A DNA stretch of 64,000 bases, taken from positions 62,001 through 126,000 of the forward strand of contig SUWW01000001.1 in the NCBI GenBank assembly GCA_015061285.1, in the 5' to 3' direction. The notes beneath the pieces were generated by a model. The model was given only the letters and a program-made list of their open reading frames with translations, was not told the DNA's origin and ran no database searches. Positions 1 through 64,000 of this stretch are shown one piece after another. The position numbers were made by a program, and so were the translations under genes. The stretch is from Bacteroidales bacterium (GTDB taxonomy: Bacteria; Bacteroidota; Bacteroidia; Bacteroidales; Marinilabiliaceae). How positions within the stretch are numbered: position 1 is the first letter of the stretch; the number at the start of each line of letters is the position of its first letter.

Positions 1-829
1 TAAACCCCAAGAATTTATGCCCCATCCAATTACTAATACCTCCTTTAGTTTCCATTTCTGTGCCTATTATTTGGGAGATGAGATTTTTCTCAGAAACTCT
101 ATTCTGTTCAAAAATTTTTGTTCTGAACTCTTCAAAGGATGACCGTTGTAGAATAGGACAAATGATCTGACTCAGATTGTATCTTTTGCAGAAAGATTGA
201 ATAAGGGCACAAATATTCGATGGAATTTGTTGTATATAGCTTCCATCATAAGCTGAATTCAAAAGTCTATATCCGCCATTCTTATCGAAACTATAATAAG
301 AGTACTCTAACAAAGGTTTCATTCCCACCGTTGGCAAACACAAATTTTCTTCATATTCGACGTATATGCTATTATATATATTCTGCAATTCACTAATCAA
401 TTCGAGTACATTTACTTCATCTGATTGCAAATAGGTCCCATCTTCATCATATAATCTAAACAAATCAGAGAGGCAACAATTGTAGTTATCAAAGAAGGTC
501 CAATCACGCAAATAGTAAGTTCCACAAGCATTACATATATGATGAGAATTGAAATAAATATCAGCACACTCTCCATTTCTATAGATGTAAACGTATAACG
601 AATCCTTGTTATCTATTACAGATTGAGGTACGTGATTATTTGCATCTAACGTCCAGTCCCTAAGTATTTTGTCGAAATCATTGCTTAGCAAAGGGTATTT
701 ACATATCGTTTGTTCTAACAGAAAATGCATCGTTCTTCTTACTTCTGGCGTAAATGTTTCTACTCCTTGCGAAATCGCTACTCTACATTGAATAACCAAT
801 AACATGATAATCAACATTCTCATTGTCAT
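1..829 (-). CDS. Secreted protein of unknown function (3' end cut by window edge); possible partner of the Rhs gene
   Basis: The reading frame is open from the ATG at 829 to the window edge, about 276 codons. It starts MTMRMLIIMLL and reaches an ISQG stretch near residue 22, which looks like a Sec signal peptide. The rest is cysteine-containing and matches no family I recognise. Only one base separates its ATG from the TGA of the upstream Rhs gene (831-833), so translation is probably coupled; ATG 823 is an alternative start. One 60-base line of the gene (481-540) is 33% G+C against about 55% in a typical Rhs-core line (3961-4020). In Rhs loci the gene directly after the toxin tip is usually its immunity gene. 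Position and composition fit that role, but the signal peptide would require a periplasmic or outer-membrane site of action. Function is not assigned. Confidence 0.75.
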   Translation of the reverse strand, partial: MTMRMLIIMLLVIQCRVAISQGVETFTPEVRRTMHFLLEQTICKYPLLSNDFDKILRDWTLDANNHVPQSVIDNKDSLYVYIYRNGECADIYFNSHHICNACGTYYLRDWTFFDNYNCCLSDLFRLYDEDGTYLQSDEVNVLELISELQNIYNSIYVEYEENLCLPTVGMKPLLEYSYYSFDKNGGYRLLNSAYDGSYIQQIPSNICALIQSFCKRYNLSQIICPILQRSSFEEFRTKIFEQNRVSEKNLISQIIGTEMETKGGISNWMGHKFLGF

Positions 830-830
830 A

Positions 831-3800
831 TCACTTATTTTTTATAGTTGACCTAAGATAGTTTACTTTATTCTTGAATTGAATATACATGTTTTTCGAG
901 TTAAAAGTAAGTACAACAATATCAGCAGATTTACTTTTCCATTCTTTGTTATTTTGGAAATTTATATGATAGCAGTATCTTCCTTTATCATACCCCCCAT
1001 AATATTTCTTTTGGGTTTGCATATTTCCTAGTGTCGATTTATAACCAACCATAGCTTCACTATCCTTGAACACATTTAGTATAACTGAAGCACCATTATA
1101 ACAATCAGCATTTTCATCAAACCAATGCTCATTCTCTCTTGTTGGTATTATAGATTCAATCCAATTGCATAGTCCAGAAAAATCAACTCGTTCTTTACTT
1201 TGGGATAATTCAAAATATATTGCCAAATCTATTTTCTTAGTCAATTCGGCCTTATTTACTCGCACATTTGACTCCAAGGATTCTTGCTTATCTATTTCTT
1301 GTCCAAATAAACTGTAATAAGTATTTTCTGTTTCATAGATGAGTCCCCTAAAAGTTCCCTCTTTATGCTTATCGTACAGATCCATATCAGAATTGATATC
1401 TCTGTCGTAAACCATTTGAGTATTTCCGCTTTCATCGGTTTTTGAATACCAACCATTTCCATCTAGATCCACCAACCTCACAGGATTCCCCGCACAATAG
1501 ACATACCCACCCATGCTTGGGTACTTCTCTGTGAGCGCATCCACACCATACCACAATGCCAACACTGGCTCATAGTAGCGTGCTCCATAGTAGTACAGAC
1601 CTGTTTCGCTATCGAGTTCTTTGCCGTTAAACTTCCAAGGCTGCTCGTATGAGGTATTATGCTCATCTACAAGCGCTTCGCCGTAAGGCTTGTAACATAC
1701 AAACTGCGTGACATTGCCATTAGCATCAGTAATGTAGCTTGTAGAACCGAGGTGGTCTGAATGGTAGAAATAGATGTCCTTTTCTTGAATATTCTCGGCG
1801 TTGGTGTAGCCGTAGCCAGCCCCTTCATCTTCTGGGTCGCTTGGTTTTTCGTACATCACTGGTGCTCCTGGCGTGCCACCATAAGGGCGTTTGTATGGTT
1901 TCATTGGCCAACCACTCGGCACATCATAGTTGCCAAGCGGTTCTACACTATAATCTCCGTATGCGCCACTATACTCGGCTTCGCCATAAATACCTTTTGC
2001 GGTCGGTGGTCCGGGCGGTATGCCAAGGGCGGCGTAGTAATCATTGCGAGACTCGGTTATCTGGTTCAATCTTTCCGCATAGTCTTTTTGCCCAGCCGTC
2101 ACGCATGCTTTTGAGGCATCGTAGAGGTTATTGAACTCGCCTGCGCCTATCTTGCTTGCTATACGCTGAGAGCCTGCATAGTAGTGCTTTGTAAAGCGGT
2201 CGGCATTAACTACCATGTACGGGCTCACGTACATAGTCCAGTTGTCCTTGTCGTGCCACAAGATGCCCTGCGGAGCGCCGTTCACAAAGGCTACTGTCGT
2301 TGGTCCATGGCTCTTTATCACGCGCTCGCCAGCGTGGTTGTAGGTATAGCGGCTTACGTAGCCATCATCGCCGAGAGATTGCAGACGATTCTCCTCGTCC
2401 CACTGCATAACGCGGAGCGTATTGGCTGCGGTGTCTTCAACTGAAATAGGATTGCCGTTGGCATCGTATGTAAAGAGTTTGTTGCCTGCGCTGCTAACTG
2501 CGTTCGGGTGGTTTGGCGTGTTGTATTCATAGCTTACAGAGTCTTTCTGCAATGGGTTGCTCATCAGGTCGTAGCGCATGAGCAGCTCGTAATTCTTATC
2601 TTTCGCTGTACCACTGGCACTTACAAGGCGGTTGAGTTCGTCGTATTGATATGAGTGGCTATACGTGCCGCCTATCTCGCCTGTTGGAGCGGCTGCGTTG
2701 CTTATGCCGAGTATGTTGTCAACGTTGTCGTATTTATAGACGTTCTCCATCATCTTCACACCATTGCTCGTGAGGCTCATGGTGTTGAGATGGAGGCGTT
2801 TTTCGTCATAATTATACGTAGTCTCCGTGCCGTTGCCCATCTTGCGATAGGTCAGATTGCCGTACTTGTCGAAGCGTTGCTCGGCTATGAGAGTCTGTTT
2901 ATCGCCATCTTTCTCGGCGGTTATGGAGTTGAGATTTCCGCCTTTGTCATACGTATAACTAACCACCTCGCCATCAGGGTAGGTCATGGTCTGCACACGG
3001 TTCCAGCTGTCGTAGTCAGCCTCCCAGATGTAGGTGCGGATATTGGTCTCGGCAAGGATAATCGACTTGATTGTCTTGGTCACCTCGCCCAGTTTGCCGT
3101 AGTAATAAGCCTCGCCGCCGCTGCAGTCTTCAACGAGTTTCAAGCGTCCTGCGCGGTTGTATTTTGTCTCTGAGGTGTCGCCGTATGTATAAGTTACGCG
3201 ATTATAGATGTTCTTCGGATAGATTATCTCGCTCAGTCGCTCGTAGTCGTAGGTGTACTGTATCTTGCCGTTAGCCGTACGCAAGTTCGGTGTCTGTTTG
3301 GCAGTCATGTTGCCAGCCGCGTCGTACTCAAAGGTGGTCAGTCCTGCGTCGGGGTGATTCACAGAGGTCTTGCGACCAAGTCCGTCATACTCGTACGTCG
3401 TAATTTCTTTGTTCGGATGGATTACAGAGAGCAGTTCGCCAATAGCGTTATAGTAGAAACTCGTCTCTATTTCTTGCCCGTCGGCGTGCTGCACAGTCTT
3501 GCGGTCCTTGCCACGGATGTCTTTATAGCTATCTGTAACGTGTCCGTTGGCATCTGTTTGAACGGTTTTCAAATAGTCTTCAACAATCGAATATGCAGCC
3601 GTTGAGGACGTACCGTCGGGCAACGTAACCTTCATTAGACGGTCTTGTGCATCGTACTCAGTGAGTGTTGGGTTGAGTATTTCACTTGTGTTGAGCGCAG
3701 TCGTGTTGTCGGTCACGGGCTGTCCTTCGGCAATCTTGCGTCCGAAAGCGTCGAACTTCACCACGCCAGAGGCTATCATCACCTCCTTGCCATCGACTAT

Positions 3801-6800
3801 GCCGCTTTTCTTGGTCTGAGTGGCACGCCCGAGGTTGTCGGTGAAGAGGTATGTTACTATCGAGTTCTGCGTCTTAGCATCATAGTTGGTCGTCTTGGCA
3901 ACGTGGTTCTTGTCGTCGTACTCAATGCTTATCGTTGCCTGTCCGCCAGCCTCAATCTCGTATGGCGCGGATACGCTCGTCAAGCGCCCACGGCTGTCGT
4001 AGGTATAGAGCATCTCATTGCCGTTGATGTCGGTGAGCTTGGTAGGTGCGCACCATTTCAGATCATATTCAGTGCTTGAACTATAGCCAAAAGCATCGGT
4101 AACGCTCGTTACGAGGGTGTGGTGGGTGTTGTCGTAGGTATAGGAGCGGAAGAAACGTTGTCCATTGGCGTTTTGCGGGCGTGTGAGTTTGGTCACGTTG
4201 CCGTACTCGTCGCGCTCCATGTCGAAGGTTGCCGTAACGCCATCAGCTATTTGGTTAATTTGCGTGAGGTCGCCAACGCTGTTCACCTGCGAGGTGGTGT
4301 GGCGCACCGTCTTGCCGTCCGCGCTCACCTTAACGTCGCTTGGGCATGTGTAGATATTTTGCTTATCGAGGCTGTGGTATTTTATCTCCGTGGTGTAGCT
4401 ATCATTTGGCGTAGTGCTGGTGTAGCTCACCACGTTGCCACGCTCGTCGTATGCGTAGTTTTCTGTTATGCTTAGGCTCTCAGTGCCTTCGTAGGTGGTT
4501 GTCTTTGTTTGGCTTGGCGCAACGAAAGTCGACTTGCCGTCGTGGACGGATTTCTTAGCGTAAGTATTTTCGGTCTTGTTTATGAGGTTGCCGTCGGAGG
4601 TAGTTGTCGTTGTCTCGGTGACGAGGTTGCGAGTCTCGTAGGTGCGGTTGTCGTATTTCTGAGCCGTTGTGCGGTAAGGCGCATCGCTGTTCTCGGTGTC
4701 GAGCTGCGTGCTCTTCACCTCGCCGAAGCCGAAAAAGTCGCGCTCTTTTCTATCGTAGTAGCCGTCGTTATACTCAAATGCGGTTGCAAAACGAGTAGCG
4801 CCATTGCGTTTGTCGCCGCCTTGGGTGGTCACCTTGCTCATCACCCATCGGCTCTGAGGCAGGTCGTAGGTGTTACCCGCGCGGTCGTACTCCACGGTCG
4901 TCGTCGCACCGAGTGGAGAGGTGATGCAGCGAAGGAGGTTGGTTCTGCCTATCTTGCCAAGGCTGACGGTAACCTTGCTATTCTCATCGGATTCGACTAT
5001 GTCTGCCACGCCATCGCCATCGATGTCCATGAGTTGACGCTCGGTGCGGTTGAACGAGGTAGAGCCAGAGCCTTGGTAGCTAACCGAAGGAGTGATAGAT
5101 ATAAACCAAACGGGGAATGCATATCCAGCAGCAAAACTGCCATTTGCTACTTTTGCTACGGAACGTCCATAGGTCAATAGGGCACCAAACGAAGCGGACG
5201 ATGTTTCAAAGCCCGAGCCGTTATTGAAATAGACCTTGTCGCCTACTACCATGTCTGGCAACCCGTCGCCATCAACATCCATAAGCGTGGCATCTGTCTC
5301 ATTATCGGTTCTGGAGTAGCTAACGCCACCAGAGAGCGACGCGTATGAACAAATTGGTATACTGAACCCACCACCAAAGCCCTTGGTTTCAGAGCTTCCT
5401 TTGCGTATGGCTTTGTGACCAAAAGTTGTTCTTTCTGTAAATCCATAGCCTATATTGAAGCGAACCGAACCATCGTTGAAGAGTATATCTGGCAGTCCAT
5501 CACCATTGATGTCGGTCCAGTCGTTGATAGTCTCGTCAGAGTTCTCACTTATACTACCATTCACACTGCCACCAACACGTGCCGCATCACCTGCATGAAT
5601 GGCATGTTTTGAATTTGATGTCTTGTTGTCGCTTTTGCTTACGGCATAAGGTAATGTTATTGAACCACTAACCGAATTTCCCGTAGACTCACCCTCCGAA
5701 GTGACAACGTCCAAATCAAATTTTTTCAGAACGTCGCCCATTGCACCATCTTGACGCGTATACTGGCTACCTATCTGCCCATCAATGTTTGTAAGCCAAT
5801 CGGGATAGCGGTCACCATTTAGGTCTATAATCGACTGATAAGTCCGAACGGTGGTGTTTCCAGTGCTGTGTCCATAGCCTCCGTTTCCACCAAACTTGTC
5901 TGTTCCTTTAGAATCTATTGATAATGAACCATAGCCTGATTTGCCTTCCGACTCACTCAATGTGCGCATACGCATGGCGTTCATAGCGTACCCTGACGCG
6001 CTATAGTCAAAGGCCTCCACTACGATTTCCGACTCCAACTGTCGTGATGTGCAAATCTCATTTGCAGCCACATAGATGCTGTCTTTTACGCTTACCCAGC
6101 GTTTATGCTCTGCATCGTATGCCATACTCATGAGTGGTGAGTCGGCTTCATCTGTCAGCGACGAGATGTCGTCATCGCTCAGGTTGTCGGTGTTGATGCT
6201 GCTGTACTTACTCTCATCGTACTTAAGCTTTGATGTCTTTATCAGCGTCTCCGTCGTGTCGTTCCAAGCAAATTGTCCCCAGCCTCTGTACAGACTACCA
6301 AGCTCCTGACGGGTGACTCTACACAACAAGGTCGCCGCTATCGTGTCAAGTGGATAGTATTGGCGCTCTTCTCGTCGTATGCCATGCGCCACGTTGGTTG
6401 TGTCTATATATGTATCGGTATATATCAGCGTAGTCCACCGCCCTACATGCATCTCGGTCTTGCCTATTGTCTTTATCTCATTATCTACATAGAAATCTGC
6501 CCATAACTCCTTGCCTATATTGTCAAGCGCTAATGGTAGACTTGCTTGTTTTGTGTTGCCATTCTCTATAGTTCCCGTGGTATCGGCGAAAACTACATTC
6601 TTCTCTGCAACAGATGTTAGCGAAAGTGCGTATTTGCTTGTCTTTACAGTATCCGAAAGGAATCGCACACCATCAATGTAAGGAATGAGCCTCAACTCGT
6701 CATCAAAAATGGCATTTGCAAGTTCCGTTTTCTGTTTTTTCCATGTCTTGTCAATGGCGGTTGAATCGGTCTCTGTGGCTTTGAAATCGAACTGCGGCTT

Positions 6801-9800
6801 CGCATTGTCGGTCAACTCCTGCGCCGAAGCCATTCGTATGGTTCTGTTGTACATACGCTCTATCTCTGGGGCTATGTACATGGTGTCAAGCTCGCCATCC
6901 AATATCGAGACGGTTCTTATCGTCCAATCTAAATTTTTCCAGTCAAGTGGCACTCGGCTGTCCACTCTCGCGCTGACGAAGAGTGTGTCCGATGCCGACA
7001 TTGACGGACGTATCGTCTCGGTTGTGTTGACAACCTCTGCGCCTGCAAACTTCTTGCTCCAAACGGTATTACCTCTATTGTCTGTGAGGATTAATGTGAC
7101 ATCATCGCGCATCTGCGGCTTATTCACAGCCATCTCTATCTTAGCGCCACTGCCTATCAGTACTGCGCTACCGCCACCAGCGTGAAGGAAGTCGTTCGTA
7201 GCGGAATATGTCTTGCGATCTTCACCATTGGAGTCGTAGCGCGTTTCCGTGGTTATGCTGTCGCACTTCTCGTATGTTATCGTTGGCGACCACGCTGTCG
7301 CATCACTCTTGCCGCTGTATACCGACTGCTGACGGAACATTATCTTGTCGCCTGCCTTAACTGTCAATCGAAGATTATGACTGTCGGTAGTCTTGCTCTT
7401 GGTCAGTCTTGAGTGCCATTTTTCATTGTCGTTCTGCTGAATGGTTACATAAACACCATCCGTGCTATTCGTGGGAGATGTCAAACTTACAGCTCCAGCA
7501 ACTGAAATCTGACCTGTGTATGGTGCTTGCCACAATCGAACGGCATCAATTAACGGATTCTGTCTCTCCTGCTCTCTGCGTTCAGCAGCCGTGTCTACTT
7601 GGAACTCCTCGCTTGGGGCTACACTCTCGTTTGTCCAAACCGGATTCGGTGTCGTCTCGCTCGATTTAGTGAAATAAGGTCGTCCATCGTCTCCTATGTG
7701 GTTGAATAGAACAACGCCTTTTTCTGCAATATCTACAAGCCCGTCACCATTGAAATCCTGCATATAACTATGCGTCCAGTCCCATGTTCGACTCTCGTCT
7801 TTTGAAAAGCCGCCACCTAATCCAAAAGACATAGTTTTACTTGAATTGCCGATACTAAGACCTGCCCCAATGTTAAAACTTGTCGAGTTTGTCTTGGATT
7901 CACTCAGCGACATGCGGTTGGCACCTTCTATGCGAACTGGTTCTGCGAAAGCGATTTTCCCATTCTTAGAAATGTTTTTTCTGTAGTATAGCTTGTCGTC
8001 GTCGACGAAAACCTTATCTGGCCTCCCATCTCCATCAATATCCGTCATAGACACATCGCTGTGCGCCCAACTATGGCTAAACGACTTTGAAAAACCAGCA
8101 CTAACAGATAGTGCAGCTGCAACGTTCGGTATCGGACTCGCGCCTACGCCTACCATTGCACCGCCGCCATTGGTCGTACCAGTGCTTCGAGAGCCACCGA
8201 TAGCCGACAGACCGTCGGTCATGCCTATGCGGTCGATGACTTTGCCCTCCAATGCCTCGTCATTGCCTATGTTCCACGTCTCCGCCTCACCAAACAGACC
8301 GTCTTTCACATCGTTGTAGTAGTCGAATTTGTGAACACCTACATCCTTGCCATCGCCGTCATATTGGGTTATGGAGGTGAGTATGGTCTTGCGTAGCGCT
8401 CCGCTCTCGTATGTTGGCACGTAGCGGGCAAGAAGTTCATTTTTGTAGTATACTGCAATCTCGCCAAGCTGCTCACTGTCGGTCTGCAACATTCCAAGTC
8501 GGTAGCTCGTGGTGATGTCTCGGCGTATGTTCTTCGTGCCTTCGGCGAGCGTAATCTTCACGCTGTATACACCTTGCGTCGTGTTATGGTTGGTATAGCG
8601 AATCTCCGTAAGATATAGGTAGCCGTTTTTCTCGGTGTATGTGTATGTCACGTTGTCGCCATGTGGCTCTTCAACCTTCGAGAGCGACCAGTGTACGATG
8701 TTCCCGTCGTCGTTTTTGACTACATCTTTGTACGTGTAGACTATGCCGTCTTTTGTCGTTACCTCCCACCAATAGTTCTTTGGCGAGTTTCCGTGGCGGA
8801 TAATCTTCGAGAATGCATTCTCTACTCGTGGGAAGAATTCCCGCTCCGCCGTGCGCTCTATGCTCTCGGGCGACCGGTGTGGTTGAAGTGTAGTCTGTTC
8901 TCCATTGATGATGTATATCTCTGTTTCGTATTTCTCATCAAAGCGAGGCACGCCCCAACGGGTGTCGATGTCGATTGTTGGTGTTTGCAGACTCCAGCCA
9001 TATCCGCACCAGCCGCTACGCCCTTCGCTGTTGTATGTCAGTGCAAGGTTTGGTTGCATGCCGTTTCGTCCTGCGGGTGTGGCTATCGGATATGAGATCG
9101 TTGCAGCTCCGCTCTGCACGGCTTGTGGTGCTTGTACGCTTATGATGCCTTGCAAGGGATCGGCTGCTTTCACGTCGCTCATGGCTGTCGGCACGAAGCC
9201 TTGCGTCTCGGGCATCTCCGGCACTTGCAGCACACCTGCTATCATGTCGGTGAAGTGGCTCGTCAGTGCACAAGCAAGTTGTCTGTCGTGGTTCGCTGTG
9301 TCGCGAGCCAATGCCGTCCAACGCTTACGCTCCTCGTCGTAGAAGTAGACGAAGACATCTTTATTTGTATATCCTCGCGGAATGGCGAGCGTGTCTATGG
9401 GCAAAGTGATATGGGCATCTTTACTCGAAAAGTGCTTGCCGTGTGGCAGGAAACGGAAGCCAGCGGCATTACGTGTGACATTGACCATGCCTTGTGGCAG
9501 CTTGGCTATGTCGGCAGAGTTCAACGCTGTTATGCTTAGCGTGACCTCTTTCTCTACCGCTCCGAGTGGCACGCTGAGTGTCGCACCCATCAGGCTGACG
9601 CTTGCCGAATCTGTCGGGGTGACAGGTAGCTTTATCTGTGGACACTGAAGTTCACGAGTGGCTATGACATTGGTAGTTGTTGTTTCTCTTTCGCTCCTGA
9701 TAGTGTCTACCGATATGGCAACTACGCTATCTGCATCGACGGCGCAAACTCCTTCTTGCGAGACTTTTGTGGTCTCGTTTGCGCAGGCGGCTAAGATTGT

Positions 9801-9839
9801 CGCCATGACTATAGAAAGATATTTGCTTAGTCTCTTCAT
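831..9839 (-). CDS. Giant SpvB/TcdB-like Rhs (YD-repeat) surface lipoprotein with variable C-terminal tip
   Basis: This 3,002-residue protein begins with a lipoprotein signal peptide (lipobox LAAC, Cys19). An SpvB-type domain begins near residue 230 (QSGAATISYPI, then YGWSL). FG-GAP/VCBS-like calcium-binding repeats follow (DIDGDGRPD, DFNGDGLVD, DINGDGLPD, DVDGDGLPD, DIDGDGVAD). A TcdB-middle-like segment comes next (SPLGATTTVEYD). A long YD-repeat array (YTYDSRGRL, YEYDGLGRK and similar) leads to an Rhs-associated core near residues 2,695-2,795 (DHLGSTSYITDANG, GLYYYGARYY). The last ~205 residues match nothing I recognise and are encoded by AT-rich DNA (line 841-900 is 25% G+C). Architecture resembles Tc-toxin B/C components and Rhs polymorphic toxins, in which the YD repeats form a cocoon around the C-terminal cargo. 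It is the fourth gene of a coupled operon. Export as a lipoprotein is inferred; toxicity is unproven. Confidence 0.88.
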   Translation of the reverse strand: MKRLSKYLSIVMATILAACANETTKVSQEGVCAVDADSVVAISVDTIRSERETTTTNVIATRELQCPQIKLPVTPTDSASVSLMGATLSVPLGAVEKEVTLSITALNSADIAKLPQGMVNVTRNAAGFRFLPHGKHFSSKDAHITLPIDTLAIPRGYTNKDVFVYFYDEERKRWTALARDTANHDRQLACALTSHFTDMIAGVLQVPEMPETQGFVPTAMSDVKAADPLQGIISVQAPQAVQSGAATISYPIATPAGRNGMQPNLALTYNSEGRSGWCGYGWSLQTPTIDIDTRWGVPRFDEKYETEIYIINGEQTTLQPHRSPESIERTAEREFFPRVENAFSKIIRHGNSPKNYWWEVTTKDGIVYTYKDVVKNDDGNIVHWSLSKVEEPHGDNVTYTYTEKNGYLYLTEIRYTNHNTTQGVYSVKITLAEGTKNIRRDITTSYRLGMLQTDSEQLGEIAVYYKNELLARYVPTYESGALRKTILTSITQYDGDGKDVGVHKFDYYNDVKDGLFGEAETWNIGNDEALEGKVIDRIGMTDGLSAIGGSRSTGTTNGGGAMVGVGASPIPNVAAALSVSAGFSKSFSHSWAHSDVSMTDIDGDGRPDKVFVDDDKLYYRKNISKNGKIAFAEPVRIEGANRMSLSESKTNSTSFNIGAGLSIGNSSKTMSFGLGGGFSKDESRTWDWTHSYMQDFNGDGLVDIAEKGVVLFNHIGDDGRPYFTKSSETTPNPVWTNESVAPSEEFQVDTAAERREQERQNPLIDAVRLWQAPYTGQISVAGAVSLTSPTNSTDGVYVTIQQNDNEKWHSRLTKSKTTDSHNLRLTVKAGDKIMFRQQSVYSGKSDATAWSPTITYEKCDSITTETRYDSNGEDRKTYSATNDFLHAGGGSAVLIGSGAKIEMAVNKPQMRDDVTLILTDNRGNTVWSKKFAGAEVVNTTETIRPSMSASDTLFVSARVDSRVPLDWKNLDWTIRTVSILDGELDTMYIAPEIERMYNRTIRMASAQELTDNAKPQFDFKATETDSTAIDKTWKKQKTELANAIFDDELRLIPYIDGVRFLSDTVKTSKYALSLTSVAEKNVVFADTTGTIENGNTKQASLPLALDNIGKELWADFYVDNEIKTIGKTEMHVGRWTTLIYTDTYIDTTNVAHGIRREERQYYPLDTIAATLLCRVTRQELGSLYRGWGQFAWNDTTETLIKTSKLKYDESKYSSINTDNLSDDDISSLTDEADSPLMSMAYDAEHKRWVSVKDSIYVAANEICTSRQLESEIVVEAFDYSASGYAMNAMRMRTLSESEGKSGYGSLSIDSKGTDKFGGNGGYGHSTGNTTVRTYQSIIDLNGDRYPDWLTNIDGQIGSQYTRQDGAMGDVLKKFDLDVVTSEGESTGNSVSGSITLPYAVSKSDNKTSNSKHAIHAGDAARVGGSVNGSISENSDETINDWTDINGDGLPDILFNDGSVRFNIGYGFTERTTFGHKAIRKGSSETKGFGGGFSIPICSYASLSGGVSYSRTDNETDATLMDVDGDGLPDMVVGDKVYFNNGSGFETSSASFGALLTYGRSVAKVANGSFAAGYAFPVWFISITPSVSYQGSGSTSFNRTERQLMDIDGDGVADIVESDENSKVTVSLGKIGRTNLLRCITSPLGATTTVEYDRAGNTYDLPQSRWVMSKVTTQGGDKRNGATRFATAFEYNDGYYDRKERDFFGFGEVKSTQLDTENSDAPYRTTAQKYDNRTYETRNLVTETTTTTSDGNLINKTENTYAKKSVHDGKSTFVAPSQTKTTTYEGTESLSITENYAYDERGNVVSYTSTTPNDSYTTEIKYHSLDKQNIYTCPSDVKVSADGKTVRHTTSQVNSVGDLTQINQIADGVTATFDMERDEYGNVTKLTRPQNANGQRFFRSYTYDNTHHTLVTSVTDAFGYSSSTEYDLKWCAPTKLTDINGNEMLYTYDSRGRLTSVSAPYEIEAGGQATISIEYDDKNHVAKTTNYDAKTQNSIVTYLFTDNLGRATQTKKSGIVDGKEVMIASGVVKFDAFGRKIAEGQPVTDNTTALNTSEILNPTLTEYDAQDRLMKVTLPDGTSSTAAYSIVEDYLKTVQTDANGHVTDSYKDIRGKDRKTVQHADGQEIETSFYYNAIGELLSVIHPNKEITTYEYDGLGRKTSVNHPDAGLTTFEYDAAGNMTAKQTPNLRTANGKIQYTYDYERLSEIIYPKNIYNRVTYTYGDTSETKYNRAGRLKLVEDCSGGEAYYYGKLGEVTKTIKSIILAETNIRTYIWEADYDSWNRVQTMTYPDGEVVSYTYDKGGNLNSITAEKDGDKQTLIAEQRFDKYGNLTYRKMGNGTETTYNYDEKRLHLNTMSLTSNGVKMMENVYKYDNVDNILGISNAAAPTGEIGGTYSHSYQYDELNRLVSASGTAKDKNYELLMRYDLMSNPLQKDSVSYEYNTPNHPNAVSSAGNKLFTYDANGNPISVEDTAANTLRVMQWDEENRLQSLGDDGYVSRYTYNHAGERVIKSHGPTTVAFVNGAPQGILWHDKDNWTMYVSPYMVVNADRFTKHYYAGSQRIASKIGAGEFNNLYDASKACVTAGQKDYAERLNQITESRNDYYAALGIPPGPPTAKGIYGEAEYSGAYGDYSVEPLGNYDVPSGWPMKPYKRPYGGTPGAPVMYEKPSDPEDEGAGYGYTNAENIQEKDIYFYHSDHLGSTSYITDANGNVTQFVCYKPYGEALVDEHNTSYEQPWKFNGKELDSETGLYYYGARYYEPVLALWYGVDALTEKYPSMGGYVYCAGNPVRLVDLDGNGWYSKTDESGNTQMVYDRDINSDMDLYDKHKEGTFRGLIYETENTYYSLFGQEIDKQESLESNVRVNKAELTKKIDLAIYFELSQSKERVDFSGLCNWIESIIPTRENEHWFDENADCYNGASVILNVFKDSEAMVGYKSTLGNMQTQKKYYGGYDKGRYCYHINFQNNKEWKSKSADIVVLTFNSKNMYIQFKNKVNYLRSTIKNK

Positions 9840-9843
9840 TCCG

Positions 9844-11118
9844 CTACTTCCTAATCAGTTTATAAGATTGCTTGCCGTCGCCACTCTCAACTGTGGCTAT
9901 CCAAACGCCAACGCTCGGCAATGTAACCGTAACGTTGTAAAAATCGCTGTCGCCGCTGCTCATCGTGGCATACTGATGTCCGTCCAAACCGTAGAGACTG
10001 ACTTTCACCGCAGCCTCCTCACGCAGTCGAATACGTAGATTGACATGCCCGTCTGTTGTCGGGTTGGGTGTGACGGCTACTGCATATATACCACTCTTGT
10101 TCTCTTGAGATTCTTCTATCTCTGGCTGCTCATCGCCTTTCGCAGCCACTATCGTGAAGGTTATGTCGTCGCGCAGTGGCACATCGCTGAATTGTGCTTT
10201 GCGTGAACCGAGCTCCGCACTTTTCTTATATACAGTGTCGCTTATAGCAAGCCAATAGTGCTCGCCATCTTCAAGCGGAAAGGCTTCCTCTATGCGTTCG
10301 GCGTTGAATCTTATTGTTACGCTCTGTGGTGTATTGCCCGTCGTCATTAGTTTCCACGTGCGTCCGAGTCGTTTGGGCTGTCCTTCTTTGCGTATGTATT
10401 TCAGTGCGTTATTGTCATCACCACAAACTACGTAGCTCATCGATTCGATGCTATCGGTTTTTATAATTACGAGATTCTTCTCCTCGGCATTTGAGGCTTT
10501 AGTGGAATAGAACTTCGAAATTGTATCATTGCACATTCCAAAGATGCGGTGTGAAAATTCTGCATTTGCCACTGCGTCCCACACCACTCGTCCGTTACTG
10601 CTTACATATGATGTCGGCACAGTCTGGTCGAGCGTAACGCCATATTTCAATGCGAGATAGGTATCTACTTTCTGTCTCTCGCGGCTGCTCAGCATTCTGC
10701 TATATATAATGCTCTCACATATACTATCTGCGCTCTCCGAGAGAGGCAAGTTGGCTGCCAATATAGTCGTTGTGTCAGTCTCAGTCAATCGTCTGCGGAT
10801 TGATATTATTCGTGGGATATTTGTAGGTATGTTGTCCAAAAAATTGATGTACTGACCACTACTTGGTTCTGCCACGCGGTGCGATGTGACAAGTGTCTGC
10901 CCGGATGTCATTGTGACATTCTCGCTTTCCGCCGTCGGAACGACTACCTGAAATGCTGTTATGCCTATCGTGTTTTGTGACAATGTGTCTGTTACAGAGA
11001 TGCTCTTGTTAGTCTTGCTCCACACTTGCGGCATAGCTACTCCGCCGGGCATATTCTGTGCGTTCGCCGCGAGGCAAAACAGCATAGCTATATGTATGGC
11101 GAACGCTCTCATTTTCAT
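9844..11118 (-). CDS. Secreted protein with DUF8202-like segment and T9SS type A sorting domain
   Basis: The chosen ATG at 11118 overlaps the upstream TGA (11115-11117) as ATGA and gives a good signal peptide (MKMRAFAIHIAMLFCLAANA). The frame extends upstream to 11154, but that start would lie inside the previous gene. The middle carries a segment typical of Bacteroidota secreted proteins (ERQKVDTYLALKYGVTL), similar to what is annotated as DUF8202. The C-terminal ~75 residues (NPTTDGHVNLRI, then VSLYGLDGH, then YKLIRK) match the type IX secretion sorting domain, so the protein is probably exported to the surface by T9SS. Four bases separate its stop from the Rhs start. A role as carrier or anchor for the Rhs lipoprotein is inferred from the operon only. 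Confidence 0.78.
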   Translation of the reverse strand: MKMRAFAIHIAMLFCLAANAQNMPGGVAMPQVWSKTNKSISVTDTLSQNTIGITAFQVVVPTAESENVTMTSGQTLVTSHRVAEPSSGQYINFLDNIPTNIPRIISIRRRLTETDTTTILAANLPLSESADSICESIIYSRMLSSRERQKVDTYLALKYGVTLDQTVPTSYVSSNGRVVWDAVANAEFSHRIFGMCNDTISKFYSTKASNAEEKNLVIIKTDSIESMSYVVCGDDNNALKYIRKEGQPKRLGRTWKLMTTGNTPQSVTIRFNAERIEEAFPLEDGEHYWLAISDTVYKKSAELGSRKAQFSDVPLRDDITFTIVAAKGDEQPEIEESQENKSGIYAVAVTPNPTTDGHVNLRIRLREEAAVKVSLYGLDGHQYATMSSGDSDFYNVTVTLPSVGVWIATVESGDGKQSYKLIRK

Positions 11119-11846
11119 TGTCTCCTCGAAAATCCGTTTTTCGTTATTAGCCAACCAATGCTCATACCTATGTACTGACTGTCGTTGCGCTGCTCGCTGA
11201 AGCCATAACCATTGATGCCGACTTCTAAAAGATCAACTAAGCATTTGCCGTAAAACGCCTCAATGGTTAGCCCCATTGGGAAATCGTAGCCCAATGACAG
11301 GTCAGTACGAACAATCGTCCGTCCTTTGACTGTCTGGCTTATATGCTCCTCCACTTGCATCTTGGCTGCATTTGTCACACCCGTAGCGTCATACTTCACG
11401 CAGGTCGAACTATTGAGACAAGGTCCTGCACCTATCGTAGCCTTTGCAAATGCGCCCTTCACTGGGTATACTTTCGCACCTACGCTGAGCATTATGTGGT
11501 TGAGTTTTATGTCGTATGTTTCGGTGTTGTGAGTGGTAGTCTTCTCTATCTCATTTCTCGTCTGGCAATAGCTTATGCCTCCCTCGACTGCCACGAGGCT
11601 TATTGGGAAACGGTATTGAGCTATTACGGAGACGGTGGGCGTCACATATTGTTTTTCGTGCAGCTCGTAGGTCGGTTGATTATCGTCGGTGCAGAATGTT
11701 TGCTTGAGGTTGGTTATGCTTACGTGGTTCGCGCCCACTCGCACTCCCGTTGTGAATACGCCATCTGATGTCTGTGCTATAGCCGCCACGTCAGCTACGC
11801 TCCATACAAGAACCATCAGTGTATATTTCACAACTCTGTTTCTCAT
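11115..11846 (-). CDS. Small outer-membrane beta-barrel protein (paralogue of the upstream gene)
   Basis: This 243-residue protein starts with a signal peptide ending near AIAQ. Alternating hydrophobic strands follow, and the C-terminal part reads YDFPMGLTIEAFYGKCLVDLLE and then GMSIGWLI, typical of small Bacteroidota outer-membrane barrels of the PorT/OmpW-like type. The same landmarks (YEFPLGLNVEAFYRRGLND, then GLLVGWGF) occur in the upstream gene, so the two are paralogues. It overlaps both neighbours by four bases (ATGA), which implies translational coupling in one operon with the T9SS-type protein and the Rhs lipoprotein. Exact function is unknown; an outer-membrane partner of the secreted genes is plausible. 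Confidence 0.75.
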   Translation of the reverse strand: MRNRVVKYTLMVLVWSVADVAAIAQTSDGVFTTGVRVGANHVSITNLKQTFCTDDNQPTYELHEKQYVTPTVSVIAQYRFPISLVAVEGGISYCQTRNEIEKTTTHNTETYDIKLNHIMLSVGAKVYPVKGAFAKATIGAGPCLNSSTCVKYDATGVTNAAKMQVEEHISQTVKGRTIVRTDLSLGYDFPMGLTIEAFYGKCLVDLLEVGINGYGFSEQRNDSQYIGMSIGWLITKNGFSRRQ

Positions 11847-12598
11847 CTGCGCCTATGTTTGTCTGGATTATCCATGGGGAATCCCCATCCCACAAGCAAT
11901 CCGAATGAGTTTATGCGGTTGTCGGTATCGCCGAAGTCGTGGCGGTTGGTGCGTGTGGTTATGACATCGTTAAGACCTCTACGGTAGAACGCCTCCACGT
12001 TCAATCCAAGTGGAAATTCGTATCCGAGAGCCAACGGCAGATATACAGAGCCGTTCCCGCTGAAAGCCTCCGAAAACTCTTCTGCCGTCTCTTCATCTGA
12101 CGGGACATACGAATCGCCCCAATCTATTTCTGAAGAATTGGAGGAATATGAAAAAATATTCGATGTCAAGTTCCATCCATAGCCTATGCCCGCCGATAAA
12201 TAGAGCCCTTTATATACATAACCTTTGATATGCGCCGATGCTCCTATGGTCTGAAACTTTACGTCCACTGTGTAGGTGAAGTTTTCTATGTCACTATATG
12301 TGGTACGAGCGTTCATCGCATCATACGCTATGCGCCCCTCAATCCCAATCGGAGATTGCGGAATTTTATAAGAAAGGAAAATATTTGCTGTTATCGAAGG
12401 GCGGAAATCGTCCGTAAAACTGTAACCTGAGTAGTAACCCTCACTCACGAGCATCTTCGGAATCTCCGTCACTTTGCTAAGACCCGCTCCCGCTCTCACC
12501 CCTACTATAGCGTCCGATTTGTATTGGGCAAATGATGATACTTCTACCAAAGTTAGAACAATAGATAGTAATATGAATCTGAGGGCATAACACATCAT
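11843..12598 (-). CDS. Small outer-membrane beta-barrel protein, first gene of the Rhs operon
   Basis: The 251-residue product has a signal peptide (MMCYALRFILLSIVLTLVEVSSFAQ). A predicted barrel runs from VGVRAGAGLSKV near the N-terminus to FGLLVGWGFPM near the end. It is a diverged paralogue of the next gene. It is the promoter-proximal member of the operon: a TAAATTTG box lies 34-41 bases upstream of the ATG, and its stop overlaps the next start by four bases. The short charged C-terminal tail (DKHRRR) after the last strand is unlike a classic barrel end. Function is unassigned. Confidence 0.75.
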   Translation of the reverse strand: MMCYALRFILLSIVLTLVEVSSFAQYKSDAIVGVRAGAGLSKVTEIPKMLVSEGYYSGYSFTDDFRPSITANIFLSYKIPQSPIGIEGRIAYDAMNARTTYSDIENFTYTVDVKFQTIGASAHIKGYVYKGLYLSAGIGYGWNLTSNIFSYSSNSSEIDWGDSYVPSDEETAEEFSEAFSGNGSVYLPLALGYEFPLGLNVEAFYRRGLNDVITTRTNRHDFGDTDNRINSFGLLVGWGFPMDNPDKHRRR

Positions 12599-12631
12599 GT
12601 TTCGTAAAGTAAGCAGGGCTTAAATCGGATG

Positions 12632-12639
12632 CAAATTTA
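12632..12639 (-). promoter_or_regulatory. Bacteroidota -7 promoter box for the Rhs operon
   Basis: On the minus strand this reads TAAATTTG followed by C, matching the Bacteroides sigma-ABfr -7 consensus TAnnTTTG. It lies 34-41 bases before the ATG at 12598. No convincing -33 TTTG is seen at the usual distance, so it is supported by one half of the consensus only. Confidence 0.5.
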
Positions 12640-12837
12640 TCACATACTTTTTGATTTTACACACTTAATGCAAAAAAACGACTGGTATTCACCCTATAAC
12701 TATCTCCATCCTTTCCCCGAACTCCTCCGCCGTCCACTCTCTCTTCCTCGTCCTACCAATCCACTCAGCAATCGCTTGACCCTTATCTGCGTGAAAAGCT
12801 GCAAGCCACATCGGCAACGGAACCAGAAAGCAACACA

Positions 12838-13170
12838 ATGGTTAACGAAGAGAATAATATGTTTATGGATAGGCTGAAAAAGGTTATCGACGAGAATATG
12901 AGCAACTCAGATTTGAGCGTTGAGATAATTGGCGCTGAAATGGGACTTAGCCGAGTGCAGCTATACAGACGAACAAAAGCTGCTTGCGGGTTGAGCCCTA
13001 ATGAGACATTGCGCACGCAGCGACTCAATAAGGCCTATAAACTTCTGCACGAAACACAAAAAACTATAAGCGAAGTGGCTTACGAAGTAGGATTCTCTTC
13101 GCCATCATATTTTGCCAAATGCTATAAAGATTACTTTGGTAAGAACCCAACCGAATCGCTTCGGAACTGA
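12838..13170 (+). CDS. Orphan AraC-type DNA-binding domain, remnant of a hybrid two-component (HTCS) regulator
   Basis: The 110 residues form a complete AraC/XylS helix-turn-helix domain (MGLSRVQLYRR, then ISEVAYEVGFSSPSYFAKCYKDYFG). Its closest match from memory is the C-terminal output domain of Bacteroidota HTCS sensor-regulators (compare FMDRLKKVIDENMSNSDLSVE). A normal HTCS is about 1,300 residues with periplasmic sensor, kinase and receiver domains; none are present upstream. The same frame stays open to about 12760 and resembles a linker (SLDPYLREKLQ), but before that lies pyrimidine-rich sequence with no receiver signature. It stands directly before the fructan operon, where an HTCS fructose sensor would be expected. 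Either the regulator was truncated by deletion, or the output domain survives as a stand-alone regulator. The domain itself looks intact and a strong terminator follows it. Confidence 0.75.
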   Translation: MVNEENNMFMDRLKKVIDENMSNSDLSVEIIGAEMGLSRVQLYRRTKAACGLSPNETLRTQRLNKAYKLLHETQKTISEVAYEVGFSSPSYFAKCYKDYFGKNPTESLRN

Positions 13171-13211
13171 AATATTTAGCATACATACATATATAGTATA
13201 CATAGTCTTAC

Positions 13212-13253
13212 AAATGAGCCATCAAGAAAAAACTATTGATGGCTCATTTTTTT
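13212..13253 (+). terminator. Intrinsic terminator after the AraC-domain gene
   Basis: A perfect 14-bp stem (AAATGAGCCATCAA, 13212-13225, with 13236-13249) and a 10-base loop are followed by T residues to 13253. Confidence 0.9.
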
Positions 13254-13297
13254 GCATTATTCTACACTTACATATCAATTATGGTTCATTTTCTATC

Positions 13298-13347
13298 AAA
13301 AATGTTTCAGTGAAACATTTTTGTGACTCGCTGAAACAAATGTTTCA
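13298..13347 (+). promoter_or_regulatory. Two palindromes sharing a TGTTTCA half-site upstream of the fructan susC gene
   Basis: The first palindrome has 12-bp arms around one central base (13298-13309 and 13311-13322; arm AAAAATGTTTCA). The second has 7-bp arms TGAAACA/TGTTTCA around two bases (13332-13347). Both lie upstream of the TAGTTTTG promoter box and within 110 bases of the susC-like start. They look like operator sites; the cognate regulator is unknown, with the adjacent orphan AraC domain one candidate. Confidence 0.55.
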
Positions 13348-13368
13348 TTCCTCGTTTAACGTTAGTTA

Positions 13369-13376
13369 TAGTTTTG
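13369..13376 (+). promoter_or_regulatory. Candidate -7 promoter box of the fructan operon
   Basis: TAGTTTTG matches TAnnTTTG, 31-38 bases before the ATG at 13407. A -33 TTTG is not obvious; the TGTTTCA palindrome occupies that region, which would suit activator-dependent expression. Confidence 0.45.
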
Positions 13377-13406
13377 CCTCGAAATCAATTCAAAAAAACA
13401 ACTGAT

Positions 13407-16400
13407 ATGAATAAATCATTTCCCATTATCATCGTATTGCTTTTTGGCATAGTAGCTACGGTTACTGGTCAAACAATAAGAGCCACAGGAGTAGTTCGAT
13501 CGCAATCAGACGGTCAGCCACTACCTGGAGCAACTGTTATAGAAACAGGCACCAGCAATTGTGTCATCACAGACATTAACGGACAATTCAACATCGATGT
13601 TGATGCCAATAGTACCATAACAGTATCGTTTGTTGGTTTTGAAAATCAGACACTTCAACCATCAGCTAATATGGATATAGTATTGGTTGACGACATAGTG
13701 CTCGACGACATTGTAGTAACAGGCTATCAAGTGCAACGCAAAGCCGACTTGACAGGATCGGTTGGTGTGATGGACATGAAACAAGCACTTAGTGAGGGCA
13801 CGGCCAACATGCTAAATTCATTGCAAGGACGCATAGCAGGCGTAAACGTTGTTACCGACCCAGCACCAGGCGGAAGCGGCTCCACAATTCAAGTCAGAGG
13901 TATGAGCAACTTCAATGGCAACAACGCACCACTTTATATTATTGATGGAGTGGCAACCAACGAGAATCTGAGTTCACTCAATTTGGCAGACATAGAGTCG
14001 ATGCAAGTGCTGAAAGATGCAAGTTCGGCCTCAATATATGGTTCGAGAGCTGCCAATGGCGTTGTGGTAATTACAACAAAATCTGGTAGAGGCGACAAGC
14101 AAAAAATCAACATCAGTTATACTGCAAGTTTGCAAACCATAGCCAACACATTCGACTTGCTCAATGCCAATGAATGGGGAACGGCCTACTACAGAGCCAA
14201 AAGCTATTCAAATCAATCGGCCTACAACGCTTGGTTTACCTACGACACTGATGGCAATGCATATCTGAATCAGAACGTTGGTGAATATCAGTTGCATGAT
14301 ACCGATTGGCAAGATGCTGTTTATCGTACGGCACTTACTCACAATATCAACGCCTCAATAAGCAATTCAACTGAAAATGGCACGGCACTGCTATCGGGCA
14401 ACTACATCAACCAAGAAGGCATTATGGAAGAGAGTAAATACGAACGATTCTCTGCTCGCGTCAACACTACATACGACTTTGGTAAATATGTTGGAGTAGG
14501 CGAAAACCTAATGCTGTCGAAGTGGCGTAGCAATATAGGAGCAACAGGTTCTGACAGTGGCATACCATTCAATGCAATGCGTCAGTTTCCAGGTATGCCA
14601 GTGCATCAAGCCGATGGCTCATTTAGTTCGCCTCTACAAATATTGGGAAGCGACATACTTAATCCAGTGCACGAACTCTACAATAGTCGCGACAATGAAA
14701 ACGAATCGTGGCGCATATTCGGCAATGCCTATCTCGAAATAAAACCAATAAGCGAATTGGCAATAAAAACAAACATAGGCATTGACCACGTTCAGTTTGA
14801 CAACACGACATATACACGCAAAATAGCGCAAAGCGACGAAGCAAGTTTGAGCCGCGCCTATGGCAAAGGCGATACTTGGACTTGGACGAACACCGCCAAC
14901 TATACTAAGACGTGGGCAAACAACACGCTCACTGCCCTATTAGGCTCTGAAGCCATTAGTTACAAATATGATGGCTTTTCGGCATGGAGAAATCAATACA
15001 CATTTGAAGACAAAAACTACATGACACTTGGCACCGGCGAAGGCACACAAACCAACGACGGCAACAAAACAAGTTGGGGCCTATTTTCAATATTTGGCAA
15101 AATAGACTACAACTATGCCGATAGATATTTGGCCAGTGTAACGATGCGCCGAGACCAAAGTTCTCGCTTAGGTGCAACCAACAACGACGGCATATTCCCT
15201 GCTGTTAGCTTTGCTTGGCGACTCACCGAAGAGGGCTTTTGGAACGAAAATAACATACTCAACGATTTGAAACTGCGCGTAGCTTGGGGACAAAACGGAA
15301 ACTCTGAAATAGGCAACTATGCTACATATAGTATGTATGCATTCAACAAAGGCAACGCCGCTTACGACCTCTACGGAACTGGTTCGTCGACTGTAGCTGG
15401 TGTGGTTTTAGCTTCGAGTGGTAATACCAATATCAAATGGGAAACAACAAGCCAAACCAACATAGGTGTAGATGCTCAACTTTTTGATAGAACATTCGGA
15501 CTAACCGCCGACTTCTTCATAAAGAAAACAACCGACATGCTCACTCAACCACCAGTGCTCTCTGTAGCTGGCGAAAATGCTGTGATGTGGCAAAACACCG
15601 GCGACATGCAAAACATCGGTTTTGAACTTAACCTCAATTATCGTTCAAGAGAGTATGGCGACTTCTCTTGGGAGGCTACAACAAACTTGTCGCACTTCAA
15701 AAACAAGATTATCAAGCTAAACAACCAACAAAATAGCATCGGTGGCGACATTAGACTCATGAAAGACCAACCAATGGGCGTATACTACGGATATGTAGCC
15801 GACGGACTGTTCCAAAACCAAACCGAAGTATACAACCATGCCACACAACAAGGCGCTGCGCCTGGACGAATAAAATATCGCGACCTCAATGCCGATGGCG
15901 TTATCAACGAGGCTGATAGATGCATCATTGGCGACCCTAATACAGACCTCTCTGCAAGTCTTAACCTCGACTTCCACTACAAACAATGGACACTGTCATT
16001 GTTTTTCAATAGCGACTTAGGATTCGATATTTACAATGCGACAAAAAAGCAGCTCGAATTTTTCAGCTACGGAAATGCCACAACCAACAGAGGCAAATGC
16101 ACTCTTGACGCTTGGACACCAATTAACACCAACGCCTCAATACCTGCACTATCGGTAACCGACGACAATAACGAAATGCGCATGTCAACATATTACATTG
16201 AAGATGGATCATACCTAAAAATGAAATATGCCAAGATAGCCTATCAGTTGCCTCTGAACTATTGTCAGAAGATACACGCTTCTTCGCTTAGCATCTACGG
16301 ACAAGTAGAGAATATCTTTACCATAACCAACTATTCTGGTCTTGACCCTGAAATAGCATTCGGCACCTATGGCTCACGCACCGACAACGCTCCCTATCCG

Positions 16401-16442
16401 CGCAGTCGCACATTCTCTATCGGTATCAATGTAGCATTCTAA
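13407..16442 (+). CDS. SusC-like TonB-dependent outer-membrane transporter of the fructan locus
   Basis: The product is 1,011 residues from the ATG at 13407, which begins the signal peptide MNKSFPIIIVLLFGIVATVTGQ; the frame extends upstream to 13374 but without a signal peptide. A carboxypeptidase-D-regulatory-like domain (PLPGATVIETGT) leads to the TonB box (DDIVVTGYQVQRKAD). Plug motifs follow (LQGRIAGVNVV, IQVRGMSNFNGNNAPLYIIDGV, SSASIYGSRAANGVVVITTKSG), then a 22-strand-type barrel ending in FSIGINVAF. It would import fructo-oligosaccharides in an energy-dependent way together with the SusD-like lidding lipoprotein 34 bases downstream. The order of the seven-gene operon matches the B. thetaiotaomicron levan locus; substrate is inferred from the two GH32 genes. 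Confidence 0.95.
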   Translation: MNKSFPIIIVLLFGIVATVTGQTIRATGVVRSQSDGQPLPGATVIETGTSNCVITDINGQFNIDVDANSTITVSFVGFENQTLQPSANMDIVLVDDIVLDDIVVTGYQVQRKADLTGSVGVMDMKQALSEGTANMLNSLQGRIAGVNVVTDPAPGGSGSTIQVRGMSNFNGNNAPLYIIDGVATNENLSSLNLADIESMQVLKDASSASIYGSRAANGVVVITTKSGRGDKQKINISYTASLQTIANTFDLLNANEWGTAYYRAKSYSNQSAYNAWFTYDTDGNAYLNQNVGEYQLHDTDWQDAVYRTALTHNINASISNSTENGTALLSGNYINQEGIMEESKYERFSARVNTTYDFGKYVGVGENLMLSKWRSNIGATGSDSGIPFNAMRQFPGMPVHQADGSFSSPLQILGSDILNPVHELYNSRDNENESWRIFGNAYLEIKPISELAIKTNIGIDHVQFDNTTYTRKIAQSDEASLSRAYGKGDTWTWTNTANYTKTWANNTLTALLGSEAISYKYDGFSAWRNQYTFEDKNYMTLGTGEGTQTNDGNKTSWGLFSIFGKIDYNYADRYLASVTMRRDQSSRLGATNNDGIFPAVSFAWRLTEEGFWNENNILNDLKLRVAWGQNGNSEIGNYATYSMYAFNKGNAAYDLYGTGSSTVAGVVLASSGNTNIKWETTSQTNIGVDAQLFDRTFGLTADFFIKKTTDMLTQPPVLSVAGENAVMWQNTGDMQNIGFELNLNYRSREYGDFSWEATTNLSHFKNKIIKLNNQQNSIGGDIRLMKDQPMGVYYGYVADGLFQNQTEVYNHATQQGAAPGRIKYRDLNADGVINEADRCIIGDPNTDLSASLNLDFHYKQWTLSLFFNSDLGFDIYNATKKQLEFFSYGNATTNRGKCTLDAWTPINTNASIPALSVTDDNNEMRMSTYYIEDGSYLKMKYAKIAYQLPLNYCQKIHASSLSIYGQVENIFTITNYSGLDPEIAFGTYGSRTDNAPYPRSRTFSIGINVAF

Positions 16443-16476
16443 AACATTTCAATAACTATTATAATATCAGAATATT

Positions 16477-18117
16477 ATGACAACAAAATATATAGCACTA
16501 TCATTGCTCGCATTAGGGCTCACCTCCACAGCGTGCTCCGACTTGCTCGACCAATCGCCATACGGACAATTCACTGCACAACAACTCAATGATGAAACTG
16601 CCGAAGGCTTGTTGGCCTCGGCCTACGCTGGACTCGAAGCTCACTATTTCGGCAACAACGAAGCCTTTGCTGGCCCATCGACAAACTGGATTTTCGACGT
16701 GCGCTCCGACGATGCGTATAAAGGTGGCGGAGCAACATCGATGGAGGCTAACATCCATCAATTGGAGATTGCCAACCTCACAAGCGACAATGTATCATGC
16801 CTAAATAAGTGGCAAAACAACTACTACGCCATATCGCGCGTGCACAAAGCAATGCTCGCTCTCGATGCATCGGATAAAGATTTCAGAATAGAAATGGGCG
16901 AACTAAAATTCTTGCGTGCCTATTACTATTTCGACCTCGTGCGTATATATAAATATTTGCCTTACCTAACTGAAAACTCAGACCCAAACACGGTAAGCAA
17001 TACTGAATATAGCCAAGCCGACATTTACACGTTCATCACCAACGACCTCAAAGAGGCATTCGATCAAATGAGCGAAAAGCCAGTATCGGCGGGAAGAGTG
17101 GGTAAATATGATGCAGCGGCACTGCTTGCCAAAGTGTCGGCTCAACAATGTCTCTGGCCAGAAACCGAATATTGGGCAAAAGTGGTTATCGACTGCGGAC
17201 AGTATGAGCTCTATGATAACTATCTCGACATGTCGAAAATAGATTTCAACAATCAAAAAGAATCGATACTTGCCATTCAATGCTCTACTGCCAATAATAA
17301 TGCACACATCAATTGGTCGAACCTGCTCAACACCACCTACTCCGATGGCGACCTTTTTGGCACTGGCGACGACTTCTTTCTCGGCAGTCAAAATTTAGTT
17401 GACGCATTCCGCACCGACGAAAACGGACTTCCATATCTCAACAATGATGAACCAACTGAACATGTTAGCAGTAGCTATAGTGGTAATGTGGATCCTCGAC
17501 TCGACTTCACCGTTGGTCGTATAGGTATTCCCTTCAGAGGCTACACCTACACCCAAGGCTGGTGCCGCGCCTACGATATATATGGTGAATATTCAGGCAA
17601 AAAAGGGCTCATCGACCCCAACGATAGCAGAGCTACTACGATTTGGCCTTGGGGCTGTTCTGAACTTAACTTCTGCCTGCTTCGTTATGCCGACATTGTT
17701 CTGCTATACGCCGAAAGTCTCATTGAGCAAAACAAAGAGCTCGACACAGCACGAGAATGGATCAACAAAATCAGAGCAAAGGCTTCTAATAGTGTCGACC
17801 CAAGCTATTCACCTATCGACATCGACCCCATTAATACCAACTACTTAGTTGGCTTATATTCTGCCGATAATTGGAATCAAAACTATGCACGCAAGGCACT
17901 TCGCACCGAACGCCGACTTGAACTCGCTATGGAAGGTCATCGCTGGTTCGACCTTGTTAGATGGGGAGTAGCCGTTGAGACTATGAATAAATATTATCAG
18001 ACAGAAAGCGCCATCAGACCCTATTTGCAAGGTGCTACATTGACCGACGAAGAGATATTCTTCCCAGTTCCATTAGATGAAATAACAAATTCAAACGGAC
18101 TCTATACACAACCATAA
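16477..18117 (+). CDS. SusD-like nutrient-binding lipoprotein of the fructan locus
   Basis: The 546-residue protein has a lipoprotein signal (LTSTAC, Cys20) followed by SDLLDQSPYGQFT, the usual SusD N-terminus. It contains the RagB/SusD tetratricopeptide helices (ELKFLRAYYYFDLVRIY, then YADIVLLYAESLIEQNK). The C-terminal signature is RTERRLELAMEGHRWFDLVRWG. Length is normal for the family. It caps the SusC barrel on the cell surface and binds the glycan. It lies 34 bases after the susC-like gene and 39 before the next gene. Confidence 0.95.
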   Translation: MTTKYIALSLLALGLTSTACSDLLDQSPYGQFTAQQLNDETAEGLLASAYAGLEAHYFGNNEAFAGPSTNWIFDVRSDDAYKGGGATSMEANIHQLEIANLTSDNVSCLNKWQNNYYAISRVHKAMLALDASDKDFRIEMGELKFLRAYYYFDLVRIYKYLPYLTENSDPNTVSNTEYSQADIYTFITNDLKEAFDQMSEKPVSAGRVGKYDAAALLAKVSAQQCLWPETEYWAKVVIDCGQYELYDNYLDMSKIDFNNQKESILAIQCSTANNNAHINWSNLLNTTYSDGDLFGTGDDFFLGSQNLVDAFRTDENGLPYLNNDEPTEHVSSSYSGNVDPRLDFTVGRIGIPFRGYTYTQGWCRAYDIYGEYSGKKGLIDPNDSRATTIWPWGCSELNFCLLRYADIVLLYAESLIEQNKELDTAREWINKIRAKASNSVDPSYSPIDIDPINTNYLVGLYSADNWNQNYARKALRTERRLELAMEGHRWFDLVRWGVAVETMNKYYQTESAIRPYLQGATLTDEEIFFPVPLDEITNSNGLYTQP

Positions 18118-18156
18118 AAAATCAATTAACCAATTAATCTATAAAAATAACTTATC

Positions 18157-19335
18157 ATGAAAAAAGTAACATTATTATCAGCTTGTATATGCTTAGCACT
18201 CGGCTTACAACTAACATCGTGTGACGATACTGAGCTCGAAAATGCACCCTATTCGTCGCCAGTTGCAGAGTTAACCTACTCAATTAGCGGACGTAACTTA
18301 ACACTCACTTGGAGCAATCCACAAAATGCTACAGGAGCAGCCATATTCAAAGACGGTATACAGATTGCTTCGCTCAACAATGCCGAAACTACGTATACCA
18401 TTGCAAATGCCGATGACAACATAGAGCACTACTACACAGTGAAAGCTATCTATGGCGTCGACGGTCGAATATCAGAAGGCACAACGATAACAGCTCTTGT
18501 AGAAGCTAAAATAAAGGTCGGATACTACCTTACGACTAACAACTATACCGACTTGCCAGACGATGACGAAGTGGCTGCCGCACAATGGTTTGAGCAAACA
18601 TACATAGCCAACAACATTGGCACATTTGTTCATTCGGCCGATTTGAGCACATTGAATAAAGATGAAGTGTCGGCATTGTGGATACAGATAGATCGCATAG
18701 GCATAGGCTACGGAGTTGATAACCTGCCTTTCAGTCAGTCAGAAATCAATGCTCTTAAACAATATCTGAACGCTGGTGGCAACCTTTTCTTAACCAAACA
18801 TGCCACACAACTTGTAACAGCCTTAGAGCGCATCGATAGCCAATATGCACCTGGCATTTTTGGCGATGGCGAAGGCGGCGTAGGCACCGACGTGTGGTGT
18901 ATGAACAGTGTGATAGGATGCAAAATGGACGTCTCGTACGATCATCGCAATCATCCGATATTTGTTGGCATGGAAGCAGGCGACCCCAACGGCTACGGCT
19001 TCGAAACGTATCCAATGGAAGGTCCTGGACTTCGCGAAGACCATAACTGCATGTGGGATCTAAACGCATATAGTTTTAGTCGTGAGCCCAACGTTATCGT
19101 AAATTGGGAAGATGCTACCAACTCGTCTGTTTTAGCTGTGTGGGGACATGTAGCCGACTTCTGTGTAGCCGGAGTGGTTGAATTCTTTCCAACAGACAAT
19201 TGTGCAGGCAAAATAATAGCTTGCGGTTTGTCGGCTTATGAATTTAAGCAAAACGAGCCTCAAGATGGTACCGACAATGCCTACCAGAGCAATATTGAGC
19301 TATTCACTAAAAACTGTATCGATTACCTAAAATAG
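18157..19335 (+). CDS. Surface glycan-binding lipoprotein, DUF4960 type (levan-binding protein)
   Basis: The 392-residue lipoprotein (LTSC, Cys22, then DDTE, an acidic motif common in surface-exposed lipoproteins) has a fibronectin-like N-terminal domain (residues ~30-115, LTLTWSNPQNATGAAIFKDG). A larger C-terminal domain follows (residues ~120-392, with QYLNAGGNLFLTKHAT and AVWGHVADFCVAGVVEF) that I associate with DUF4960, the fold found in the B. thetaiotaomicron levan-binding protein BT1761. Position between SusD and the GH32 genes is the same as in that locus. The role inferred is capture of fructan on the cell surface. A strong hairpin begins ten bases after its stop codon. Confidence 0.82.
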   Translation: MKKVTLLSACICLALGLQLTSCDDTELENAPYSSPVAELTYSISGRNLTLTWSNPQNATGAAIFKDGIQIASLNNAETTYTIANADDNIEHYYTVKAIYGVDGRISEGTTITALVEAKIKVGYYLTTNNYTDLPDDDEVAAAQWFEQTYIANNIGTFVHSADLSTLNKDEVSALWIQIDRIGIGYGVDNLPFSQSEINALKQYLNAGGNLFLTKHATQLVTALERIDSQYAPGIFGDGEGGVGTDVWCMNSVIGCKMDVSYDHRNHPIFVGMEAGDPNGYGFETYPMEGPGLREDHNCMWDLNAYSFSREPNVIVNWEDATNSSVLAVWGHVADFCVAGVVEFFPTDNCAGKIIACGLSAYEFKQNEPQDGTDNAYQSNIELFTKNCIDYLK

Positions 19336-19344
19336 GAACTTGGA

Positions 19345-19417
19345 GGTTATAAGAAACCCTGATTTTCACGGGGATAAACAGAAGTGCGCATTTCTGCCCC
19401 GTGAATTTCTTATAACC
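19345..19417 (+). promoter_or_regulatory. Long intercistronic stem-loop between the DUF4960 gene and the LamG-GH32 gene
   Basis: Three stacked stems are visible: GGTTATAAGAAA (19345-19356) with 19406-19417, TTCACGGGG (19365-19373) with CCCCGTGAA (19397-19405), and CAGAA (19379-19383) with TTCTG (19392-19396). There is no T-tract, so it is not a plain terminator. A second TCTTATAACC copy at 19441-19450, three bases before the GH32 start codon, could pair with the same left arm. The structure could stabilise or process the mRNA or control translation of the GH32 gene. Confidence 0.8.
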
Positions 19418-19453
19418 AATCAAACTACTAATGCCAAAAATCTTATAACCACA

Positions 19454-21775
19454 ATGAATAAATATTTTCCGATACTATCGTTGCTATCGTTATGCACTAT
19501 AGATATTAGTGCGCAAGCATTGTATTTCAAATTCGACAACTCTGTTGATGAACATATCTCTGGTACACAGTGCAATGTTGAAGGTGTTCGCACTTTACCA
19601 TTTGCCGACGGAATAAGTGGAAAAGCGCTTCACCTCGATGGATATTCAAACTATGTAAGCACAAAGCTTAGCAACGACATATCAACATCAGCAATGACAT
19701 TTTCAATGTGGATTGCTGCCGAGACATACCCAATGATGAACGTAAACGAAGCCGAGACATCGCCTTCATTTACACTCATAGCAGGCAACCTTGACGAAAA
19801 AGCCAAAACAGGATTTGGCCTGATGCTTAGTTCGCAAGGCGATTTGCAGTTCAAATGTTTTTTGAATAGTTGGCAACTTATATGCACTTCTGATAGAAAA
19901 ATTCCTGTCGGCAAATGGAGTTACATTGCCGCTACGGTAGACCAAAAAAGCAATCGCATACAACTCTTCGTCGACGGCAAACAAGTAGGTAGTGCTAAAT
20001 GCCCCTATGAAATGAGTTTGGGAGCAGCTCCTTTTATGATTGGGAAAAGTCAAGAAACTATTCTTAGTGGACCATTTATAATTAACACATTCAACGGACT
20101 GATTGACGAACTTAGAATTGACAATCAAGTATTTACAACAGAGGAGATAATTTCTATTTATAGCTCCACATCAATTCACAATCCACAATTCAATAGTGCC
20201 AAAGAAGCCTTTGCTAACAATATCCTCCGACCTCAATTCCACGGAATGCCCTCTCATGCATGGACCAACGAATGTCATGGATTAACATATTACAATGGGA
20301 AATATCATCTCTTTTTCCAGAAAAACGCCAACGGACCTTACATGGCTCGGCTTCATTGGGGACATCTGACCTCGACCGACCTTCTTCATTGGACCGAAGC
20401 TCCCATAGCCATTGTTCCTTCCGAATCATACGATATAAAAGGTTGCTGGAGCGGTTGCGTTTTCTCCGACGCCGAAATAACTAATAACAAACCATTTATT
20501 CTATACACCGGAGTCGATAATGCCAAAGCTCGCATCTGCATGGCATCGCCCACCGACGACCAACTTACATCTTGGCAAAAAAATGGTGTAATTATTGATG
20601 GCCGTCCAAGCGGATTGAGCGACGACTTCAGAGATCCCTATTTCTTCAGCGCAAATGGAGAAAAATACATTGTGGTAGGTACAAGCAAAGACAACATAGG
20701 AGCTTGCACGCTACATAAATACAACCCAACAACAAAACAATGGACTAACAATGGCGACATATTCTTTAGAGGCACTACCCAAGCCGAATGTGGCAGATTT
20801 TGGGAAATGCCAGTAGTTGTTGAAATTGAAAATGGTAAATACTTATTCTGTTGCACACCTCTCGAAACATCTGATGGAGTGAAAACACTTTATTGGATTG
20901 GCACAATAGCAGCCAATGGAACATTTGTGCCTGAAAGCGAACATCCACAAGAACTTGAAATGAAAGGTGCTTCAAAACATGGCTACGGATTGCTGTCGCC
21001 AACCATCTGGCAACACAACGGACAAACAATGTTGCTCGGCATTGTTCCCGACAAGGTCAGTAGCATCGATAACTATAATTGGGGATGGGCGCACAACTAT
21101 TCGCTTCCTCGGCAAATAGAGTTGAATAATGATGGAACTACATTGCAACAGAAATTTGTCACTGACATACAACAACTTCGCAACAGAGATAACTACTTTA
21201 GCAACAGCGACATAGAGGTAGATGGCGAAATGCCTCTCGGCATAAATGGGTTTCAAATTGAAATGTGTGGCACTTTTACTTATCGTCCTAATGCAATACA
21301 AGGATTCCGATTTTTGCAAAATGGAGATAACTATGCTGCACTATATGTTGGTGAAGGCAAAATAAATGTAGACTTAACAAACTTAGAGCGAATAGCGAAC
21401 GATAACGGCGTGTACAACGGCATATATAGCATACCATTGCCATCGGCAAATAATGGCGACGAAATATCTGTTCGCGCCATTCTCGATGGCTCCATTCTCG
21501 ACGTTTTTGTCAACGACAATGATGCATTCTCCGTACGTCTGTTTCCTACCAACGCTGGTGCCAACTCGGTTAGTTTGTATTCCAATTCGCCTCAAACAAT
21601 AAAGTCGGCAAGCGTTTATTCGCTAACAACCAACGGTATGATAACGAGAGCAAGAAACATAGCAGCACCCAAATCATTATCAGATAACCAGTTCTACAAT
21701 CTTTTGGGGCAAAGAGTATCAGCCACAACCAAAGGTTTAGTTATAAGCAAAAATCAAAAACGTATTAATTTGTAA
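19454..21775 (+). CDS. LamG-GH32 fructan hydrolase (endo-levanase position) with altered nucleophile motif
   Basis: The start at 19454 is chosen because it opens a signal peptide (MNKYFPILSLLSLCTIDISAQ); the frame continues upstream to 19340 through the intercistronic hairpin. The 773-residue product has a LamG-type concanavalin-like domain (residues ~20-220) and then a GH32 beta-propeller and beta-sandwich. The usual WMNDPNG block reads WTNECHG here, putting Glu273 where the Asp nucleophile normally sits. The RDP block (FRDPYFF, Asp394) and the acid/base block (FWEMP, Glu451) are present. The C-terminal tail (FYNLLGQRVSATTKGLV) is of the Prevotella/T9SS sorting type. It occupies the place of the BT1760 endo-levanase in the levan locus. 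It probably cleaves fructan outside the cell; the altered motif leaves activity uncertain. Confidence 0.88.
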   Translation: MNKYFPILSLLSLCTIDISAQALYFKFDNSVDEHISGTQCNVEGVRTLPFADGISGKALHLDGYSNYVSTKLSNDISTSAMTFSMWIAAETYPMMNVNEAETSPSFTLIAGNLDEKAKTGFGLMLSSQGDLQFKCFLNSWQLICTSDRKIPVGKWSYIAATVDQKSNRIQLFVDGKQVGSAKCPYEMSLGAAPFMIGKSQETILSGPFIINTFNGLIDELRIDNQVFTTEEIISIYSSTSIHNPQFNSAKEAFANNILRPQFHGMPSHAWTNECHGLTYYNGKYHLFFQKNANGPYMARLHWGHLTSTDLLHWTEAPIAIVPSESYDIKGCWSGCVFSDAEITNNKPFILYTGVDNAKARICMASPTDDQLTSWQKNGVIIDGRPSGLSDDFRDPYFFSANGEKYIVVGTSKDNIGACTLHKYNPTTKQWTNNGDIFFRGTTQAECGRFWEMPVVVEIENGKYLFCCTPLETSDGVKTLYWIGTIAANGTFVPESEHPQELEMKGASKHGYGLLSPTIWQHNGQTMLLGIVPDKVSSIDNYNWGWAHNYSLPRQIELNNDGTTLQQKFVTDIQQLRNRDNYFSNSDIEVDGEMPLGINGFQIEMCGTFTYRPNAIQGFRFLQNGDNYAALYVGEGKINVDLTNLERIANDNGVYNGIYSIPLPSANNGDEISVRAILDGSILDVFVNDNDAFSVRLFPTNAGANSVSLYSNSPQTIKSASVYSLTTNGMITRARNIAAPKSLSDNQFYNLLGQRVSATTKGLVISKNQKRINL

Positions 21776-21788
21776 ATTAATATCGATA

Positions 21789-23183
21789 ATGAAAAAATAT
21801 ATCACAATACTTATAATTACGATTTCGCTTTTGCCATCATTGGCACAAGACTATCGTCCATCATCATTGCATTTTACACCGCCGCATGGGTGGATGAACG
21901 ATCCCAATGGATTAGTCTATCTTGATGGACAATATCATCTTTTCTATCAGCACAACCCCGACACAATTGTTTGGGCTCCAATGCATTGGGGCCACGCCAC
22001 AAGCACAGACCTTATACATTGGCAACATCAGCCCATAGCACTCTATCCTGACAGCATCGGAATGATTTTTAGTGGCAGCTGCGTGGTTGATAAACATAAC
22101 ACTGCTGGCTTCGGGCATAATGCCATAGTTGCCATCTACACTGTGGCTTCCACTACGCAAGCACAAGCCATTGCTTACAGCACCGATGGTGGACAAACTT
22201 TTTCGAAATACAATCAAGGCAGACCTATTCTTACGGCTGATTGCCCAGATTTTCGCGATCCAAAAGTTTTTTGGTACGAAAAAGATGAAAAGTGGATTAT
22301 GCTCCTTGCTGCAGGAGGTGAAATACATTTTTATGCATCGAAAAATCTGAAAGAATGGGGAAAAATCAGCTCATTTGGATATGGATATGGCAATCATCAG
22401 GGAGTGTGGGAGTGCCCAGACATGTTCTTGCTCGATGACAAATGGGTGCTTATCGTTAGCGTCAATCCCGGTGGTGTTTGGGGTGGAAGTGCAACACAAT
22501 ATTTTGTAGGCAATTTTGATGGCAAACGTTTCATTGCCGACGACCACATAGGTTCTCAGCGTTGGATGGATTATGGCAAAGACCACTATGCTACAGTAAC
22601 TTACAACAACGCTCCCGCCAACAGACGCATAGCCATTACGTGGCTCAACAATTGGGAATATGCAACAGCAATTCCAGCTACCACATTCAGAAGTTGTATG
22701 GCTATACCAACTGAATTGTCGATACAAAAAGACGACGATGATTATCGACTGATTGTTAAGCCTATCAGCGAAATAGACAAGCTAAAAAAACGTGTCGACT
22801 CAATTGATGATGCGAAAAATTGTGCCTACGAAATTGATATTGTGGTTGAGCCAAACGACCAAAAAAGATCAATCATAACACTTCAGAATCGGAAAAATGA
22901 GAAAGTGACATTCGAATACGATTTTGCTAATCGAACATTCTCTATGGACCGCACTCAAAGCGGAATTACAGATTTCGCACCATCGTTCAAGGCTATAACC
23001 AAGGCATCAATAAATAAATGTGAACAACAAAGAATTAGGATAATTGTCGACCGACAGAGCATCGAAATATTTGATAGCAACGGACAATTCTGCATGACAA
23101 ACTTAGTTTTCCCTACCGAGCCATATTCTGTTATTACTACAACAGGGGAAAATATTTCATACTCTATTTACAACCTTCAGTAA
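21789..23183 (+). CDS. GH32 fructanase (exo-levanase/inulinase type)
   Basis: The 464-residue protein has a cleavable signal peptide (MKKYITILIITISLLPSLAQ) and a canonical GH32 fold. The nucleophile block is WMNDPNG (Asp38), the transition-state block FRDP (Asp157) and the acid/base block WECPD (Glu208). The C-terminal beta-sandwich module is complete (IIVDRQSIEIFDSNGQ). With no lipobox it is probably periplasmic, releasing fructose from oligosaccharides imported by the SusC-like pore. It begins 13 bases after the LamG-GH32 gene. Confidence 0.95.
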   Translation: MKKYITILIITISLLPSLAQDYRPSSLHFTPPHGWMNDPNGLVYLDGQYHLFYQHNPDTIVWAPMHWGHATSTDLIHWQHQPIALYPDSIGMIFSGSCVVDKHNTAGFGHNAIVAIYTVASTTQAQAIAYSTDGGQTFSKYNQGRPILTADCPDFRDPKVFWYEKDEKWIMLLAAGGEIHFYASKNLKEWGKISSFGYGYGNHQGVWECPDMFLLDDKWVLIVSVNPGGVWGGSATQYFVGNFDGKRFIADDHIGSQRWMDYGKDHYATVTYNNAPANRRIAITWLNNWEYATAIPATTFRSCMAIPTELSIQKDDDDYRLIVKPISEIDKLKKRVDSIDDAKNCAYEIDIVVEPNDQKRSIITLQNRKNEKVTFEYDFANRTFSMDRTQSGITDFAPSFKAITKASINKCEQQRIRIIVDRQSIEIFDSNGQFCMTNLVFPTEPYSVITTTGENISYSIYNLQ

Positions 23184-23191
23184 TTATTATA

Positions 23192-24361
23192 ATGATAATG
23201 AATAGCAATTTCAACAAAATAGCATCTCTCATGCTATGCTTTTTCTGCATGGGTTTTGTCGATTTGGTTGGCATAGCCTCCAACTATGTAAAAGCCGATC
23301 TCAACCTAACCGATGCGCAAGCTAATATCTTCCCTTCGTTGGTATTCTTTTGGTTTCTTATTTTTTCGGTACCTACTGGCATGCTGATGAACCGAATTGG
23401 GCGAAAGAATATGGTTAAGCTAAGTCTTTATGTTACATTCATCGCATTGTTGATACCAATTGCCAGCAACAGTTTCGCAGCAATGTTAATAGCATTCTCG
23501 CTCTTAGGCATAGGCAACACTCTGATGCAGACGTCGCTCAATCCTTTGGTAGCCAATGTGATAAGCGGCGACAAGTTAGCAAGCTCACTCACATTCGGGC
23601 AATTCATCAAGGCAATAGCCTCATTTTTAGCACCATACATAGCCATGTGGGGAGCAACACACGCCATACCATCGTTAGGATTAGAGTGGCGCATTCTTTT
23701 CCCTATTTACATGACAATATCTATAGTTGCTGTAATCATTTTGGAGTTTACTCGCATTACCGAAACTACGCCTACAAAGCAGGCTACAAGCATCAGCTCT
23801 ACATTCAAATTGCTGACAAACAAGGGCATACTTATGTGTTTCATTGGTATAGTATGCCATGTAGGCATCGATGTTGGCATCAACACAACAGCGCCTAAAA
23901 TATTGATTGAACGAGTAGATATGACGCTTGCCGAAGCTTCGTTTGCAACAAGCTTATACTTCATATTCCGCACCATAGGCTGCTTATCGGGCTCGTTTAT
24001 TCTGCGTCATATTTCTGAGCGTTCGTTCTTAATAGCAAGCGTTGTATTTATGATAATTTCTATGGGCATATTAGCAATATCGCAATCGCAAAATTTGCTA
24101 TATGTAGCAATAGCACTGATAGGTTTGGGCAATTCAAATGTATTCCCCATCTGTTTTTCGCAAGCATTGCTAACAAAGAATAGCCAGCAAAACGAAATAT
24201 CGGGTCTGATGATAATGGGACTATTTGGAGGCACCATTTTCCCACTCGTAATGGGCTTTGCGAGCGACGCTATCGGACAAATAGGCGCCGTAATAGTCAT
24301 GAGTATTGGTGTTTTATATCTTCTTTTCTTTTCACAAAAAATGAGCAAACAACATGAATAA
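23192..24361 (+). CDS. MFS sugar permease, probably fructose uptake
   Basis: The 389-residue protein has about twelve hydrophobic segments and the FucP-like family pattern (MGFVDLVGIASNYVKADLNL, then GMLMNRIGRKNM between helices 2 and 3). It starts eight bases after the GH32 gene and overlaps the following kinase gene by eight bases, so the three are co-expressed. In the equivalent levan locus this position holds the inner-membrane fructose transporter. ATG 23198 is an alternative start two codons later. Confidence 0.9.
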   Translation: MIMNSNFNKIASLMLCFFCMGFVDLVGIASNYVKADLNLTDAQANIFPSLVFFWFLIFSVPTGMLMNRIGRKNMVKLSLYVTFIALLIPIASNSFAAMLIAFSLLGIGNTLMQTSLNPLVANVISGDKLASSLTFGQFIKAIASFLAPYIAMWGATHAIPSLGLEWRILFPIYMTISIVAVIILEFTRITETTPTKQATSISSTFKLLTNKGILMCFIGIVCHVGIDVGINTTAPKILIERVDMTLAEASFATSLYFIFRTIGCLSGSFILRHISERSFLIASVVFMIISMGILAISQSQNLLYVAIALIGLGNSNVFPICFSQALLTKNSQQNEISGLMIMGLFGGTIFPLVMGFASDAIGQIGAVIVMSIGVLYLLFFSQKMSKQHE

Positions 24362-25241
24362 TAGCATTGTAGTAGGAATAGGCGAAGCTCTTTGGGATTG
24401 CTTGCCTTATGGGAAAAAAATAGGTGGTGCACCTGCCAATTTTGCTTATCACGTTAGCCAATTTGGCTTGAATGGATACGCCATAAGCGCCGTTGGCAAC
24501 GATGAGTTGGGCACAGAAATAATTAATGTTTTGCAAGCCAAAGGGGTCAGAAATATAATGTCGGTTGTGGATTATCCAACTGGCACAGTGCAAGTAAAAT
24601 TGGACGACAAGGGCGTTCCTCAATACGATATAAAAACAGATGTTGCGTGGGATAACATTCCGTTGACCGAGCCAATGCTCAATTTGGCAAAGCAAGCCAA
24701 AGCCGTATGTTGGGGTTCATTGGCACAGCGAAATGCTGTTAGTCGAAATACGATTTACAAGTTTATAGCAGCACTGCACCCCGATGCACTAAAGATATTT
24801 GACATCAATCTTCGGTTGTCGTTTTATACACAAGAGATAATTGAACAATCGTTGCGCATGTGTGATATTTTGAAAATAAACGATGAAGAACTTATCATAA
24901 TAAGCCAAATGCTAAATGGTTCTGCATCAGTTTATTTGGAGACATCAAGAGCAATATGCGAAGAGTTGATAAAAAGGTACAATCTGAAGATGCTCATATT
25001 GACGTGTGGGACGCAAGGTAGCTATCTGTTTACAGCCGATGGCCAGAGCAGTTTTGAACCGACGCCCCATGTGGCAGTTGCCGACACTGTTGGCGCAGGC
25101 GATTCATTTACAGGAGCTTTCATAGCTTCGATTCTTAGTGGTATGAATATCGTTGAAGCGCATAAGATAGCAGTGAAAGTGTCGGCTTTTGTTTGCACGC
25201 AAAATGGTGCAATGCCAAGCTACGACCCGAAAACTATTTAG
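24354..25241 (+). CDS. PfkB-family fructokinase
   Basis: The 295-residue PfkB/ribokinase-family protein carries the N-terminal substrate-binding signature (GGAPANFAYHVSQFG, residues ~23-37) and the C-terminal motif DTVGAGDSFTGAF, with Asp250 as catalytic base. It would phosphorylate fructose delivered by the MFS permease whose gene it overlaps. Specificity for fructose is inferred from the locus. It is the last gene of the operon, followed by two hairpin terminators. Confidence 0.93.
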   Translation: MNNSIVVGIGEALWDCLPYGKKIGGAPANFAYHVSQFGLNGYAISAVGNDELGTEIINVLQAKGVRNIMSVVDYPTGTVQVKLDDKGVPQYDIKTDVAWDNIPLTEPMLNLAKQAKAVCWGSLAQRNAVSRNTIYKFIAALHPDALKIFDINLRLSFYTQEIIEQSLRMCDILKINDEELIIISQMLNGSASVYLETSRAICEELIKRYNLKMLILTCGTQGSYLFTADGQSSFEPTPHVAVADTVGAGDSFTGAFIASILSGMNIVEAHKIAVKVSAFVCTQNGAMPSYDPKTI

Positions 25242-25282
25242 AAATCAATAAAATATAGAGGATAGGTTTAAGTTTTTTAGAC

Positions 25283-25301
25283 AAAAGACGGTTGTCTTTT
25301 T
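25283..25301 (+). terminator. First terminator hairpin of the fructan operon
   Basis: AAAAGAC (25283-25289) pairs with GTCTTTT (25294-25300) around a GGTT loop; the T-run is partly inside the stem. Confidence 0.6.
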
Positions 25302-25354
25302 AGTTAGTTAGTTTTTATTTCAAATCCCATCAATTGTCAAAATCAAAAAAGGAG

Positions 25355-25388
25355 AAAGGTTAGATTCTATTCAGAGTCTAACCTTTTT
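25355..25388. terminator. Bidirectional terminator between the convergent fructan and GH5 loci
   Basis: A 10-bp stem AAAGGTTAGA/TCTAACCTTT (25355-25364 with 25377-25386) has a T-run on the plus strand. On the minus strand an A-rich plus-strand stretch just upstream (25345-25350) gives a second T-run, so it can serve both converging operons. Confidence 0.8.
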
Positions 25389-25418
25389 GCTCCATAGGTG
25401 AAATAAGTTCAAGCGTTT

Positions 25419-27140
25419 TCACTTCAGCCACATTGTGGCACCAGAGCCTTCCACTATGCCCGCATAAGCATAAGGATTATAGATAGTGAGATTGGCTCTT
25501 TTTATTATCGTCATCGAACTTTTGTCGGTAGCATTGCGCACATCGGGCACATAGTTGGTGTCCCAAACAAATGGTATCACGCCGTAGTATGGGCCCCATT
25601 TATTCACAGCTTTGTAGAAGGCTTTGATGCTGTTGTTGTGCGACTCTTGCTTAGCAGTAGTTAATCCACCACGCCAATTGGCACCATATTCACCAAGAAT
25701 AACAGGAATGTTGTTGTCGACAAATTTTGTCTTCAACTTAGCGAATTGAGTCTTGACAGAGTTTTCCGAATTCCATGTTGTGGTGTAGCCCGAACCTGTA
25801 TTAAGCGTGAAATTGTACGGATCGTAATAATGGACCTCAAGCATCAGTTTATCGGTAGCCACATCGATTGGCATATTCATATAATTATATGCATAATTGA
25901 TATTCGTAGCCGGACCTTGCACAGCCAACACGCGCTGAGCATTGTTGCCGCCAGTAGCTCGCACAGCATCAACAAATGCTTGATTATATTTTTCGAGAAT
26001 TGGCGTTAGAGTTTCGGCTCTGCCATTGAAGAGCAAATAGTTTTGGAAAGGTTCATTCTGACCAGCAAGCACGAGGTGGTAGTCGTAGTCGACAAAAGCA
26101 TTAGCAATTTGAGTCCAAATATTTTTGAGAATTACAATTTTTTCAGCCACCCATTCATCATCAACGGCAGTATAGGAGCTCGACGATTGCGAGAATCCAA
26201 GTTCTTCGAGCCAGCCACTATCCCAATGGTCGTTGAGTTCTACGAATAGCCCATCGTTGATGCAATAATCTACAATCTCTTTCACACGCGACATCCAATC
26301 GGCGTTGATTGTGTAGTTATTGTTTTTGTCGCTATGTATGTACCACGAGCAAGGTATACGTACGCTTTTGAATCCCGACGCTTTCACATAGTCTATTATG
26401 GCTTGTGTAGTTTTTGTCGATTGCCACGATGTTTCGCAACTCAATCCGCTTCCCGTAGCCTCCATGGTGTTGCCAAGATTCCAAGCAGGATACATATAAG
26501 GAGCTATATCCATAGCAGTGCTACTAATTGAAAGAGATGGCTCAGCACCAGCTGCTTGAACGATGCTTATGGTATCCGCAGAGCTATCGAGTGTATATAT
26601 TATGAAACCAGTGCGAGTGCTATTGTTAGTATTGGCAGCAGCAGTGTACGAGCCATCGGCAAGGCTTGTTAGCCACAAAGCGTCGGTGGAGATAGTGGCA
26701 TTGGAAGTGTTGTCAATATTAATAGTAAAACTACCTCCGTTAGCATCTACTTCAATGGTTTGCGCAAGCGTATAGCTTTGAGTTATAAGTATTTCTATCG
26801 ACAATTCACCAGCAAGAATGGTTAGCGACGATGCGCGGTCGGCAGAGCCAGTAGTATAGGCTTCGGCAGTAACACTGAAGTGATAAGTAGTGTCGGCATT
26901 CGAAACGAGTTGTGTTTTTAGCCACGAGTCGGAAGTCAGAATGGCAGGCTCCGTAGTTGAATTGACATAAAGCGACAAAGAGCCTCCCAATTTTGAAAAA
27001 GCAAGCGATGTTGGTGATGCATTGAGCGAAGGCGTTGATGCCTCTTGGGCTTTTGTTTCGTCATCATCGCACGAAGGCAAGGCAGCCATACATAGCATAA
27101 CTACAGCTATACGTGCAATATGTATTAGTTTGTTATTCAT
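25419..27140 (-). CDS. BACON-GH5 endo-glucanase lipoprotein
   Basis: The 573-residue lipoprotein (LPSC, then DDDE) carries two BACON-like domains (residues ~38-118 and ~122-200; the second has VDANGGSFTINI) and a GH5 TIM barrel to the C-terminus. The barrel shows AWNLGNTMEA, VRIPCSW, the acid/base block GQNEP (Glu363), VHYYDPY, and the nucleophile block LGEYGA (Glu484). The pattern is closest to GH5 subfamily 4 (beta-1,4-glucanase or xyloglucanase; compare the BACON-GH5 of the B. ovatus xyloglucan locus). Subfamily and substrate are inferred. It is the last gene of the second polysaccharide locus but lies beyond a strong terminator, so it may be expressed at a lower level or from its own promoter. 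Confidence 0.92.
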   Translation of the reverse strand: MNNKLIHIARIAVVMLCMAALPSCDDDETKAQEASTPSLNASPTSLAFSKLGGSLSLYVNSTTEPAILTSDSWLKTQLVSNADTTYHFSVTAEAYTTGSADRASSLTILAGELSIEILITQSYTLAQTIEVDANGGSFTINIDNTSNATISTDALWLTSLADGSYTAAANTNNSTRTGFIIYTLDSSADTISIVQAAGAEPSLSISSTAMDIAPYMYPAWNLGNTMEATGSGLSCETSWQSTKTTQAIIDYVKASGFKSVRIPCSWYIHSDKNNNYTINADWMSRVKEIVDYCINDGLFVELNDHWDSGWLEELGFSQSSSSYTAVDDEWVAEKIVILKNIWTQIANAFVDYDYHLVLAGQNEPFQNYLLFNGRAETLTPILEKYNQAFVDAVRATGGNNAQRVLAVQGPATNINYAYNYMNMPIDVATDKLMLEVHYYDPYNFTLNTGSGYTTTWNSENSVKTQFAKLKTKFVDNNIPVILGEYGANWRGGLTTAKQESHNNSIKAFYKAVNKWGPYYGVIPFVWDTNYVPDVRNATDKSSMTIIKRANLTIYNPYAYAGIVEGSGATMWLK

Positions 27141-27186
27141 TTCTTTGTTCTAAATTATTACCACGCAATGTATCATGTCGACGTGT

Positions 27187-27225
27187 AAAAAAAAAGCCCC
27201 CCGCTTATCTGTGGGGCGGAGGGCT
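27187..27225 (-). terminator. Strong intrinsic terminator inside the second polysaccharide locus
   Basis: On the minus strand AGCCCTCCGC pairs with GCGGGGGGCT (27216-27225 with 27195-27204; one G-T pair), followed by nine T. It separates the binding-lipoprotein gene from the GH5 gene. Confidence 0.9.
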
Positions 27226-27249
27226 CGTCAATGGTTGAGATTTGTTTGA

Positions 27250-28965
27250 TTATTCTGCTTTAGCAAAGTGAATAGCTGCGGTTTCGGTCTTGTCACCATT
27301 GGTTTGACCGATCCAGAGTCCGCCTGTTACAGCCTCATTGTCGGCCTCACCTTCGTTGCCTGCCGAAGCGTTGCCTTCAGGTGCAACCACATAGAATTCT
27401 TTACCAGAGAGCGTTACCGATGCACATGTGATAGTTACGTCGTCGCTGAATGTGATGTAACCACCATTGTATTTATATGTACCTGTGTATTCTTTTGCTG
27501 TATATGCACCTTCGGCATACTCGTTCATAGCATCGTTAACAACGTATGAGCCATCAGAATTGAGAGTAACGTAAGTACCTGTATATGCAGCAATTGTAGC
27601 ATCTTTCTTAGCTACAGTAGCCTCTTCATCAGGGTTACCAAATGCCCACCAGCTTAATACTGTATTTGCTGCAGTTTCGAAGTCGGCCCAAGCATCGTAA
27701 ACCATATTATTAGCCCAATTAACCCAACCGAATGGAGAACCAGTAGTTGTAATCTTCCATGTGCCTTGAATAGCAGAAGCTTCTACGCTTGAAGCGAGCA
27801 CATTGTCGACAGTGTATGAAGGTATTTCGTAGGTATAAGCACCAGCAGCATCGAGTTCATCGGCCACATAGGTATAGAAGAGCAAGCAGTTATCGCCTTC
27901 AGAATCACCAGCTTTTGCGCCACCATCAACAGAACGACCAAGAACGGCGTGAAGCGCATTGCCAGTTTCGTCGGTCATAATCTTAATGTTGAGGAATTGG
28001 TTTTCGAAAATAGACGTCCAACCAGCATAAATCTTGTTGAGTGGCATACGAACGAAGCCGTTGTTGCCAATTGCAGTTTTTGCAAATTTAATTTCGAGAT
28101 AGCTATCAGAGAGTGTTGTGCCTGCATTGCTTGCAATTTGAGCAGCAGCACCAGCCGAACCATACTGTTCAGCAACTTCGTTGTAGGTAAATTGTGTATA
28201 GTACGTACCTTCGGCAAGTTTACCATCGGCATAAGCACCAGCATTAGCTTTCATACCTGTTACATAAGTAGTATCGTAAGCAGTAACAACAGTGAACTTA
28301 ACTACATTGTTAACAGGGTCGAATGCAATTGTAGCATCTTCGGCGCAATCGGTAATGCCATTTGCAGCATCGTTTTGCCATGAACCTTTGTATGAACCAG
28401 CGCAAGCCCACCAAGCATCGGTGCCATCGCCAAAGAAGCCTACTCCATCGTTGTAACCAGCTTTGGTGTATTCTTGTCCTATTTCCGAAAGGAATGCGTC
28501 GAGACGCCATGAGCGTGTGAACTTGTAGCCATTAGCATCTGCAGTTGCAGCTTCGTAGACTGCTTTACCACCAGTAAGTGTTTTGAATACACCTTCATCG
28601 AGGAACGAGAGGTCGGTAGCTGTAATAGTTACAGAGAACTCATCGGAAGTATAGGTAGTTGTGTTGTAGTATGAGAATGTCATAGTGTAGTCGCCAGCAG
28701 TAGGTATGGTTATAACAACCTGGCCATCAGTAAGTTTGTATTGAGTACCATTGTAAGTAACCCACATATTGCCATATTCAAGACTTGAAGCTACGGTAAC
28801 ACTATTTCCAGATACCGCTACAGTAAAATCTTTGTCTTTTACAGGATTGACGCCAGTGGTCTCTTCTGTTGAAGTATTGTCATCATCGTCGTCGTCGCAT
28901 GCGGTGAAGACGGGAGCCGAGCAAAGCATTGCTGCGGTCATTAACCAGAAAATGTTCTTTTTCAT
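27250..28965 (-). CDS. Surface glycan-binding lipoprotein candidate (SusE/F position)
   Basis: The 571-residue lipoprotein has a lipobox (VFTAC, Cys23) and an Asp-rich start (DDDDDD) typical of surface lipoproteins. Domains are not recognisable by sequence. An immunoglobulin-like N-terminal domain (residues ~45-115) is suggested by alternating strands, and aromatic-rich stretches (DAWWACAGSYKGSW) could form a carbohydrate platform. It follows SusD in the locus, where SusE/F-type glycan-binding proteins sit, and its stop is directly before a strong terminator. Ligand is unknown; with GH5 in the locus a beta-glucan is plausible. Confidence 0.7.
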   Translation of the reverse strand: MKKNIFWLMTAAMLCSAPVFTACDDDDDDNTSTEETTGVNPVKDKDFTVAVSGNSVTVASSLEYGNMWVTYNGTQYKLTDGQVVITIPTAGDYTMTFSYYNTTTYTSDEFSVTITATDLSFLDEGVFKTLTGGKAVYEAATADANGYKFTRSWRLDAFLSEIGQEYTKAGYNDGVGFFGDGTDAWWACAGSYKGSWQNDAANGITDCAEDATIAFDPVNNVVKFTVVTAYDTTYVTGMKANAGAYADGKLAEGTYYTQFTYNEVAEQYGSAGAAAQIASNAGTTLSDSYLEIKFAKTAIGNNGFVRMPLNKIYAGWTSIFENQFLNIKIMTDETGNALHAVLGRSVDGGAKAGDSEGDNCLLFYTYVADELDAAGAYTYEIPSYTVDNVLASSVEASAIQGTWKITTTGSPFGWVNWANNMVYDAWADFETAANTVLSWWAFGNPDEEATVAKKDATIAAYTGTYVTLNSDGSYVVNDAMNEYAEGAYTAKEYTGTYKYNGGYITFSDDVTITCASVTLSGKEFYVVAPEGNASAGNEGEADNEAVTGGLWIGQTNGDKTETAAIHFAKAE

Positions 28966-29008
28966 GATTTACAATTTTGATGTTGATAAATTGATTCTCT
29001 ATAAACTA

Positions 29009-30703
29009 TTACCATCCAGCATTTTGCGTAAGCACATTGCCCGATAGTGTGATTTGCGAATTGGGTATCTGCATTAGCCCACTCTTAGATGTGAAGTTTG
29101 AAGCGTCGAAAACGAATGTTGCATCGTTGCCGCCATTTTTGATAGCTACGCCATTTTGATTTTTATATAGTACATCGGCTGCATAGGAACCACCTTCGCC
29201 ATAGCGAAGAATATCCCAATAGCGAATTCCTTCAAAAGCAAATTCGCGAGCACGTTCGTTACGAATAGCTTCGAGCGAATAACCTGTAGTAGCCACGCCT
29301 GCACGCGCTTGCACGGCATTGAGTCCTGTAGCATCTTCGTGGAGTTCGGAGTGCATAAGTAGAACATCGGCATAGCGAACGATGGTGTAGTCGAGATAAT
29401 AGGTTAGGTTCATGTGCTGTATGCCGAGTTGAAATCCTTCAGCTTCGCGCGTGCCATCGCTGAAGCAGAGTGGAGCATATTTTTTTATGCTGTAGCCTGT
29501 ATATTCATAGCTATCGCTGATGCACTGATTGAAGTTGCCTTGACTCTCAAAGCCTCGCGCCGCATGGTCGACAACGCTGGCTTCGAGACGTGGATCTCCA
29601 TTCATATATGTATTTAGAAATTGTGGATTAGGATTGCATATTCCCCAGCCAGTGGCTATAGGAGCTTTGCTAACATTGCGTGTGCCTAAGAATACTTGAA
29701 ATACCAAGCCATCACCATTGCCACTATAATCGCTTGTCGAATTCATTTTGAGATTTAGCACAAATTCTTTCGACAATCCTGTTTGTCCAGCATGCCAAGA
29801 ACCATCGTTGTAGTATTTACCAGCGTATGTAGTTTTCCAAGCATACGTACCGTCAACAGTAGCATCTTCGGTGCAAGCAGGCATCCAAAGGTCGGCATAG
29901 TTAGCTTCGAGAGCGTAACCACCATTATCGACAATGTCGTCAATTGCGGCAATGGCTTCGGCTTTGGTGCACGATGGATGTTCTGCGCCATAATAACCTG
30001 TGTAGAACAGATATGCACGCGCCAAAAGTGCTTCTGCAGCATACTTACTCATGTGTCCGTCGGTGTTGTCGAGGTTAGTGCCATTGTAGGCATCGGCAGG
30101 GACATTGGCAGCTGCATATTTTAGATCTTCAAATATCACAGTGAAGACATCTTTAGCAGCCGAACGAGGAATGTTTTCGCCCGAAGGTTCGGTGAGTAAA
30201 GGCACATCGCCAAACATGCGCACGAGGTCGAAGTAGAGTATGCCACGTATGCCTCGACATTCGCCCATTATGCGTTGGTGAGCCGTTTCGTCGCCTCCCC
30301 AATCGATATTGTTTTCACTCTTTATGAGCGTGTTGCAACGATTTATTGCATTGTAATAATTAATCCAATCTGTTTCGAAGAGGCTGACGTATGAAGACGC
30401 AGGCTCCATAGAAAATTCATCAATGATGCAGTAGTTTTTGTCATCTCCAACGCCTTCGCCAGCAAAGCACTCGTCGGAAGCCATTTCGGCCATCATATAT
30501 ATGCCTACACCTTCGTCGGATATTGTGCGTTGCCAACCGTCGTAGCAACCGATAAGAGCCATTTGAGCGGTAGTTACGTTGCTATAGGCTGTTTCGGAGT
30601 TCATAGTTGTCTTTGATGATGTTTCGAAAAATTCATCAGAGCAAGAGACAGTAGCAATAGCTACAATAGCTATGGTAGTTATGTTGAAAAATTTCTTATT
30701 CAT
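29009..30703 (-). CDS. SusD-like nutrient-binding lipoprotein (second locus)
   Basis: The 564-residue lipoprotein has lipobox TVSC (Cys21) and the SusD start EFFETSSKTTM. RagB/SusD helices follow (GECRGIRGILYFDLVRMFGDVPL, with MSKYAAEALLARAYLF), as does the C-terminal signature RNERAREFAFEGIRYWDILRYG. It starts 18 bases after the SusC-like stop, so the pair is co-transcribed. It would bind the oligosaccharide at the surface and cap the SusC pore. Confidence 0.94.
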   Translation of the reverse strand: MNKKFFNITTIAIVAIATVSCSDEFFETSSKTTMNSETAYSNVTTAQMALIGCYDGWQRTISDEGVGIYMMAEMASDECFAGEGVGDDKNYCIIDEFSMEPASSYVSLFETDWINYYNAINRCNTLIKSENNIDWGGDETAHQRIMGECRGIRGILYFDLVRMFGDVPLLTEPSGENIPRSAAKDVFTVIFEDLKYAAANVPADAYNGTNLDNTDGHMSKYAAEALLARAYLFYTGYYGAEHPSCTKAEAIAAIDDIVDNGGYALEANYADLWMPACTEDATVDGTYAWKTTYAGKYYNDGSWHAGQTGLSKEFVLNLKMNSTSDYSGNGDGLVFQVFLGTRNVSKAPIATGWGICNPNPQFLNTYMNGDPRLEASVVDHAARGFESQGNFNQCISDSYEYTGYSIKKYAPLCFSDGTREAEGFQLGIQHMNLTYYLDYTIVRYADVLLMHSELHEDATGLNAVQARAGVATTGYSLEAIRNERAREFAFEGIRYWDILRYGEGGSYAADVLYKNQNGVAIKNGGNDATFVFDASNFTSKSGLMQIPNSQITLSGNVLTQNAGW

Positions 30704-30721
30704 AATATTCTTCCCTCCCGA

Positions 30722-33700
30722 TTAAAATTTGAGATTAAGACCAACAAGGAAAGTGCGCGGATGAGGGTAATAGCCCATATCTACGCCCGAAACCCACGAG
30801 TCGGCGCTGTTGCCATCGGTGCCGTTGTACGAACCAATTTCTGGGTCCATACCATCGTAGCCGGTGAATGTTGCCACATTTTGCACTTGCACATAGAGTC
30901 GGCACTGCGATAGATATTTCCAACTTATGAGTTGCTTGAAGTCGTAGCCAAGAGTGATGTTTTGCACACGGAAATAGTCGCCATCTTGCAGATAGAGGTC
31001 AGAGAAGTTCCAGTTGCCATTGTTCGACTCGAGCACACGCGGAATTTTGTTGCTTGTGCCCTTGCCATGCCAACGGTCCAATATTTTCTGTGAATAGTTA
31101 GCGTTTTTAGAGCCAGCATCACGATAGACTTGAACAATCTTGAAGCCCATAGCTCCAGCGCCAACAACGCTCAAGTCGAAACCTTTCCATGCCACCGATA
31201 AGTTGAGTCCAAAAGTTGATTTTGGAATGCCGCTGCCGAGGTCTACACGGTCGTCTTCGTTGATAACGCCATCTTTGTTTTGGTCAACAAATTTTACGTC
31301 GCCAGCTGTAGCTTTTGTCTGAAGCACGCCATTGCCTGCGTTTTTCCACTCCGTTACTTCGGCAGCCGTTTGAAATATACCAGCTGTTTCGTATCCCCAG
31401 AAGTATCCGATAGGATGACCATTTTCGGCACGATAATATTCAGGCGCGTTGTTCCAAATTTGATTCGTCTCACCGTGTATAATACCATCTTCGGTAGGTA
31501 TGCTACCAACTTCGTTTTTGTTGTATGCATAATTAACACCAACGTTGTATGAAATACCATTGTCGAAAGAGTCGTTCCAATTGAGAGCTATTTCAACACC
31601 AGTATTCTTTACGTCGCCACCATTTATGTATGGAGCACCAGTTCCCGTTGTAGCCAAAATAGGTGCTACGACAAGCCAATCTTTAGTTGTTTTCTTATAG
31701 AAATCGAAGTTTAAGCCAAGTTTGCTATCTAAGAAACGAGCATCGATACCTAAGTCGATTTGCTCCGAAGTTTCCCACTTAACTTTTTCGTTGGCCAATC
31801 GCGATACATACGAACCTGTCACCCAAGCATCTTGTCCGCCACTCGCTCCAAAGTTGTAGTTAGTATTGGCTGTAGTTACAGGAGCTGTATACTGGAAACA
31901 ATTGATATTAGCATTACCTACACGACCCCAGCTGACGCGCAACTTGGCAAACGAGAGAACCGATTTTGTATTCTCCATAAACGACTCTTCGGAGAATGTC
32001 CAACCTGCCGAAACCGAAGGAAAGAAACCGAAGCGATTGCCCTCAGTAAATTTAGAGCTACCATCGGCACGGAACGTAGCATTGAGCATATATTTCTCGT
32101 TCCAGTTCCAACCAAGACGCGCAAAGTAGCTTGCGCCACGTGTAGAGTCGTATGGAGCACCACCCACATTCTTGTTTTCTGTTCCTTCGGTGTTATCGAG
32201 ATATGCATGTTTCCAATCGTCGAAACCAGCAATAAGATCGGTGTTAGAGCCCGAAATGCCAGAACCATCGTATTTGGTCATCTCTATACCGCCAAGCAAG
32301 TTGATATGGTGCTGCTCGGCAATGGTGAAGTCGTAGGTGAGCGTGTTGGTCCACGTTTGACTCATGCCATGTCCTTGACTTTGCGATACACTCGTAACCG
32401 AGTTGAGACTTGTAGACGACAATTGGTAGATTGGCGAGAAAGCTCGATACTCACTTGTACCATAGCTAATGCCATACACGGTGCGAAGTTTCAGACCTTT
32501 GATAGGTTCGAGTTCAGCATATATATTGGCATCCAATGTAGCACCTTTCGATTTGTTATAACGATTGGTCATCATACTGCCGTATGGGTTGCCATCTTGC
32601 ACGTTCCATGGAGAATTGGCAGTGTTGTAAAATTCGCCATCTTCGTCATAAACAGGTGTGAGTGGCGATGTGCCAAATGCACCACGGAGGCTATTGTTGT
32701 AGATGTTGCCAGTGCCAATGCCATGCGACTCTTTCCAAACGAAACTCACATGCTCTCCTACTGTCAGATGATTATCGAAGAGTTTATGTTCAGAATTGAT
32801 ACGGAAGTTATAACGATCGTAATTCGATACCGATGGACCACCAACAATACCCTCTTGCCCTGTGTATCCGAGCGACATAGCGAAGTTTGACGTCTTAGAA
32901 CCACCCGTTATTGATATGTTATGACTTTGCACTTTGGCATCGTCGACAAACATCTGATCGACCCAATCGGTATTGTAAACTGGTTTACCATTAGCATCGA
33001 TGAGAGGCGAATATTTGGTCCAATCGTATACGGAGTTGCCCGAGTTGAGTGCAGCTTCGTCCATTATCTGCATATACTCTGTAGAGTTGAGCATGTGCAC
33101 CATCTTTTGCACTTTCTGCACACCATAATAGCCATCGTAAGCCACAGTGCCACGTCCCTCTTTGCCACTCTTGGTGGTAACAAGCACAACACCATTAGCA
33201 GCTTGCGCACCATATATAGCAGCCGAAGCCGCATCTTTCAGCACATCTATGCTCTCAATATCGGCTGGGTTAAGTGTTGATATATCACCACCTACACCAT
33301 CGATAAGATAGAGAGGTTGCGCATTGCCTACAGTACCCAAACCACGAATAGAAACACTCATAGCAGCACCAGGCTGACCCGATGTAGACGAAATTTGCAC
33401 ACCAGGTGTCTGTCCTTGCATAGCTTGCAACGGATTTGTGGTATTGAGTTTCTGAATATCGTCACCCTTAACTTGAACTGTAGCTCCAGTTACGAGTTTT
33501 TTCTTCTGCACTCCGTAACCCACAACCACTACATCATCGAGATTTTTCGACTGATCTTTGAGTGTGACATCGTAAACTTTTTGCGATGCATCTACTGCAC
33601 GTTTTTCAGTGTCGAAACCGATAAACGAATAAGCTACACTCGCCCCAACGGGAGCTTGAAGAGTATAACGTCCCGAGGCATCTGATATTGTACCTATAGT

Positions 33701-33886
33701 GGTACCTTCAACTACAATATTAACACCTGGCAAAGGTTGTCCACTGTCGTCGACAATAGTACCAGACACCGTCACTTCTACTTGCGCAAAGGCCGAAGTG
33801 CAAAGTGCTATACTCATACATATAAGTATGAAAACTCGCCTCGAATACAAGCATAATTTTCTAAAAGAAATACTAGATAGCTTCAT
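30722..33886 (-). CDS. SusC-like TonB-dependent outer-membrane transporter (second locus)
   Basis: The product is 1,054 residues. A signal peptide (about 35 residues, ending SAFAQ) precedes a carboxypeptidase-D-regulatory-like domain (GQPLPGVNIVVEGT). The TonB box is LDDVVVVGYGVQKKKLVTGA. Plug motifs follow (LQAMQGQTPGVQI, SIRGLGTVGNAQPLYLIDGV, AAIYGAQAANGVVLVTTKSG), then the barrel, ending FLVGLNLKF. It is the first gene of a minus-strand locus with SusD, a binding lipoprotein and a GH5 glucanase, and is divergent from the P-type ATPase gene. No regulator gene lies next to it. Confidence 0.95.
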   Translation of the reverse strand: MKLSSISFRKLCLYSRRVFILICMSIALCTSAFAQVEVTVSGTIVDDSGQPLPGVNIVVEGTTIGTISDASGRYTLQAPVGASVAYSFIGFDTEKRAVDASQKVYDVTLKDQSKNLDDVVVVGYGVQKKKLVTGATVQVKGDDIQKLNTTNPLQAMQGQTPGVQISSTSGQPGAAMSVSIRGLGTVGNAQPLYLIDGVGGDISTLNPADIESIDVLKDAASAAIYGAQAANGVVLVTTKSGKEGRGTVAYDGYYGVQKVQKMVHMLNSTEYMQIMDEAALNSGNSVYDWTKYSPLIDANGKPVYNTDWVDQMFVDDAKVQSHNISITGGSKTSNFAMSLGYTGQEGIVGGPSVSNYDRYNFRINSEHKLFDNHLTVGEHVSFVWKESHGIGTGNIYNNSLRGAFGTSPLTPVYDEDGEFYNTANSPWNVQDGNPYGSMMTNRYNKSKGATLDANIYAELEPIKGLKLRTVYGISYGTSEYRAFSPIYQLSSTSLNSVTSVSQSQGHGMSQTWTNTLTYDFTIAEQHHINLLGGIEMTKYDGSGISGSNTDLIAGFDDWKHAYLDNTEGTENKNVGGAPYDSTRGASYFARLGWNWNEKYMLNATFRADGSSKFTEGNRFGFFPSVSAGWTFSEESFMENTKSVLSFAKLRVSWGRVGNANINCFQYTAPVTTANTNYNFGASGGQDAWVTGSYVSRLANEKVKWETSEQIDLGIDARFLDSKLGLNFDFYKKTTKDWLVVAPILATTGTGAPYINGGDVKNTGVEIALNWNDSFDNGISYNVGVNYAYNKNEVGSIPTEDGIIHGETNQIWNNAPEYYRAENGHPIGYFWGYETAGIFQTAAEVTEWKNAGNGVLQTKATAGDVKFVDQNKDGVINEDDRVDLGSGIPKSTFGLNLSVAWKGFDLSVVGAGAMGFKIVQVYRDAGSKNANYSQKILDRWHGKGTSNKIPRVLESNNGNWNFSDLYLQDGDYFRVQNITLGYDFKQLISWKYLSQCRLYVQVQNVATFTGYDGMDPEIGSYNGTDGNSADSWVSGVDMGYYPHPRTFLVGLNLKF

Positions 33887-33984
33887 TTCTATACATTTTA
33901 GTTTCCTATTTGAACCCTAGCAAACACACATTCTTCATAGGTTCAAGACGAAATTAGAGGCATAGAAAAGAATCAAAGGGCATA

Positions 33985-34031
33985 GTTTGTTAACAAACAT
34001 TCACAAGCCAAGTACAGTATGTTAACAAATA
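33985..34031. promoter_or_regulatory. Paired GTTAACAAA sites in the divergent susC/ATPase intergenic region
   Basis: A perfect 14-bp palindrome (GTTTGTTAACAAAC, 33985-33998) and a second site TATGTTAACAAATA (34018-34031) share GTTAACAAA with a 32-bp offset, close to three helical turns. They lie 100-145 bases from both start codons. The arrangement suggests an operator pair; the regulator is unknown. The rest of this 242-base gap holds only AT-rich sequence and the ATPase promoter box. Confidence 0.4.
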
Positions 34032-34101
34032 CTACCAATATCATTCACAAGATTCGAATAAAATTGTATAACTATTCTAAAGTAGATAAGCTATTGTAGT
34101 T

Positions 34102-34109
34102 TATCTTTG
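34102..34109 (+). promoter_or_regulatory. -7 promoter box of the P-type ATPase gene
   Basis: TATCTTTG followed by C fits TAnnTTTG exactly, 20-27 bases before the ATG at 34129. No clear -33 element was found. Confidence 0.55.
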
Positions 34110-34128
34110 CAATCATAACAGCGATAAT

Positions 34129-36918
34129 ATGAAACAGAACAGACAGATAGATGGTCTAAACAACACACAAGTACTTGAAAATCGCAAATTGTTTGGAAGT
34201 AACATCATAGCACCGCCAGCGGGGAAGAATTCATATAGCCTATTGCTAAAAAAATTCACAAGCCCACTCATAATGATAATGCTGCTTACGATGCTACTTT
34301 CGTTTGCCACAGCTATATATCAAACAGTCGCTACAGATAGTTCAAGTTCAGTATTCTACAGTCCTGTAGGCATACTATTAGCAATACTTATATCTACGCT
34401 AACGAGTTTTATGCTCGAATTGCGCACCAAACGTCGATTCGAGTTACTCAACAAAGAAGACGAAGCGCAATCGGTAAAAGTGCTTCGTAATGGCAACTTT
34501 AGCATTGTATCGCGCAACGACATAGTTGTGGGCGATGTTGTTTTGCTCGAAGTAGGCGACGAAGTGCCAGCTGACGGTATTTTGCTCGAAGCTGTGGCGC
34601 TGCACGTCAACGAAAGCGCACTTACGGGAGAACTTCTCGTTGGCAAGACTACCGATTCAAGCAAATTCGACATGGACGCTACGTATCCAAGCGACCGCGT
34701 GTTGCGAGGAACAATAGTCACCGATGGCCATGGCACTATGAAAGTAACCATGGTGGGCGACCGAACCGAATATGGCAAAGTGTTCCATGGTGCTCAAGTG
34801 GAAACTGAAGCAAAATCGCCACTGACTAAGCAACTGAAGTCGCTCAACAACCTTATAGCTACTATTAGTTATGCCGTGGCTATTCTCTTTTTAGTTGGCA
34901 GAGGCATACTATTCTTCGTCGATCAAGACTCAGCATCTCTTCTACACATTAGCAAATACTTCATCGACTCTATAATGATAGCCGTAACTATTATTATAGT
35001 TATGATACCAGAAGGCTTGTCGCTCGGCATAAATCTAAGTTTGACGCTCAATATGCGACAAATGCTGACCACTCAAAGCCTCATACGCAATATGCAAGCA
35101 TGCGAAACCATTGGCGCAGCCACGGTCATTTGCACCGACAAAACAGGCACGCTCACTCGCAATCAAATGCGCGTTAATAGCACATACATACCTTGCATAA
35201 ACTTCAAAAACCTGAAAGAGAATGAACGTGCTTGGGATGCTTTGGTAAAAAACATAGCAGTGAATTCTACTGCAAACCTCAACATCACAGATTCTGGTCT
35301 ATTCTCTATTGGCAACCCAACAGAGGCTGCTCTGCTCATTTGGCTCATCGACCACTGCGTAGACTACCGCACCATTCGTTCCAGTACTCAAATTCACGAG
35401 CAATGCGCATTCTCGACCGAGAAGAAATATATGGCCACCGTCATACACACCGACAATCCTTCGACCGACCTACTTCTCGTAAAAGGCGCACCGGAAATAA
35501 TCATTGGCATGAGTGCCTACTTTGAAGTGCCCGAAGGCGCTGCACCTTTCGAACCTGCACTTCGACAACACATAGAGCTCATACTCCTTGAATATCAGCT
35601 TCATGCCATGCGCACACTGGCCTTTGCCTATAAAGTTGTGAAACGCAGTTCAAGTTGCTTCGACGACAATGGTGAACTACTTCAACGCGGACTTACCATG
35701 CTTGGCGTAATGGCTATTGTCGACCCTATCCGCCCCGACGTATCCGACGCTGTGAAAGAGTGCATCAGCGCAGGCATCAAGATAAAAATAGTGACTGGCG
35801 ATACCCCAGCAACGGCCTTAGAGGTCGGCAGACAAACAAGCATTTTATCTGAATACGACACCACCGACTGCCATGTTACCGGAGCCGAGTTTAGCGCTAT
35901 GAACGAAGAAGATGCTTACGAATGCGCTAAAAGGATTAAGATTATGTCGCGTGCTCGACCAATGGACAAATTGCGCCTTGTGAAGCTACTGCAAAAGCAC
36001 GGCGAAGTAGTTGCCGTCACTGGCGATGGAACCAACGATGCACCCGCTCTCAATGCAGCTGCCGTCGGACTATCTATGGGTAATGGTTCGGCCGTAGCAA
36101 AACAAGCAAGCGACATCACCATACTCGACAACTCGTTCCACAGCATCAATAGAGCTGTGCTGTATGGTCGCGCACTATTCAGAAACATTCAACGATTCTT
36201 GCTGTTTCAGCTTACAATCAACTTCACTGCCGGACTTGTGGTGCTTTTAGGTACAATAATCAGCGAAGGGCAGATAACGCTCACCATCACGCAGATGCTT
36301 TGGGTAAATATGATTATGAACACTTTTGCATCAATAGCACTCGTGTCGCTTCCACCCGAAGAGCAAGTGATGACTGAAGCTCCTCGTCGCAACAACGATA
36401 ACATCATACCTAACGGCATTCGCAATAGAATTATAGCCTCATCGGTTGGACTAATCGTAATTATGTTGGCCATACTGCACTACTTCAAATGCAACAACAT
36501 AATAGACCTTAGCGATGTGTTCACACGAAGCTATCGTATGCACTTCTTCACCTACAATCCTAACGGCACTCTTACGCCATACGAATTGTCGGCTTTCTTC
36601 TCCATTTTTGTTCTCATTCACCTATGGAACTTGTTCAATATGAAGGCCTTTCGCACTTACCGCTCTGTTTTTACAAAACTCGAAAAAACAAGCACTTTCC
36701 ACATTATTGTAGCGGCCATACTTATTGGACAAATACTTATAGTGACCTTTGGAGGCAAACTCTTCAATGTGGTTAGTCTAAGTTTTACTGATTGGCTAAT
36801 AATTATCGGCGTAACATCGATTATATTGGTGGTTGGTGAAGTATTCCGCTTCTTCAGATGGCTAATGAAAAAGCATGATGCACAGCGCGAACAAACAACT
36901 ATTTTGACAAGTAAATAA
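34129..36918 (+). CDS. Calcium-type (P2) cation-transporting P-type ATPase
   Basis: The 929-residue protein has the full set of P-type ATPase signatures: TGE actuator motif (ESALTGELL), PEGL in transmembrane segment 4 (residues 294-297), phosphorylation site DKTGT (Asp337) and hinge GDGTNDAPAL (residues 632-641). About ten membrane segments are seen in the expected places. PEGL in helix 4 and overall order match PMCA-like calcium pumps, which export Ca2+ in exchange for protons, but ion specificity cannot be proven from sequence. The last two membrane helices are followed by a basic tail. The methionine aminopeptidase gene follows after 16 bases. Confidence 0.92.
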   Translation: MKQNRQIDGLNNTQVLENRKLFGSNIIAPPAGKNSYSLLLKKFTSPLIMIMLLTMLLSFATAIYQTVATDSSSSVFYSPVGILLAILISTLTSFMLELRTKRRFELLNKEDEAQSVKVLRNGNFSIVSRNDIVVGDVVLLEVGDEVPADGILLEAVALHVNESALTGELLVGKTTDSSKFDMDATYPSDRVLRGTIVTDGHGTMKVTMVGDRTEYGKVFHGAQVETEAKSPLTKQLKSLNNLIATISYAVAILFLVGRGILFFVDQDSASLLHISKYFIDSIMIAVTIIIVMIPEGLSLGINLSLTLNMRQMLTTQSLIRNMQACETIGAATVICTDKTGTLTRNQMRVNSTYIPCINFKNLKENERAWDALVKNIAVNSTANLNITDSGLFSIGNPTEAALLIWLIDHCVDYRTIRSSTQIHEQCAFSTEKKYMATVIHTDNPSTDLLLVKGAPEIIIGMSAYFEVPEGAAPFEPALRQHIELILLEYQLHAMRTLAFAYKVVKRSSSCFDDNGELLQRGLTMLGVMAIVDPIRPDVSDAVKECISAGIKIKIVTGDTPATALEVGRQTSILSEYDTTDCHVTGAEFSAMNEEDAYECAKRIKIMSRARPMDKLRLVKLLQKHGEVVAVTGDGTNDAPALNAAAVGLSMGNGSAVAKQASDITILDNSFHSINRAVLYGRALFRNIQRFLLFQLTINFTAGLVVLLGTIISEGQITLTITQMLWVNMIMNTFASIALVSLPPEEQVMTEAPRRNNDNIIPNGIRNRIIASSVGLIVIMLAILHYFKCNNIIDLSDVFTRSYRMHFFTYNPNGTLTPYELSAFFSIFVLIHLWNLFNMKAFRTYRSVFTKLEKTSTFHIIVAAILIGQILIVTFGGKLFNVVSLSFTDWLIIIGVTSIILVVGEVFRFFRWLMKKHDAQREQTTILTSK

Positions 36919-36934
36919 CAACAACAAATAAAAT

Positions 36935-37789
36935 ATGATATTTAGAAAACGTTGGTCGGTAGAAAAAGGCAAGACGCCGACCGAGATGGACAAAAAAATT
37001 CTTGCAGCCCAGAAGAGTGGGCATATCGTACCTACCCGAAAACTCATTAAGACCCCCGAACAAGTTGAAGGTATTCGCGCATCTGGCGTAATAAATACAG
37101 GCATTCTCGACATGGTGGAAAAGGAAATCCGCGAAGGCATGTCGACTCTCGAACTCGACGACAAAATTGCACAGTTCACTGCTGACCATGGTGCTGTTTC
37201 GGCTTGTCTCAACTACGAAGGCTATCCACGCTACAGCTGCATAAGCATCAACGATGTGGTTTGCCACGGCATTCCCAACGCCACGACAATTCTCAAGCCT
37301 GGCGACATAGTTAATGTCGATGTTTCTACTATTTACAATGGATACTTCTCCGATGCCTCGCGTATGTATATCATTGGCGGCGAGACCACGCCTGAAAAAC
37401 AGCGTTTGGTTGACGTCACATTGGAATGCTTGAAAATAGGTATTGAGACGGCCAAACCATATAGCTTTGTTGGCGATATTGGTTATGCTATACAATGCCA
37501 CGCGCAGAAGAATGGCTACTCTGTAGTACGCGAACTTTGTGGACACGGCGTAGGTTTGGAATTCCACGAAGAACCAGAAGTAGCTCACTATGGTCGACCA
37601 AAAACGGGAATGATGCTCGTGCCCGGCATGGTGTTCACTATCGAACCTATGATAAATATGGGTCGCAAAGAGGTTCACTTCAGCCGCGAAGATGGTTGGA
37701 CTGTCACCACACTCGACCACTTGCCTTCAGCTCAATGGGAGCACACGCTCCACATGACCGAAAATGGCTGCGAGATACTTACGCATTAG
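36935..37789 (+). CDS. map: Methionine aminopeptidase, type I
   Basis: The 284-residue enzyme removes the N-terminal methionine from nascent proteins. All five metal ligands of the pita-bread fold are present: Asp129 (VNVDVS), Asp140 (FSDASR), His204 (GHGVG), Glu237 (FTIEPM) and Glu269 (QWEHT). The ~30-residue N-terminal extension (MIFRKRWSVEKGKT) is longer than in the E. coli enzyme. It is probably co-transcribed with the ATPase gene 16 bases upstream. In many bacteria map sits in the ribosomal-protein cluster; here it does not, so this may be an additional copy. Confidence 0.95.
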   Translation: MIFRKRWSVEKGKTPTEMDKKILAAQKSGHIVPTRKLIKTPEQVEGIRASGVINTGILDMVEKEIREGMSTLELDDKIAQFTADHGAVSACLNYEGYPRYSCISINDVVCHGIPNATTILKPGDIVNVDVSTIYNGYFSDASRMYIIGGETTPEKQRLVDVTLECLKIGIETAKPYSFVGDIGYAIQCHAQKNGYSVVRELCGHGVGLEFHEEPEVAHYGRPKTGMMLVPGMVFTIEPMINMGRKEVHFSREDGWTVTTLDHLPSAQWEHTLHMTENGCEILTH

Positions 37790-37893
37790 TTTTCGATAAT
37801 ATATATAAACGTATTGTTGAACATAAATATTTACAAGAACCAGATACTACTATTTAGTATAACATATTAATAATAAGGCATTAGCTATTTATT

Positions 37894-38082
37894 CACGTTC
37901 AAAATAAGCCTCGGAAACTCGTTTTGAAAGTCGGGTAATCTAATGTTCAGGTAAGTATGCCTTGAAGCAAAACCAATGCTTTACGCTGATGCTCGCACCA
38001 ATTGGTGTGGGCTCTTCTGGCATTGGTGGGGTTTCGCTCCGAGGCTTTCCCTGAACGTGATAGAAAGGTTCACACCTTTTTT
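37894..38082 (+). ncRNA. Candidate structured small RNA with its own terminator (unassigned family)
   Basis: The 343-base gap after map contains a long folded element. The outer stem is CACGTTCA (37894-37901) with TGAACGTG (38052-38059). It continues, after a 4x4 internal loop, as AAGCCTCGGA (37906-37915) with TCCGAGGCTT (38038-38047). Inner arms AACCAATGC and GCATTGGT pair next, and the tip contains a CACCAATTGGTG palindrome. Directly after it an AAAGGT/ACCTTT hairpin (38064-38079) runs into a T-tract ending at 38082, a plausible intrinsic terminator. Length (~190) and rod-like shape recall 6S RNA, but I cannot match a family. No good promoter box was seen. A palindromic mobile repeat is the main alternative. 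Confidence 0.5.
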
Positions 38083-38090
38083 ACGTCCCG

Positions 38091-38134
38091 ATGGGAAGTG
38101 GTTGGTAGCCGATGCGCTAAAACCACTTTCCCAT
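38091..38134 (+). promoter_or_regulatory. Hairpin covering the start codon of the type IIG gene
   Basis: ATGGGAAGTGGTT (38091-38103) pairs with AACCACTTTCCCAT (38121-38134) with one bulged T. The right arm includes the first two bases of the ATG at 38133. The left arm contains an in-frame ATG that ends at a TAG after five codons. It could limit translation of the restriction enzyme. Confidence 0.5.
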
Positions 38135-41024
38135 GACACCACAGCAACAACAAGCTGCTGCCGCTGAGTTTGCCGCATTCTGGGCAGACAAAGGCGACGA
38201 GAAGCAGGAAACACAACGCTTTTGGATTCAGTTGCTTAGCGACGTTTTAGGCATCGAGAATCCTACAAAATACATCGAGTTCGAGAAACGCGTAAAACTC
38301 TCGCACACTTCCTTTATCGATGCATATCTTCCTGATACCAAAACGCTTATCGAGCAGAAAGGCGCAAAAATCGACCTCCATAAAAAATACGCGCAGAGCG
38401 ATGGCGAGGAACTTACGCCCTACGAGCAGGCCAAGCGTTATGTGAGCGAGATGAAAGCCTCGGAAAAGCCGCGCTGGATTGTGGTGTGCAACTTCCAAGA
38501 ATTTCTTGTCTACGACCTCGAGAAACCTGGCTCTGAGCCCGAACAAATCTTCTTGAAAGACCTTGAAAAAGAGCACTATCGCCTGCAGTTTCTTGCCGAT
38601 GCAAAGCACGACTATCTGCGCCGCGAAGAGGAACTCTCGTTGCAAGCTGGTGTACTGGTTGGCAAACTCTACGACGCGCTAATTAAGCAATATTATAATC
38701 CTAAAGACGAGCAGAGTCTGCGCTCGCTTAACATACTGTGTGTCAGATTGGTATTCTGCCTATATGCCGAAGACGCAGGACTTTTCGCCACGCGCACTGC
38801 TTTTGAAGATTACATACGCTCGTTCACAATAGACAACCTTCGCGACGGCATAATAAAACTCTTTCGCGCCCTCGACACGCCGCTCGACAAACGCGACCGC
38901 TACGACACTAAATTGCAACCATTCCCGTACGTAAACGGCGGCTTGTTTGCTGCTGAAAATATTGAGATTCCGAACTTTACGGACGAGATTGTAGATGTGC
39001 TTTGCAATCACTGCGCACCGTTCAACTGGTCGGACATTTCGCCAACCATCTTCGGCGCTGTGTTCGAATCGACACTCAACCCCGACACGCGCCGCCGTGG
39101 CGGTATGCACTACACCAGCGTTCAGAACATTCATAAGGTTATCGACCCACTATTCATGGACGATTTGAATGCTGAATATCAATCGATTGTAGAGACGCGA
39201 CGCGCCACGTCTCTGCGACAGCAATTGATTGATTTTCAGCAAAAACTCGGTTCGCTCACATTCCTCGACCCAGCCTGCGGCAGCGGCAACTTCCTGACTG
39301 AGACATATTTGAGCCTTCGCCGACTTGAAAACAAGGTTATCTCTACGCTCAACAAAGGCGAAAAAGTGATTGGTTTTGATGATTTTATCTACGTGAAAAT
39401 CAGTCAATTCTACGGCATAGAGATAAACGACTTTGCCGTGACGGTGGCGAAAACGGCGTTGTGGATTGCCGAGAGCCAAATGATGGAAGAGACGGAGAAA
39501 ATTCTTGGTATGAACCTCGATTTCTTGCCGCTCAAGACCAATGCATACATAGTGGAAGGCAACGCCCTACGCACCGATTGGGCAACACTCCAAACAGACA
39601 AGGGGGCATGCCCCCTTGTCGACAACCAAGAGCCAAACCTTTTTAGCGGTTTCACCACCCAAACCGACGGCTCGGCGCATCATTATGATTACATAATTGG
39701 GAATCCGCCGTTTGTGGGAAAGAAAGAGCAGTCAAAGAATCAGAAAGATGAACTTGTGGCTCTTTTCCCAAAAACTGTAAAAGGTGTTGGAAATCTTGAC
39801 TATGTCACTGGCTGGTATGTAAAAGCTATTGAGTTGATAAAGGACTCGAATACTAAATGTGCGTTCGTGTCAACTAATTCAATCACTCAAGGCGAACAAG
39901 TTCCAATATTGTGGAAATATCTTCATTCAAAACGAATTGAAATCGATTTTGCATGGCGCACATTTCGTTGGGATTCAGAATCGAACCAAAAAGCGCACGT
40001 GCATTGCGTGATTGTAGGATTCTCGTGTAGGGACGCATTGAATGCGTCCGCCGACGCGAAAAATACGGACGCACGCGGTGCGTCCCTACAACGCCGTATT
40101 TTCAACGCCGATGGAACAATAATAAATGCGAAAAACATCAATGGCTATCTAATAAATGGAGTGGATGTTTTCATAGAGAATCGAGCTAAAGCATTATGCA
40201 ATGTTCCTCAAATTTTTTACGGAAGTATGCCAATTGATGATAATCACCTAATTCTTTCAAAAGAAGAGGCAGAAGCTGTCATTGCTGAGAATCCTGCGAA
40301 TGAAAGGTTCGTTAGAAAATATGTTGGAGGAGATGAACTTTTGAATAATGGTGAGCGTTTCTGCCTGTGGCTAAAAGATGCGTCTGTAAAAGAATTAAGA
40401 CAATCAAAACTGATTTCTGCGCGTGTTCAGGAGACAAAAGATTTTCGGAGCAAATCATCCCGACCGCAGACATTGAAACTTGCTGACACACCGTGGCTTT
40501 TTGGTGAAATCCGTCAGCCGGAAAATTCAATGCTTGCAATTCCAAAAGTTTCTTCAGAACGCAGAGAGTATATTCCTATCACATTCGTTTCTCCTAAGAT
40601 AATCGTGAACGGAAGCACTCTTATTGTTCCAGATGCCACCCTTTATGAATTCGGCGTTCTTATTAGTAGTGTGCACAACGACTGGATGCGTGTGGTCGCA
40701 GGAAGATTGGAAACTCGTTATCAGTATTCTGGCAATATCGTCTACAACAATTTTCCATGGCCTAATCCGACAGACGAGCAAAAGGCGGCAATCGAAAAAT
40801 CAGCGCAAGCAATTTTGGACGCAAGAGCAAATCATTCCACAGATACGCTCGCGGATTTGTATGATGATACATTTATGCCAGCTGACTTACGCAAAGCCCA
40901 TCGCGCCAACGATGAAGCCGTCCTCGCTGCATACGGTTGGACCTCAACAAGGGGGCATGCCCCCTTGTCAGAGGAAGAGATTGTGGCGCGGCTGTTTGAG
41001 CTGTACGAGAAGTTGCGCGGCTAA
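38133..41024 (+). CDS. MmeI-like type IIG restriction-modification enzyme (fused nuclease and DNA methyltransferase)
   Basis: The single 963-residue chain has an N-terminal PD-(D/E)xK nuclease (Asp63, then Glu74-Gln-Lys76), a helical spacer, an N6-adenine methyltransferase and a C-terminal target-recognition region. The methyltransferase shows motif I DPACGSGNF from Asp379 and motif IV NPPF at residues 524-527. This order is that of MmeI-type IIG enzymes, in which one polypeptide both cuts and methylates. No separate specificity or methylase gene is present, so the host site should be protected by the same protein. Three palindromic repeats shared with distant intergenic DNA lie inside the frame without breaking it. 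The product looks full length, so activity is plausible. The gene converges on comEC with six bases between stops. Confidence 0.9.
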   Translation: MTPQQQQAAAAEFAAFWADKGDEKQETQRFWIQLLSDVLGIENPTKYIEFEKRVKLSHTSFIDAYLPDTKTLIEQKGAKIDLHKKYAQSDGEELTPYEQAKRYVSEMKASEKPRWIVVCNFQEFLVYDLEKPGSEPEQIFLKDLEKEHYRLQFLADAKHDYLRREEELSLQAGVLVGKLYDALIKQYYNPKDEQSLRSLNILCVRLVFCLYAEDAGLFATRTAFEDYIRSFTIDNLRDGIIKLFRALDTPLDKRDRYDTKLQPFPYVNGGLFAAENIEIPNFTDEIVDVLCNHCAPFNWSDISPTIFGAVFESTLNPDTRRRGGMHYTSVQNIHKVIDPLFMDDLNAEYQSIVETRRATSLRQQLIDFQQKLGSLTFLDPACGSGNFLTETYLSLRRLENKVISTLNKGEKVIGFDDFIYVKISQFYGIEINDFAVTVAKTALWIAESQMMEETEKILGMNLDFLPLKTNAYIVEGNALRTDWATLQTDKGACPLVDNQEPNLFSGFTTQTDGSAHHYDYIIGNPPFVGKKEQSKNQKDELVALFPKTVKGVGNLDYVTGWYVKAIELIKDSNTKCAFVSTNSITQGEQVPILWKYLHSKRIEIDFAWRTFRWDSESNQKAHVHCVIVGFSCRDALNASADAKNTDARGASLQRRIFNADGTIINAKNINGYLINGVDVFIENRAKALCNVPQIFYGSMPIDDNHLILSKEEAEAVIAENPANERFVRKYVGGDELLNNGERFCLWLKDASVKELRQSKLISARVQETKDFRSKSSRPQTLKLADTPWLFGEIRQPENSMLAIPKVSSERREYIPITFVSPKIIVNGSTLIVPDATLYEFGVLISSVHNDWMRVVAGRLETRYQYSGNIVYNNFPWPNPTDEQKAAIEKSAQAILDARANHSTDTLADLYDDTFMPADLRKAHRANDEAVLAAYGWTSTRGHAPLSEEEIVARLFELYEKLRG
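39597..39620. repeat. Coding palindromic repeat, copy 1 (GGGGGCATGCCCCC core)
   Basis: A perfect 24-bp palindrome with core AAGGGGGCATGCCCCCTT inside the type IIG gene, encoding residues 489-496 (DKGACPLV). It lies between methyltransferase motifs I and IV. Confidence 0.9.
40026..40090. repeat. Composite 65-bp inverted-repeat element inside the type IIG gene
   Basis: Outer 12-bp arms TGTAGGGACGCA and TGCGTCCCTACA (40026-40037, 40079-40090) enclose two hairpins: GGACGCAT..ATGCGTCC (40031-40049) and GGACGCAC..GTGCGTCC (40067-40085). The right 25 bases (40066-40090) are identical to 63216-63240. Translated as residues ~632-653. Confidence 0.9.
40947..40968. repeat. Coding palindromic repeat, copy 2 (GGGGGCATGCCCCC core)
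   Basis: A 22-bp palindrome identical in its core to copy 1 but read in another frame (TRGHAPLS, residues 939-946). Encoding different peptides shows that the repeat is conserved as DNA, not as protein. Confidence 0.9.
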
Positions 41025-41030
41025 AGCGCT

Positions 41031-43058
41031 TCAAGGCTCAAACACATACGTATTGATAGCCGACACATAATCGACTGAAGCCACTTGCTCGCGCTCAACA
41101 GCCCGCTGCCAAATATGACGATTGCGCACACCTTGCGTATTTATGAAATGTACGTGAGACACATTGCCAATGGGTGGCAACAAATCGGCCGACACGACAC
41201 AATATGTAGAATCGTCGACCACATCGTAGTCGTACCAATCGCATACATAGCTAATTTTCGTAGAGCCCACAATAATTACATCACCTGTTGCGATTTGTTT
41301 CATTTGCGTCGATGCCACACGATGTTTTACATTATAATTATCGACCATCGTAAGCAATGGGTTGAACTCAAGGTCGGACAAGAAATGCGTCACATGACCA
41401 TTTTGGCGGACTGCTATATCAGTTCGACCATAGGCATCGAACACAGTAACATCAGTCTTATTTGACTCAAAAACAGTAACCGCCATCTCCACCACACAAA
41501 AAACTACAACCGCACGAACAAGCCAAACAAACGAACGCAAATTGCCTTTTATACATAAAGCCATGATACTCGCTACTATCATCAGCAGAGCCAACAATTC
41601 TGGAGTTCCAAAATAGATTCCGCGCGTCACACTATAAGGCATAGACGATGCAAAATCGACATACTTCATAACAAAATCTACAAGGCCGTTCACTACGTAT
41701 TCTCCAAGTAATGAACCTATTATTGGCAATGCGCTAAGTATGAGCGTAAGTACTACTATATATAGAATAGGCGCAGCAAGCGACACAAGCACCAAGTTGT
41801 TGACGATGAAATAATTAGGGAATTGATGAAATATATACAAAATCACTGGAAGCGTGGCCAACTGGGCGGTGAGTGTTACGTAGAGTGAACCAGCTATGAA
41901 CTGCCCTACTCTGTTTTGTGGCCAATAGAAAAGTTTCAGCACTGGCGACATCGACACAATGCCCATCACTGCTAAAAAGCTGAGCCACAAGCCAACAGAA
42001 AAAAGCGCATTGGGGTCGACAATAAGAATGAAAAAAAGCGCAATGCACAACGAATTGTATACATTCGTTTCTCTATCAAAGAGAGGCGCTACGCTCACAG
42101 CCGACATCATCAGAGCTGCCCTCATAACAGATGGCGAACAACCTGTGAGCAATACGTAGAACCAAAGCCCCATAAGTATCAACACTATTGAAACTTTGCG
42201 AGACAAACGAGCTACAGTCCGCGAAAAGATGAAATATAACAATCCGTATATTATACCCACATGTAAGCCACTAACAGCCAAAACGTGTATAGTGCCACAA
42301 TCGCTAAACGCCTGACGAACTTCAGCATCGAGCCTACTTTTATCGCCAAGAAATAGCGCTTGAATAAACGACAAGTTTACTTCTGTTATGTTGCACCTAC
42401 GCAACTGATTCATCACCAGTTCTCGTATAGAGCCTATGAAAGTCCACAAGTTTTGTTCGTCGCAAGGCAATAATTCATAGTTTTCCGTACGCGACATAAA
42501 TTGAATATCATTGTTACGTAGGTATGAAGCATAGTCGAATGCTCCAAAATTTCTATTTACAGGCTCAATAATCTCAGCCACTGCACACATTCGCTGACCT
42601 ACATGGGGTAAATAGGTAGAGTCTTCTATGGTTAGCAAGCCATTTATTGCATAGTATTTAGTTGCTGACGTAACAACACTATCGGCAAATAGTTCAACTC
42701 TACAACGCTGCGATTCGTGCTTTACAATTTTCGACACATAGCCATAGACGATGCTGCCGCCAGTTTCAGCTATTATAGGGCGCGTATGCAATGCTCCATT
42801 AGCCAAACCATAGGCAAAGAAGCCTATCATAAGCATAAATACAGACGACTGACGTAATAGTTCGCGACCTTTGAACGCGAGAGCGACCATTGTCACCACT
42901 ATAGCAATCGACATTGCCACAATGCTGCCAACAAAATGGTCGAATGCAAAATAGTGGCTACACGCAATGCCCAATGACATTGCAGCCACAATACGCAAGA
43001 TTGGCAGCCTCGACCAAAGTGTAGCCTTTACCAACCGCGAATAATTGTTTTTCTTCAT
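41031..43058 (-). CDS. comEC: ComEC/Rec2-family DNA-uptake channel protein
   Basis: The protein (675 residues from the ATG at 43058) is a polytopic membrane protein with an N-terminal DUF4131-like OB domain, then the ComEC competence domain with LFLGDKSRLDAEVRQAF and the hallmark VLAVSGLHVGI. The C-terminal ~150 residues lack the metallo-beta-lactamase HxHxDH motif, as in many shorter Bacteroidota ComEC proteins. It would pass single-stranded DNA across the inner membrane. The frame extends to a GTG at 43091, but that codon lies within the upstream gene's terminator, so 43058 is preferred. A type IIG restriction gene converges on it. Confidence 0.9.
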   Translation of the reverse strand: MKKNNYSRLVKATLWSRLPILRIVAAMSLGIACSHYFAFDHFVGSIVAMSIAIVVTMVALAFKGRELLRQSSVFMLMIGFFAYGLANGALHTRPIIAETGGSIVYGYVSKIVKHESQRCRVELFADSVVTSATKYYAINGLLTIEDSTYLPHVGQRMCAVAEIIEPVNRNFGAFDYASYLRNNDIQFMSRTENYELLPCDEQNLWTFIGSIRELVMNQLRRCNITEVNLSFIQALFLGDKSRLDAEVRQAFSDCGTIHVLAVSGLHVGIIYGLLYFIFSRTVARLSRKVSIVLILMGLWFYVLLTGCSPSVMRAALMMSAVSVAPLFDRETNVYNSLCIALFFILIVDPNALFSVGLWLSFLAVMGIVSMSPVLKLFYWPQNRVGQFIAGSLYVTLTAQLATLPVILYIFHQFPNYFIVNNLVLVSLAAPILYIVVLTLILSALPIIGSLLGEYVVNGLVDFVMKYVDFASSMPYSVTRGIYFGTPELLALLMIVASIMALCIKGNLRSFVWLVRAVVVFCVVEMAVTVFESNKTDVTVFDAYGRTDIAVRQNGHVTHFLSDLEFNPLLTMVDNYNVKHRVASTQMKQIATGDVIIVGSTKISYVCDWYDYDVVDDSTYCVVSADLLPPIGNVSHVHFINTQGVRNRHIWQRAVEREQVASVDYVSAINTYVFEP

Positions 43059-43081
43059 TGTGAGGGAATTTGGATGTAAAT

Positions 43082-43114
43082 AAAAAAGCACTCTTTCATC
43101 ACGAAAAAGTGCTT
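43082..43114 (-). terminator. Intrinsic terminator after the gene ending at 43137
   Basis: On the minus strand AAGCACTTTTTC pairs with GAAAGAGTGCTT (43103-43114 with 43086-43097, one G-T pair) around a GTGAT loop, followed by T residues. It places comEC in a separate transcript. Confidence 0.85.
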
Positions 43115-43136
43115 AAGTATAATAAAAATCAACGCA

Positions 43137-44087
43137 TTATACGCTTCTTTTTTTCAATTCGGTCTGCACGCTTTTGATAAACGAATCGATTTCGTCGACA
43201 ACTTCGGTTATGAAAGCATCGCGCTTATTGATGTCCTGAAGGCGAGCAAAACCTTCGCTCTTAAGCGTCCAAAAATCGAGTCGCAATGAGGCTTTTTGCG
43301 GCTGACGACACAGATACCACCAATCGGTGCTACGATCACTTGGAAGTAGCAATGGCTTGACCGATTCATTCACTATTTGCACCGTATGGCCTTTCTCGCT
43401 CTTCATTATTCCATAGTAATAATCGTTTCCGACCTCAATCTTGAAACGCACTGGGCGACCATTTTTGTTCGGATTTATATTAAACGTCAAGCCCATCCAA
43501 CGATGACGCGCACGAGCCGAGCTATAGTATGCATCTATTTCGGCAGAGCGATCGCGCATGTCAACTTTATAACCTCGCTTTGCAAGCATCTTTTCGAGAC
43601 CTTCCCAAAAGCATAGATAGACCTCTTTCTTATCAAAATCGACAGGATCGATAGAATGTCCATACTCATGAAGCAAATCGAGTACATTCTCTTTTTGCGT
43701 GTACTTAACGCCCTTATCGTTGGGTATATCATTAATATTATTGCTCAGCGCTTGTGCAATATTCGATATTGCCATAGCGTACTTAGAATAGAAATGCGGC
43801 AAACGAGTCTTCTTGGACTGCTGCTTTTCCGAAGCAAAATTATTAGTGACAACAACAATCTTACGCACGTTGTCAAGCACCACCTTTATGGTAGCCTCAT
43901 CGGCATAGAGGCGAAGCTGCATCACCTGATATAACACCTCCTTCATAACACCCGAAATGTCATCGTCTTTCATCGATGCCACTATGTTATCATCGGTTGT
44001 CAACACCTTTATTCTCTCAAGAAACGATGCATAGGCCTTCTGCTTCTGCTCGATCAAGACATCTTTCTGCTCAGTTTTAGATTTCAT
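43137..44087 (-). CDS. Cytoplasmic protein of unknown function with an HEYGH motif
   Basis: This 316-residue protein has no signal peptide or membrane segment and is rich in Lys and Asp. I do not recognise the family. The N-terminal half is helical. LLHEYGHSIDP (residues 138-148) contains an HExxH-type pattern (140-144), the zincin metallopeptidase signature, but no obvious third ligand region. The C-terminal part has alternating strands and aromatic residues (RSTDWWYLCRQPQ, then LDFWTLKSEGFARLQDI), which loosely recalls the C-terminal region of some PD-(D/E)xK-superfamily proteins. The gene starts 20 bases after the BspA-like gene stop and ends at its own terminator. Confidence 0.65.
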   Translation of the reverse strand: MKSKTEQKDVLIEQKQKAYASFLERIKVLTTDDNIVASMKDDDISGVMKEVLYQVMQLRLYADEATIKVVLDNVRKIVVVTNNFASEKQQSKKTRLPHFYSKYAMAISNIAQALSNNINDIPNDKGVKYTQKENVLDLLHEYGHSIDPVDFDKKEVYLCFWEGLEKMLAKRGYKVDMRDRSAEIDAYYSSARARHRWMGLTFNINPNKNGRPVRFKIEVGNDYYYGIMKSEKGHTVQIVNESVKPLLLPSDRSTDWWYLCRQPQKASLRLDFWTLKSEGFARLQDINKRDAFITEVVDEIDSFIKSVQTELKKRSV

Positions 44088-44107
44088 AGAGTAGTATTTA
44101 TATATGA

Positions 44108-45256
44108 TTATTTCAAAACTATCTTGGTGGTTTTATCGGCAAACTTAACTATGTATACACCCTTTGCTAATGTTACCATTTCACGTCCCGACACTTGTGC
44201 GCTATACACTTGTTTGCCAAGGATATTGTATACACTCAACGTTCCATTGCCTGATGCTACTATTTTGTTACCCGATGCTACAACTTCATTATTTGCTTCA
44301 CCAACATTGCCACAGATAGGAGTAACGGTGTTACTTGAGAATAAAGCTGTTATAGTGACATCGCTTGCTGGCATCACAAATGTGCCATCGTCAGCCACCT
44401 GCACAGATTCACTCGAAGTTGTAACCACACTGATTTCAACCAATTCGTAGCCAGTTGCTGGCTTAGCAGTAACGGTAACTATTGCTCCTTCAACAGCTGA
44501 TGCCACATCGGATTCTACAGAGCCATTAGCTATATTGCTGTCTATAGTAACATTGTATGTTGTAACAGGCACGGAATAGTCGGCATACATAACACCTTTT
44601 TCGCTATCGTAGGCCCATTTGCTTACTCCAAATATTGTGGTAAGAGTGGTCTTGTTTTCATCTGTATTCTCGCACTTTACACTAATAGCAGGCTTAGAGG
44701 TAGCGAAGTTGCAATCGGCAAAGGCATCACTTTCCACACCAGACAAACCACCTAAATAAATAGTATTCAACGCGATGCAATTTGAAAACGCATTAGGGCC
44801 AATACTTGAAATTTCAGGGAAGGATATTTTCGTTAGCGACGTACAACCACTGAATGCACTTGAAGCAATTGAAGATGCTTTAGGCATATTCACTGTAGTT
44901 AGAGACGTACAGCCTTCAAAACAACTCTGTTCTATTGTCGATACTATATCACCATCAATAGTCTCAATGAATTTGTTTCCATTGAAACTATTTCCCTTAA
45001 TGGTAGTTATAGTACTTAGCCCAATATTTTTAGTTGTGCTATTCTGCAACACAGTAGTGTTCAAGCCTTTGAATCCTTCAGGGAAAACAAAATTCTCTGT
45101 AGAAGGTACTGGATCAATATTCGTAACATAAAGGTTACTCATATTGTTAAACGTAATAGTATAATTGACACCACCATATTCATAAGGGTATGTTTCAGCA
45201 AATGCCGAAGACATTATCCCAAGCAATAAAAGAGACGTAATAATTGTTGATTTCAT
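44108..45256 (-). CDS. BspA-like leucine-rich repeat surface protein with InlB-type repeat and sorting tail
   Basis: The 382-residue protein begins with a signal peptide (MKSTIITSLLLLGIMSSAFA). Residues ~95-185 form BspA/Treponema-type leucine-rich repeats (CFEGCTSLTTVNMP, then AFSGCTSLTKISFP, then AFSNCIALNTIYLG). Residues ~235-310 form a divergent InlB-type repeat ending in MPASDVTITALF. The C-terminal ~45 residues (LSVYNILGKQVYSAQVSG, then KGVYIVKF) are a T9SS-style sorting tail. Such proteins are typically surface adhesins in Bacteroidales; ligand unknown. The next gene (HEYGH protein) starts 20 bases downstream, so the two may share a transcript. Confidence 0.87.
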   Translation of the reverse strand: MKSTIITSLLLLGIMSSAFAETYPYEYGGVNYTITFNNMSNLYVTNIDPVPSTENFVFPEGFKGLNTTVLQNSTTKNIGLSTITTIKGNSFNGNKFIETIDGDIVSTIEQSCFEGCTSLTTVNMPKASSIASSAFSGCTSLTKISFPEISSIGPNAFSNCIALNTIYLGGLSGVESDAFADCNFATSKPAISVKCENTDENKTTLTTIFGVSKWAYDSEKGVMYADYSVPVTTYNVTIDSNIANGSVESDVASAVEGAIVTVTAKPATGYELVEISVVTTSSESVQVADDGTFVMPASDVTITALFSSNTVTPICGNVGEANNEVVASGNKIVASGNGTLSVYNILGKQVYSAQVSGREMVTLAKGVYIVKFADKTTKIVLK

Positions 45257-45390
45257 ATCGCAAAGATTTATAGTTATCGATTATGTAATTCTTTGAACTA
45301 TTATTTTTCAGAGTTTGTTCCTTAGCAAACTTAATAATTGAATTGTAGTAAATCAAAAAAAGTGTTAAGATTTTGATGCTCAATTGCTAT

Positions 45391-45436
45391 AAAAATGCAA
45401 AATGGACTTAGCAAATATATTGCCAAGTCCATTTTG
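45391..45436 (-). terminator. Terminator after the sulfhydrylase gene
   Basis: A 12-bp stem (CAAAATGGACTT with AAGTCCATTTTG) extended by GCAA/TTGC around a short AT loop, with a T-rich run on the minus-strand side (45391-45395). It lies between metY and the BspA-like gene. Confidence 0.8.
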
Positions 45437-45458
45437 ATAAAGGTTATAGTGATAATAA

Positions 45459-46739
45459 TTACTTTTCGAGAGCTTGTTTTATATCATCAATAATATCCTC
45501 AACATCCTCAATACCAACCGACAAGCGAATCAAATCGGGACGAACACCTGCTTCGAGGAGTTGTTCATCAGAGAGTTGACGATGGGTATGACTTGCAGGG
45601 TGAAGCACACATGTGCGAGCATCGGCCACGTGTGTAACTATGCAAATGAATTTGAGCGAATCCATAAACTTGATTGCATCTTCGCGCGTGCCCTTCAAAC
45701 CGAATGCAATAACGCCGCACGAGCCATTAGGCAAATACTTCTGCGCGAGGGCATAGTTTTTATTGCTCTTCAAGCCTGGATAGTTAACCCAAGCGACTTC
45801 AGGACGCTGTTCGAGCCACTCTGCCACTTTTTGTGCGTTCTGACAATGACGTGGCATACGAAGATGCAAGGTCTCCAAACCAAGATTGAGCAGGAACGCA
45901 TTTTGCGGACTTTGAATAGAGCCGAGGTCACGCATGAGTTGTGCAGTTGCTTTGGTCATGAAAGCGGCTTTGCCAAAAGCTTTGGTGTATGTAAGTCCAT
46001 GATACGATTCATCGGGAGTGCAAAGACCTGGGAATTTTTCTGCATGTGCGTCCCAATCGAAGTTGCCGCTATCTACTATAACACCACCAACAGCCGTAGC
46101 GTGGCCGTCCATATATTTGGTAGTAGAGTGAGTTACAATGTCGGCGCCCCATTCAAATGGGCGGCAATTAATAGGCGTAGCAAAGGTATTATCAACGATG
46201 AGAGGCACACCATGCTTATGTGCTAATTTGGCAAAACGCTCAATATCGAAAACATTACAACCAGGGTTGCTGATTGTTTCACCGAAGAAACATTTAGTGT
46301 TTGGGCGAAAGGCAGCTTCAATCTTGGCATCGTCCCAATCGGGGTCGACAAAAGTGCAGTCGATGCCGAGCTTCTTCATCGTAACACCAAAAAGGTTATA
46401 TGTACCACCATAAATAGAATTGGTAGTGATGAAGTGGTCTCCCGCTTGGCAAATATTGAAGACGGCGTAGAAGTTTGCAGCTTGGCCACTTGAAGTTAGC
46501 ATAGCACCAACGCCACCTTCAAGTTCAGCTATTTTAGCAGCAACAGCATCGTTGGTAGGATTCTGCAGGCGTGTGTAGAAATAGCCAGAAGCTTTGAGGT
46601 CGAATAGGTCGGCCATCTGCTCAGAAGTTTCGTATTTGAATGTAGTACTTTGGAAGATTGGGAGCACGCGAGGCTCGCCAGTTTTTGGTTGCCAACCGCT
46701 TTGTACGCAGATTGTACCGAGATTGTGTTTCTTGCTCAT
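45459..46739 (-). CDS. metY: O-acetylhomoserine sulfhydrylase (aminocarboxypropyltransferase), PLP-dependent
   Basis: The 426-residue enzyme belongs to the Cys/Met-metabolism PLP family (NPTNDAVAAKIAELEGG, SSGQAANFYAVFNI, then NTFATPINCRPFEWGADIVTHSTTKYMDGH with PLP lysine Lys208). Length and the extra loops near residues 230-260 match O-acetylhomoserine sulfhydrylases rather than cystathionine gamma-synthases. It would make homocysteine directly from O-acetylhomoserine and sulfide, a common methionine route in anaerobes. It starts 19 bases after the stop of a small lipoprotein gene. Confidence 0.93.
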   Translation of the reverse strand: MSKKHNLGTICVQSGWQPKTGEPRVLPIFQSTTFKYETSEQMADLFDLKASGYFYTRLQNPTNDAVAAKIAELEGGVGAMLTSSGQAANFYAVFNICQAGDHFITTNSIYGGTYNLFGVTMKKLGIDCTFVDPDWDDAKIEAAFRPNTKCFFGETISNPGCNVFDIERFAKLAHKHGVPLIVDNTFATPINCRPFEWGADIVTHSTTKYMDGHATAVGGVIVDSGNFDWDAHAEKFPGLCTPDESYHGLTYTKAFGKAAFMTKATAQLMRDLGSIQSPQNAFLLNLGLETLHLRMPRHCQNAQKVAEWLEQRPEVAWVNYPGLKSNKNYALAQKYLPNGSCGVIAFGLKGTREDAIKFMDSLKFICIVTHVADARTCVLHPASHTHRQLSDEQLLEAGVRPDLIRLSVGIEDVEDIIDDIKQALEK

Positions 46740-46758
46740 TTATGCTTGTTATAAATAT

Positions 46759-47046
46759 TTATCGTTTCAAATCGAGTTTTTTGTAAGCGTCCATCATTTC
46801 TTGCACTTCGGCTTGCATCTGGGCTTTGGTACGTATCACCGAAACGGTGTCGTTGCTTACGGTGATGACATAGTCGGGGTAGAACCACAATTGATTGAAA
46901 AAGTCATCGCGAATGCTATCTGGCGAACCTACCAAACGCTTCATCTCTGAAATATGCGAGCCAACTTTCAATTCATCAAAATGGTGCTGACAAGCAACCA
47001 TCGCAATACTTACACATATTGCTATTATTACTAAAATTTTTTTCAT
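46759..47046 (-). CDS. Small lipoprotein, SmpA/OmlA (BamE-like) type
   Basis: The 95-residue product has a lipoprotein signal peptide (MKKILVIIAICVSIAMVAC) and a short domain (ELKVGSHISEMKRLVGSPDSIRDDFF, then LWFYPDYVITVSND). It has the pattern of BamE-like lipoproteins: an opening G-x-xxxEv.xllG.P turn and a strand that ends in a small folded domain. Start 47046 is preferred over 47058 because a GGAGG Shine-Dalgarno lies five bases before it. Function is unknown; outer-membrane assembly is only suggested by the fold. Confidence 0.75.
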   Translation of the reverse strand: MKKILVIIAICVSIAMVACQHHFDELKVGSHISEMKRLVGSPDSIRDDFFNQLWFYPDYVITVSNDTVSVIRTKAQMQAEVQEMMDAYKKLDLKR

Positions 47047-47051
47047 TGTTG

Positions 47052-47056
47052 CCTCC
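47052..47056 (-). promoter_or_regulatory. Shine-Dalgarno sequence deciding the start of the small lipoprotein gene
   Basis: GGAGG on the minus strand, five bases from the ATG at 47046. Such a strong site is unusual for this phylum and rules in the downstream of two in-frame ATGs. Confidence 0.6.
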
Positions 47057-47123
47057 ATTGTAAATACTCACTTTCGCTAAATACATATTACATACGTATA
47101 AAAAAAACGCAAAGAGTTGTATT

Positions 47124-47696
47124 CTAAATAATTAAACACAGCACCACACCAAGCACACCACCAAGCAGAGTAAGAGTGATAGCCCCTAAGCGCGTCAGTC
47201 TAATTAGTGCGAAAATTAATATAAATATCGCAATAGCTATAACATTAATGCTATCAATAAGCGATTGTACGTTACAAATTGAAACTTCGCTATTGAATAG
47301 TGCTGTTGATGCCATAAACATAAAAGCACTTGCCATAAGGCCAACTGTGGCAGGTTTGATTCCAGCAAGAACGGCTTGCACTACCCTATTCTCTTTGAAT
47401 CGGGCAATAAACGACATCACTATCATAATAATTATGAACGAAGGCATCGACACACCCACAGAAGCTACTATCGCGCCAAGCAATCCTGCACTTTTGAAAC
47501 CTACGTATGTTGCTGCATTGATGGCTATTGGACCTGGCGTAACTTGCGAAAGCGCCACAAGGTTCGAAAATTCGTCGGCTGTGATGATGCCAAAGGTTTG
47601 CACATCTTGATATATCATAGGCAAAATGGCATATCCACCACCAAAGCCAACCAAACCGACTTTGAAAAATATGTAGAAGAGTTGCAAGTATATCAT
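47124..47696 (-). CDS. chrA: Chromate transporter family protein, second half-subunit
   Basis: The 190-residue membrane protein matches one half of a ChrA-type transporter: FFKVGLVGFGGGYAILPMIYQDV near the N-terminus, then LSQVTPGPIAINAATYVGF. About six hydrophobic segments are seen. It overlaps the other half (47693-48241) by four bases (ATGA), the usual arrangement of split short-chain chromate transporters, and the halves likely form a heterodimer. Substrate in an anaerobe may be another oxyanion; chromate is an annotation by family only. The gene is the last of a four-gene coupled set. Confidence 0.88.
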   Translation of the reverse strand: MIYLQLFYIFFKVGLVGFGGGYAILPMIYQDVQTFGIITADEFSNLVALSQVTPGPIAINAATYVGFKSAGLLGAIVASVGVSMPSFIIIMIVMSFIARFKENRVVQAVLAGIKPATVGLMASAFMFMASTALFNSEVSICNVQSLIDSINVIAIAIFILIFALIRLTRLGAITLTLLGGVLGVVLCLII

Positions 47697-48241
47697 TTCT
47701 CTTGAGGCTTACGACAGAAAATAAAGCCAGCCGCCACACCAAGCATAATGCTCCAAACGGCACTAAAATCGAACATAACAACTATGAGCGCCAATGCTGC
47801 AACAATCCATCCAAAAAGGTTGTGAATAGAATGCCGTGCTTGACGAATGACGGTGTCGAGAATGAGCGCTGCCGAAGCCGCTTTGATGCCAAGAAATACC
47901 ATCTGTACATACCTATTATTCTCGAAACCTTGCAAAAACATAAGTATTACCACAATAGAGATAAGTGCAGGCAAAATGGTTGCCACTGCTGCCACTATTG
48001 CGCCAATCACACCAACCATCTGATAGCCAATAATTATGCTAACATTTATGGCTATTACGCCTGGAAACGATTGCGACAGAGCCACATTTTCGCTCATTTC
48101 GGCGCTCGTAATCCATTTCCTACGATTGACAAACTCGTCTTCGATGAATGGTATCATAGCCAAGCCTCCACCAAAGGTGAAGAATCCGACACGAAAAAAT
48201 GACCAAAAAAGCGACAAAAGAGAACGTTCGGTAGTCATCAA
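47693..48241 (-). CDS. chrA: Chromate transporter family protein, first half-subunit
   Basis: The 182-residue membrane protein has the ChrA half-signature FFRVGFFTFGGGLAMIPFIEDEFV and VALSQSFPGVIAINVSIIIGYQ, with five to six hydrophobic segments. It pairs with the downstream half-subunit gene, which it overlaps by four bases, and overlaps the upstream DUF4465 lipoprotein gene by four bases as well. Coupled translation of a membrane transporter half with a lipoprotein is unusual. Confidence 0.88.
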   Translation of the reverse strand: MMTTERSLLSLFWSFFRVGFFTFGGGLAMIPFIEDEFVNRRKWITSAEMSENVALSQSFPGVIAINVSIIIGYQMVGVIGAIVAAVATILPALISIVVILMFLQGFENNRYVQMVFLGIKAASAALILDTVIRQARHSIHNLFGWIVAALALIVVMFDFSAVWSIMLGVAAGFIFCRKPQEK

Positions 48242-49212
48242 TCTTGGAGTTTCAGATTATCAATGCAGAAAAATGGTGGAAAGTTCTCTTTCGAACATTC
48301 AAGCTCGAAACGCAAGCCAAACACTTGGCCAAGAGGTGTCAAATCGACTGTTGTCCAATCTGATATACGCACATATTTAGCCGGATTATCGTAGTGACAA
48401 TCAACCAAATCGAACGAAACAGACGAAGCATCACTACCATCAAAATTCAGTCCATAAATATTTAGTCGAAGATAATCGTCGGTTTGGAAATGGCTGATAA
48501 TGAGAGTAGAATCGGCTGATGTATAGCCATATTTACTTACGAGATATGAAAAGTTATCGTTTGTTATGTCGATAGATTTTACGGAATATGTACGCTCGGT
48601 AAATAGTGCATACATAATATCACCATAGCCACTCATAGCAGCATAACTTGTCGACGTAGAGCCATTGAGAGTGTATGCGCAACCAATAGCAGCTGTACTT
48701 AATGTCGAGCTTGTGGTAGTGCGATTGCTAAAAGCCATGCCACCCCACATAGTAGTGTCGGCATTTATTTGAGTTGGGAACTTCACATCATTTGCTACAA
48801 AATACTCGTTGGGCACCGTATCGGTCTGCATGTAAAGAGCCGATTTTGAAGAAACGGTAAAATTGTCGAAGGTGTCGAACTCAATATTTTTCACCACCGA
48901 CACATGCACATTGAAGGTGTCGGCACCATTAGCATTGGTGGCCATGAATGTGAGATAATATTCACGCATACCATCAGGAATAAATTCCAGATTCAACTCA
49001 GAGCTAACTTCCTTACCATCAACGAACCAAGAATAGACTGAGCTACGATCGTAGGTGATTTTTGGCTCAAGTATCAGCGTGTCGGTGGGACCTATCTCAT
49101 ATTCACCATCGGAAGAAAAATATATTGTAGGTGCAGGAGTGACCACGTCGTCGCTATTGCAAGAAGCCACTGCCAAGAGCAGCACAACCATACATAAATA
49201 GCTAATTCTCAT
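48238..49212 (-). CDS. DUF4465-type secreted lipoprotein
   Basis: The 324-residue lipoprotein (AVASC, Cys18) has a PKD/Ig-like N-terminal domain (residues ~30-110, ITYDRSSVYSWFVDGKEV). A DUF4465-like domain occupies the rest: DTFDNFTV, the GDIMYALF region, SVKSIDITNDNFSYL, and the end WTTVDLTPLGQVFGLRFEL then FFCIDNLKL. Proteins of this type are surface or outer-membrane lipoproteins of unknown role. Both ends overlap neighbours by four bases. Confidence 0.82.
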   Translation of the reverse strand: MRISYLCMVVLLLAVASCNSDDVVTPAPTIYFSSDGEYEIGPTDTLILEPKITYDRSSVYSWFVDGKEVSSELNLEFIPDGMREYYLTFMATNANGADTFNVHVSVVKNIEFDTFDNFTVSSKSALYMQTDTVPNEYFVANDVKFPTQINADTTMWGGMAFSNRTTTSSTLSTAAIGCAYTLNGSTSTSYAAMSGYGDIMYALFTERTYSVKSIDITNDNFSYLVSKYGYTSADSTLIISHFQTDDYLRLNIYGLNFDGSDASSVSFDLVDCHYDNPAKYVRISDWTTVDLTPLGQVFGLRFELECSKENFPPFFCIDNLKLQD

Positions 49213-50663
49213 AATTTTACGTCGGGATGTGTAAATAGATAATCGAGCATTTCGGCTATTTGATCTACGCCGAGTCGTTTTGCAATGATTTTTTTGTTTT
49301 TATCGAGCACAAAGAATTGTGGCGTACTCTTGATATGATAATACTTACGATACCCCGAACGACCGTATGGATCGTAGACATTCATCCACTCTTCGAGTTG
49401 GTGCTCGGTGATGAAATCTTCCCATTCTTTGCGCTCTACCTGACAGTATACTGCATAAATTTTCAAACCTTTCGAAGCAAAACGATCCCAAACTTTTTTC
49501 TTCAGCTCTGGAATCTCCTTTTTGCAGTGTCCGCAACTTGGTTCCCAGAAGGCGAGAATAGTATACGGCGCATCAACCTCGCTGAGTTTGAACCACTCAT
49601 CGGTGACAGAGATCATGTTCAAGTCTTTGGCAATTTGTCCGATGAGAGTGTATTTTATGCCATCAACTTGCTCGCGCAAATCTTTGATAAACTTTTCGTC
49701 GGCCCAATCGGCTTCGCCACTGAGGTAATAGCGTTCGGCCAAGGTGCATAAAGCGCCGTCCATACCCATAATCTTACTATTGTTAGTCATATTATAGAGA
49801 TGCGACACGAAGTAGCGGAAAGCCTCTTTGTTGGGGCGTGCAAGTTCAATCACACGAATAGCTTCATTAGCAACAGTATCGGCCACTTGAAGGAGTCCTT
49901 TTTCGAAAAAGTCATCAACTTTTCTTATGAAAAAAGGAGTACGCAAGAGTCGATCATCGGCGAAGTTGAAATTGTCGGCCCAGTGAGCACGATAGAAGTC
50001 GTAGCGCTTACGTTGCAGCACAGAATCGGGAAGCGTTTCGGCCGACTCTGCTTGAAAATCGGGCATTTCTACCTCTTTCAGCGCAGTCAAGAAGACGCTT
50101 AGAAAATTGTTTTTATTCTTAGCTATCACCGCTTCGTTGCGCTCTTTTATCTCGCTGTCGATTTTATCATACTTAGCTTTCAGCGCATCACGTTCTGCCA
50201 CTTGCGACTCTTTGAGCAATTTATACTGCTCGTTGAGAGCGTGAATATCTTTCTGACGAGCATTGAGATAATTTTGATATTCGACAAAATCCGAAAGCAT
50301 GGTGCAACCCGTAACCTTCACTCGACTTACCATATCGGGCAGTGTGTCGCACGAGAGTTCGAACGTCTGATCGTCGCCTATCATAATATCGAAATAGGAA
50401 CGCTCGGGGAAGTAGATTACATAAACGCCCTGCTGTAGCGGTTCGTCTTTCTGATAATGCGCCACGCCCTTGTCGTTGGTTACAAGGGTATCTTTCACAA
50501 GCATTTTCTGATCGAAATAGTACCCCAAAACAATTGGTTGGTTAAAATAATTATCAACCTTGATTTTCATATCTACAACGCTTTGCGCTGATGCCTTAGT
50601 GCTAAAAACATTTGCAGCAACTAAGGCTATAAATATCACATAACCAATTAACGTCCTACTCAT
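49209..50663 (-). CDS. Thiol-disulfide oxidoreductase (thioredoxin/TlpA-like) with DUF4369/DUF5106-type N-terminal part
   Basis: The 484-residue protein has a signal peptide (residues ~1-26, ending STKASA). A DUF4369-like N-terminal beta domain (VDNYFNQPIVLGYYFDQKMLVKDT) and a helical middle follow (DUF5106-like). The C-terminal thioredoxin-fold domain has a CGHC active site (Cys377, Cys380) and a cis-proline block (STPQFFVLDKNKKII). It would be periplasmic and reduce or remodel disulfides. It heads the translationally coupled set with the DUF4465 lipoprotein and the chromate-transporter halves. The 107 bases upstream hold only simple repeats. Confidence 0.87.
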   Translation of the reverse strand: MSRTLIGYVIFIALVAANVFSTKASAQSVVDMKIKVDNYFNQPIVLGYYFDQKMLVKDTLVTNDKGVAHYQKDEPLQQGVYVIYFPERSYFDIMIGDDQTFELSCDTLPDMVSRVKVTGCTMLSDFVEYQNYLNARQKDIHALNEQYKLLKESQVAERDALKAKYDKIDSEIKERNEAVIAKNKNNFLSVFLTALKEVEMPDFQAESAETLPDSVLQRKRYDFYRAHWADNFNFADDRLLRTPFFIRKVDDFFEKGLLQVADTVANEAIRVIELARPNKEAFRYFVSHLYNMTNNSKIMGMDGALCTLAERYYLSGEADWADEKFIKDLREQVDGIKYTLIGQIAKDLNMISVTDEWFKLSEVDAPYTILAFWEPSCGHCKKEIPELKKKVWDRFASKGLKIYAVYCQVERKEWEDFITEHQLEEWMNVYDPYGRSGYRKYYHIKSTPQFFVLDKNKKIIAKRLGVDQIAEMLDYLFTHPDVKL

Positions 50664-50678
50664 AATATTTATGTATCA

Positions 50679-50770
50679 AGTTATAAGTTGTAAGTGAATA
50701 AGTTATAAGTTGAGAGTTCAGAGTTCAAAGTTCAAAGTCGATTCTCAATTCTCAATTTTCAATTCTCAAT
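50679..50770. repeat. Short simple-repeat cluster (AAGTTATAAGTTG and TCTCAATT units)
   Basis: The intergenic space between the thioredoxin-like gene start and the KDG-kinase stop consists of imperfect copies of AAGTTATAAGTTG-, GAGTTCAAAGTTC- and TTCTCAATTC-like units, with no stem or box that resembles a terminator. Such simple repeats are common between Bacteroidota genes. Confidence 0.8.
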
Positions 50771-51814
50771 TTACCTACGTATGCTCCCAGTTTCGCCGCT
50801 CATAAGCGACTTCACCTCATCGGCAGAGACAAGATTATAATCGCCTTGGATAGTATTTTTCAACGTCGCAGCAGCAACAGAATAGTCGAGCGCAATCTGA
50901 TCATCGTTAGGATAGTTGAGCAAACCATATATCATGCCAGCAGCAAAAGCATCACCAACGCCAACGCAGTCAACTACATGTTTGATGTGGTAGATATGCG
51001 ATTTGTAGAACTTACCTTCGCGCGTATACATTATACCCGTCAACACGTGGCGATTGGCATCGAGCACATTGCGAAGCGCAATGAACATCTTCTTGCACTT
51101 CTGCGTCTTGGCCATAACTTGCTGACAAAACTCAATATGCTTATCGACATCGATTTGCTGACCACGCTTAACAACGTCAAAGCCAACAGGTTTCACACCA
51201 AAAGCCTTCTCGTATTCGCCTTCGGTGCCAAACAGAATGTCGCAACGATGAGCGAGATGCGGCATCACCTCTTCGGCTTTTTTGCCATAGCGCCACAAAT
51301 TCTTACGGAAGTTGAGATCGCAAGAGATTGTCAAACCTGCATTTTCGGCAGCCGTAATTGCTTCATCAATAATATCTGCCGAAGCCTGCGACAGTGCTGG
51401 ACCTATACCAGACCAATGGAACCAACGTGCGTCGGCAAAAATTCGATTCCAATCGTACATTCCAGGCGTTGCCACACTGAAAGATGAGTTTGCACGGTCG
51501 TAAACAACCTTTGTAGCACGCATAGCAACAGTATTTTCGAAATAATACAATCCCATGCGTTCGCCGCCAAATATCACTTCCGACGTATCTACCCCATGCG
51601 AAGTGAGGTCCATTAGGCAAGATTGCGCAATGTCGTTTTCTGGCAAACGCGTAACAAATTTGCTTTTCAAACCGAAGTGCGCCAGCGAAACGGCCACATT
51701 CGTTTCGCTTCCGCCAAATGTTGCATTGAACGTATGCGACTGTGAGAATTTCAAATATCCCGGGGGGGTTAGACGAAGTAGAATTTCTCCAAATGTTACT
51801 ATTTTATCTTTCAT
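50771..51814 (-). CDS. kdgK: 2-dehydro-3-deoxygluconokinase (KDG kinase), PfkB family
   Basis: The 347-residue PfkB kinase begins at ATG 51814 (MKDKIVTFGEILLRLTPPGYLKF); the frame continues upstream to 51838 without a better start. GGSETNVAVSLAHFGL near the N-terminus and DCVGVGDAFAAGMIYGL at the C-terminus are the family blocks, with catalytic Asp in GVGDAF. The N-terminal pattern and length match KDG kinases, which turn 2-keto-3-deoxygluconate into KDPG in uronate and pectin breakdown. No aldolase or uronate genes lie nearby. It follows rlmB by 24 bases. Confidence 0.88.
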   Translation of the reverse strand: MKDKIVTFGEILLRLTPPGYLKFSQSHTFNATFGGSETNVAVSLAHFGLKSKFVTRLPENDIAQSCLMDLTSHGVDTSEVIFGGERMGLYYFENTVAMRATKVVYDRANSSFSVATPGMYDWNRIFADARWFHWSGIGPALSQASADIIDEAITAAENAGLTISCDLNFRKNLWRYGKKAEEVMPHLAHRCDILFGTEGEYEKAFGVKPVGFDVVKRGQQIDVDKHIEFCQQVMAKTQKCKKMFIALRNVLDANRHVLTGIMYTREGKFYKSHIYHIKHVVDCVGVGDAFAAGMIYGLLNYPNDDQIALDYSVAAATLKNTIQGDYNLVSADEVKSLMSGETGSIRR

Positions 51815-51838
51815 CGTTGTTATGTATATAACTATCAA

Positions 51839-52579
51839 TTACTTACTATTACGCTGACGGAGTGTCTCAAATAGAATAATGCCGGCTGCCACCGACACAT
51901 TGAGCGACTCTATATTGCCAACCATAGGAATTTTCGCCTTAGCATCGCAGAGTTTTAGCAACTGGTTGGAGATGCCTTTGTCTTCGCTACCCATAATAAT
52001 TACAATAGCCTTACGAAAATCCACTTTGTAATAATCGTCGGCGCCATGCTCAGTTGCACCAACAATGCGCATACCATTATCTTTCAGAAACTTAACTGCA
52101 AAATATGAGTTATTCGTCATACATATAGGTATGTGATGAAGCGCGCCAGCCGAGGTCTTCACCGATTCACCATTGATGGGTGCCGAACCTTTTGTAGGCA
52201 CTATTATAGCATCGACACCAGCGCAATGTGCACTGCGCGCTATGGCTCCAAGATTGCGAACATCAGTAATGCCGTCGAGCACAAGCACAAGCGGCTCTCT
52301 ACCTTCTTGATGCGGAAGCGTAAGTATCTGCTCGAGTTTTATGTAATCAATCTTGCTTAGGAATGCGATAACACCCTGATGATTAGCGGTTGTGACCTTA
52401 TCGAGCACGGCATTATCGACATATTGAATGCGTACATCTTTCTTTTTGCATGCCTGCTGGAGTTCGGCAAACAATTCGCCATTTAAGCCTTTGCGAGCAA
52501 TAAGTTTATCTATCACTTTGCCAGCAGCCAAAGCTTCAATAATCGCTCTTATGCCGAATATATATTCTTGATTTTCCAC
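51839..52579 (-). CDS. rlmB: 23S rRNA 2'-O-ribose methyltransferase RlmB (SpoU family)
   Basis: The 246-residue enzyme has an N-terminal ribosome-binding domain (FGIRAIIEALAAGKVIDKLIARKG) and a SpoU-type knotted methyltransferase domain with the three motifs (LVLDGITDVRNLGAIARSA, VIIMGSEDKGISNQLL, IPMVGNIESLNVSVAAGI). It methylates G2251 of 23S rRNA in E. coli. It lies 19 bases after the ABC-F gene stop. Confidence 0.95.
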   Translation of the reverse strand: MENQEYIFGIRAIIEALAAGKVIDKLIARKGLNGELFAELQQACKKKDVRIQYVDNAVLDKVTTANHQGVIAFLSKIDYIKLEQILTLPHQEGREPLVLVLDGITDVRNLGAIARSAHCAGVDAIIVPTKGSAPINGESVKTSAGALHHIPICMTNNSYFAVKFLKDNGMRIVGATEHGADDYYKVDFRKAIVIIMGSEDKGISNQLLKLCDAKAKIPMVGNIESLNVSVAAGIILFETLRQRNSK

Positions 52580-52598
52580 TGTTTACGTATTTATATAT

Positions 52599-54548
52599 TT
52601 ACAACTTGGAAAGTTCCTCCGACTGTTTTTCCCATTTAGCCATAGCGTCGTCGAGTTCGCGTTTAGCAGCATCGTAGCGCGAGAGGAGTTTCATGGCTTC
52701 GCTACTATCGGCGCTCATTTTTTCTTCCATCTCGGCTATCTCGGCTTCAAGTTTTTCGATGAGTTGCTCGGTCTCCTTCACAGCTTTCTCGGCTTTGTTT
52801 TTGCGGCGGCTAAGTTCCTTTTGCTGTTCGTAGGTGAGTTTACCATTTTTATTATCATCGGCAGATTTTGCCTCAATATTCTGAGGTGCTGCAGATGCTG
52901 TTTTCTGCGGTGCTTTACGCTGCTCAAGTTCGCGCAAATTCTCAAGTTTGCGATCGTTCAAGAAGTCGTATATACCACCAATATGTTCCTTCATCTTCTG
53001 ATTGCGGAACTCATAGACACGGCTTACCAAGCCATCGAGGAATTCGCGGTCGTGAGAAACGATGATGGCCGTTCCGTCAAACTCTTTTATGGCTTTTTTG
53101 AGCAACTCTTTGGAACGTATGTCGAGGTGATTGGTAGGCTCGTCGAGCACAAGCAGATTGACAGGCTCAAGAAGCAAGCGAACCATAGCCAAACGTGTTT
53201 TCTCGCCACCCGAAAGCACTGCTACTTTCTTGTCGACATCTTCGCCACTAAACATAAACGCACCAAGCAAATCGCGGATTTTGGTACGTATATCGCCAAC
53301 AGCTACTCTATCTATTGTGTCGAAAACGGTATCGTCGGGGAATAGCAAATCTGCCTGATTTTGAGCAAAATACCCAATCTTTATACCATGACCCAACACA
53401 ATTTCGCCATCGAAAGGAATCTCGTGCATAATCATTCGCGCCATAGTAGTCTTGCCCTCACCGTTGCGACCTACGAATGCAACTTTCTCTCCACGAGGCA
53501 CTTCAAATTCGACATCTTTCAGCACCACATGGTCGCCAAAGGCTTTAGTGACATGTTTTCCCTTCACCGAAATGACGCCCGAATGCGGCGCAGGTGGAAA
53601 TTTTATATGCAATGCCGACGTATCGAAATCGTCAACTTCAATGCGTTCTATTTTCTCGAGTTGCTTTATGCGGCTCTGCACTTGCACCGATTTTGTTGCT
53701 TTGTAGCGGAATCGTTCAATGAACTTTTCGGTGTCTTCTATCATCTTCTGCTGATTCTTATAAGCGCTCATCTGCTGCTCGAACCGTTCTTGACGCAGAA
53801 TCAGATATTTAGAATAGTTAGCCTTGTAGTCGTAGATCTTACCTAAGACAATTTCTATGGTACGATTTGTAACATTATCGAGAAAAACGCGGTCGTGCGA
53901 CACTACAACCACAGCGCCGCTATAACTCTTCAAGAAATCTTCGAGCCATTGTATTGACTCAATGTCGAGGTGGTTGGTTGGCTCGTCGAGGAGGAAGATG
54001 TCGGGACGCGCGAGAAGAATTTTGGCAAGTTCGATACGCATACGCCAACCGCCACTGAACTCACTCGTTTTGCGGTCGAAGTCGGAGCGCTCGAAGCCAA
54101 GACCTTTGAGTGTAACCTCTATTTCAGCCTTATAATTATCGCCGCCCATCATACTCAGACGTTCAGTCTTTTCGGTGAGCTCCGACAAGAAATTCATATA
54201 GCTATCGCTCTCGTAGTCGGTACGCTGAGCGAGTTCGGCATTCATCTCGTCAACGCGAGCTTGCAACTCTTTGATTTCCACCATTGCTTGTTCAGCCTCT
54301 TCGAACACGGTGCGCGTGTCGTTGTGGAGCATGTGCTGTGGCAGATAACCAATTTTATATCCTTTAGGAATACTTACAGTGCCACTCGTAGGTTGCTGAA
54401 GACCAGCTATAATCTTCAACATCGTAGATTTGCCAGCGCCATTTTTACCAGCAAGACCTATACGATCTTTGGCATCAATATTATATGAAATATTCTCGAA
54501 GAGCTTAAACCCTCCAAAGTCTACTGTTAACTGATTTATTGCTATCAT
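52599..54548 (-). CDS. ABC-F family ATPase (ribosome-associated, Uup/EttA-like)
   Basis: The 649-residue protein has two ABC ATPase domains and no membrane part. Walker A blocks are GKNGAGKSTM and GRNGEGKTTM; signature motifs are FSGGWRMR and LSGGEKTRL. Walker B ends are LLDEPTNHLD and VLDEPTNHLD. The linker has the P-site tRNA interaction helix region, and the C-terminus is a charged coiled coil (residues ~540-649). Proteins of this type act on the ribosome during translation or as resistance or quality-control factors; the exact member is not decided. It begins six bases after the LysM protein stop. Confidence 0.93.
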   Translation of the reverse strand: MIAINQLTVDFGGFKLFENISYNIDAKDRIGLAGKNGAGKSTMLKIIAGLQQPTSGTVSIPKGYKIGYLPQHMLHNDTRTVFEEAEQAMVEIKELQARVDEMNAELAQRTDYESDSYMNFLSELTEKTERLSMMGGDNYKAEIEVTLKGLGFERSDFDRKTSEFSGGWRMRIELAKILLARPDIFLLDEPTNHLDIESIQWLEDFLKSYSGAVVVVSHDRVFLDNVTNRTIEIVLGKIYDYKANYSKYLILRQERFEQQMSAYKNQQKMIEDTEKFIERFRYKATKSVQVQSRIKQLEKIERIEVDDFDTSALHIKFPPAPHSGVISVKGKHVTKAFGDHVVLKDVEFEVPRGEKVAFVGRNGEGKTTMARMIMHEIPFDGEIVLGHGIKIGYFAQNQADLLFPDDTVFDTIDRVAVGDIRTKIRDLLGAFMFSGEDVDKKVAVLSGGEKTRLAMVRLLLEPVNLLVLDEPTNHLDIRSKELLKKAIKEFDGTAIIVSHDREFLDGLVSRVYEFRNQKMKEHIGGIYDFLNDRKLENLRELEQRKAPQKTASAAPQNIEAKSADDNKNGKLTYEQQKELSRRKNKAEKAVKETEQLIEKLEAEIAEMEEKMSADSSEAMKLLSRYDAAKRELDDAMAKWEKQSEELSKL

Positions 54549-54554
54549 TTTATA

Positions 54555-56711
54555 CTATTTAGCGACATCGTTTACCGTGATGGTAAGGTCGCTGCCAAAG
54601 GTTATGGTGCGTAATCCGACATTAGCCGCACCGCCCCAGTTTGTTAGGTTTACAAATTTGAAATTAGACTGCGCAAGCTTCACGTCGTAGTCGTTGATAC
54701 GAGGTAAGAACGTCGAGCCATACTTAACACGCGCGCCAATGAACTTCATAGCTATGTCGTAGCCCCAAAGTCCGTATTCGCTAAAGCCGCTCGATCCTGC
54801 ATTCTGAAAATAAGGCATGAATGCTACAGGTTCGCTCTTGTACTTATTTCTATACTGACGCATAATTTGCAACACGCGATCGTCGTTGTAGTCGAGAGCA
54901 AATGTCGAGTAAATACGAGTATTTAGTTTGTGAAAAACCTCCACTTCAATTGTCTGAAACATAAGCCATTCGCCAAATCCAACGAGCGACACACGAGCTT
55001 CAGGTTGTTGGTCGATAGTGCTTGCTATGGCCACAACGGTACTATTTACACGAGCTTCACTCTTCGTAGGTAAGAAAATCACGTTTTCCTTCTCGGTGCT
55101 TAGCAACGGCAGTAGTTCGGCAGCTTCGGCAGGTTTGAAGGTGAATGTGGTTATATCTACGCCTTCACGCTCACAGAGGTCGGTCATATATCGAGCTCGC
55201 ATGACATCAGCTCTGTTATTACCGCCAGCATTGAGCATAATTACATGCTTACCACGGCAATCGGCCACCATCTGTTCGGCTATGCACTTCATAAGTAGCG
55301 TATCTACTACGCTCGCTTGCACGAGGTATGGATTCTCCAAAATGGTGCTATCAATCTGCGCGAAAGGCAGCACAACGGGCGTATGCGTTCTATATGCATA
55401 TTCAGCCACGTCTTTCATCTCATCAACATGCGCAGGGCCAATAATGAGGTCGAAATTCGTCTGCTCGTTGGTGCCAAGAGCATTGAGCGCATCAAGACGA
55501 TTGTTGACATCGAACACACGAAGAGCAATATTTACACCATCGCGCGAAAGAGTATCGGCAGCAAGAGCTATGCCTTCATAGAACTCTACGTAGCGTTTCG
55601 ACTTAATGTCGGCATTTGCACTGCTATTTGCAGCACGCAAGCGAGCCATCTCTTTGGCAGCATTGAAAGGCAGCATAACAGCCACATTTATAGTAGGCGA
55701 ACCAGCTTTTTTGTAGTCGTAGTTCTCAAACTGCGTCTTCACAATATCATCAATGCCAACGTAATCGGGGTTCGATGTTGCTGGCGATGCGGTAACATTC
55801 ACAAAACGTGGAATATTTATCTTCTGTCCGCGCTGTATGCTGTACATATCTACGCCTTCGTTAGCCTTTTCAATATCAGCTATTTCCACTTCGTAGCGCT
55901 TAGATATGCTATAGAGAGTCTCGCCGCGTTCTACTTTGTGCACTATGTATTCGACCTTTGTTGTAGCTTTAGGCACAGCTATCACCTGACCAACTTGCAA
56001 CGATTGCCAATCGACATCGGGGTTGACCTCCATTATCTTTTCTTGCAACAAGTTGTATTTCAAGCACAAGGCATATAGTGTTTCACCCGCAGCAATACGA
56101 TGATAATAGTAATGTTCATCGTCGGTAGGTATCGACGACATAGGAATGCGAATTTGCGAACCTACTGAAATGGCATTTACATCGAGCGAAGGATTAGCAG
56201 CTATAATTTCGTCGACCTTCACGCCGTAGTTGACGCCCACGCGATAGAGCGTTTCGCCAGCCATCATGGTATGTATGAGGTAGCTTTGAGGTTTCGACGA
56301 GGTGAGAATCTTCACCATCTGTCCCTCAACGACACCCGCTTGCGCTTGCGGATTGAGTTGCAAAAATTCGGCGAGTTTCATTCCATGCTGCGTAGCTATA
56401 GAATAGGCAGTTTCGCCCTTTTGTACTTTGTATGTAGTATAATTAGCTACCTCGGCCGCATTTACAACCGTCTGACGCAACGGAATACGTATCTCGACTC
56501 CAGCAACCAAACCCGTAGTCTTCAGTTGCGGATTGGCCGCAATAATATCTTCTTGCGAAACGTTATAGTTGACACTCAACCTGTAGAGGCCTTCGCCACT
56601 TTCTACTGTATGGAGTCTATACGCTTTGCCATTCTCGGTAACAATCTGTTGAGCTGAAGCCACCGCAGCCACCGAAAGCAATGCCCAACTCCAAAATATT
56701 CGTCTTATCAT
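54555..56711 (-). CDS. Five-LysM periplasmic protein fused to a substrate-binding-like domain
   Basis: ATG 56711 is chosen because it starts the signal peptide MIRRIFWSWALLSVAAVASA; the frame runs on to 56846. The 718-residue product carries five LysM domains at regular spacing (EGLYRLSVNYNVSQEDIIAANP, GETAYSIATQHG, GETLYRVGVNYG, GETLYALCLKYN, GETLYSISKRYE), which should bind peptidoglycan. The C-terminal ~370 residues resemble a type-1 periplasmic-binding fold (NVAVMLPFN, VDEMKDVAEYAYRTHTPVVLPFAQ, then SSGFSEYGLWGYDIAMKFI). Such LysM plus PBP-like proteins are common in Bacteroidota and may sense cell-wall fragments. It heads a likely operon with ABC-F, rlmB and kdgK. Confidence 0.88.
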   Translation of the reverse strand: MIRRIFWSWALLSVAAVASAQQIVTENGKAYRLHTVESGEGLYRLSVNYNVSQEDIIAANPQLKTTGLVAGVEIRIPLRQTVVNAAEVANYTTYKVQKGETAYSIATQHGMKLAEFLQLNPQAQAGVVEGQMVKILTSSKPQSYLIHTMMAGETLYRVGVNYGVKVDEIIAANPSLDVNAISVGSQIRIPMSSIPTDDEHYYYHRIAAGETLYALCLKYNLLQEKIMEVNPDVDWQSLQVGQVIAVPKATTKVEYIVHKVERGETLYSISKRYEVEIADIEKANEGVDMYSIQRGQKINIPRFVNVTASPATSNPDYVGIDDIVKTQFENYDYKKAGSPTINVAVMLPFNAAKEMARLRAANSSANADIKSKRYVEFYEGIALAADTLSRDGVNIALRVFDVNNRLDALNALGTNEQTNFDLIIGPAHVDEMKDVAEYAYRTHTPVVLPFAQIDSTILENPYLVQASVVDTLLMKCIAEQMVADCRGKHVIMLNAGGNNRADVMRARYMTDLCEREGVDITTFTFKPAEAAELLPLLSTEKENVIFLPTKSEARVNSTVVAIASTIDQQPEARVSLVGFGEWLMFQTIEVEVFHKLNTRIYSTFALDYNDDRVLQIMRQYRNKYKSEPVAFMPYFQNAGSSGFSEYGLWGYDIAMKFIGARVKYGSTFLPRINDYDVKLAQSNFKFVNLTNWGGAANVGLRTITFGSDLTITVNDVAK

Positions 56712-56732
56712 GCAATAGGGTAAATAGTCTTG

Positions 56733-56740
56733 CAAATTTA
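56733..56740 (-). promoter_or_regulatory. -7 promoter box of the LysM operon
   Basis: TAAATTTG followed by C on the minus strand, 22-29 bases upstream of ATG 56711; the leader would be very short. No clear -33 box. Confidence 0.5.
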
Positions 56741-57057
56741 GCATAATTGAAAGATTGGTAACAGCAAAAGCGATGCTACTCACGGCTTTTTCATTTGCAT
56801 TTTTCGCACAGTGATCACAGACAACGCTATTTATAAGGTTTTCCAATGGTTTATTATCTGTGAGAATCTGTTCTTATCGGTGAAATCTGTGAGCAAACCA
56901 ATTAGATGATAATTATTCAAATGAAGAGCCACTGATATTTTTTTTGCTTTTTCGTGTAACCTTTTGGAATTGGCAGCGTAGACAAGGTTTGAATTTGAAT
57001 TATGAGGAAAACTTCACACACAGTTACATATATACACAACCATTTGTGTCGAACCAA

Positions 57058-57090
57058 TTTGCAAAACAGATTTTTTTCATAATACATTTG
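57058..57090 (+). promoter_or_regulatory. Promoter of the TonB-dependent receptor gene (-33 TTTG and -7 TACATTTG)
   Basis: TTTG at 57058-57061 and TACATTTG at 57083-57090 are 21 bases apart, close to the Bacteroides consensus. It would start transcription near 57097, just at the base of the hairpin that follows. Confidence 0.55.
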
Positions 57091-57095
57091 GTTAG

Positions 57096-57136
57096 CAAGT
57101 GGCATTCTCTCATAGAAGAGCGTGCTACTTGTTTTT
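57096..57136 (+). terminator. Terminator-like hairpin in the leader of the TonB-dependent receptor gene
   Basis: CAAGTGGCA (57096-57104) pairs with TGCTACTTG (57123-57131, one G-T pair), with an inner CTCT/AGAG pairing, and is followed by five T. It is 32 bases before the start codon and lies after the predicted promoter, so it could act as an attenuator. Confidence 0.6.
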
Positions 57137-57167
57137 CGTTTTAGTTATAAAAAACACATTACAGATT

Positions 57168-59573
57168 ATGACACACTTAAGAACATTATTAGCTACTATT
57201 ATTCTATCAAGCAATATAGCAATATCCAACGCTGAGACATTACGCGGTCGCATAACCGATGCCAACACAGGAGAGCCCCTCATTGGCGCTACGGTGAGAA
57301 TTGTAGAATTATCGGGAGTAGGTGGCGTAGCCGATTTCGATGGTAATTATACTATCAATATTGAACGTGGCGGACGATACACCATAGAGGCAAATTTCGT
57401 AGGATACGAACCTATGATAATGAAGGAGATTCTGGTGTCGGGCGCAAAAGAGTGTGTAATAGATTTTTTGCTGCGCGAAGATACTCACCAACTTGGCGAA
57501 GTGGTGGTGAAGCCTCGCATAAACAAACTTGCTACAGTCAACCCTAACGTGCTAACTGGCGGCGTGATGCTATCGATGGAAGAAGCAACGCGTTTTGCTG
57601 GTGGCTACAACGATCCTGCGCGTCTTGTTATGGCCTACGCTGGTGTGTCGGGCGAGAGTGATGGCAGCGGTTTGTCGGTGCATGGCAATGCTCCTGAACG
57701 TATGCAATATCGCATCGAGGGCGTGGAAGTGTTCACACCAAATCACTACAACGACTTGTGGAATGCTGGGGCTGGATTGGTGAGCGCTCTCAATGCCAAC
57801 GTTATTGGCAATAGCGACTTCTTTACTTCGGCTTTCAATGCCAACTACTCCAACGCTCTCGGCGGCGTGTTCGATGTGAAAATGCGACCTGGCAACAACA
57901 CAAAACATGAAAATATTCTTCAAATTGGCTCTACGTCGGAGGAGCTCACTCTTGAAGGACCTATTTCTAAGGAGCACAAGTCGAGCTACATAATAAACTA
58001 TCGTTACGGTTTTTCTACATTAGTCGACCAATTAGGACTCATCGACACCGACGGTGCACACTTAGGCTTTCAAGATTTTTCTATGAAGCTCAATTTCCCA
58101 ACAAAGATGGGCTCAATTTCGATTTTTGGCCTCGGCTTTCACGATTCTACTTACGACGATAGAATGGAAATCGACGATGTTCATTCGGCCTACGATGCTT
58201 CGGACACCGATGGCAAGTTGTCGCACATCTTGGCTGGTGTATCATACAAATTGCGCACAAGCAACAAATGGTCGTGGTCGGCTACGCTTGCCTACAACAT
58301 GCAGCACATCGGTATAGATACATACTACTATGGCTTGCAGCGCAACGATGACGGCACTCTGAAAGATCCTCTCACTTACGAAGAACCAGAGAATAAATAC
58401 CTCTTCAGCAAACAGAAGCAAAACGAAGACAGAATACTCTTCAGCACCGAACTTTCGAAGCAGATTTCACCTTTGTGGTTCTTTATGATTGGTACTGAAT
58501 ATTCGCATCGCGCGTTCAACCTAAACTATCGTTCTGTCGACTATGTATATGCACCCGAAAGCACAATGCAGGAGTACACCAATATGAAAGACAATACCAG
58601 TTTGATGAATATCTACTGGCAAAACCTCCTCAAATTCAACGAGAAGTTTAGCATATCTACTGGCATCGCCTTCAACTACTTCAAGTTGTCGAAAGATTTA
58701 TCCGTTGAACCTCGATTCAGTCTGAAATGGGAACCAACCGACAACAACTCCTTCTCGATGGGCTACGGCTTGCACTCTATGACCGAGAAGCTCGACACTT
58801 ATTTCTATAAAGATGAGCAAGGAGACCTTGTCAACAAAGACCTTGGCATGACGAAATCGCACCATCTGTTGTTCTCCTATATGTATAAAATCAACGACAA
58901 CCTCAATGTGCGCGCTAATGCTTTCTATCAATATGGATTCAACACTCCTGTGGGTGTGAATGGCAGCACATATTGCGTTACTAATCGACTTTTTGCCTAC
59001 ACCGATGAACCGCTATCGTCGAAAGGCAACACGCGTAATTATGGAGCCGACATAACTTTGGAACACTACATGAGCCGAGGATTCTATGGACAAACAAACT
59101 TTTCGCTCTATAAATCGGAATACAGAGGTTTGGACAAAATATGGCGCAACCAACTCTACGACCGTGGATTCATGTATAAAATCTTAGCTGGAAAAGAATG
59201 GATGGTCGGTCGCGAAAAGAAAAACGTGCTTAATGTCAGCGCTAAATACTCCGTTCAGGGCGGATTGCGCTACACTCCTATCGATGTGGACCAGATGAAC
59301 CAAAACCTCGATAATGGTCTAATAGACGAAACACCTGTATACAAAGAAAATGAGGCCTTCTCGAAGCGCTTCGATGCCACTGGTATGATTGATTTAACTA
59401 TAAGCTTCAAAATCAATTGCAAACGCGTGAGCCACACCATAGCTTTCGAAGGTGTGAACATTCTTGATGCCAAAGCTCCTCTGGCTCAACGTTTCGACAT
59501 GGGAACGCGCACCATACGCACCGAAGAGAGTGGCATTTCTCTACCTAACATATTCTATAGGTTAGATTTCTAA
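57168..59573 (+). CDS. TonB-dependent receptor (not SusC-type)
   Basis: ATG 57168 begins a signal peptide ([22 protein letters not shown]); the longer frame to 57099 would read through the leader hairpin. The ~801-residue protein has a carboxypeptidase-D-regulatory-like N-terminal domain ([16 protein letters not shown]), a plug ([39 protein letters not shown]) and a 22-strand-type barrel ending [13 protein letters not shown]. The ligand is unknown; there is no SusD partner, so a siderophore, cofactor or metal complex is as likely as a glycan. The ubiquitin-like gene lies 142 bases downstream on the same strand. Confidence 0.9.
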
Positions 59574-59589
59574 AAATTGTCTCTGGGTA

Positions 59590-59609
59590 CGCAGGCCACC
59601 GCGCCTGCG
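59590..59609 (+). repeat. GC-rich hairpin between the TonB-dependent receptor and ubiquitin-like genes
   Basis: CGCAGGC pairs with GCCTGCG around a six-base loop, flanked by CTCT/AGAG. No T-tract follows, so it is not a typical terminator. The remaining 59,610-59,715 is AT-rich with no clear promoter box. Confidence 0.55.
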
Positions 59610-59715
59610 AAAGAGGGGAAAAAATTTCTACACTAACAATACATACGTAAAAACCAGTGAACATTCTGTTCGCTTAAGCATAAACAAATTATTAACTATT
59701 TATTTATCAATACAC

Positions 59716-60759
59716 ATGAAAAGATTCATTACACTATTCTTTGCCGCGCTCATGAGCGTAGGCATGAGTTGGGCGATGCAGATTTATATCGACGTGCCCG
59801 AACAAGATCTGCTCGCACTTGATGTTGAGCCAAGCGATAATATCGAAAACGTTAAGGGCAAGATTCAAGACAAGACGAGTATCCCTCCTGAGTACCAGAC
59901 GCTCTATTTCAATTCAACCTTATTGGAGGATGATCGCACGCTCGCGGACTACAACATCCAGAAAGAGAGTACGCTCCAGCTGGCTATCAGCGGCGGTTCA
60001 ACGCCGACGACTTGGACTTCGCTCTCAGTGGGGGATGTGATCAAAGTAGGCGATAAGATAGAGGTACCTGCAGAAGGTGATGGATCATGGGGTATCAATG
60101 GTTACGTCCTTAGAAATACTTGGGGACCATACGAGTTGATTCGTGCCGATATTTATCAGGAAAGTGTCTTTGATGATCCTGTGGTAACCGAAACAGAAGA
60201 TGGAGCCTTTTACGTATTCAAGGCTGAGAACAATGATTTCTATCCATTATCCAATCTTGCTAAAGGAGAAGGATTAGTGGTTACGGGAATTTCGGACGGT
60301 CTCGTAGTAACGGCCGCTGTGAATAAAGAGTTTACGGTTGCCGTTCACGAAAAAGCCGATGATCCGACTACCTACACCCTCACACTCGACGTGAACGATT
60401 TAGCAATGGGCTCGGTAATAGTAGAAGGCGAAGGCATAGTAGATAACCAAGACGGCACCTACACCGTAGCTGAGGGCACCGAAGTGACGATAGTAGCACA
60501 GCCAGCCGAAGGCTATTACCTCGCAAGCTGGAGCAACGACGCCGCTCTGAACGAAGACGACACTCAAACCATCACCATAACCGACAACACAACCGTCACC
60601 GCAGTATTTGCTGCCGATGTGGTTACGCCAGTGGCTAACGTCGATGTAGAGAATGCCGAAACGGAAGTTTGGTTCGACCTCTCAGGTCGCCGCCTACAAG
60701 GCAAACCTTCTACGCCAGGCCTATACATACGCAATGGCAAGAAAGCGCTTGTGAAGTAA
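59716..60759 (+). CDS. Secreted ubiquitin-like protein with InlB-type repeat and sorting-type tail
   Basis: The 347-residue product has a 20-residue signal peptide ([20 protein letters not shown]). Cleavage would leave Met21 as the new N-terminus, matching Met1 of ubiquitin. Residues 21-94 align with eukaryotic ubiquitin at 42 of 74 positions by my hand count ([18 protein letters not shown], then [14 protein letters not shown]). Lys27, 29, 33 and 63 equivalents are kept; Lys6, 11 and 48 are Asp, Asp and Thr. The domain ends in Gly-Gly (residues 93-94), two residues shorter than ubiquitin, and continues into an unknown domain (~100-220). A divergent InlB-like repeat (~225-310, ending [14 protein letters not shown]) and a Prevotella/T9SS-style tail ([13 protein letters not shown], then [13 protein letters not shown]) follow. 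Known precedent is the secreted ubiquitin of Bacteroides fragilis. Acquisition from a eukaryote is inferred. Confidence 0.93.
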
Positions 60760-60838
60760 GATTTTTAGAGTAGAGGGTAGAGAGTAGTGTAGATACAACG
60801 AGACGTTACACGGAACTTCTCTACTAACTCGCAATAGC

Positions 60839-60869
60839 AAGGCTGTCACTTCGGTGGCAGCCTTTTTTG
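60839..60869 (+). terminator. Intrinsic terminator after the ubiquitin-like gene
   Basis: AAGGCTGTCAC pairs with GTGGCAGCCTT across a TTCG tetraloop (one G-T pair), followed by T residues. It ends the transcript about 80 bases after the stop codon. Confidence 0.9.
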
Positions 60870-61018
60870 TTTGTTGGGAAGAGGAACACAGATGACACAG
60901 ATTCGAACGGATTTTTGATGGAGTGGGATTTTCCCCCCCCCGATTCACGAACGGCTGAATTCAAATCCGCCTGAACCTACGGTTTACACCCCAGCCATTA
61001 TAACCATCAAAATAGTGT

Positions 61019-61420
61019 TGTCATGTTGAGCGGAGCGAAACATCCCATCACTCTAAGAGATTGGCTTGCGCCGAACTTACGTTTCTTCGCTTCGCTCGGG
61101 ATGACACTCATGGTGTTATGCATAGCCACGAAGTGGCGACACATCTTAGGCTGGGGTGTAAACCCCTGCCATTATAACCATCAAAAGAGTGTTGTCATGT
61201 TGAGCGGAGCGAAACATCCCATCACTATAGGAGATCCTTCGCTTCGCTCAGGATGACAACCTATTTAGGACGTAGCGAAACGCTACGCCCAACTTACAAA
61301 CAAAAAAAATCTGCGTAAATCTGTTCAATCCGTTGAATCTGTGTTCTAACAAGGCTGCCATAATATGACAGCCCTACACCCCAACCGACATACTACACTA
61401 CACTCTACACTCTACGCTCT
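61019..61420. repeat. Long direct repeat, copy 1 (composite of small inverted repeats)
   Basis: The ~400 bases recur at 62,768-63,180. They contain two GTCAT-TGAGCG..CGCTC-GGATGAC hairpin elements (61,019-61,106 and 61,194-61,259, the second with an internal deletion), a spacer including GGCTGGGGTGTAAACCCC, and a GGCTGCC..GACAGCCC-type hairpin near 61,352-61,375. The interval 60,870-61,018 before it holds no gene and a partial repeat at its end (TTTACACCCCAGCC). Confidence 0.85.
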
Positions 61421-61602
61421 AAACAAAAATTTTGATTTCTCAACATTCCGCCTATTTTTGTGTTCGCTAAACGTCTGATATGTAGCTATTACAATGCTAC
61501 TTATCCCAATCATACATAAACGTCTAATCATAATTATCCAACCCCATGACTCTGAATATTTACATAAATACATTATGGCTAAACGCCCAACCTTCCGATG
61601 GT

Positions 61603-61808
61603 GAAAGTTCGCGGGAGGTTACGGCAAGGTTTTGTAACGATGACAAAAGTTCGCCGGAGGTTACGGCGAGGTTTTGTAACGACGCAAAAGTTCGCGGGAG
61701 GTTACGGCAAAGTTTTGTAATGATGACAAAGGTTCGCCTGAGGTTACGGCGAGGTTTTGTAACGACGCGAAAGTTTGCCGGAGGTTACGGCGAAGTTTTG
61801 TAACGAAC
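61603..61808. repeat. Tandem array of five ~41-42 bp units
   Basis: Units alternate between 42 and 41 bases and share AAAGTTCGC, GGAGGTTACGGC and GTTTTGTAACGA; odd units share one variant set and even units another, giving an ~83-bp higher-order period. Each unit contains GGTTAC and GTAAC as a weak inverted pair. There are no unique spacers, so it is not CRISPR. The short reading frame across it (61,546-61,803) has repeated arginine/serine peptides and no family signature. The sequence from 61,421 to 61,602 holds no gene. Confidence 0.88.
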
Positions 61809-61865
61809 AGAATACCCAACTTTTCAATGTCACTTTTTAGTTAACCATATAAAAATCTTGAAATT

Positions 61866-62606
61866 ATGGCAGAAAATAATCAACTAAACACAGCGTGGTT
61901 GGCTCGATTGACCAACCCGCATCACGATGGCACTACGCAACAGATAGACGACATCGTGGCAAAATTCGTAACCGACAATAGCAAACTGAAAGAGAAGATG
62001 ACTGTCTTGCATCAATGCCGCCAACAGGAGGACGATGTGTGGCAGAAATCGCAGCGCGACCCTGTGGTGAAGCAGCTTGAAATTGCCGACAAACGTCAGG
62101 ATAATTACATAGTAGCTACACGCTACATAATTATGGCGTATGCCAGTTTGCCCGACACGGAGGCCACGAAGCTTCAAGCTATGCAGTGCGACCAAGTGTT
62201 CAAAGATTTCGACCTCCGAACAAATGAAGCCTACGGCGCAGAGGCGGATAAGATTCTACAGATGGGCGACCGCCTGCGGGCGCAAGAGGCGTTCCTGACC
62301 GAGGTGGGTGCGTGGGCGTTCTACCAGAAGGCGGCTGAGGCTGCACGCGAGGTGCGCGACCTATTGAGCGAGCGCGCTAAGACGAAGGGCGAGTACGTGA
62401 AGAGCGAAATGAAAGATGCTCGTCGCGCTACCGACGTGGCTGTGGCCGACCTCTACAAGATGCTTATGGCTATGCAGGAGCTTCTGCCAACTGACGAACT
62501 CACTGCTCTCGTCAGCCAATTGAAAGGCGTGGAAATCTACGCGCGTCAGTATTATATAGACAAGCCCGCGAAGAGCGACGAGGAAGAGACGAAAACTGAG
62601 AATTAG
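61866..62606 (+). CDS. DUF6261-like cytoplasmic protein of unknown function
   Basis: The 246-residue protein has no signal peptide and is mostly helical with charged heptads (KQLEIADKRQDNYIVATRYIIMAYASL, then AEAAREVRDLLSERAKTKGEY). Overall length and pattern resemble the DUF6261 family that is frequent in Bacteroidales, but I am not certain of the family. It lies between the tandem array (57 bases upstream) and a palindrome that starts directly after the stop codon, and between two copies of a ~400-bp direct repeat. The array may therefore be part of its 5' region. Confidence 0.75.
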   Translation: MAENNQLNTAWLARLTNPHHDGTTQQIDDIVAKFVTDNSKLKEKMTVLHQCRQQEDDVWQKSQRDPVVKQLEIADKRQDNYIVATRYIIMAYASLPDTEATKLQAMQCDQVFKDFDLRTNEAYGAEADKILQMGDRLRAQEAFLTEVGAWAFYQKAAEAAREVRDLLSERAKTKGEYVKSEMKDARRATDVAVADLYKMLMAMQELLPTDELTALVSQLKGVEIYARQYYIDKPAKSDEEETKTEN

Positions 62607-62628
62607 ACAATGGGGCATGCCCCGTTGT
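62607..62628. repeat. Palindromic repeat, copy 3 (GGGGCATGCCCC core) directly after the stop codon
   Basis: ACAATGGGGCATGCCCCGTTGT differs from the two copies in the type IIG gene by a shorter G/C run and one mispaired position. It begins at the base after the TAG. A half-copy (TGCCCCATTGTC) is at 62,760-62,771. Confidence 0.85.
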
Positions 62629-62639
62629 TACGTAAATAT

Positions 62640-62670
62640 GGCGGCTGCAGCAATGTGGTCGCCTTTTTTT
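62640..62670 (+). terminator. Intrinsic terminator after the DUF6261-like gene
   Basis: GGCGGCTGCA (62640-62649) pairs with TGTGGTCGCC (62654-62663) with G-T pairs across a GCAA loop, followed by seven T. Confidence 0.85.
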
Positions 62671-62740
62671 GTGTAGAGTGGAGAAGGTAAAGGATAGTGT
62701 AGTATGTAGGGCTGTCACATCGTGGCAGCCCGTTATGTAG

Positions 62741-62759
62741 GGACGCACCGCGTGCGTCC
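62741..62759. repeat. GGACGCAC..GTGCGTCC palindrome (intergenic copy)
   Basis: GGACGCAC and GTGCGTCC arms around CGC; same family as the element within the type IIG gene. A GGGCTGTCAC..GTGGCAGCCC hairpin without T-tract is just upstream (62,709-62,731). Confidence 0.85.
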
Positions 62760-62767
62760 GTGCCCCA

Positions 62768-63180
62768 TTGTCATTCTGAGCGAAGCGAAGAATCCCATCA
62801 CTCTAAGAGATTGGCTTACGCCGAACTTACGTTCCTTCGCTTCGCTCAGGATGACACTCATGGTGTTATGCATAGCCACGAAGTGGCGACACATCTTAGG
62901 CTGGGGTGTAAACCCCTGCCATTATAACCATCAAAATAGTGTTGTCATGTTGAGCGGAGCGAAACATCCCATCACTATAGGAGATTGGCTTGCGCCGAAC
63001 TTACGTTTCTTCGCTTCGCTCAGGATGACAACCTATTTAGGACGTAGCGAAACGCTACGCCCAACTTACAGATTTTCAGGATTTATAATCTGCGTAAATC
63101 TGTTCAATCCGTTGAATCTGTGTTCTAACAAGGCTGCCGTGATACGACAGCCCTACATACTACACTACACACTACACTCT
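62768..63180. repeat. Long direct repeat, copy 2
   Basis: Near-identical in order and sequence to 61,019-61,420, with both hairpin elements complete (62,768-62,855 and 62,943-63,030). A third element in copy 1 is shortened by ~24 bases. Confidence 0.85.
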
Positions 63181-63216
63181 ACTCTGTTCAATCAGCGGCA
63201 TCTGTGTTCTAATTGC

Positions 63217-63235
63217 GGACGCACGCGGTGCGTCC
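63217..63235. repeat. GGACGCAC..GTGCGTCC palindrome (copy identical to the type IIG gene element)
   Basis: The 25 bases 63,216-63,240 are identical to 40,066-40,090 inside the type IIG coding region. Confidence 0.9.
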
Positions 63236-63260
63236 CTACATAATGGCGGCGTTGTACGTG

Positions 63261-63282
63261 GAGACGTTTCATGAAACGTCTC
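63261..63282. repeat. GAGACGTTTCATGAAACGTCTC perfect palindrome
   Basis: A 22-bp perfect palindrome within TGTACGTG/TACATACA flanks, another member of the small-palindrome repeat set; a decayed relative begins near 60,801. No gene is seen from 62,671 to 63,354. Confidence 0.85.
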
Positions 63283-63354
63283 TACATACAACGAACATAA
63301 ATATGCCTATCGAGCGAAATTCTAACTACTTTCGCCATACCAAATAAAGCTATT

Positions 63355-64000
63355 ATGAATAAGATGTTATTTCCCGTTGCAGCTGTAGCGCTGATTTCGT
63401 TTGGCTGCCAACAAAACAAAATCAATTATCCTATGACAAAAAAAGTTGATACCGTCGACGTATATTTTGGTCAGTCAATAGCCGACCCATACCGATGGCT
63501 CGAAGACGACAACTCCACCGAGACGGCAGAATGGGTGCGCGAACAGAACAAGATAACCAACGACTATCTATCAAAGATTCCTTTTCGCGAACAGGTAAAA
63601 AATCGATTGGAGCAACTATACAACTACCCCAAGATGTCGGCTCCAAGCAAAAGAGCCAATCACTATTTCTGGTATAAGAACGATGGCGTACAAAACCAAT
63701 CTGTATTGTATTACAGCGACACATTAGGCAGCGATGGCATTGAGCTGCTAAACCCCAACACCATGTCGGACGAAGGCACAGTGGCAATTGCCACAACGTC
63801 GGTTTCGAAAGATGGCCGATATTTAGGCTACGGCATTGCCAAAGCGGGGTCGGACTGGAACGAGTTATACGTAAAAGAGATAGCCACAGGCAAGACACTT
63901 GACGACCACATTGAATGGGTTAAATTCTCATCGATGCCATGGTATAAAGATGGATTCTTCTACACACGATTCCCTCAGCCAGCCGATGGCGACGCACTAA
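63355..64000 (+). CDS. Prolyl oligopeptidase family (S9A) lipoprotein, N-terminal part (cut by window edge)
   Basis: The first 215 codons are present. A lipoprotein signal (MNKMLFPVAAVALISFGC, Cys18) is followed by the prolyl oligopeptidase N-terminal propeller start (DPYRWLEDDNSTETAEWVREQNKITNDYL, then RLEQLYNYPKMSAPSKRANHYFWYKNDG). The pattern is that of S9A serine peptidases, which cut short peptides after proline. The catalytic domain lies outside the window. A SerAspHis triad therefore cannot be checked. It follows the repeat zone after a gap with no visible promoter. Confidence 0.93.
   Translation, partial: MNKMLFPVAAVALISFGCQQNKINYPMTKKVDTVDVYFGQSIADPYRWLEDDNSTETAEWVREQNKITNDYLSKIPFREQVKNRLEQLYNYPKMSAPSKRANHYFWYKNDGVQNQSVLYYSDTLGSDGIELLNPNTMSDEGTVAIATTSVSKDGRYLGYGIAKAGSDWNELYVKEIATGKTLDDHIEWVKFSSMPWYKDGFFYTRFPQPADGDAL

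Follow-up and report, generated by a model that had tools for sequence, protein, structure and literature searches.

The window, as we call the whole 64,000-nucleotide stretch of Bacteroidales DNA analysed here, contains a gene for an exported protein with an N-terminal copy of eukaryotic ubiquitin, followed by an InlB-type repeat and a genus-shared tail. We propose, with a probability of roughly 0.55, that the ubiquitin fold is a non-conjugating binding head on this exported, tail-bearing surface protein. On this view the gene product is modular and exported by Sec, and its mature form starts with a ubiquitin fold of eukaryotic descent. Judging from the motif, signal peptidase I would expose Met1, after which the tail would most likely direct export by the type 9 secretion system (T9SS) to the cell surface or the medium. 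The ubiquitin would be neither conjugated nor meant for release, and may act as a compact, stable, non-enzymatic head for binding on a swappable scaffold. Its canonical Ile44 face appears to have been rebuilt in the window clade into a common new surface, which would fit a new partner; that the head binds such a partner is our guess. The gene and its features, in window positions, are as follows.

59716-60759, + strand: open reading frame (ORF) of 347 amino acids with an ATG start (sequence, ORF translation)
59716..59775, + strand: signal peptide, residues 1-20, ending Ser-Trp-Ala (sequence and loose cleavage motif)
59776..59988, + strand: ubiquitin domain, residues 21-91, corresponding to ubiquitin 1-71 (PF00240, AF2, Foldseek)
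59989..59997, + strand: Ser-Gly-Gly at ubiquitin positions 72-74, the glycines out of register with Gly75-Gly76 (ungapped alignment)
59998..60390, + strand: middle region without a Pfam family (Pfam scan; 86% identical copy in a ubiquitin-less protein of its own genome)
60430..60615, + strand: divergent InlB B-repeat, residues 239-300 (PF18998, E 1.7e-10)
60652..60756, + strand: C-terminal sorting-type tail, beginning DLSGRR (recurrence in its own genome and genus)
57099..59573, + strand: upstream gene in the same orientation, resembling an outer-membrane receptor by eye (sole Pfam match CarboxypepD_reg)

A eukaryotic-type ubiquitin heads the protein

After the predicted cut, the mature protein has 327 residues and begins MQIYID, its Met being residue 21 of the precursor. 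The Pfam ubiquitin family PF00240 matched residues 26-92 with E 2.9e-17 and 62.6 bits (curated cut-off 25.4), and a Rad60-SLD Pfam match covered residues 21-91. When PDB sequences were searched with the mature domain, the best matches were ubiquitins over query residues 1-71; of 330 sequences recovered at E 0.001, the 60 listed were ubiquitins, polyubiquitins, ubiquitin fusions or engineered variants. Ungapped alignment with human ubiquitin gave 42 identical residues in 71 (59%), with 29 positions differing and none of the 42 beyond position 71, which bears out an earlier count, made from the sequence alone, of 42 identities in 74 positions.

The AF2 model of the mature protein, from an alignment with 31 other rows, had a mean pLDDT of 65.3 overall. 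Blocks over residues 1-70 reached 92-97 and followed the strand and helix order of ubiquitin; residues 73-165 stayed below 50, and the middle region was left unresolved by the model. Among the 50 Foldseek matches listed, all were ubiquitins or ubiquitin-containing chains, and single-domain ubiquitin chains mostly gave ~0.7-1.0 A over 71 columns with TMt ~0.9-0.96. The domain is predicted to have the beta-grasp ubiquitin fold, the absence of which would have refuted the sequence-only reading. That reading had also taken the domain for eukaryotic-type ubiquitin rather than an ancient bacterial beta-grasp protein, the latter being its other refuting outcome, and the Pfam, PDB and Foldseek matches, being ubiquitin itself, agree.

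Met1 lies at the predicted mature N-terminus

As the cleavage motif stands directly before Met1, the predicted cut after Ala20 would place Met1 at the mature N-terminus, in keeping with the earlier suggestion that cleavage there regenerates the ubiquitin N-terminus. We then considered this junction across 87 entries (92 ORFs minus five duplicate rows, window included), in 71 of which Met1 directly followed a hydrophobic stretch with a cleavage motif. Some of the other 16 miss only the distance rule (for example L034 and L049); the rest are internal, cut off or without Met1. The junction control set comprised the 78 entries, window included, in which 20 or more residues precede Met1. By a rule-of-thumb motif, the loose form stood exactly before Met1 in 76 of the 78 and fitted 11 to 49 at offsets -12 to -1, and the strict form did so in 60, with at most 13 at control offsets. 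Since the seeds bias the scan towards sequences resembling the window domain, we also inspected copies that the HMM had found in the phylum sample, and the same junction was present in L124, L125 (the L067 gene), L126, both L127 genes and L128. Two copies from the order sample (L091, L092) are diverged internal ubiquitin domains.

The C-terminus is out of register and the Ile44 face is replaced

Human ubiquitin ends LVLRLRGG; the window domain ends LAISGG. Because the window domain is two residues shorter, its Gly-Gly falls at ubiquitin positions 73-74, preceded by Ala-Ile-Ser and not by Leu-Arg-Leu-Arg, and a two-residue gap in the alignment is needed to bring it to 75-76. Arg72, Leu73 and Arg74, which in ubiquitin are tied to E1 and deubiquitinase recognition, are absent, and there is no LRLRGG with Gly-Gly at 75-76. 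The two glycines described earlier as a retained diglycine are thus present, but out of register and behind Ala-Ile-Ser, so that 'retained' misleads. Across the relatives, RLRGG persists in 2 of 86 domains (L054, L065). We rejected the Gly-Gly as a kept conjugation site on its register and the missing Arg72-Leu73-Arg74, although all four members of the window clade (window, L011, L012, L013) keep ISGG, even with different downstream sequence in L012 and L013. This clade-wide ISGG speaks against pure accident, and we count it against our own explanation.

For the surface, we took positions 8, 42, 44, 47, 48, 49, 68 and 70 to be the Ile44 face, and 15 ubiquitin positions to be the core. On this list, all eight face positions of the window domain differ from human ubiquitin (P 0.0016 among 56 non-core positions); 13 of the 15 core positions are kept and two differ. 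The Pro8, Tyr44, Ala70 and Thr48 changes and the kept Lys63, as given in the sequence-only reading, all recur in the alignment. The face is likewise changed at 8/8 positions in L011 and L012 and at 7/8 in L013, which keeps Val70, and the four clade members have 49 invariant positions in common, 20 of them changed from human.

Across 86 domains (weighted to ~17 effective), mean identity to human ubiquitin was 0.87 in the core, 0.44 on the Ile44 face, 0.67 at other exposed positions and 0.21 at residues 71-76 (face versus other exposed, P 0.005); positions 57-64 were excluded from these groups because the scan seeds bias them. In the 16 HMM-found domains, a set to which the window domain, the copy from its sister and all four domains of a single G059 protein belong but not the diverged L091-L093, the face stood at 0.58 and other exposed positions at 0.60 (P 0.64), with 0.20 at residues 71-76. 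The core of this set was at 0.82, and non-core positions of 54-66 were at 0.80, above the other exposed positions (P 0.001). The seed-found set thus shows the Ile44 face being lost generally, but the HMM-found set does not, and we claim the loss for the window clade only. We also rejected the idea that Ala57 is shared through common origin. As ADYNIQKE was among the scan seeds, this sharing is a search bias, and 7 of the 16 HMM-found domains (44%) have Ser57.

The window ubiquitin can probably no longer tag other proteins. With the Gly-Gly displaced, Arg72, Leu73 and Arg74 gone and the Ile44 face entirely replaced, E1 activation or deubiquitinase cleavage of the domain appears unlikely. The UQ_con profile (E2) found no match in the source genome; 14 control genomes were silent too.

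Exported ubiquitins recur across bacterial phyla

A contig scan with peptide seeds such as ADYNIQKE gave 365 stretches, 177 of which were confirmed as relatives. The best 80 of the 177 were retained and cover about a dozen phyla, and the same design occurs in Bacteroidota, Bacillota, Pseudomonadota, Verrucomicrobiota, Actinomycetota and others. Going by record titles, we count 14 named-strain loci among the 80 retained; several relatives are free-living marine or freshwater organisms, judged by their names, and the nearest named record (L011) is from sheep rumen. With the source genome counted, the HMM found ubiquitin in 6 of 71 genomes of the taxonomic family and 4 of 15 of the genus, in 4 of 393 in the order sample (two over the cut-off) and in 6 of 395 in the phylum sample. 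Ubiquitin domains also occur in archaeal bins (Methanosarcinales, Methanothrix; L041, L052, L083), and in L041 and L052 a signal peptide stands directly before Met1.

All of the 82 proteins scanned for architecture (82 of 87; five long ones were left out) match ubiquitin. A T9SS tail was present in 10, InlB repeats in 10, an autotransporter barrel in nine, SLH in three, IPTL-CTERM in three and SdrD_B in two. Very different partners thus follow the ubiquitin head across the relatives, and the anchors (T9SS tails, autotransporter barrels, IPTL-CTERM) are lineage-specific. Two proteins from the window's taxonomic family (L002, 183 aa; L003, 179 aa) consist of signal peptide, ubiquitin and T9SS tail with nothing else recognised, as do L048 and L074, and eight autotransporters scanned singly have no recognised passenger other than ubiquitin. 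A 369-aa protein from the same genus (G059; L121, 6213-7322) carries ubiquitin-type domains in a tandem of four, two or more of which have diverged strongly, and ends in a sorting-type tail; internal ubiquitin domains occur in L004, L056 and L077.

Two adjacent stand-alone exported ubiquitins, ~76 residues after the signal peptide, were found in one genome (G771; L127, L129); in design they look like the Bacteroides fragilis ubiquitin Ubb (BfUbb), and one has a Cys near its C-terminus. The complete genome of Verrucomicrobia bacterium IMCC26134 has two adjacent exported ubiquitin-headed genes (L060, 5929-6639 and 6998-7708).

At E 1e-5, 3 of 72,556 plasmid records and 0 of 50,697 phage records matched, and on the latter result we rejected phage carriage. 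The complete and predicted mobilizable plasmid pRUMAL01 of R. albus 7 encodes a signal peptide and ubiquitin followed by a further domain (L132, 4923-5663), which neighbouring ubiquitin-less proteins resemble by eye; AAA ATPase and DDE integrase/transposase genes lie near the ubiquitin gene. Because of this complete plasmid, the named strains among the 80 loci (14/80) and the bacterial-type signal peptides, we rejected eukaryotic contamination of metagenome bins as an explanation of the family.

A tree of 95 domains over 71 columns was built by a quick method with no outgroup, leaving out duplicates, L083, L125, L129 and L091-L093. The window, L011, L012 and L013 grouped at 97, with gut-type Bacillota copies and L015 weakly attached (81-86), and human ubiquitin sat on a zero-length branch. 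The 71 columns resolve little, with 60 of 91 inner branches open. Phylum labels (12 phyla from record titles, 16 rows unlabelled) needed 33 changes, the minimum possible being 11; shuffled labels needed 42.6 on average, and 0 of 200 shuffles were as low as 33. The labels are therefore clustered, yet by no means confined to a single clade per phylum. Such a pattern agrees with some exchange between phyla and proves neither the direction nor the number of transfers.

Tail, middle region and gene neighbours

The source genome encodes the T9SS translocon SprA (2541.6 bits), and type A sorting tails match at 18 other places in it, 16 of them over the cut-off. The window tail had no match to the type A profile TIGR04183 at E up to 1, where weak matches may be filtered. 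Tails of the window type occur at nine places in the source genome (window included) and in 11 of 15 genomes of the genus, and they end four of the ORFs that were read. In an hhalign comparison, eight pattern-picked window-type tails, two of them copies of one G057 tail, aligned with five type A tails at a probability of 50 over 26 columns. We count this middling value and the missing TIGR04183 match against our explanation. Export of the window protein by the T9SS appears likely from this context, and a surface location is what its tail would suggest. The C-terminal extension with InlB repeat and sorting-type tail, which the sequence-only reading had set against B. fragilis Ubb, is supported, the tail being common to genome and genus.

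Pfam gave nothing significant in the middle of the ORF. This region recurs, 86% identical, in a 930-aa protein of the same genome that has the same tail, a different N-terminal half and no ubiquitin, and in which Pfam gives only a sub-threshold F5/8 C match; the ubiquitin head is therefore swappable. No homologue of the middle region was found outside its own genome and genus in the order sample of 393 genomes. A sister species (G057) has the complete gene, with 108 extra residues before the InlB repeat. Between the window genome (G000) and G057, the ubiquitin part has 0 synonymous and 6 non-synonymous differences and the middle region 8 and 6 (Fisher P 0.042 versus the ubiquitin part). The pattern in the ubiquitin part is only a hint of adaptation in so small a sample, and is also compatible with loose constraint.

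The receptor-like upstream gene stands in the same order in the sister species (L117) and was not seen at L012 or L013. Of the loci read, the sister species alone repeats this order; we therefore rejected an operon with the gene and list it only as a neighbour.

Elsewhere in the window, a DUF6261 gene is flanked on both sides by a 218-nt direct repeat (61018-61235 and 62768-62985; 96% identical) with TTCGCTTCGCTCAGGATGACA-type inverted stretches, and also by identical pieces at 61237-61298 and 63009-63070. A tandem array with 41-42 nt steps (61604-61811) stops before the DUF6261 gene at 61866.

Possible roles: a binding head, a cap, an antibacterial factor or a mimic

Two points make us prefer a binding head: some of the proteins have no recognised cargo but ubiquitin, a case that a protective cap leaves unexplained, and the rebuilt face is common to the clade. 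Ubiquitin is highly stable. As a structural N-terminal cap it would fold fast, resist proteases, hide the mature N-terminus and protect the part downstream, a role that we think improbable even though it agrees with the zero spacer between predicted cleavage and Met1 (76/78 loose, 60/78 strict), with the very different partners behind ubiquitin and with a core that is kept while the C-tail drifts. A cap would account neither for proteins with ubiquitin as their only recognised cargo, nor for the four domains in one protein and the internal domains (L004, L056, L077), nor for the conserved stretch 54-66 of the HMM-found set (0.80 versus 0.60, P 0.001). Just as doubtful, and next in line with the cap, is an antibacterial role in which the exposed ubiquitin, tethered or shed, would inhibit related bacteria. 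BfUbb, which has the same exact junction, inhibits other B. fragilis strains, and the synthetic mature protein suffices, according to the available part of PMC5705921. The distribution of the family is patchy (6/71 family genomes, 6/395 in the phylum sample), G771 has two short stand-alone copies, and the upstream gene is receptor-like, the BSAP toxins having come with receptor orthologues (PMC5705921, same part). BfUbb, however, stands alone, whereas the window domain forms part of a larger protein with a tail and departs from human ubiquitin at 29/71 positions; moreover, the receptor-like gene is shared with the sister species only, and no immunity gene was recognised among the two neighbours scanned.

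Least likely of all, and very improbable in our estimate, is a mimic directed at a host or protist: an E1/E2 decoy, a deubiquitinase substrate or a binder of ubiquitin receptors. The eukaryotic ubiquitin origin, the kept Lys63 and nearby Gly-Gly, and the sheep rumen source of the nearest named record would suit it, as would the inhibition of ubiquitination by BfUbb in vitro described in the portion of PMC3352274 available to us. The sequence-only reading had raised a host-directed mimic, an E1/E2 decoy and a deubiquitinase substrate; these do not sit well with 8/8 changes on the Ile44 face, the loss of Arg72-Leu73-Arg74, the displaced Gly-Gly, RLRGG in only 2/86 domains and relatives of which several are free-living by name.

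Comparison with known systems

In the literature that we found, bacterial ubiquitin that is exported concerns a single species, B. fragilis. Our search, which most subscription papers fall outside, found no account or survey of exported ubiquitins across bacterial phyla, though one may exist in print; in the available text of a 2024 review of ubiquitin evolution (PMC11354881), 'fragilis', 'secreted' and 'signal peptide' do not occur. We give even odds to a broader view, in which exported ubiquitin is a widespread and little recognised extracellular bacterial module: eukaryote-derived, moved between phyla (in one case on a mobilizable plasmid), mostly with Met1 as the mature N-terminus, with lineage-specific anchors and a function other than conjugation, the window protein being a far-evolved example with a rebuilt face. 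Should the head be under selection for a role outside the cell, bacteria would have turned a eukaryotic protein that ranks among the most conserved into a surface module, an idea testable in cultured strains such as Ruminococcus albus.

Like T9SS type A cargo (TIGR04183/PF18962), the window protein has a Sec signal peptide, a modular body and a C-terminal tail, with SprA in the genome; unlike it, it ends in a variant tail that went unrecognised by the type A profile. The secreted ubiquitin of the plant-parasitic nematode Globodera rostochiensis also combines signal peptide, ubiquitin and C-terminal extension, but it is eukaryotic and its extension is cleaved off in the plant, as reported in the excerpted PMC5705921; the window protein has no LRLRGG at that point. 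In the R. albus 7 'ubiquitin family protein' (WP_013483628.1, pRUMAL01), the signal peptide likewise stands directly before Met1 (MQIFVKT) and ubiquitin-less neighbours seem to carry the same downstream domain, although the host is Gram-positive, the downstream domain is another one and the ubiquitin is, by eye, closer to eukaryotic ubiquitin.

The closest precedent for the window protein is B. fragilis Ubb (ubb, BF3883), described in the available portions of PMC3352274 and PMC5705921 as a secreted stand-alone ubiquitin of 76 aa that bears a C-terminal Cys and is 63% identical to the human protein; a later study of B. fragilis is that of Jiang et al. (Nat Microbiol). Both proteins are of eukaryotic type and lack a conjugating C-terminus, and BfUbb is secreted with its Sec signal peptide cut exactly before Met1 (same portions of PMC3352274, PMC5705921), a junction that in the window protein is predicted by motif. 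In contrast to BfUbb, the window domain is 59% identical to human ubiquitin over 71 residues, carries replacements across the Ile44 face and forms the front end of a 347-aa protein that also contains an InlB repeat and a sorting-type tail.
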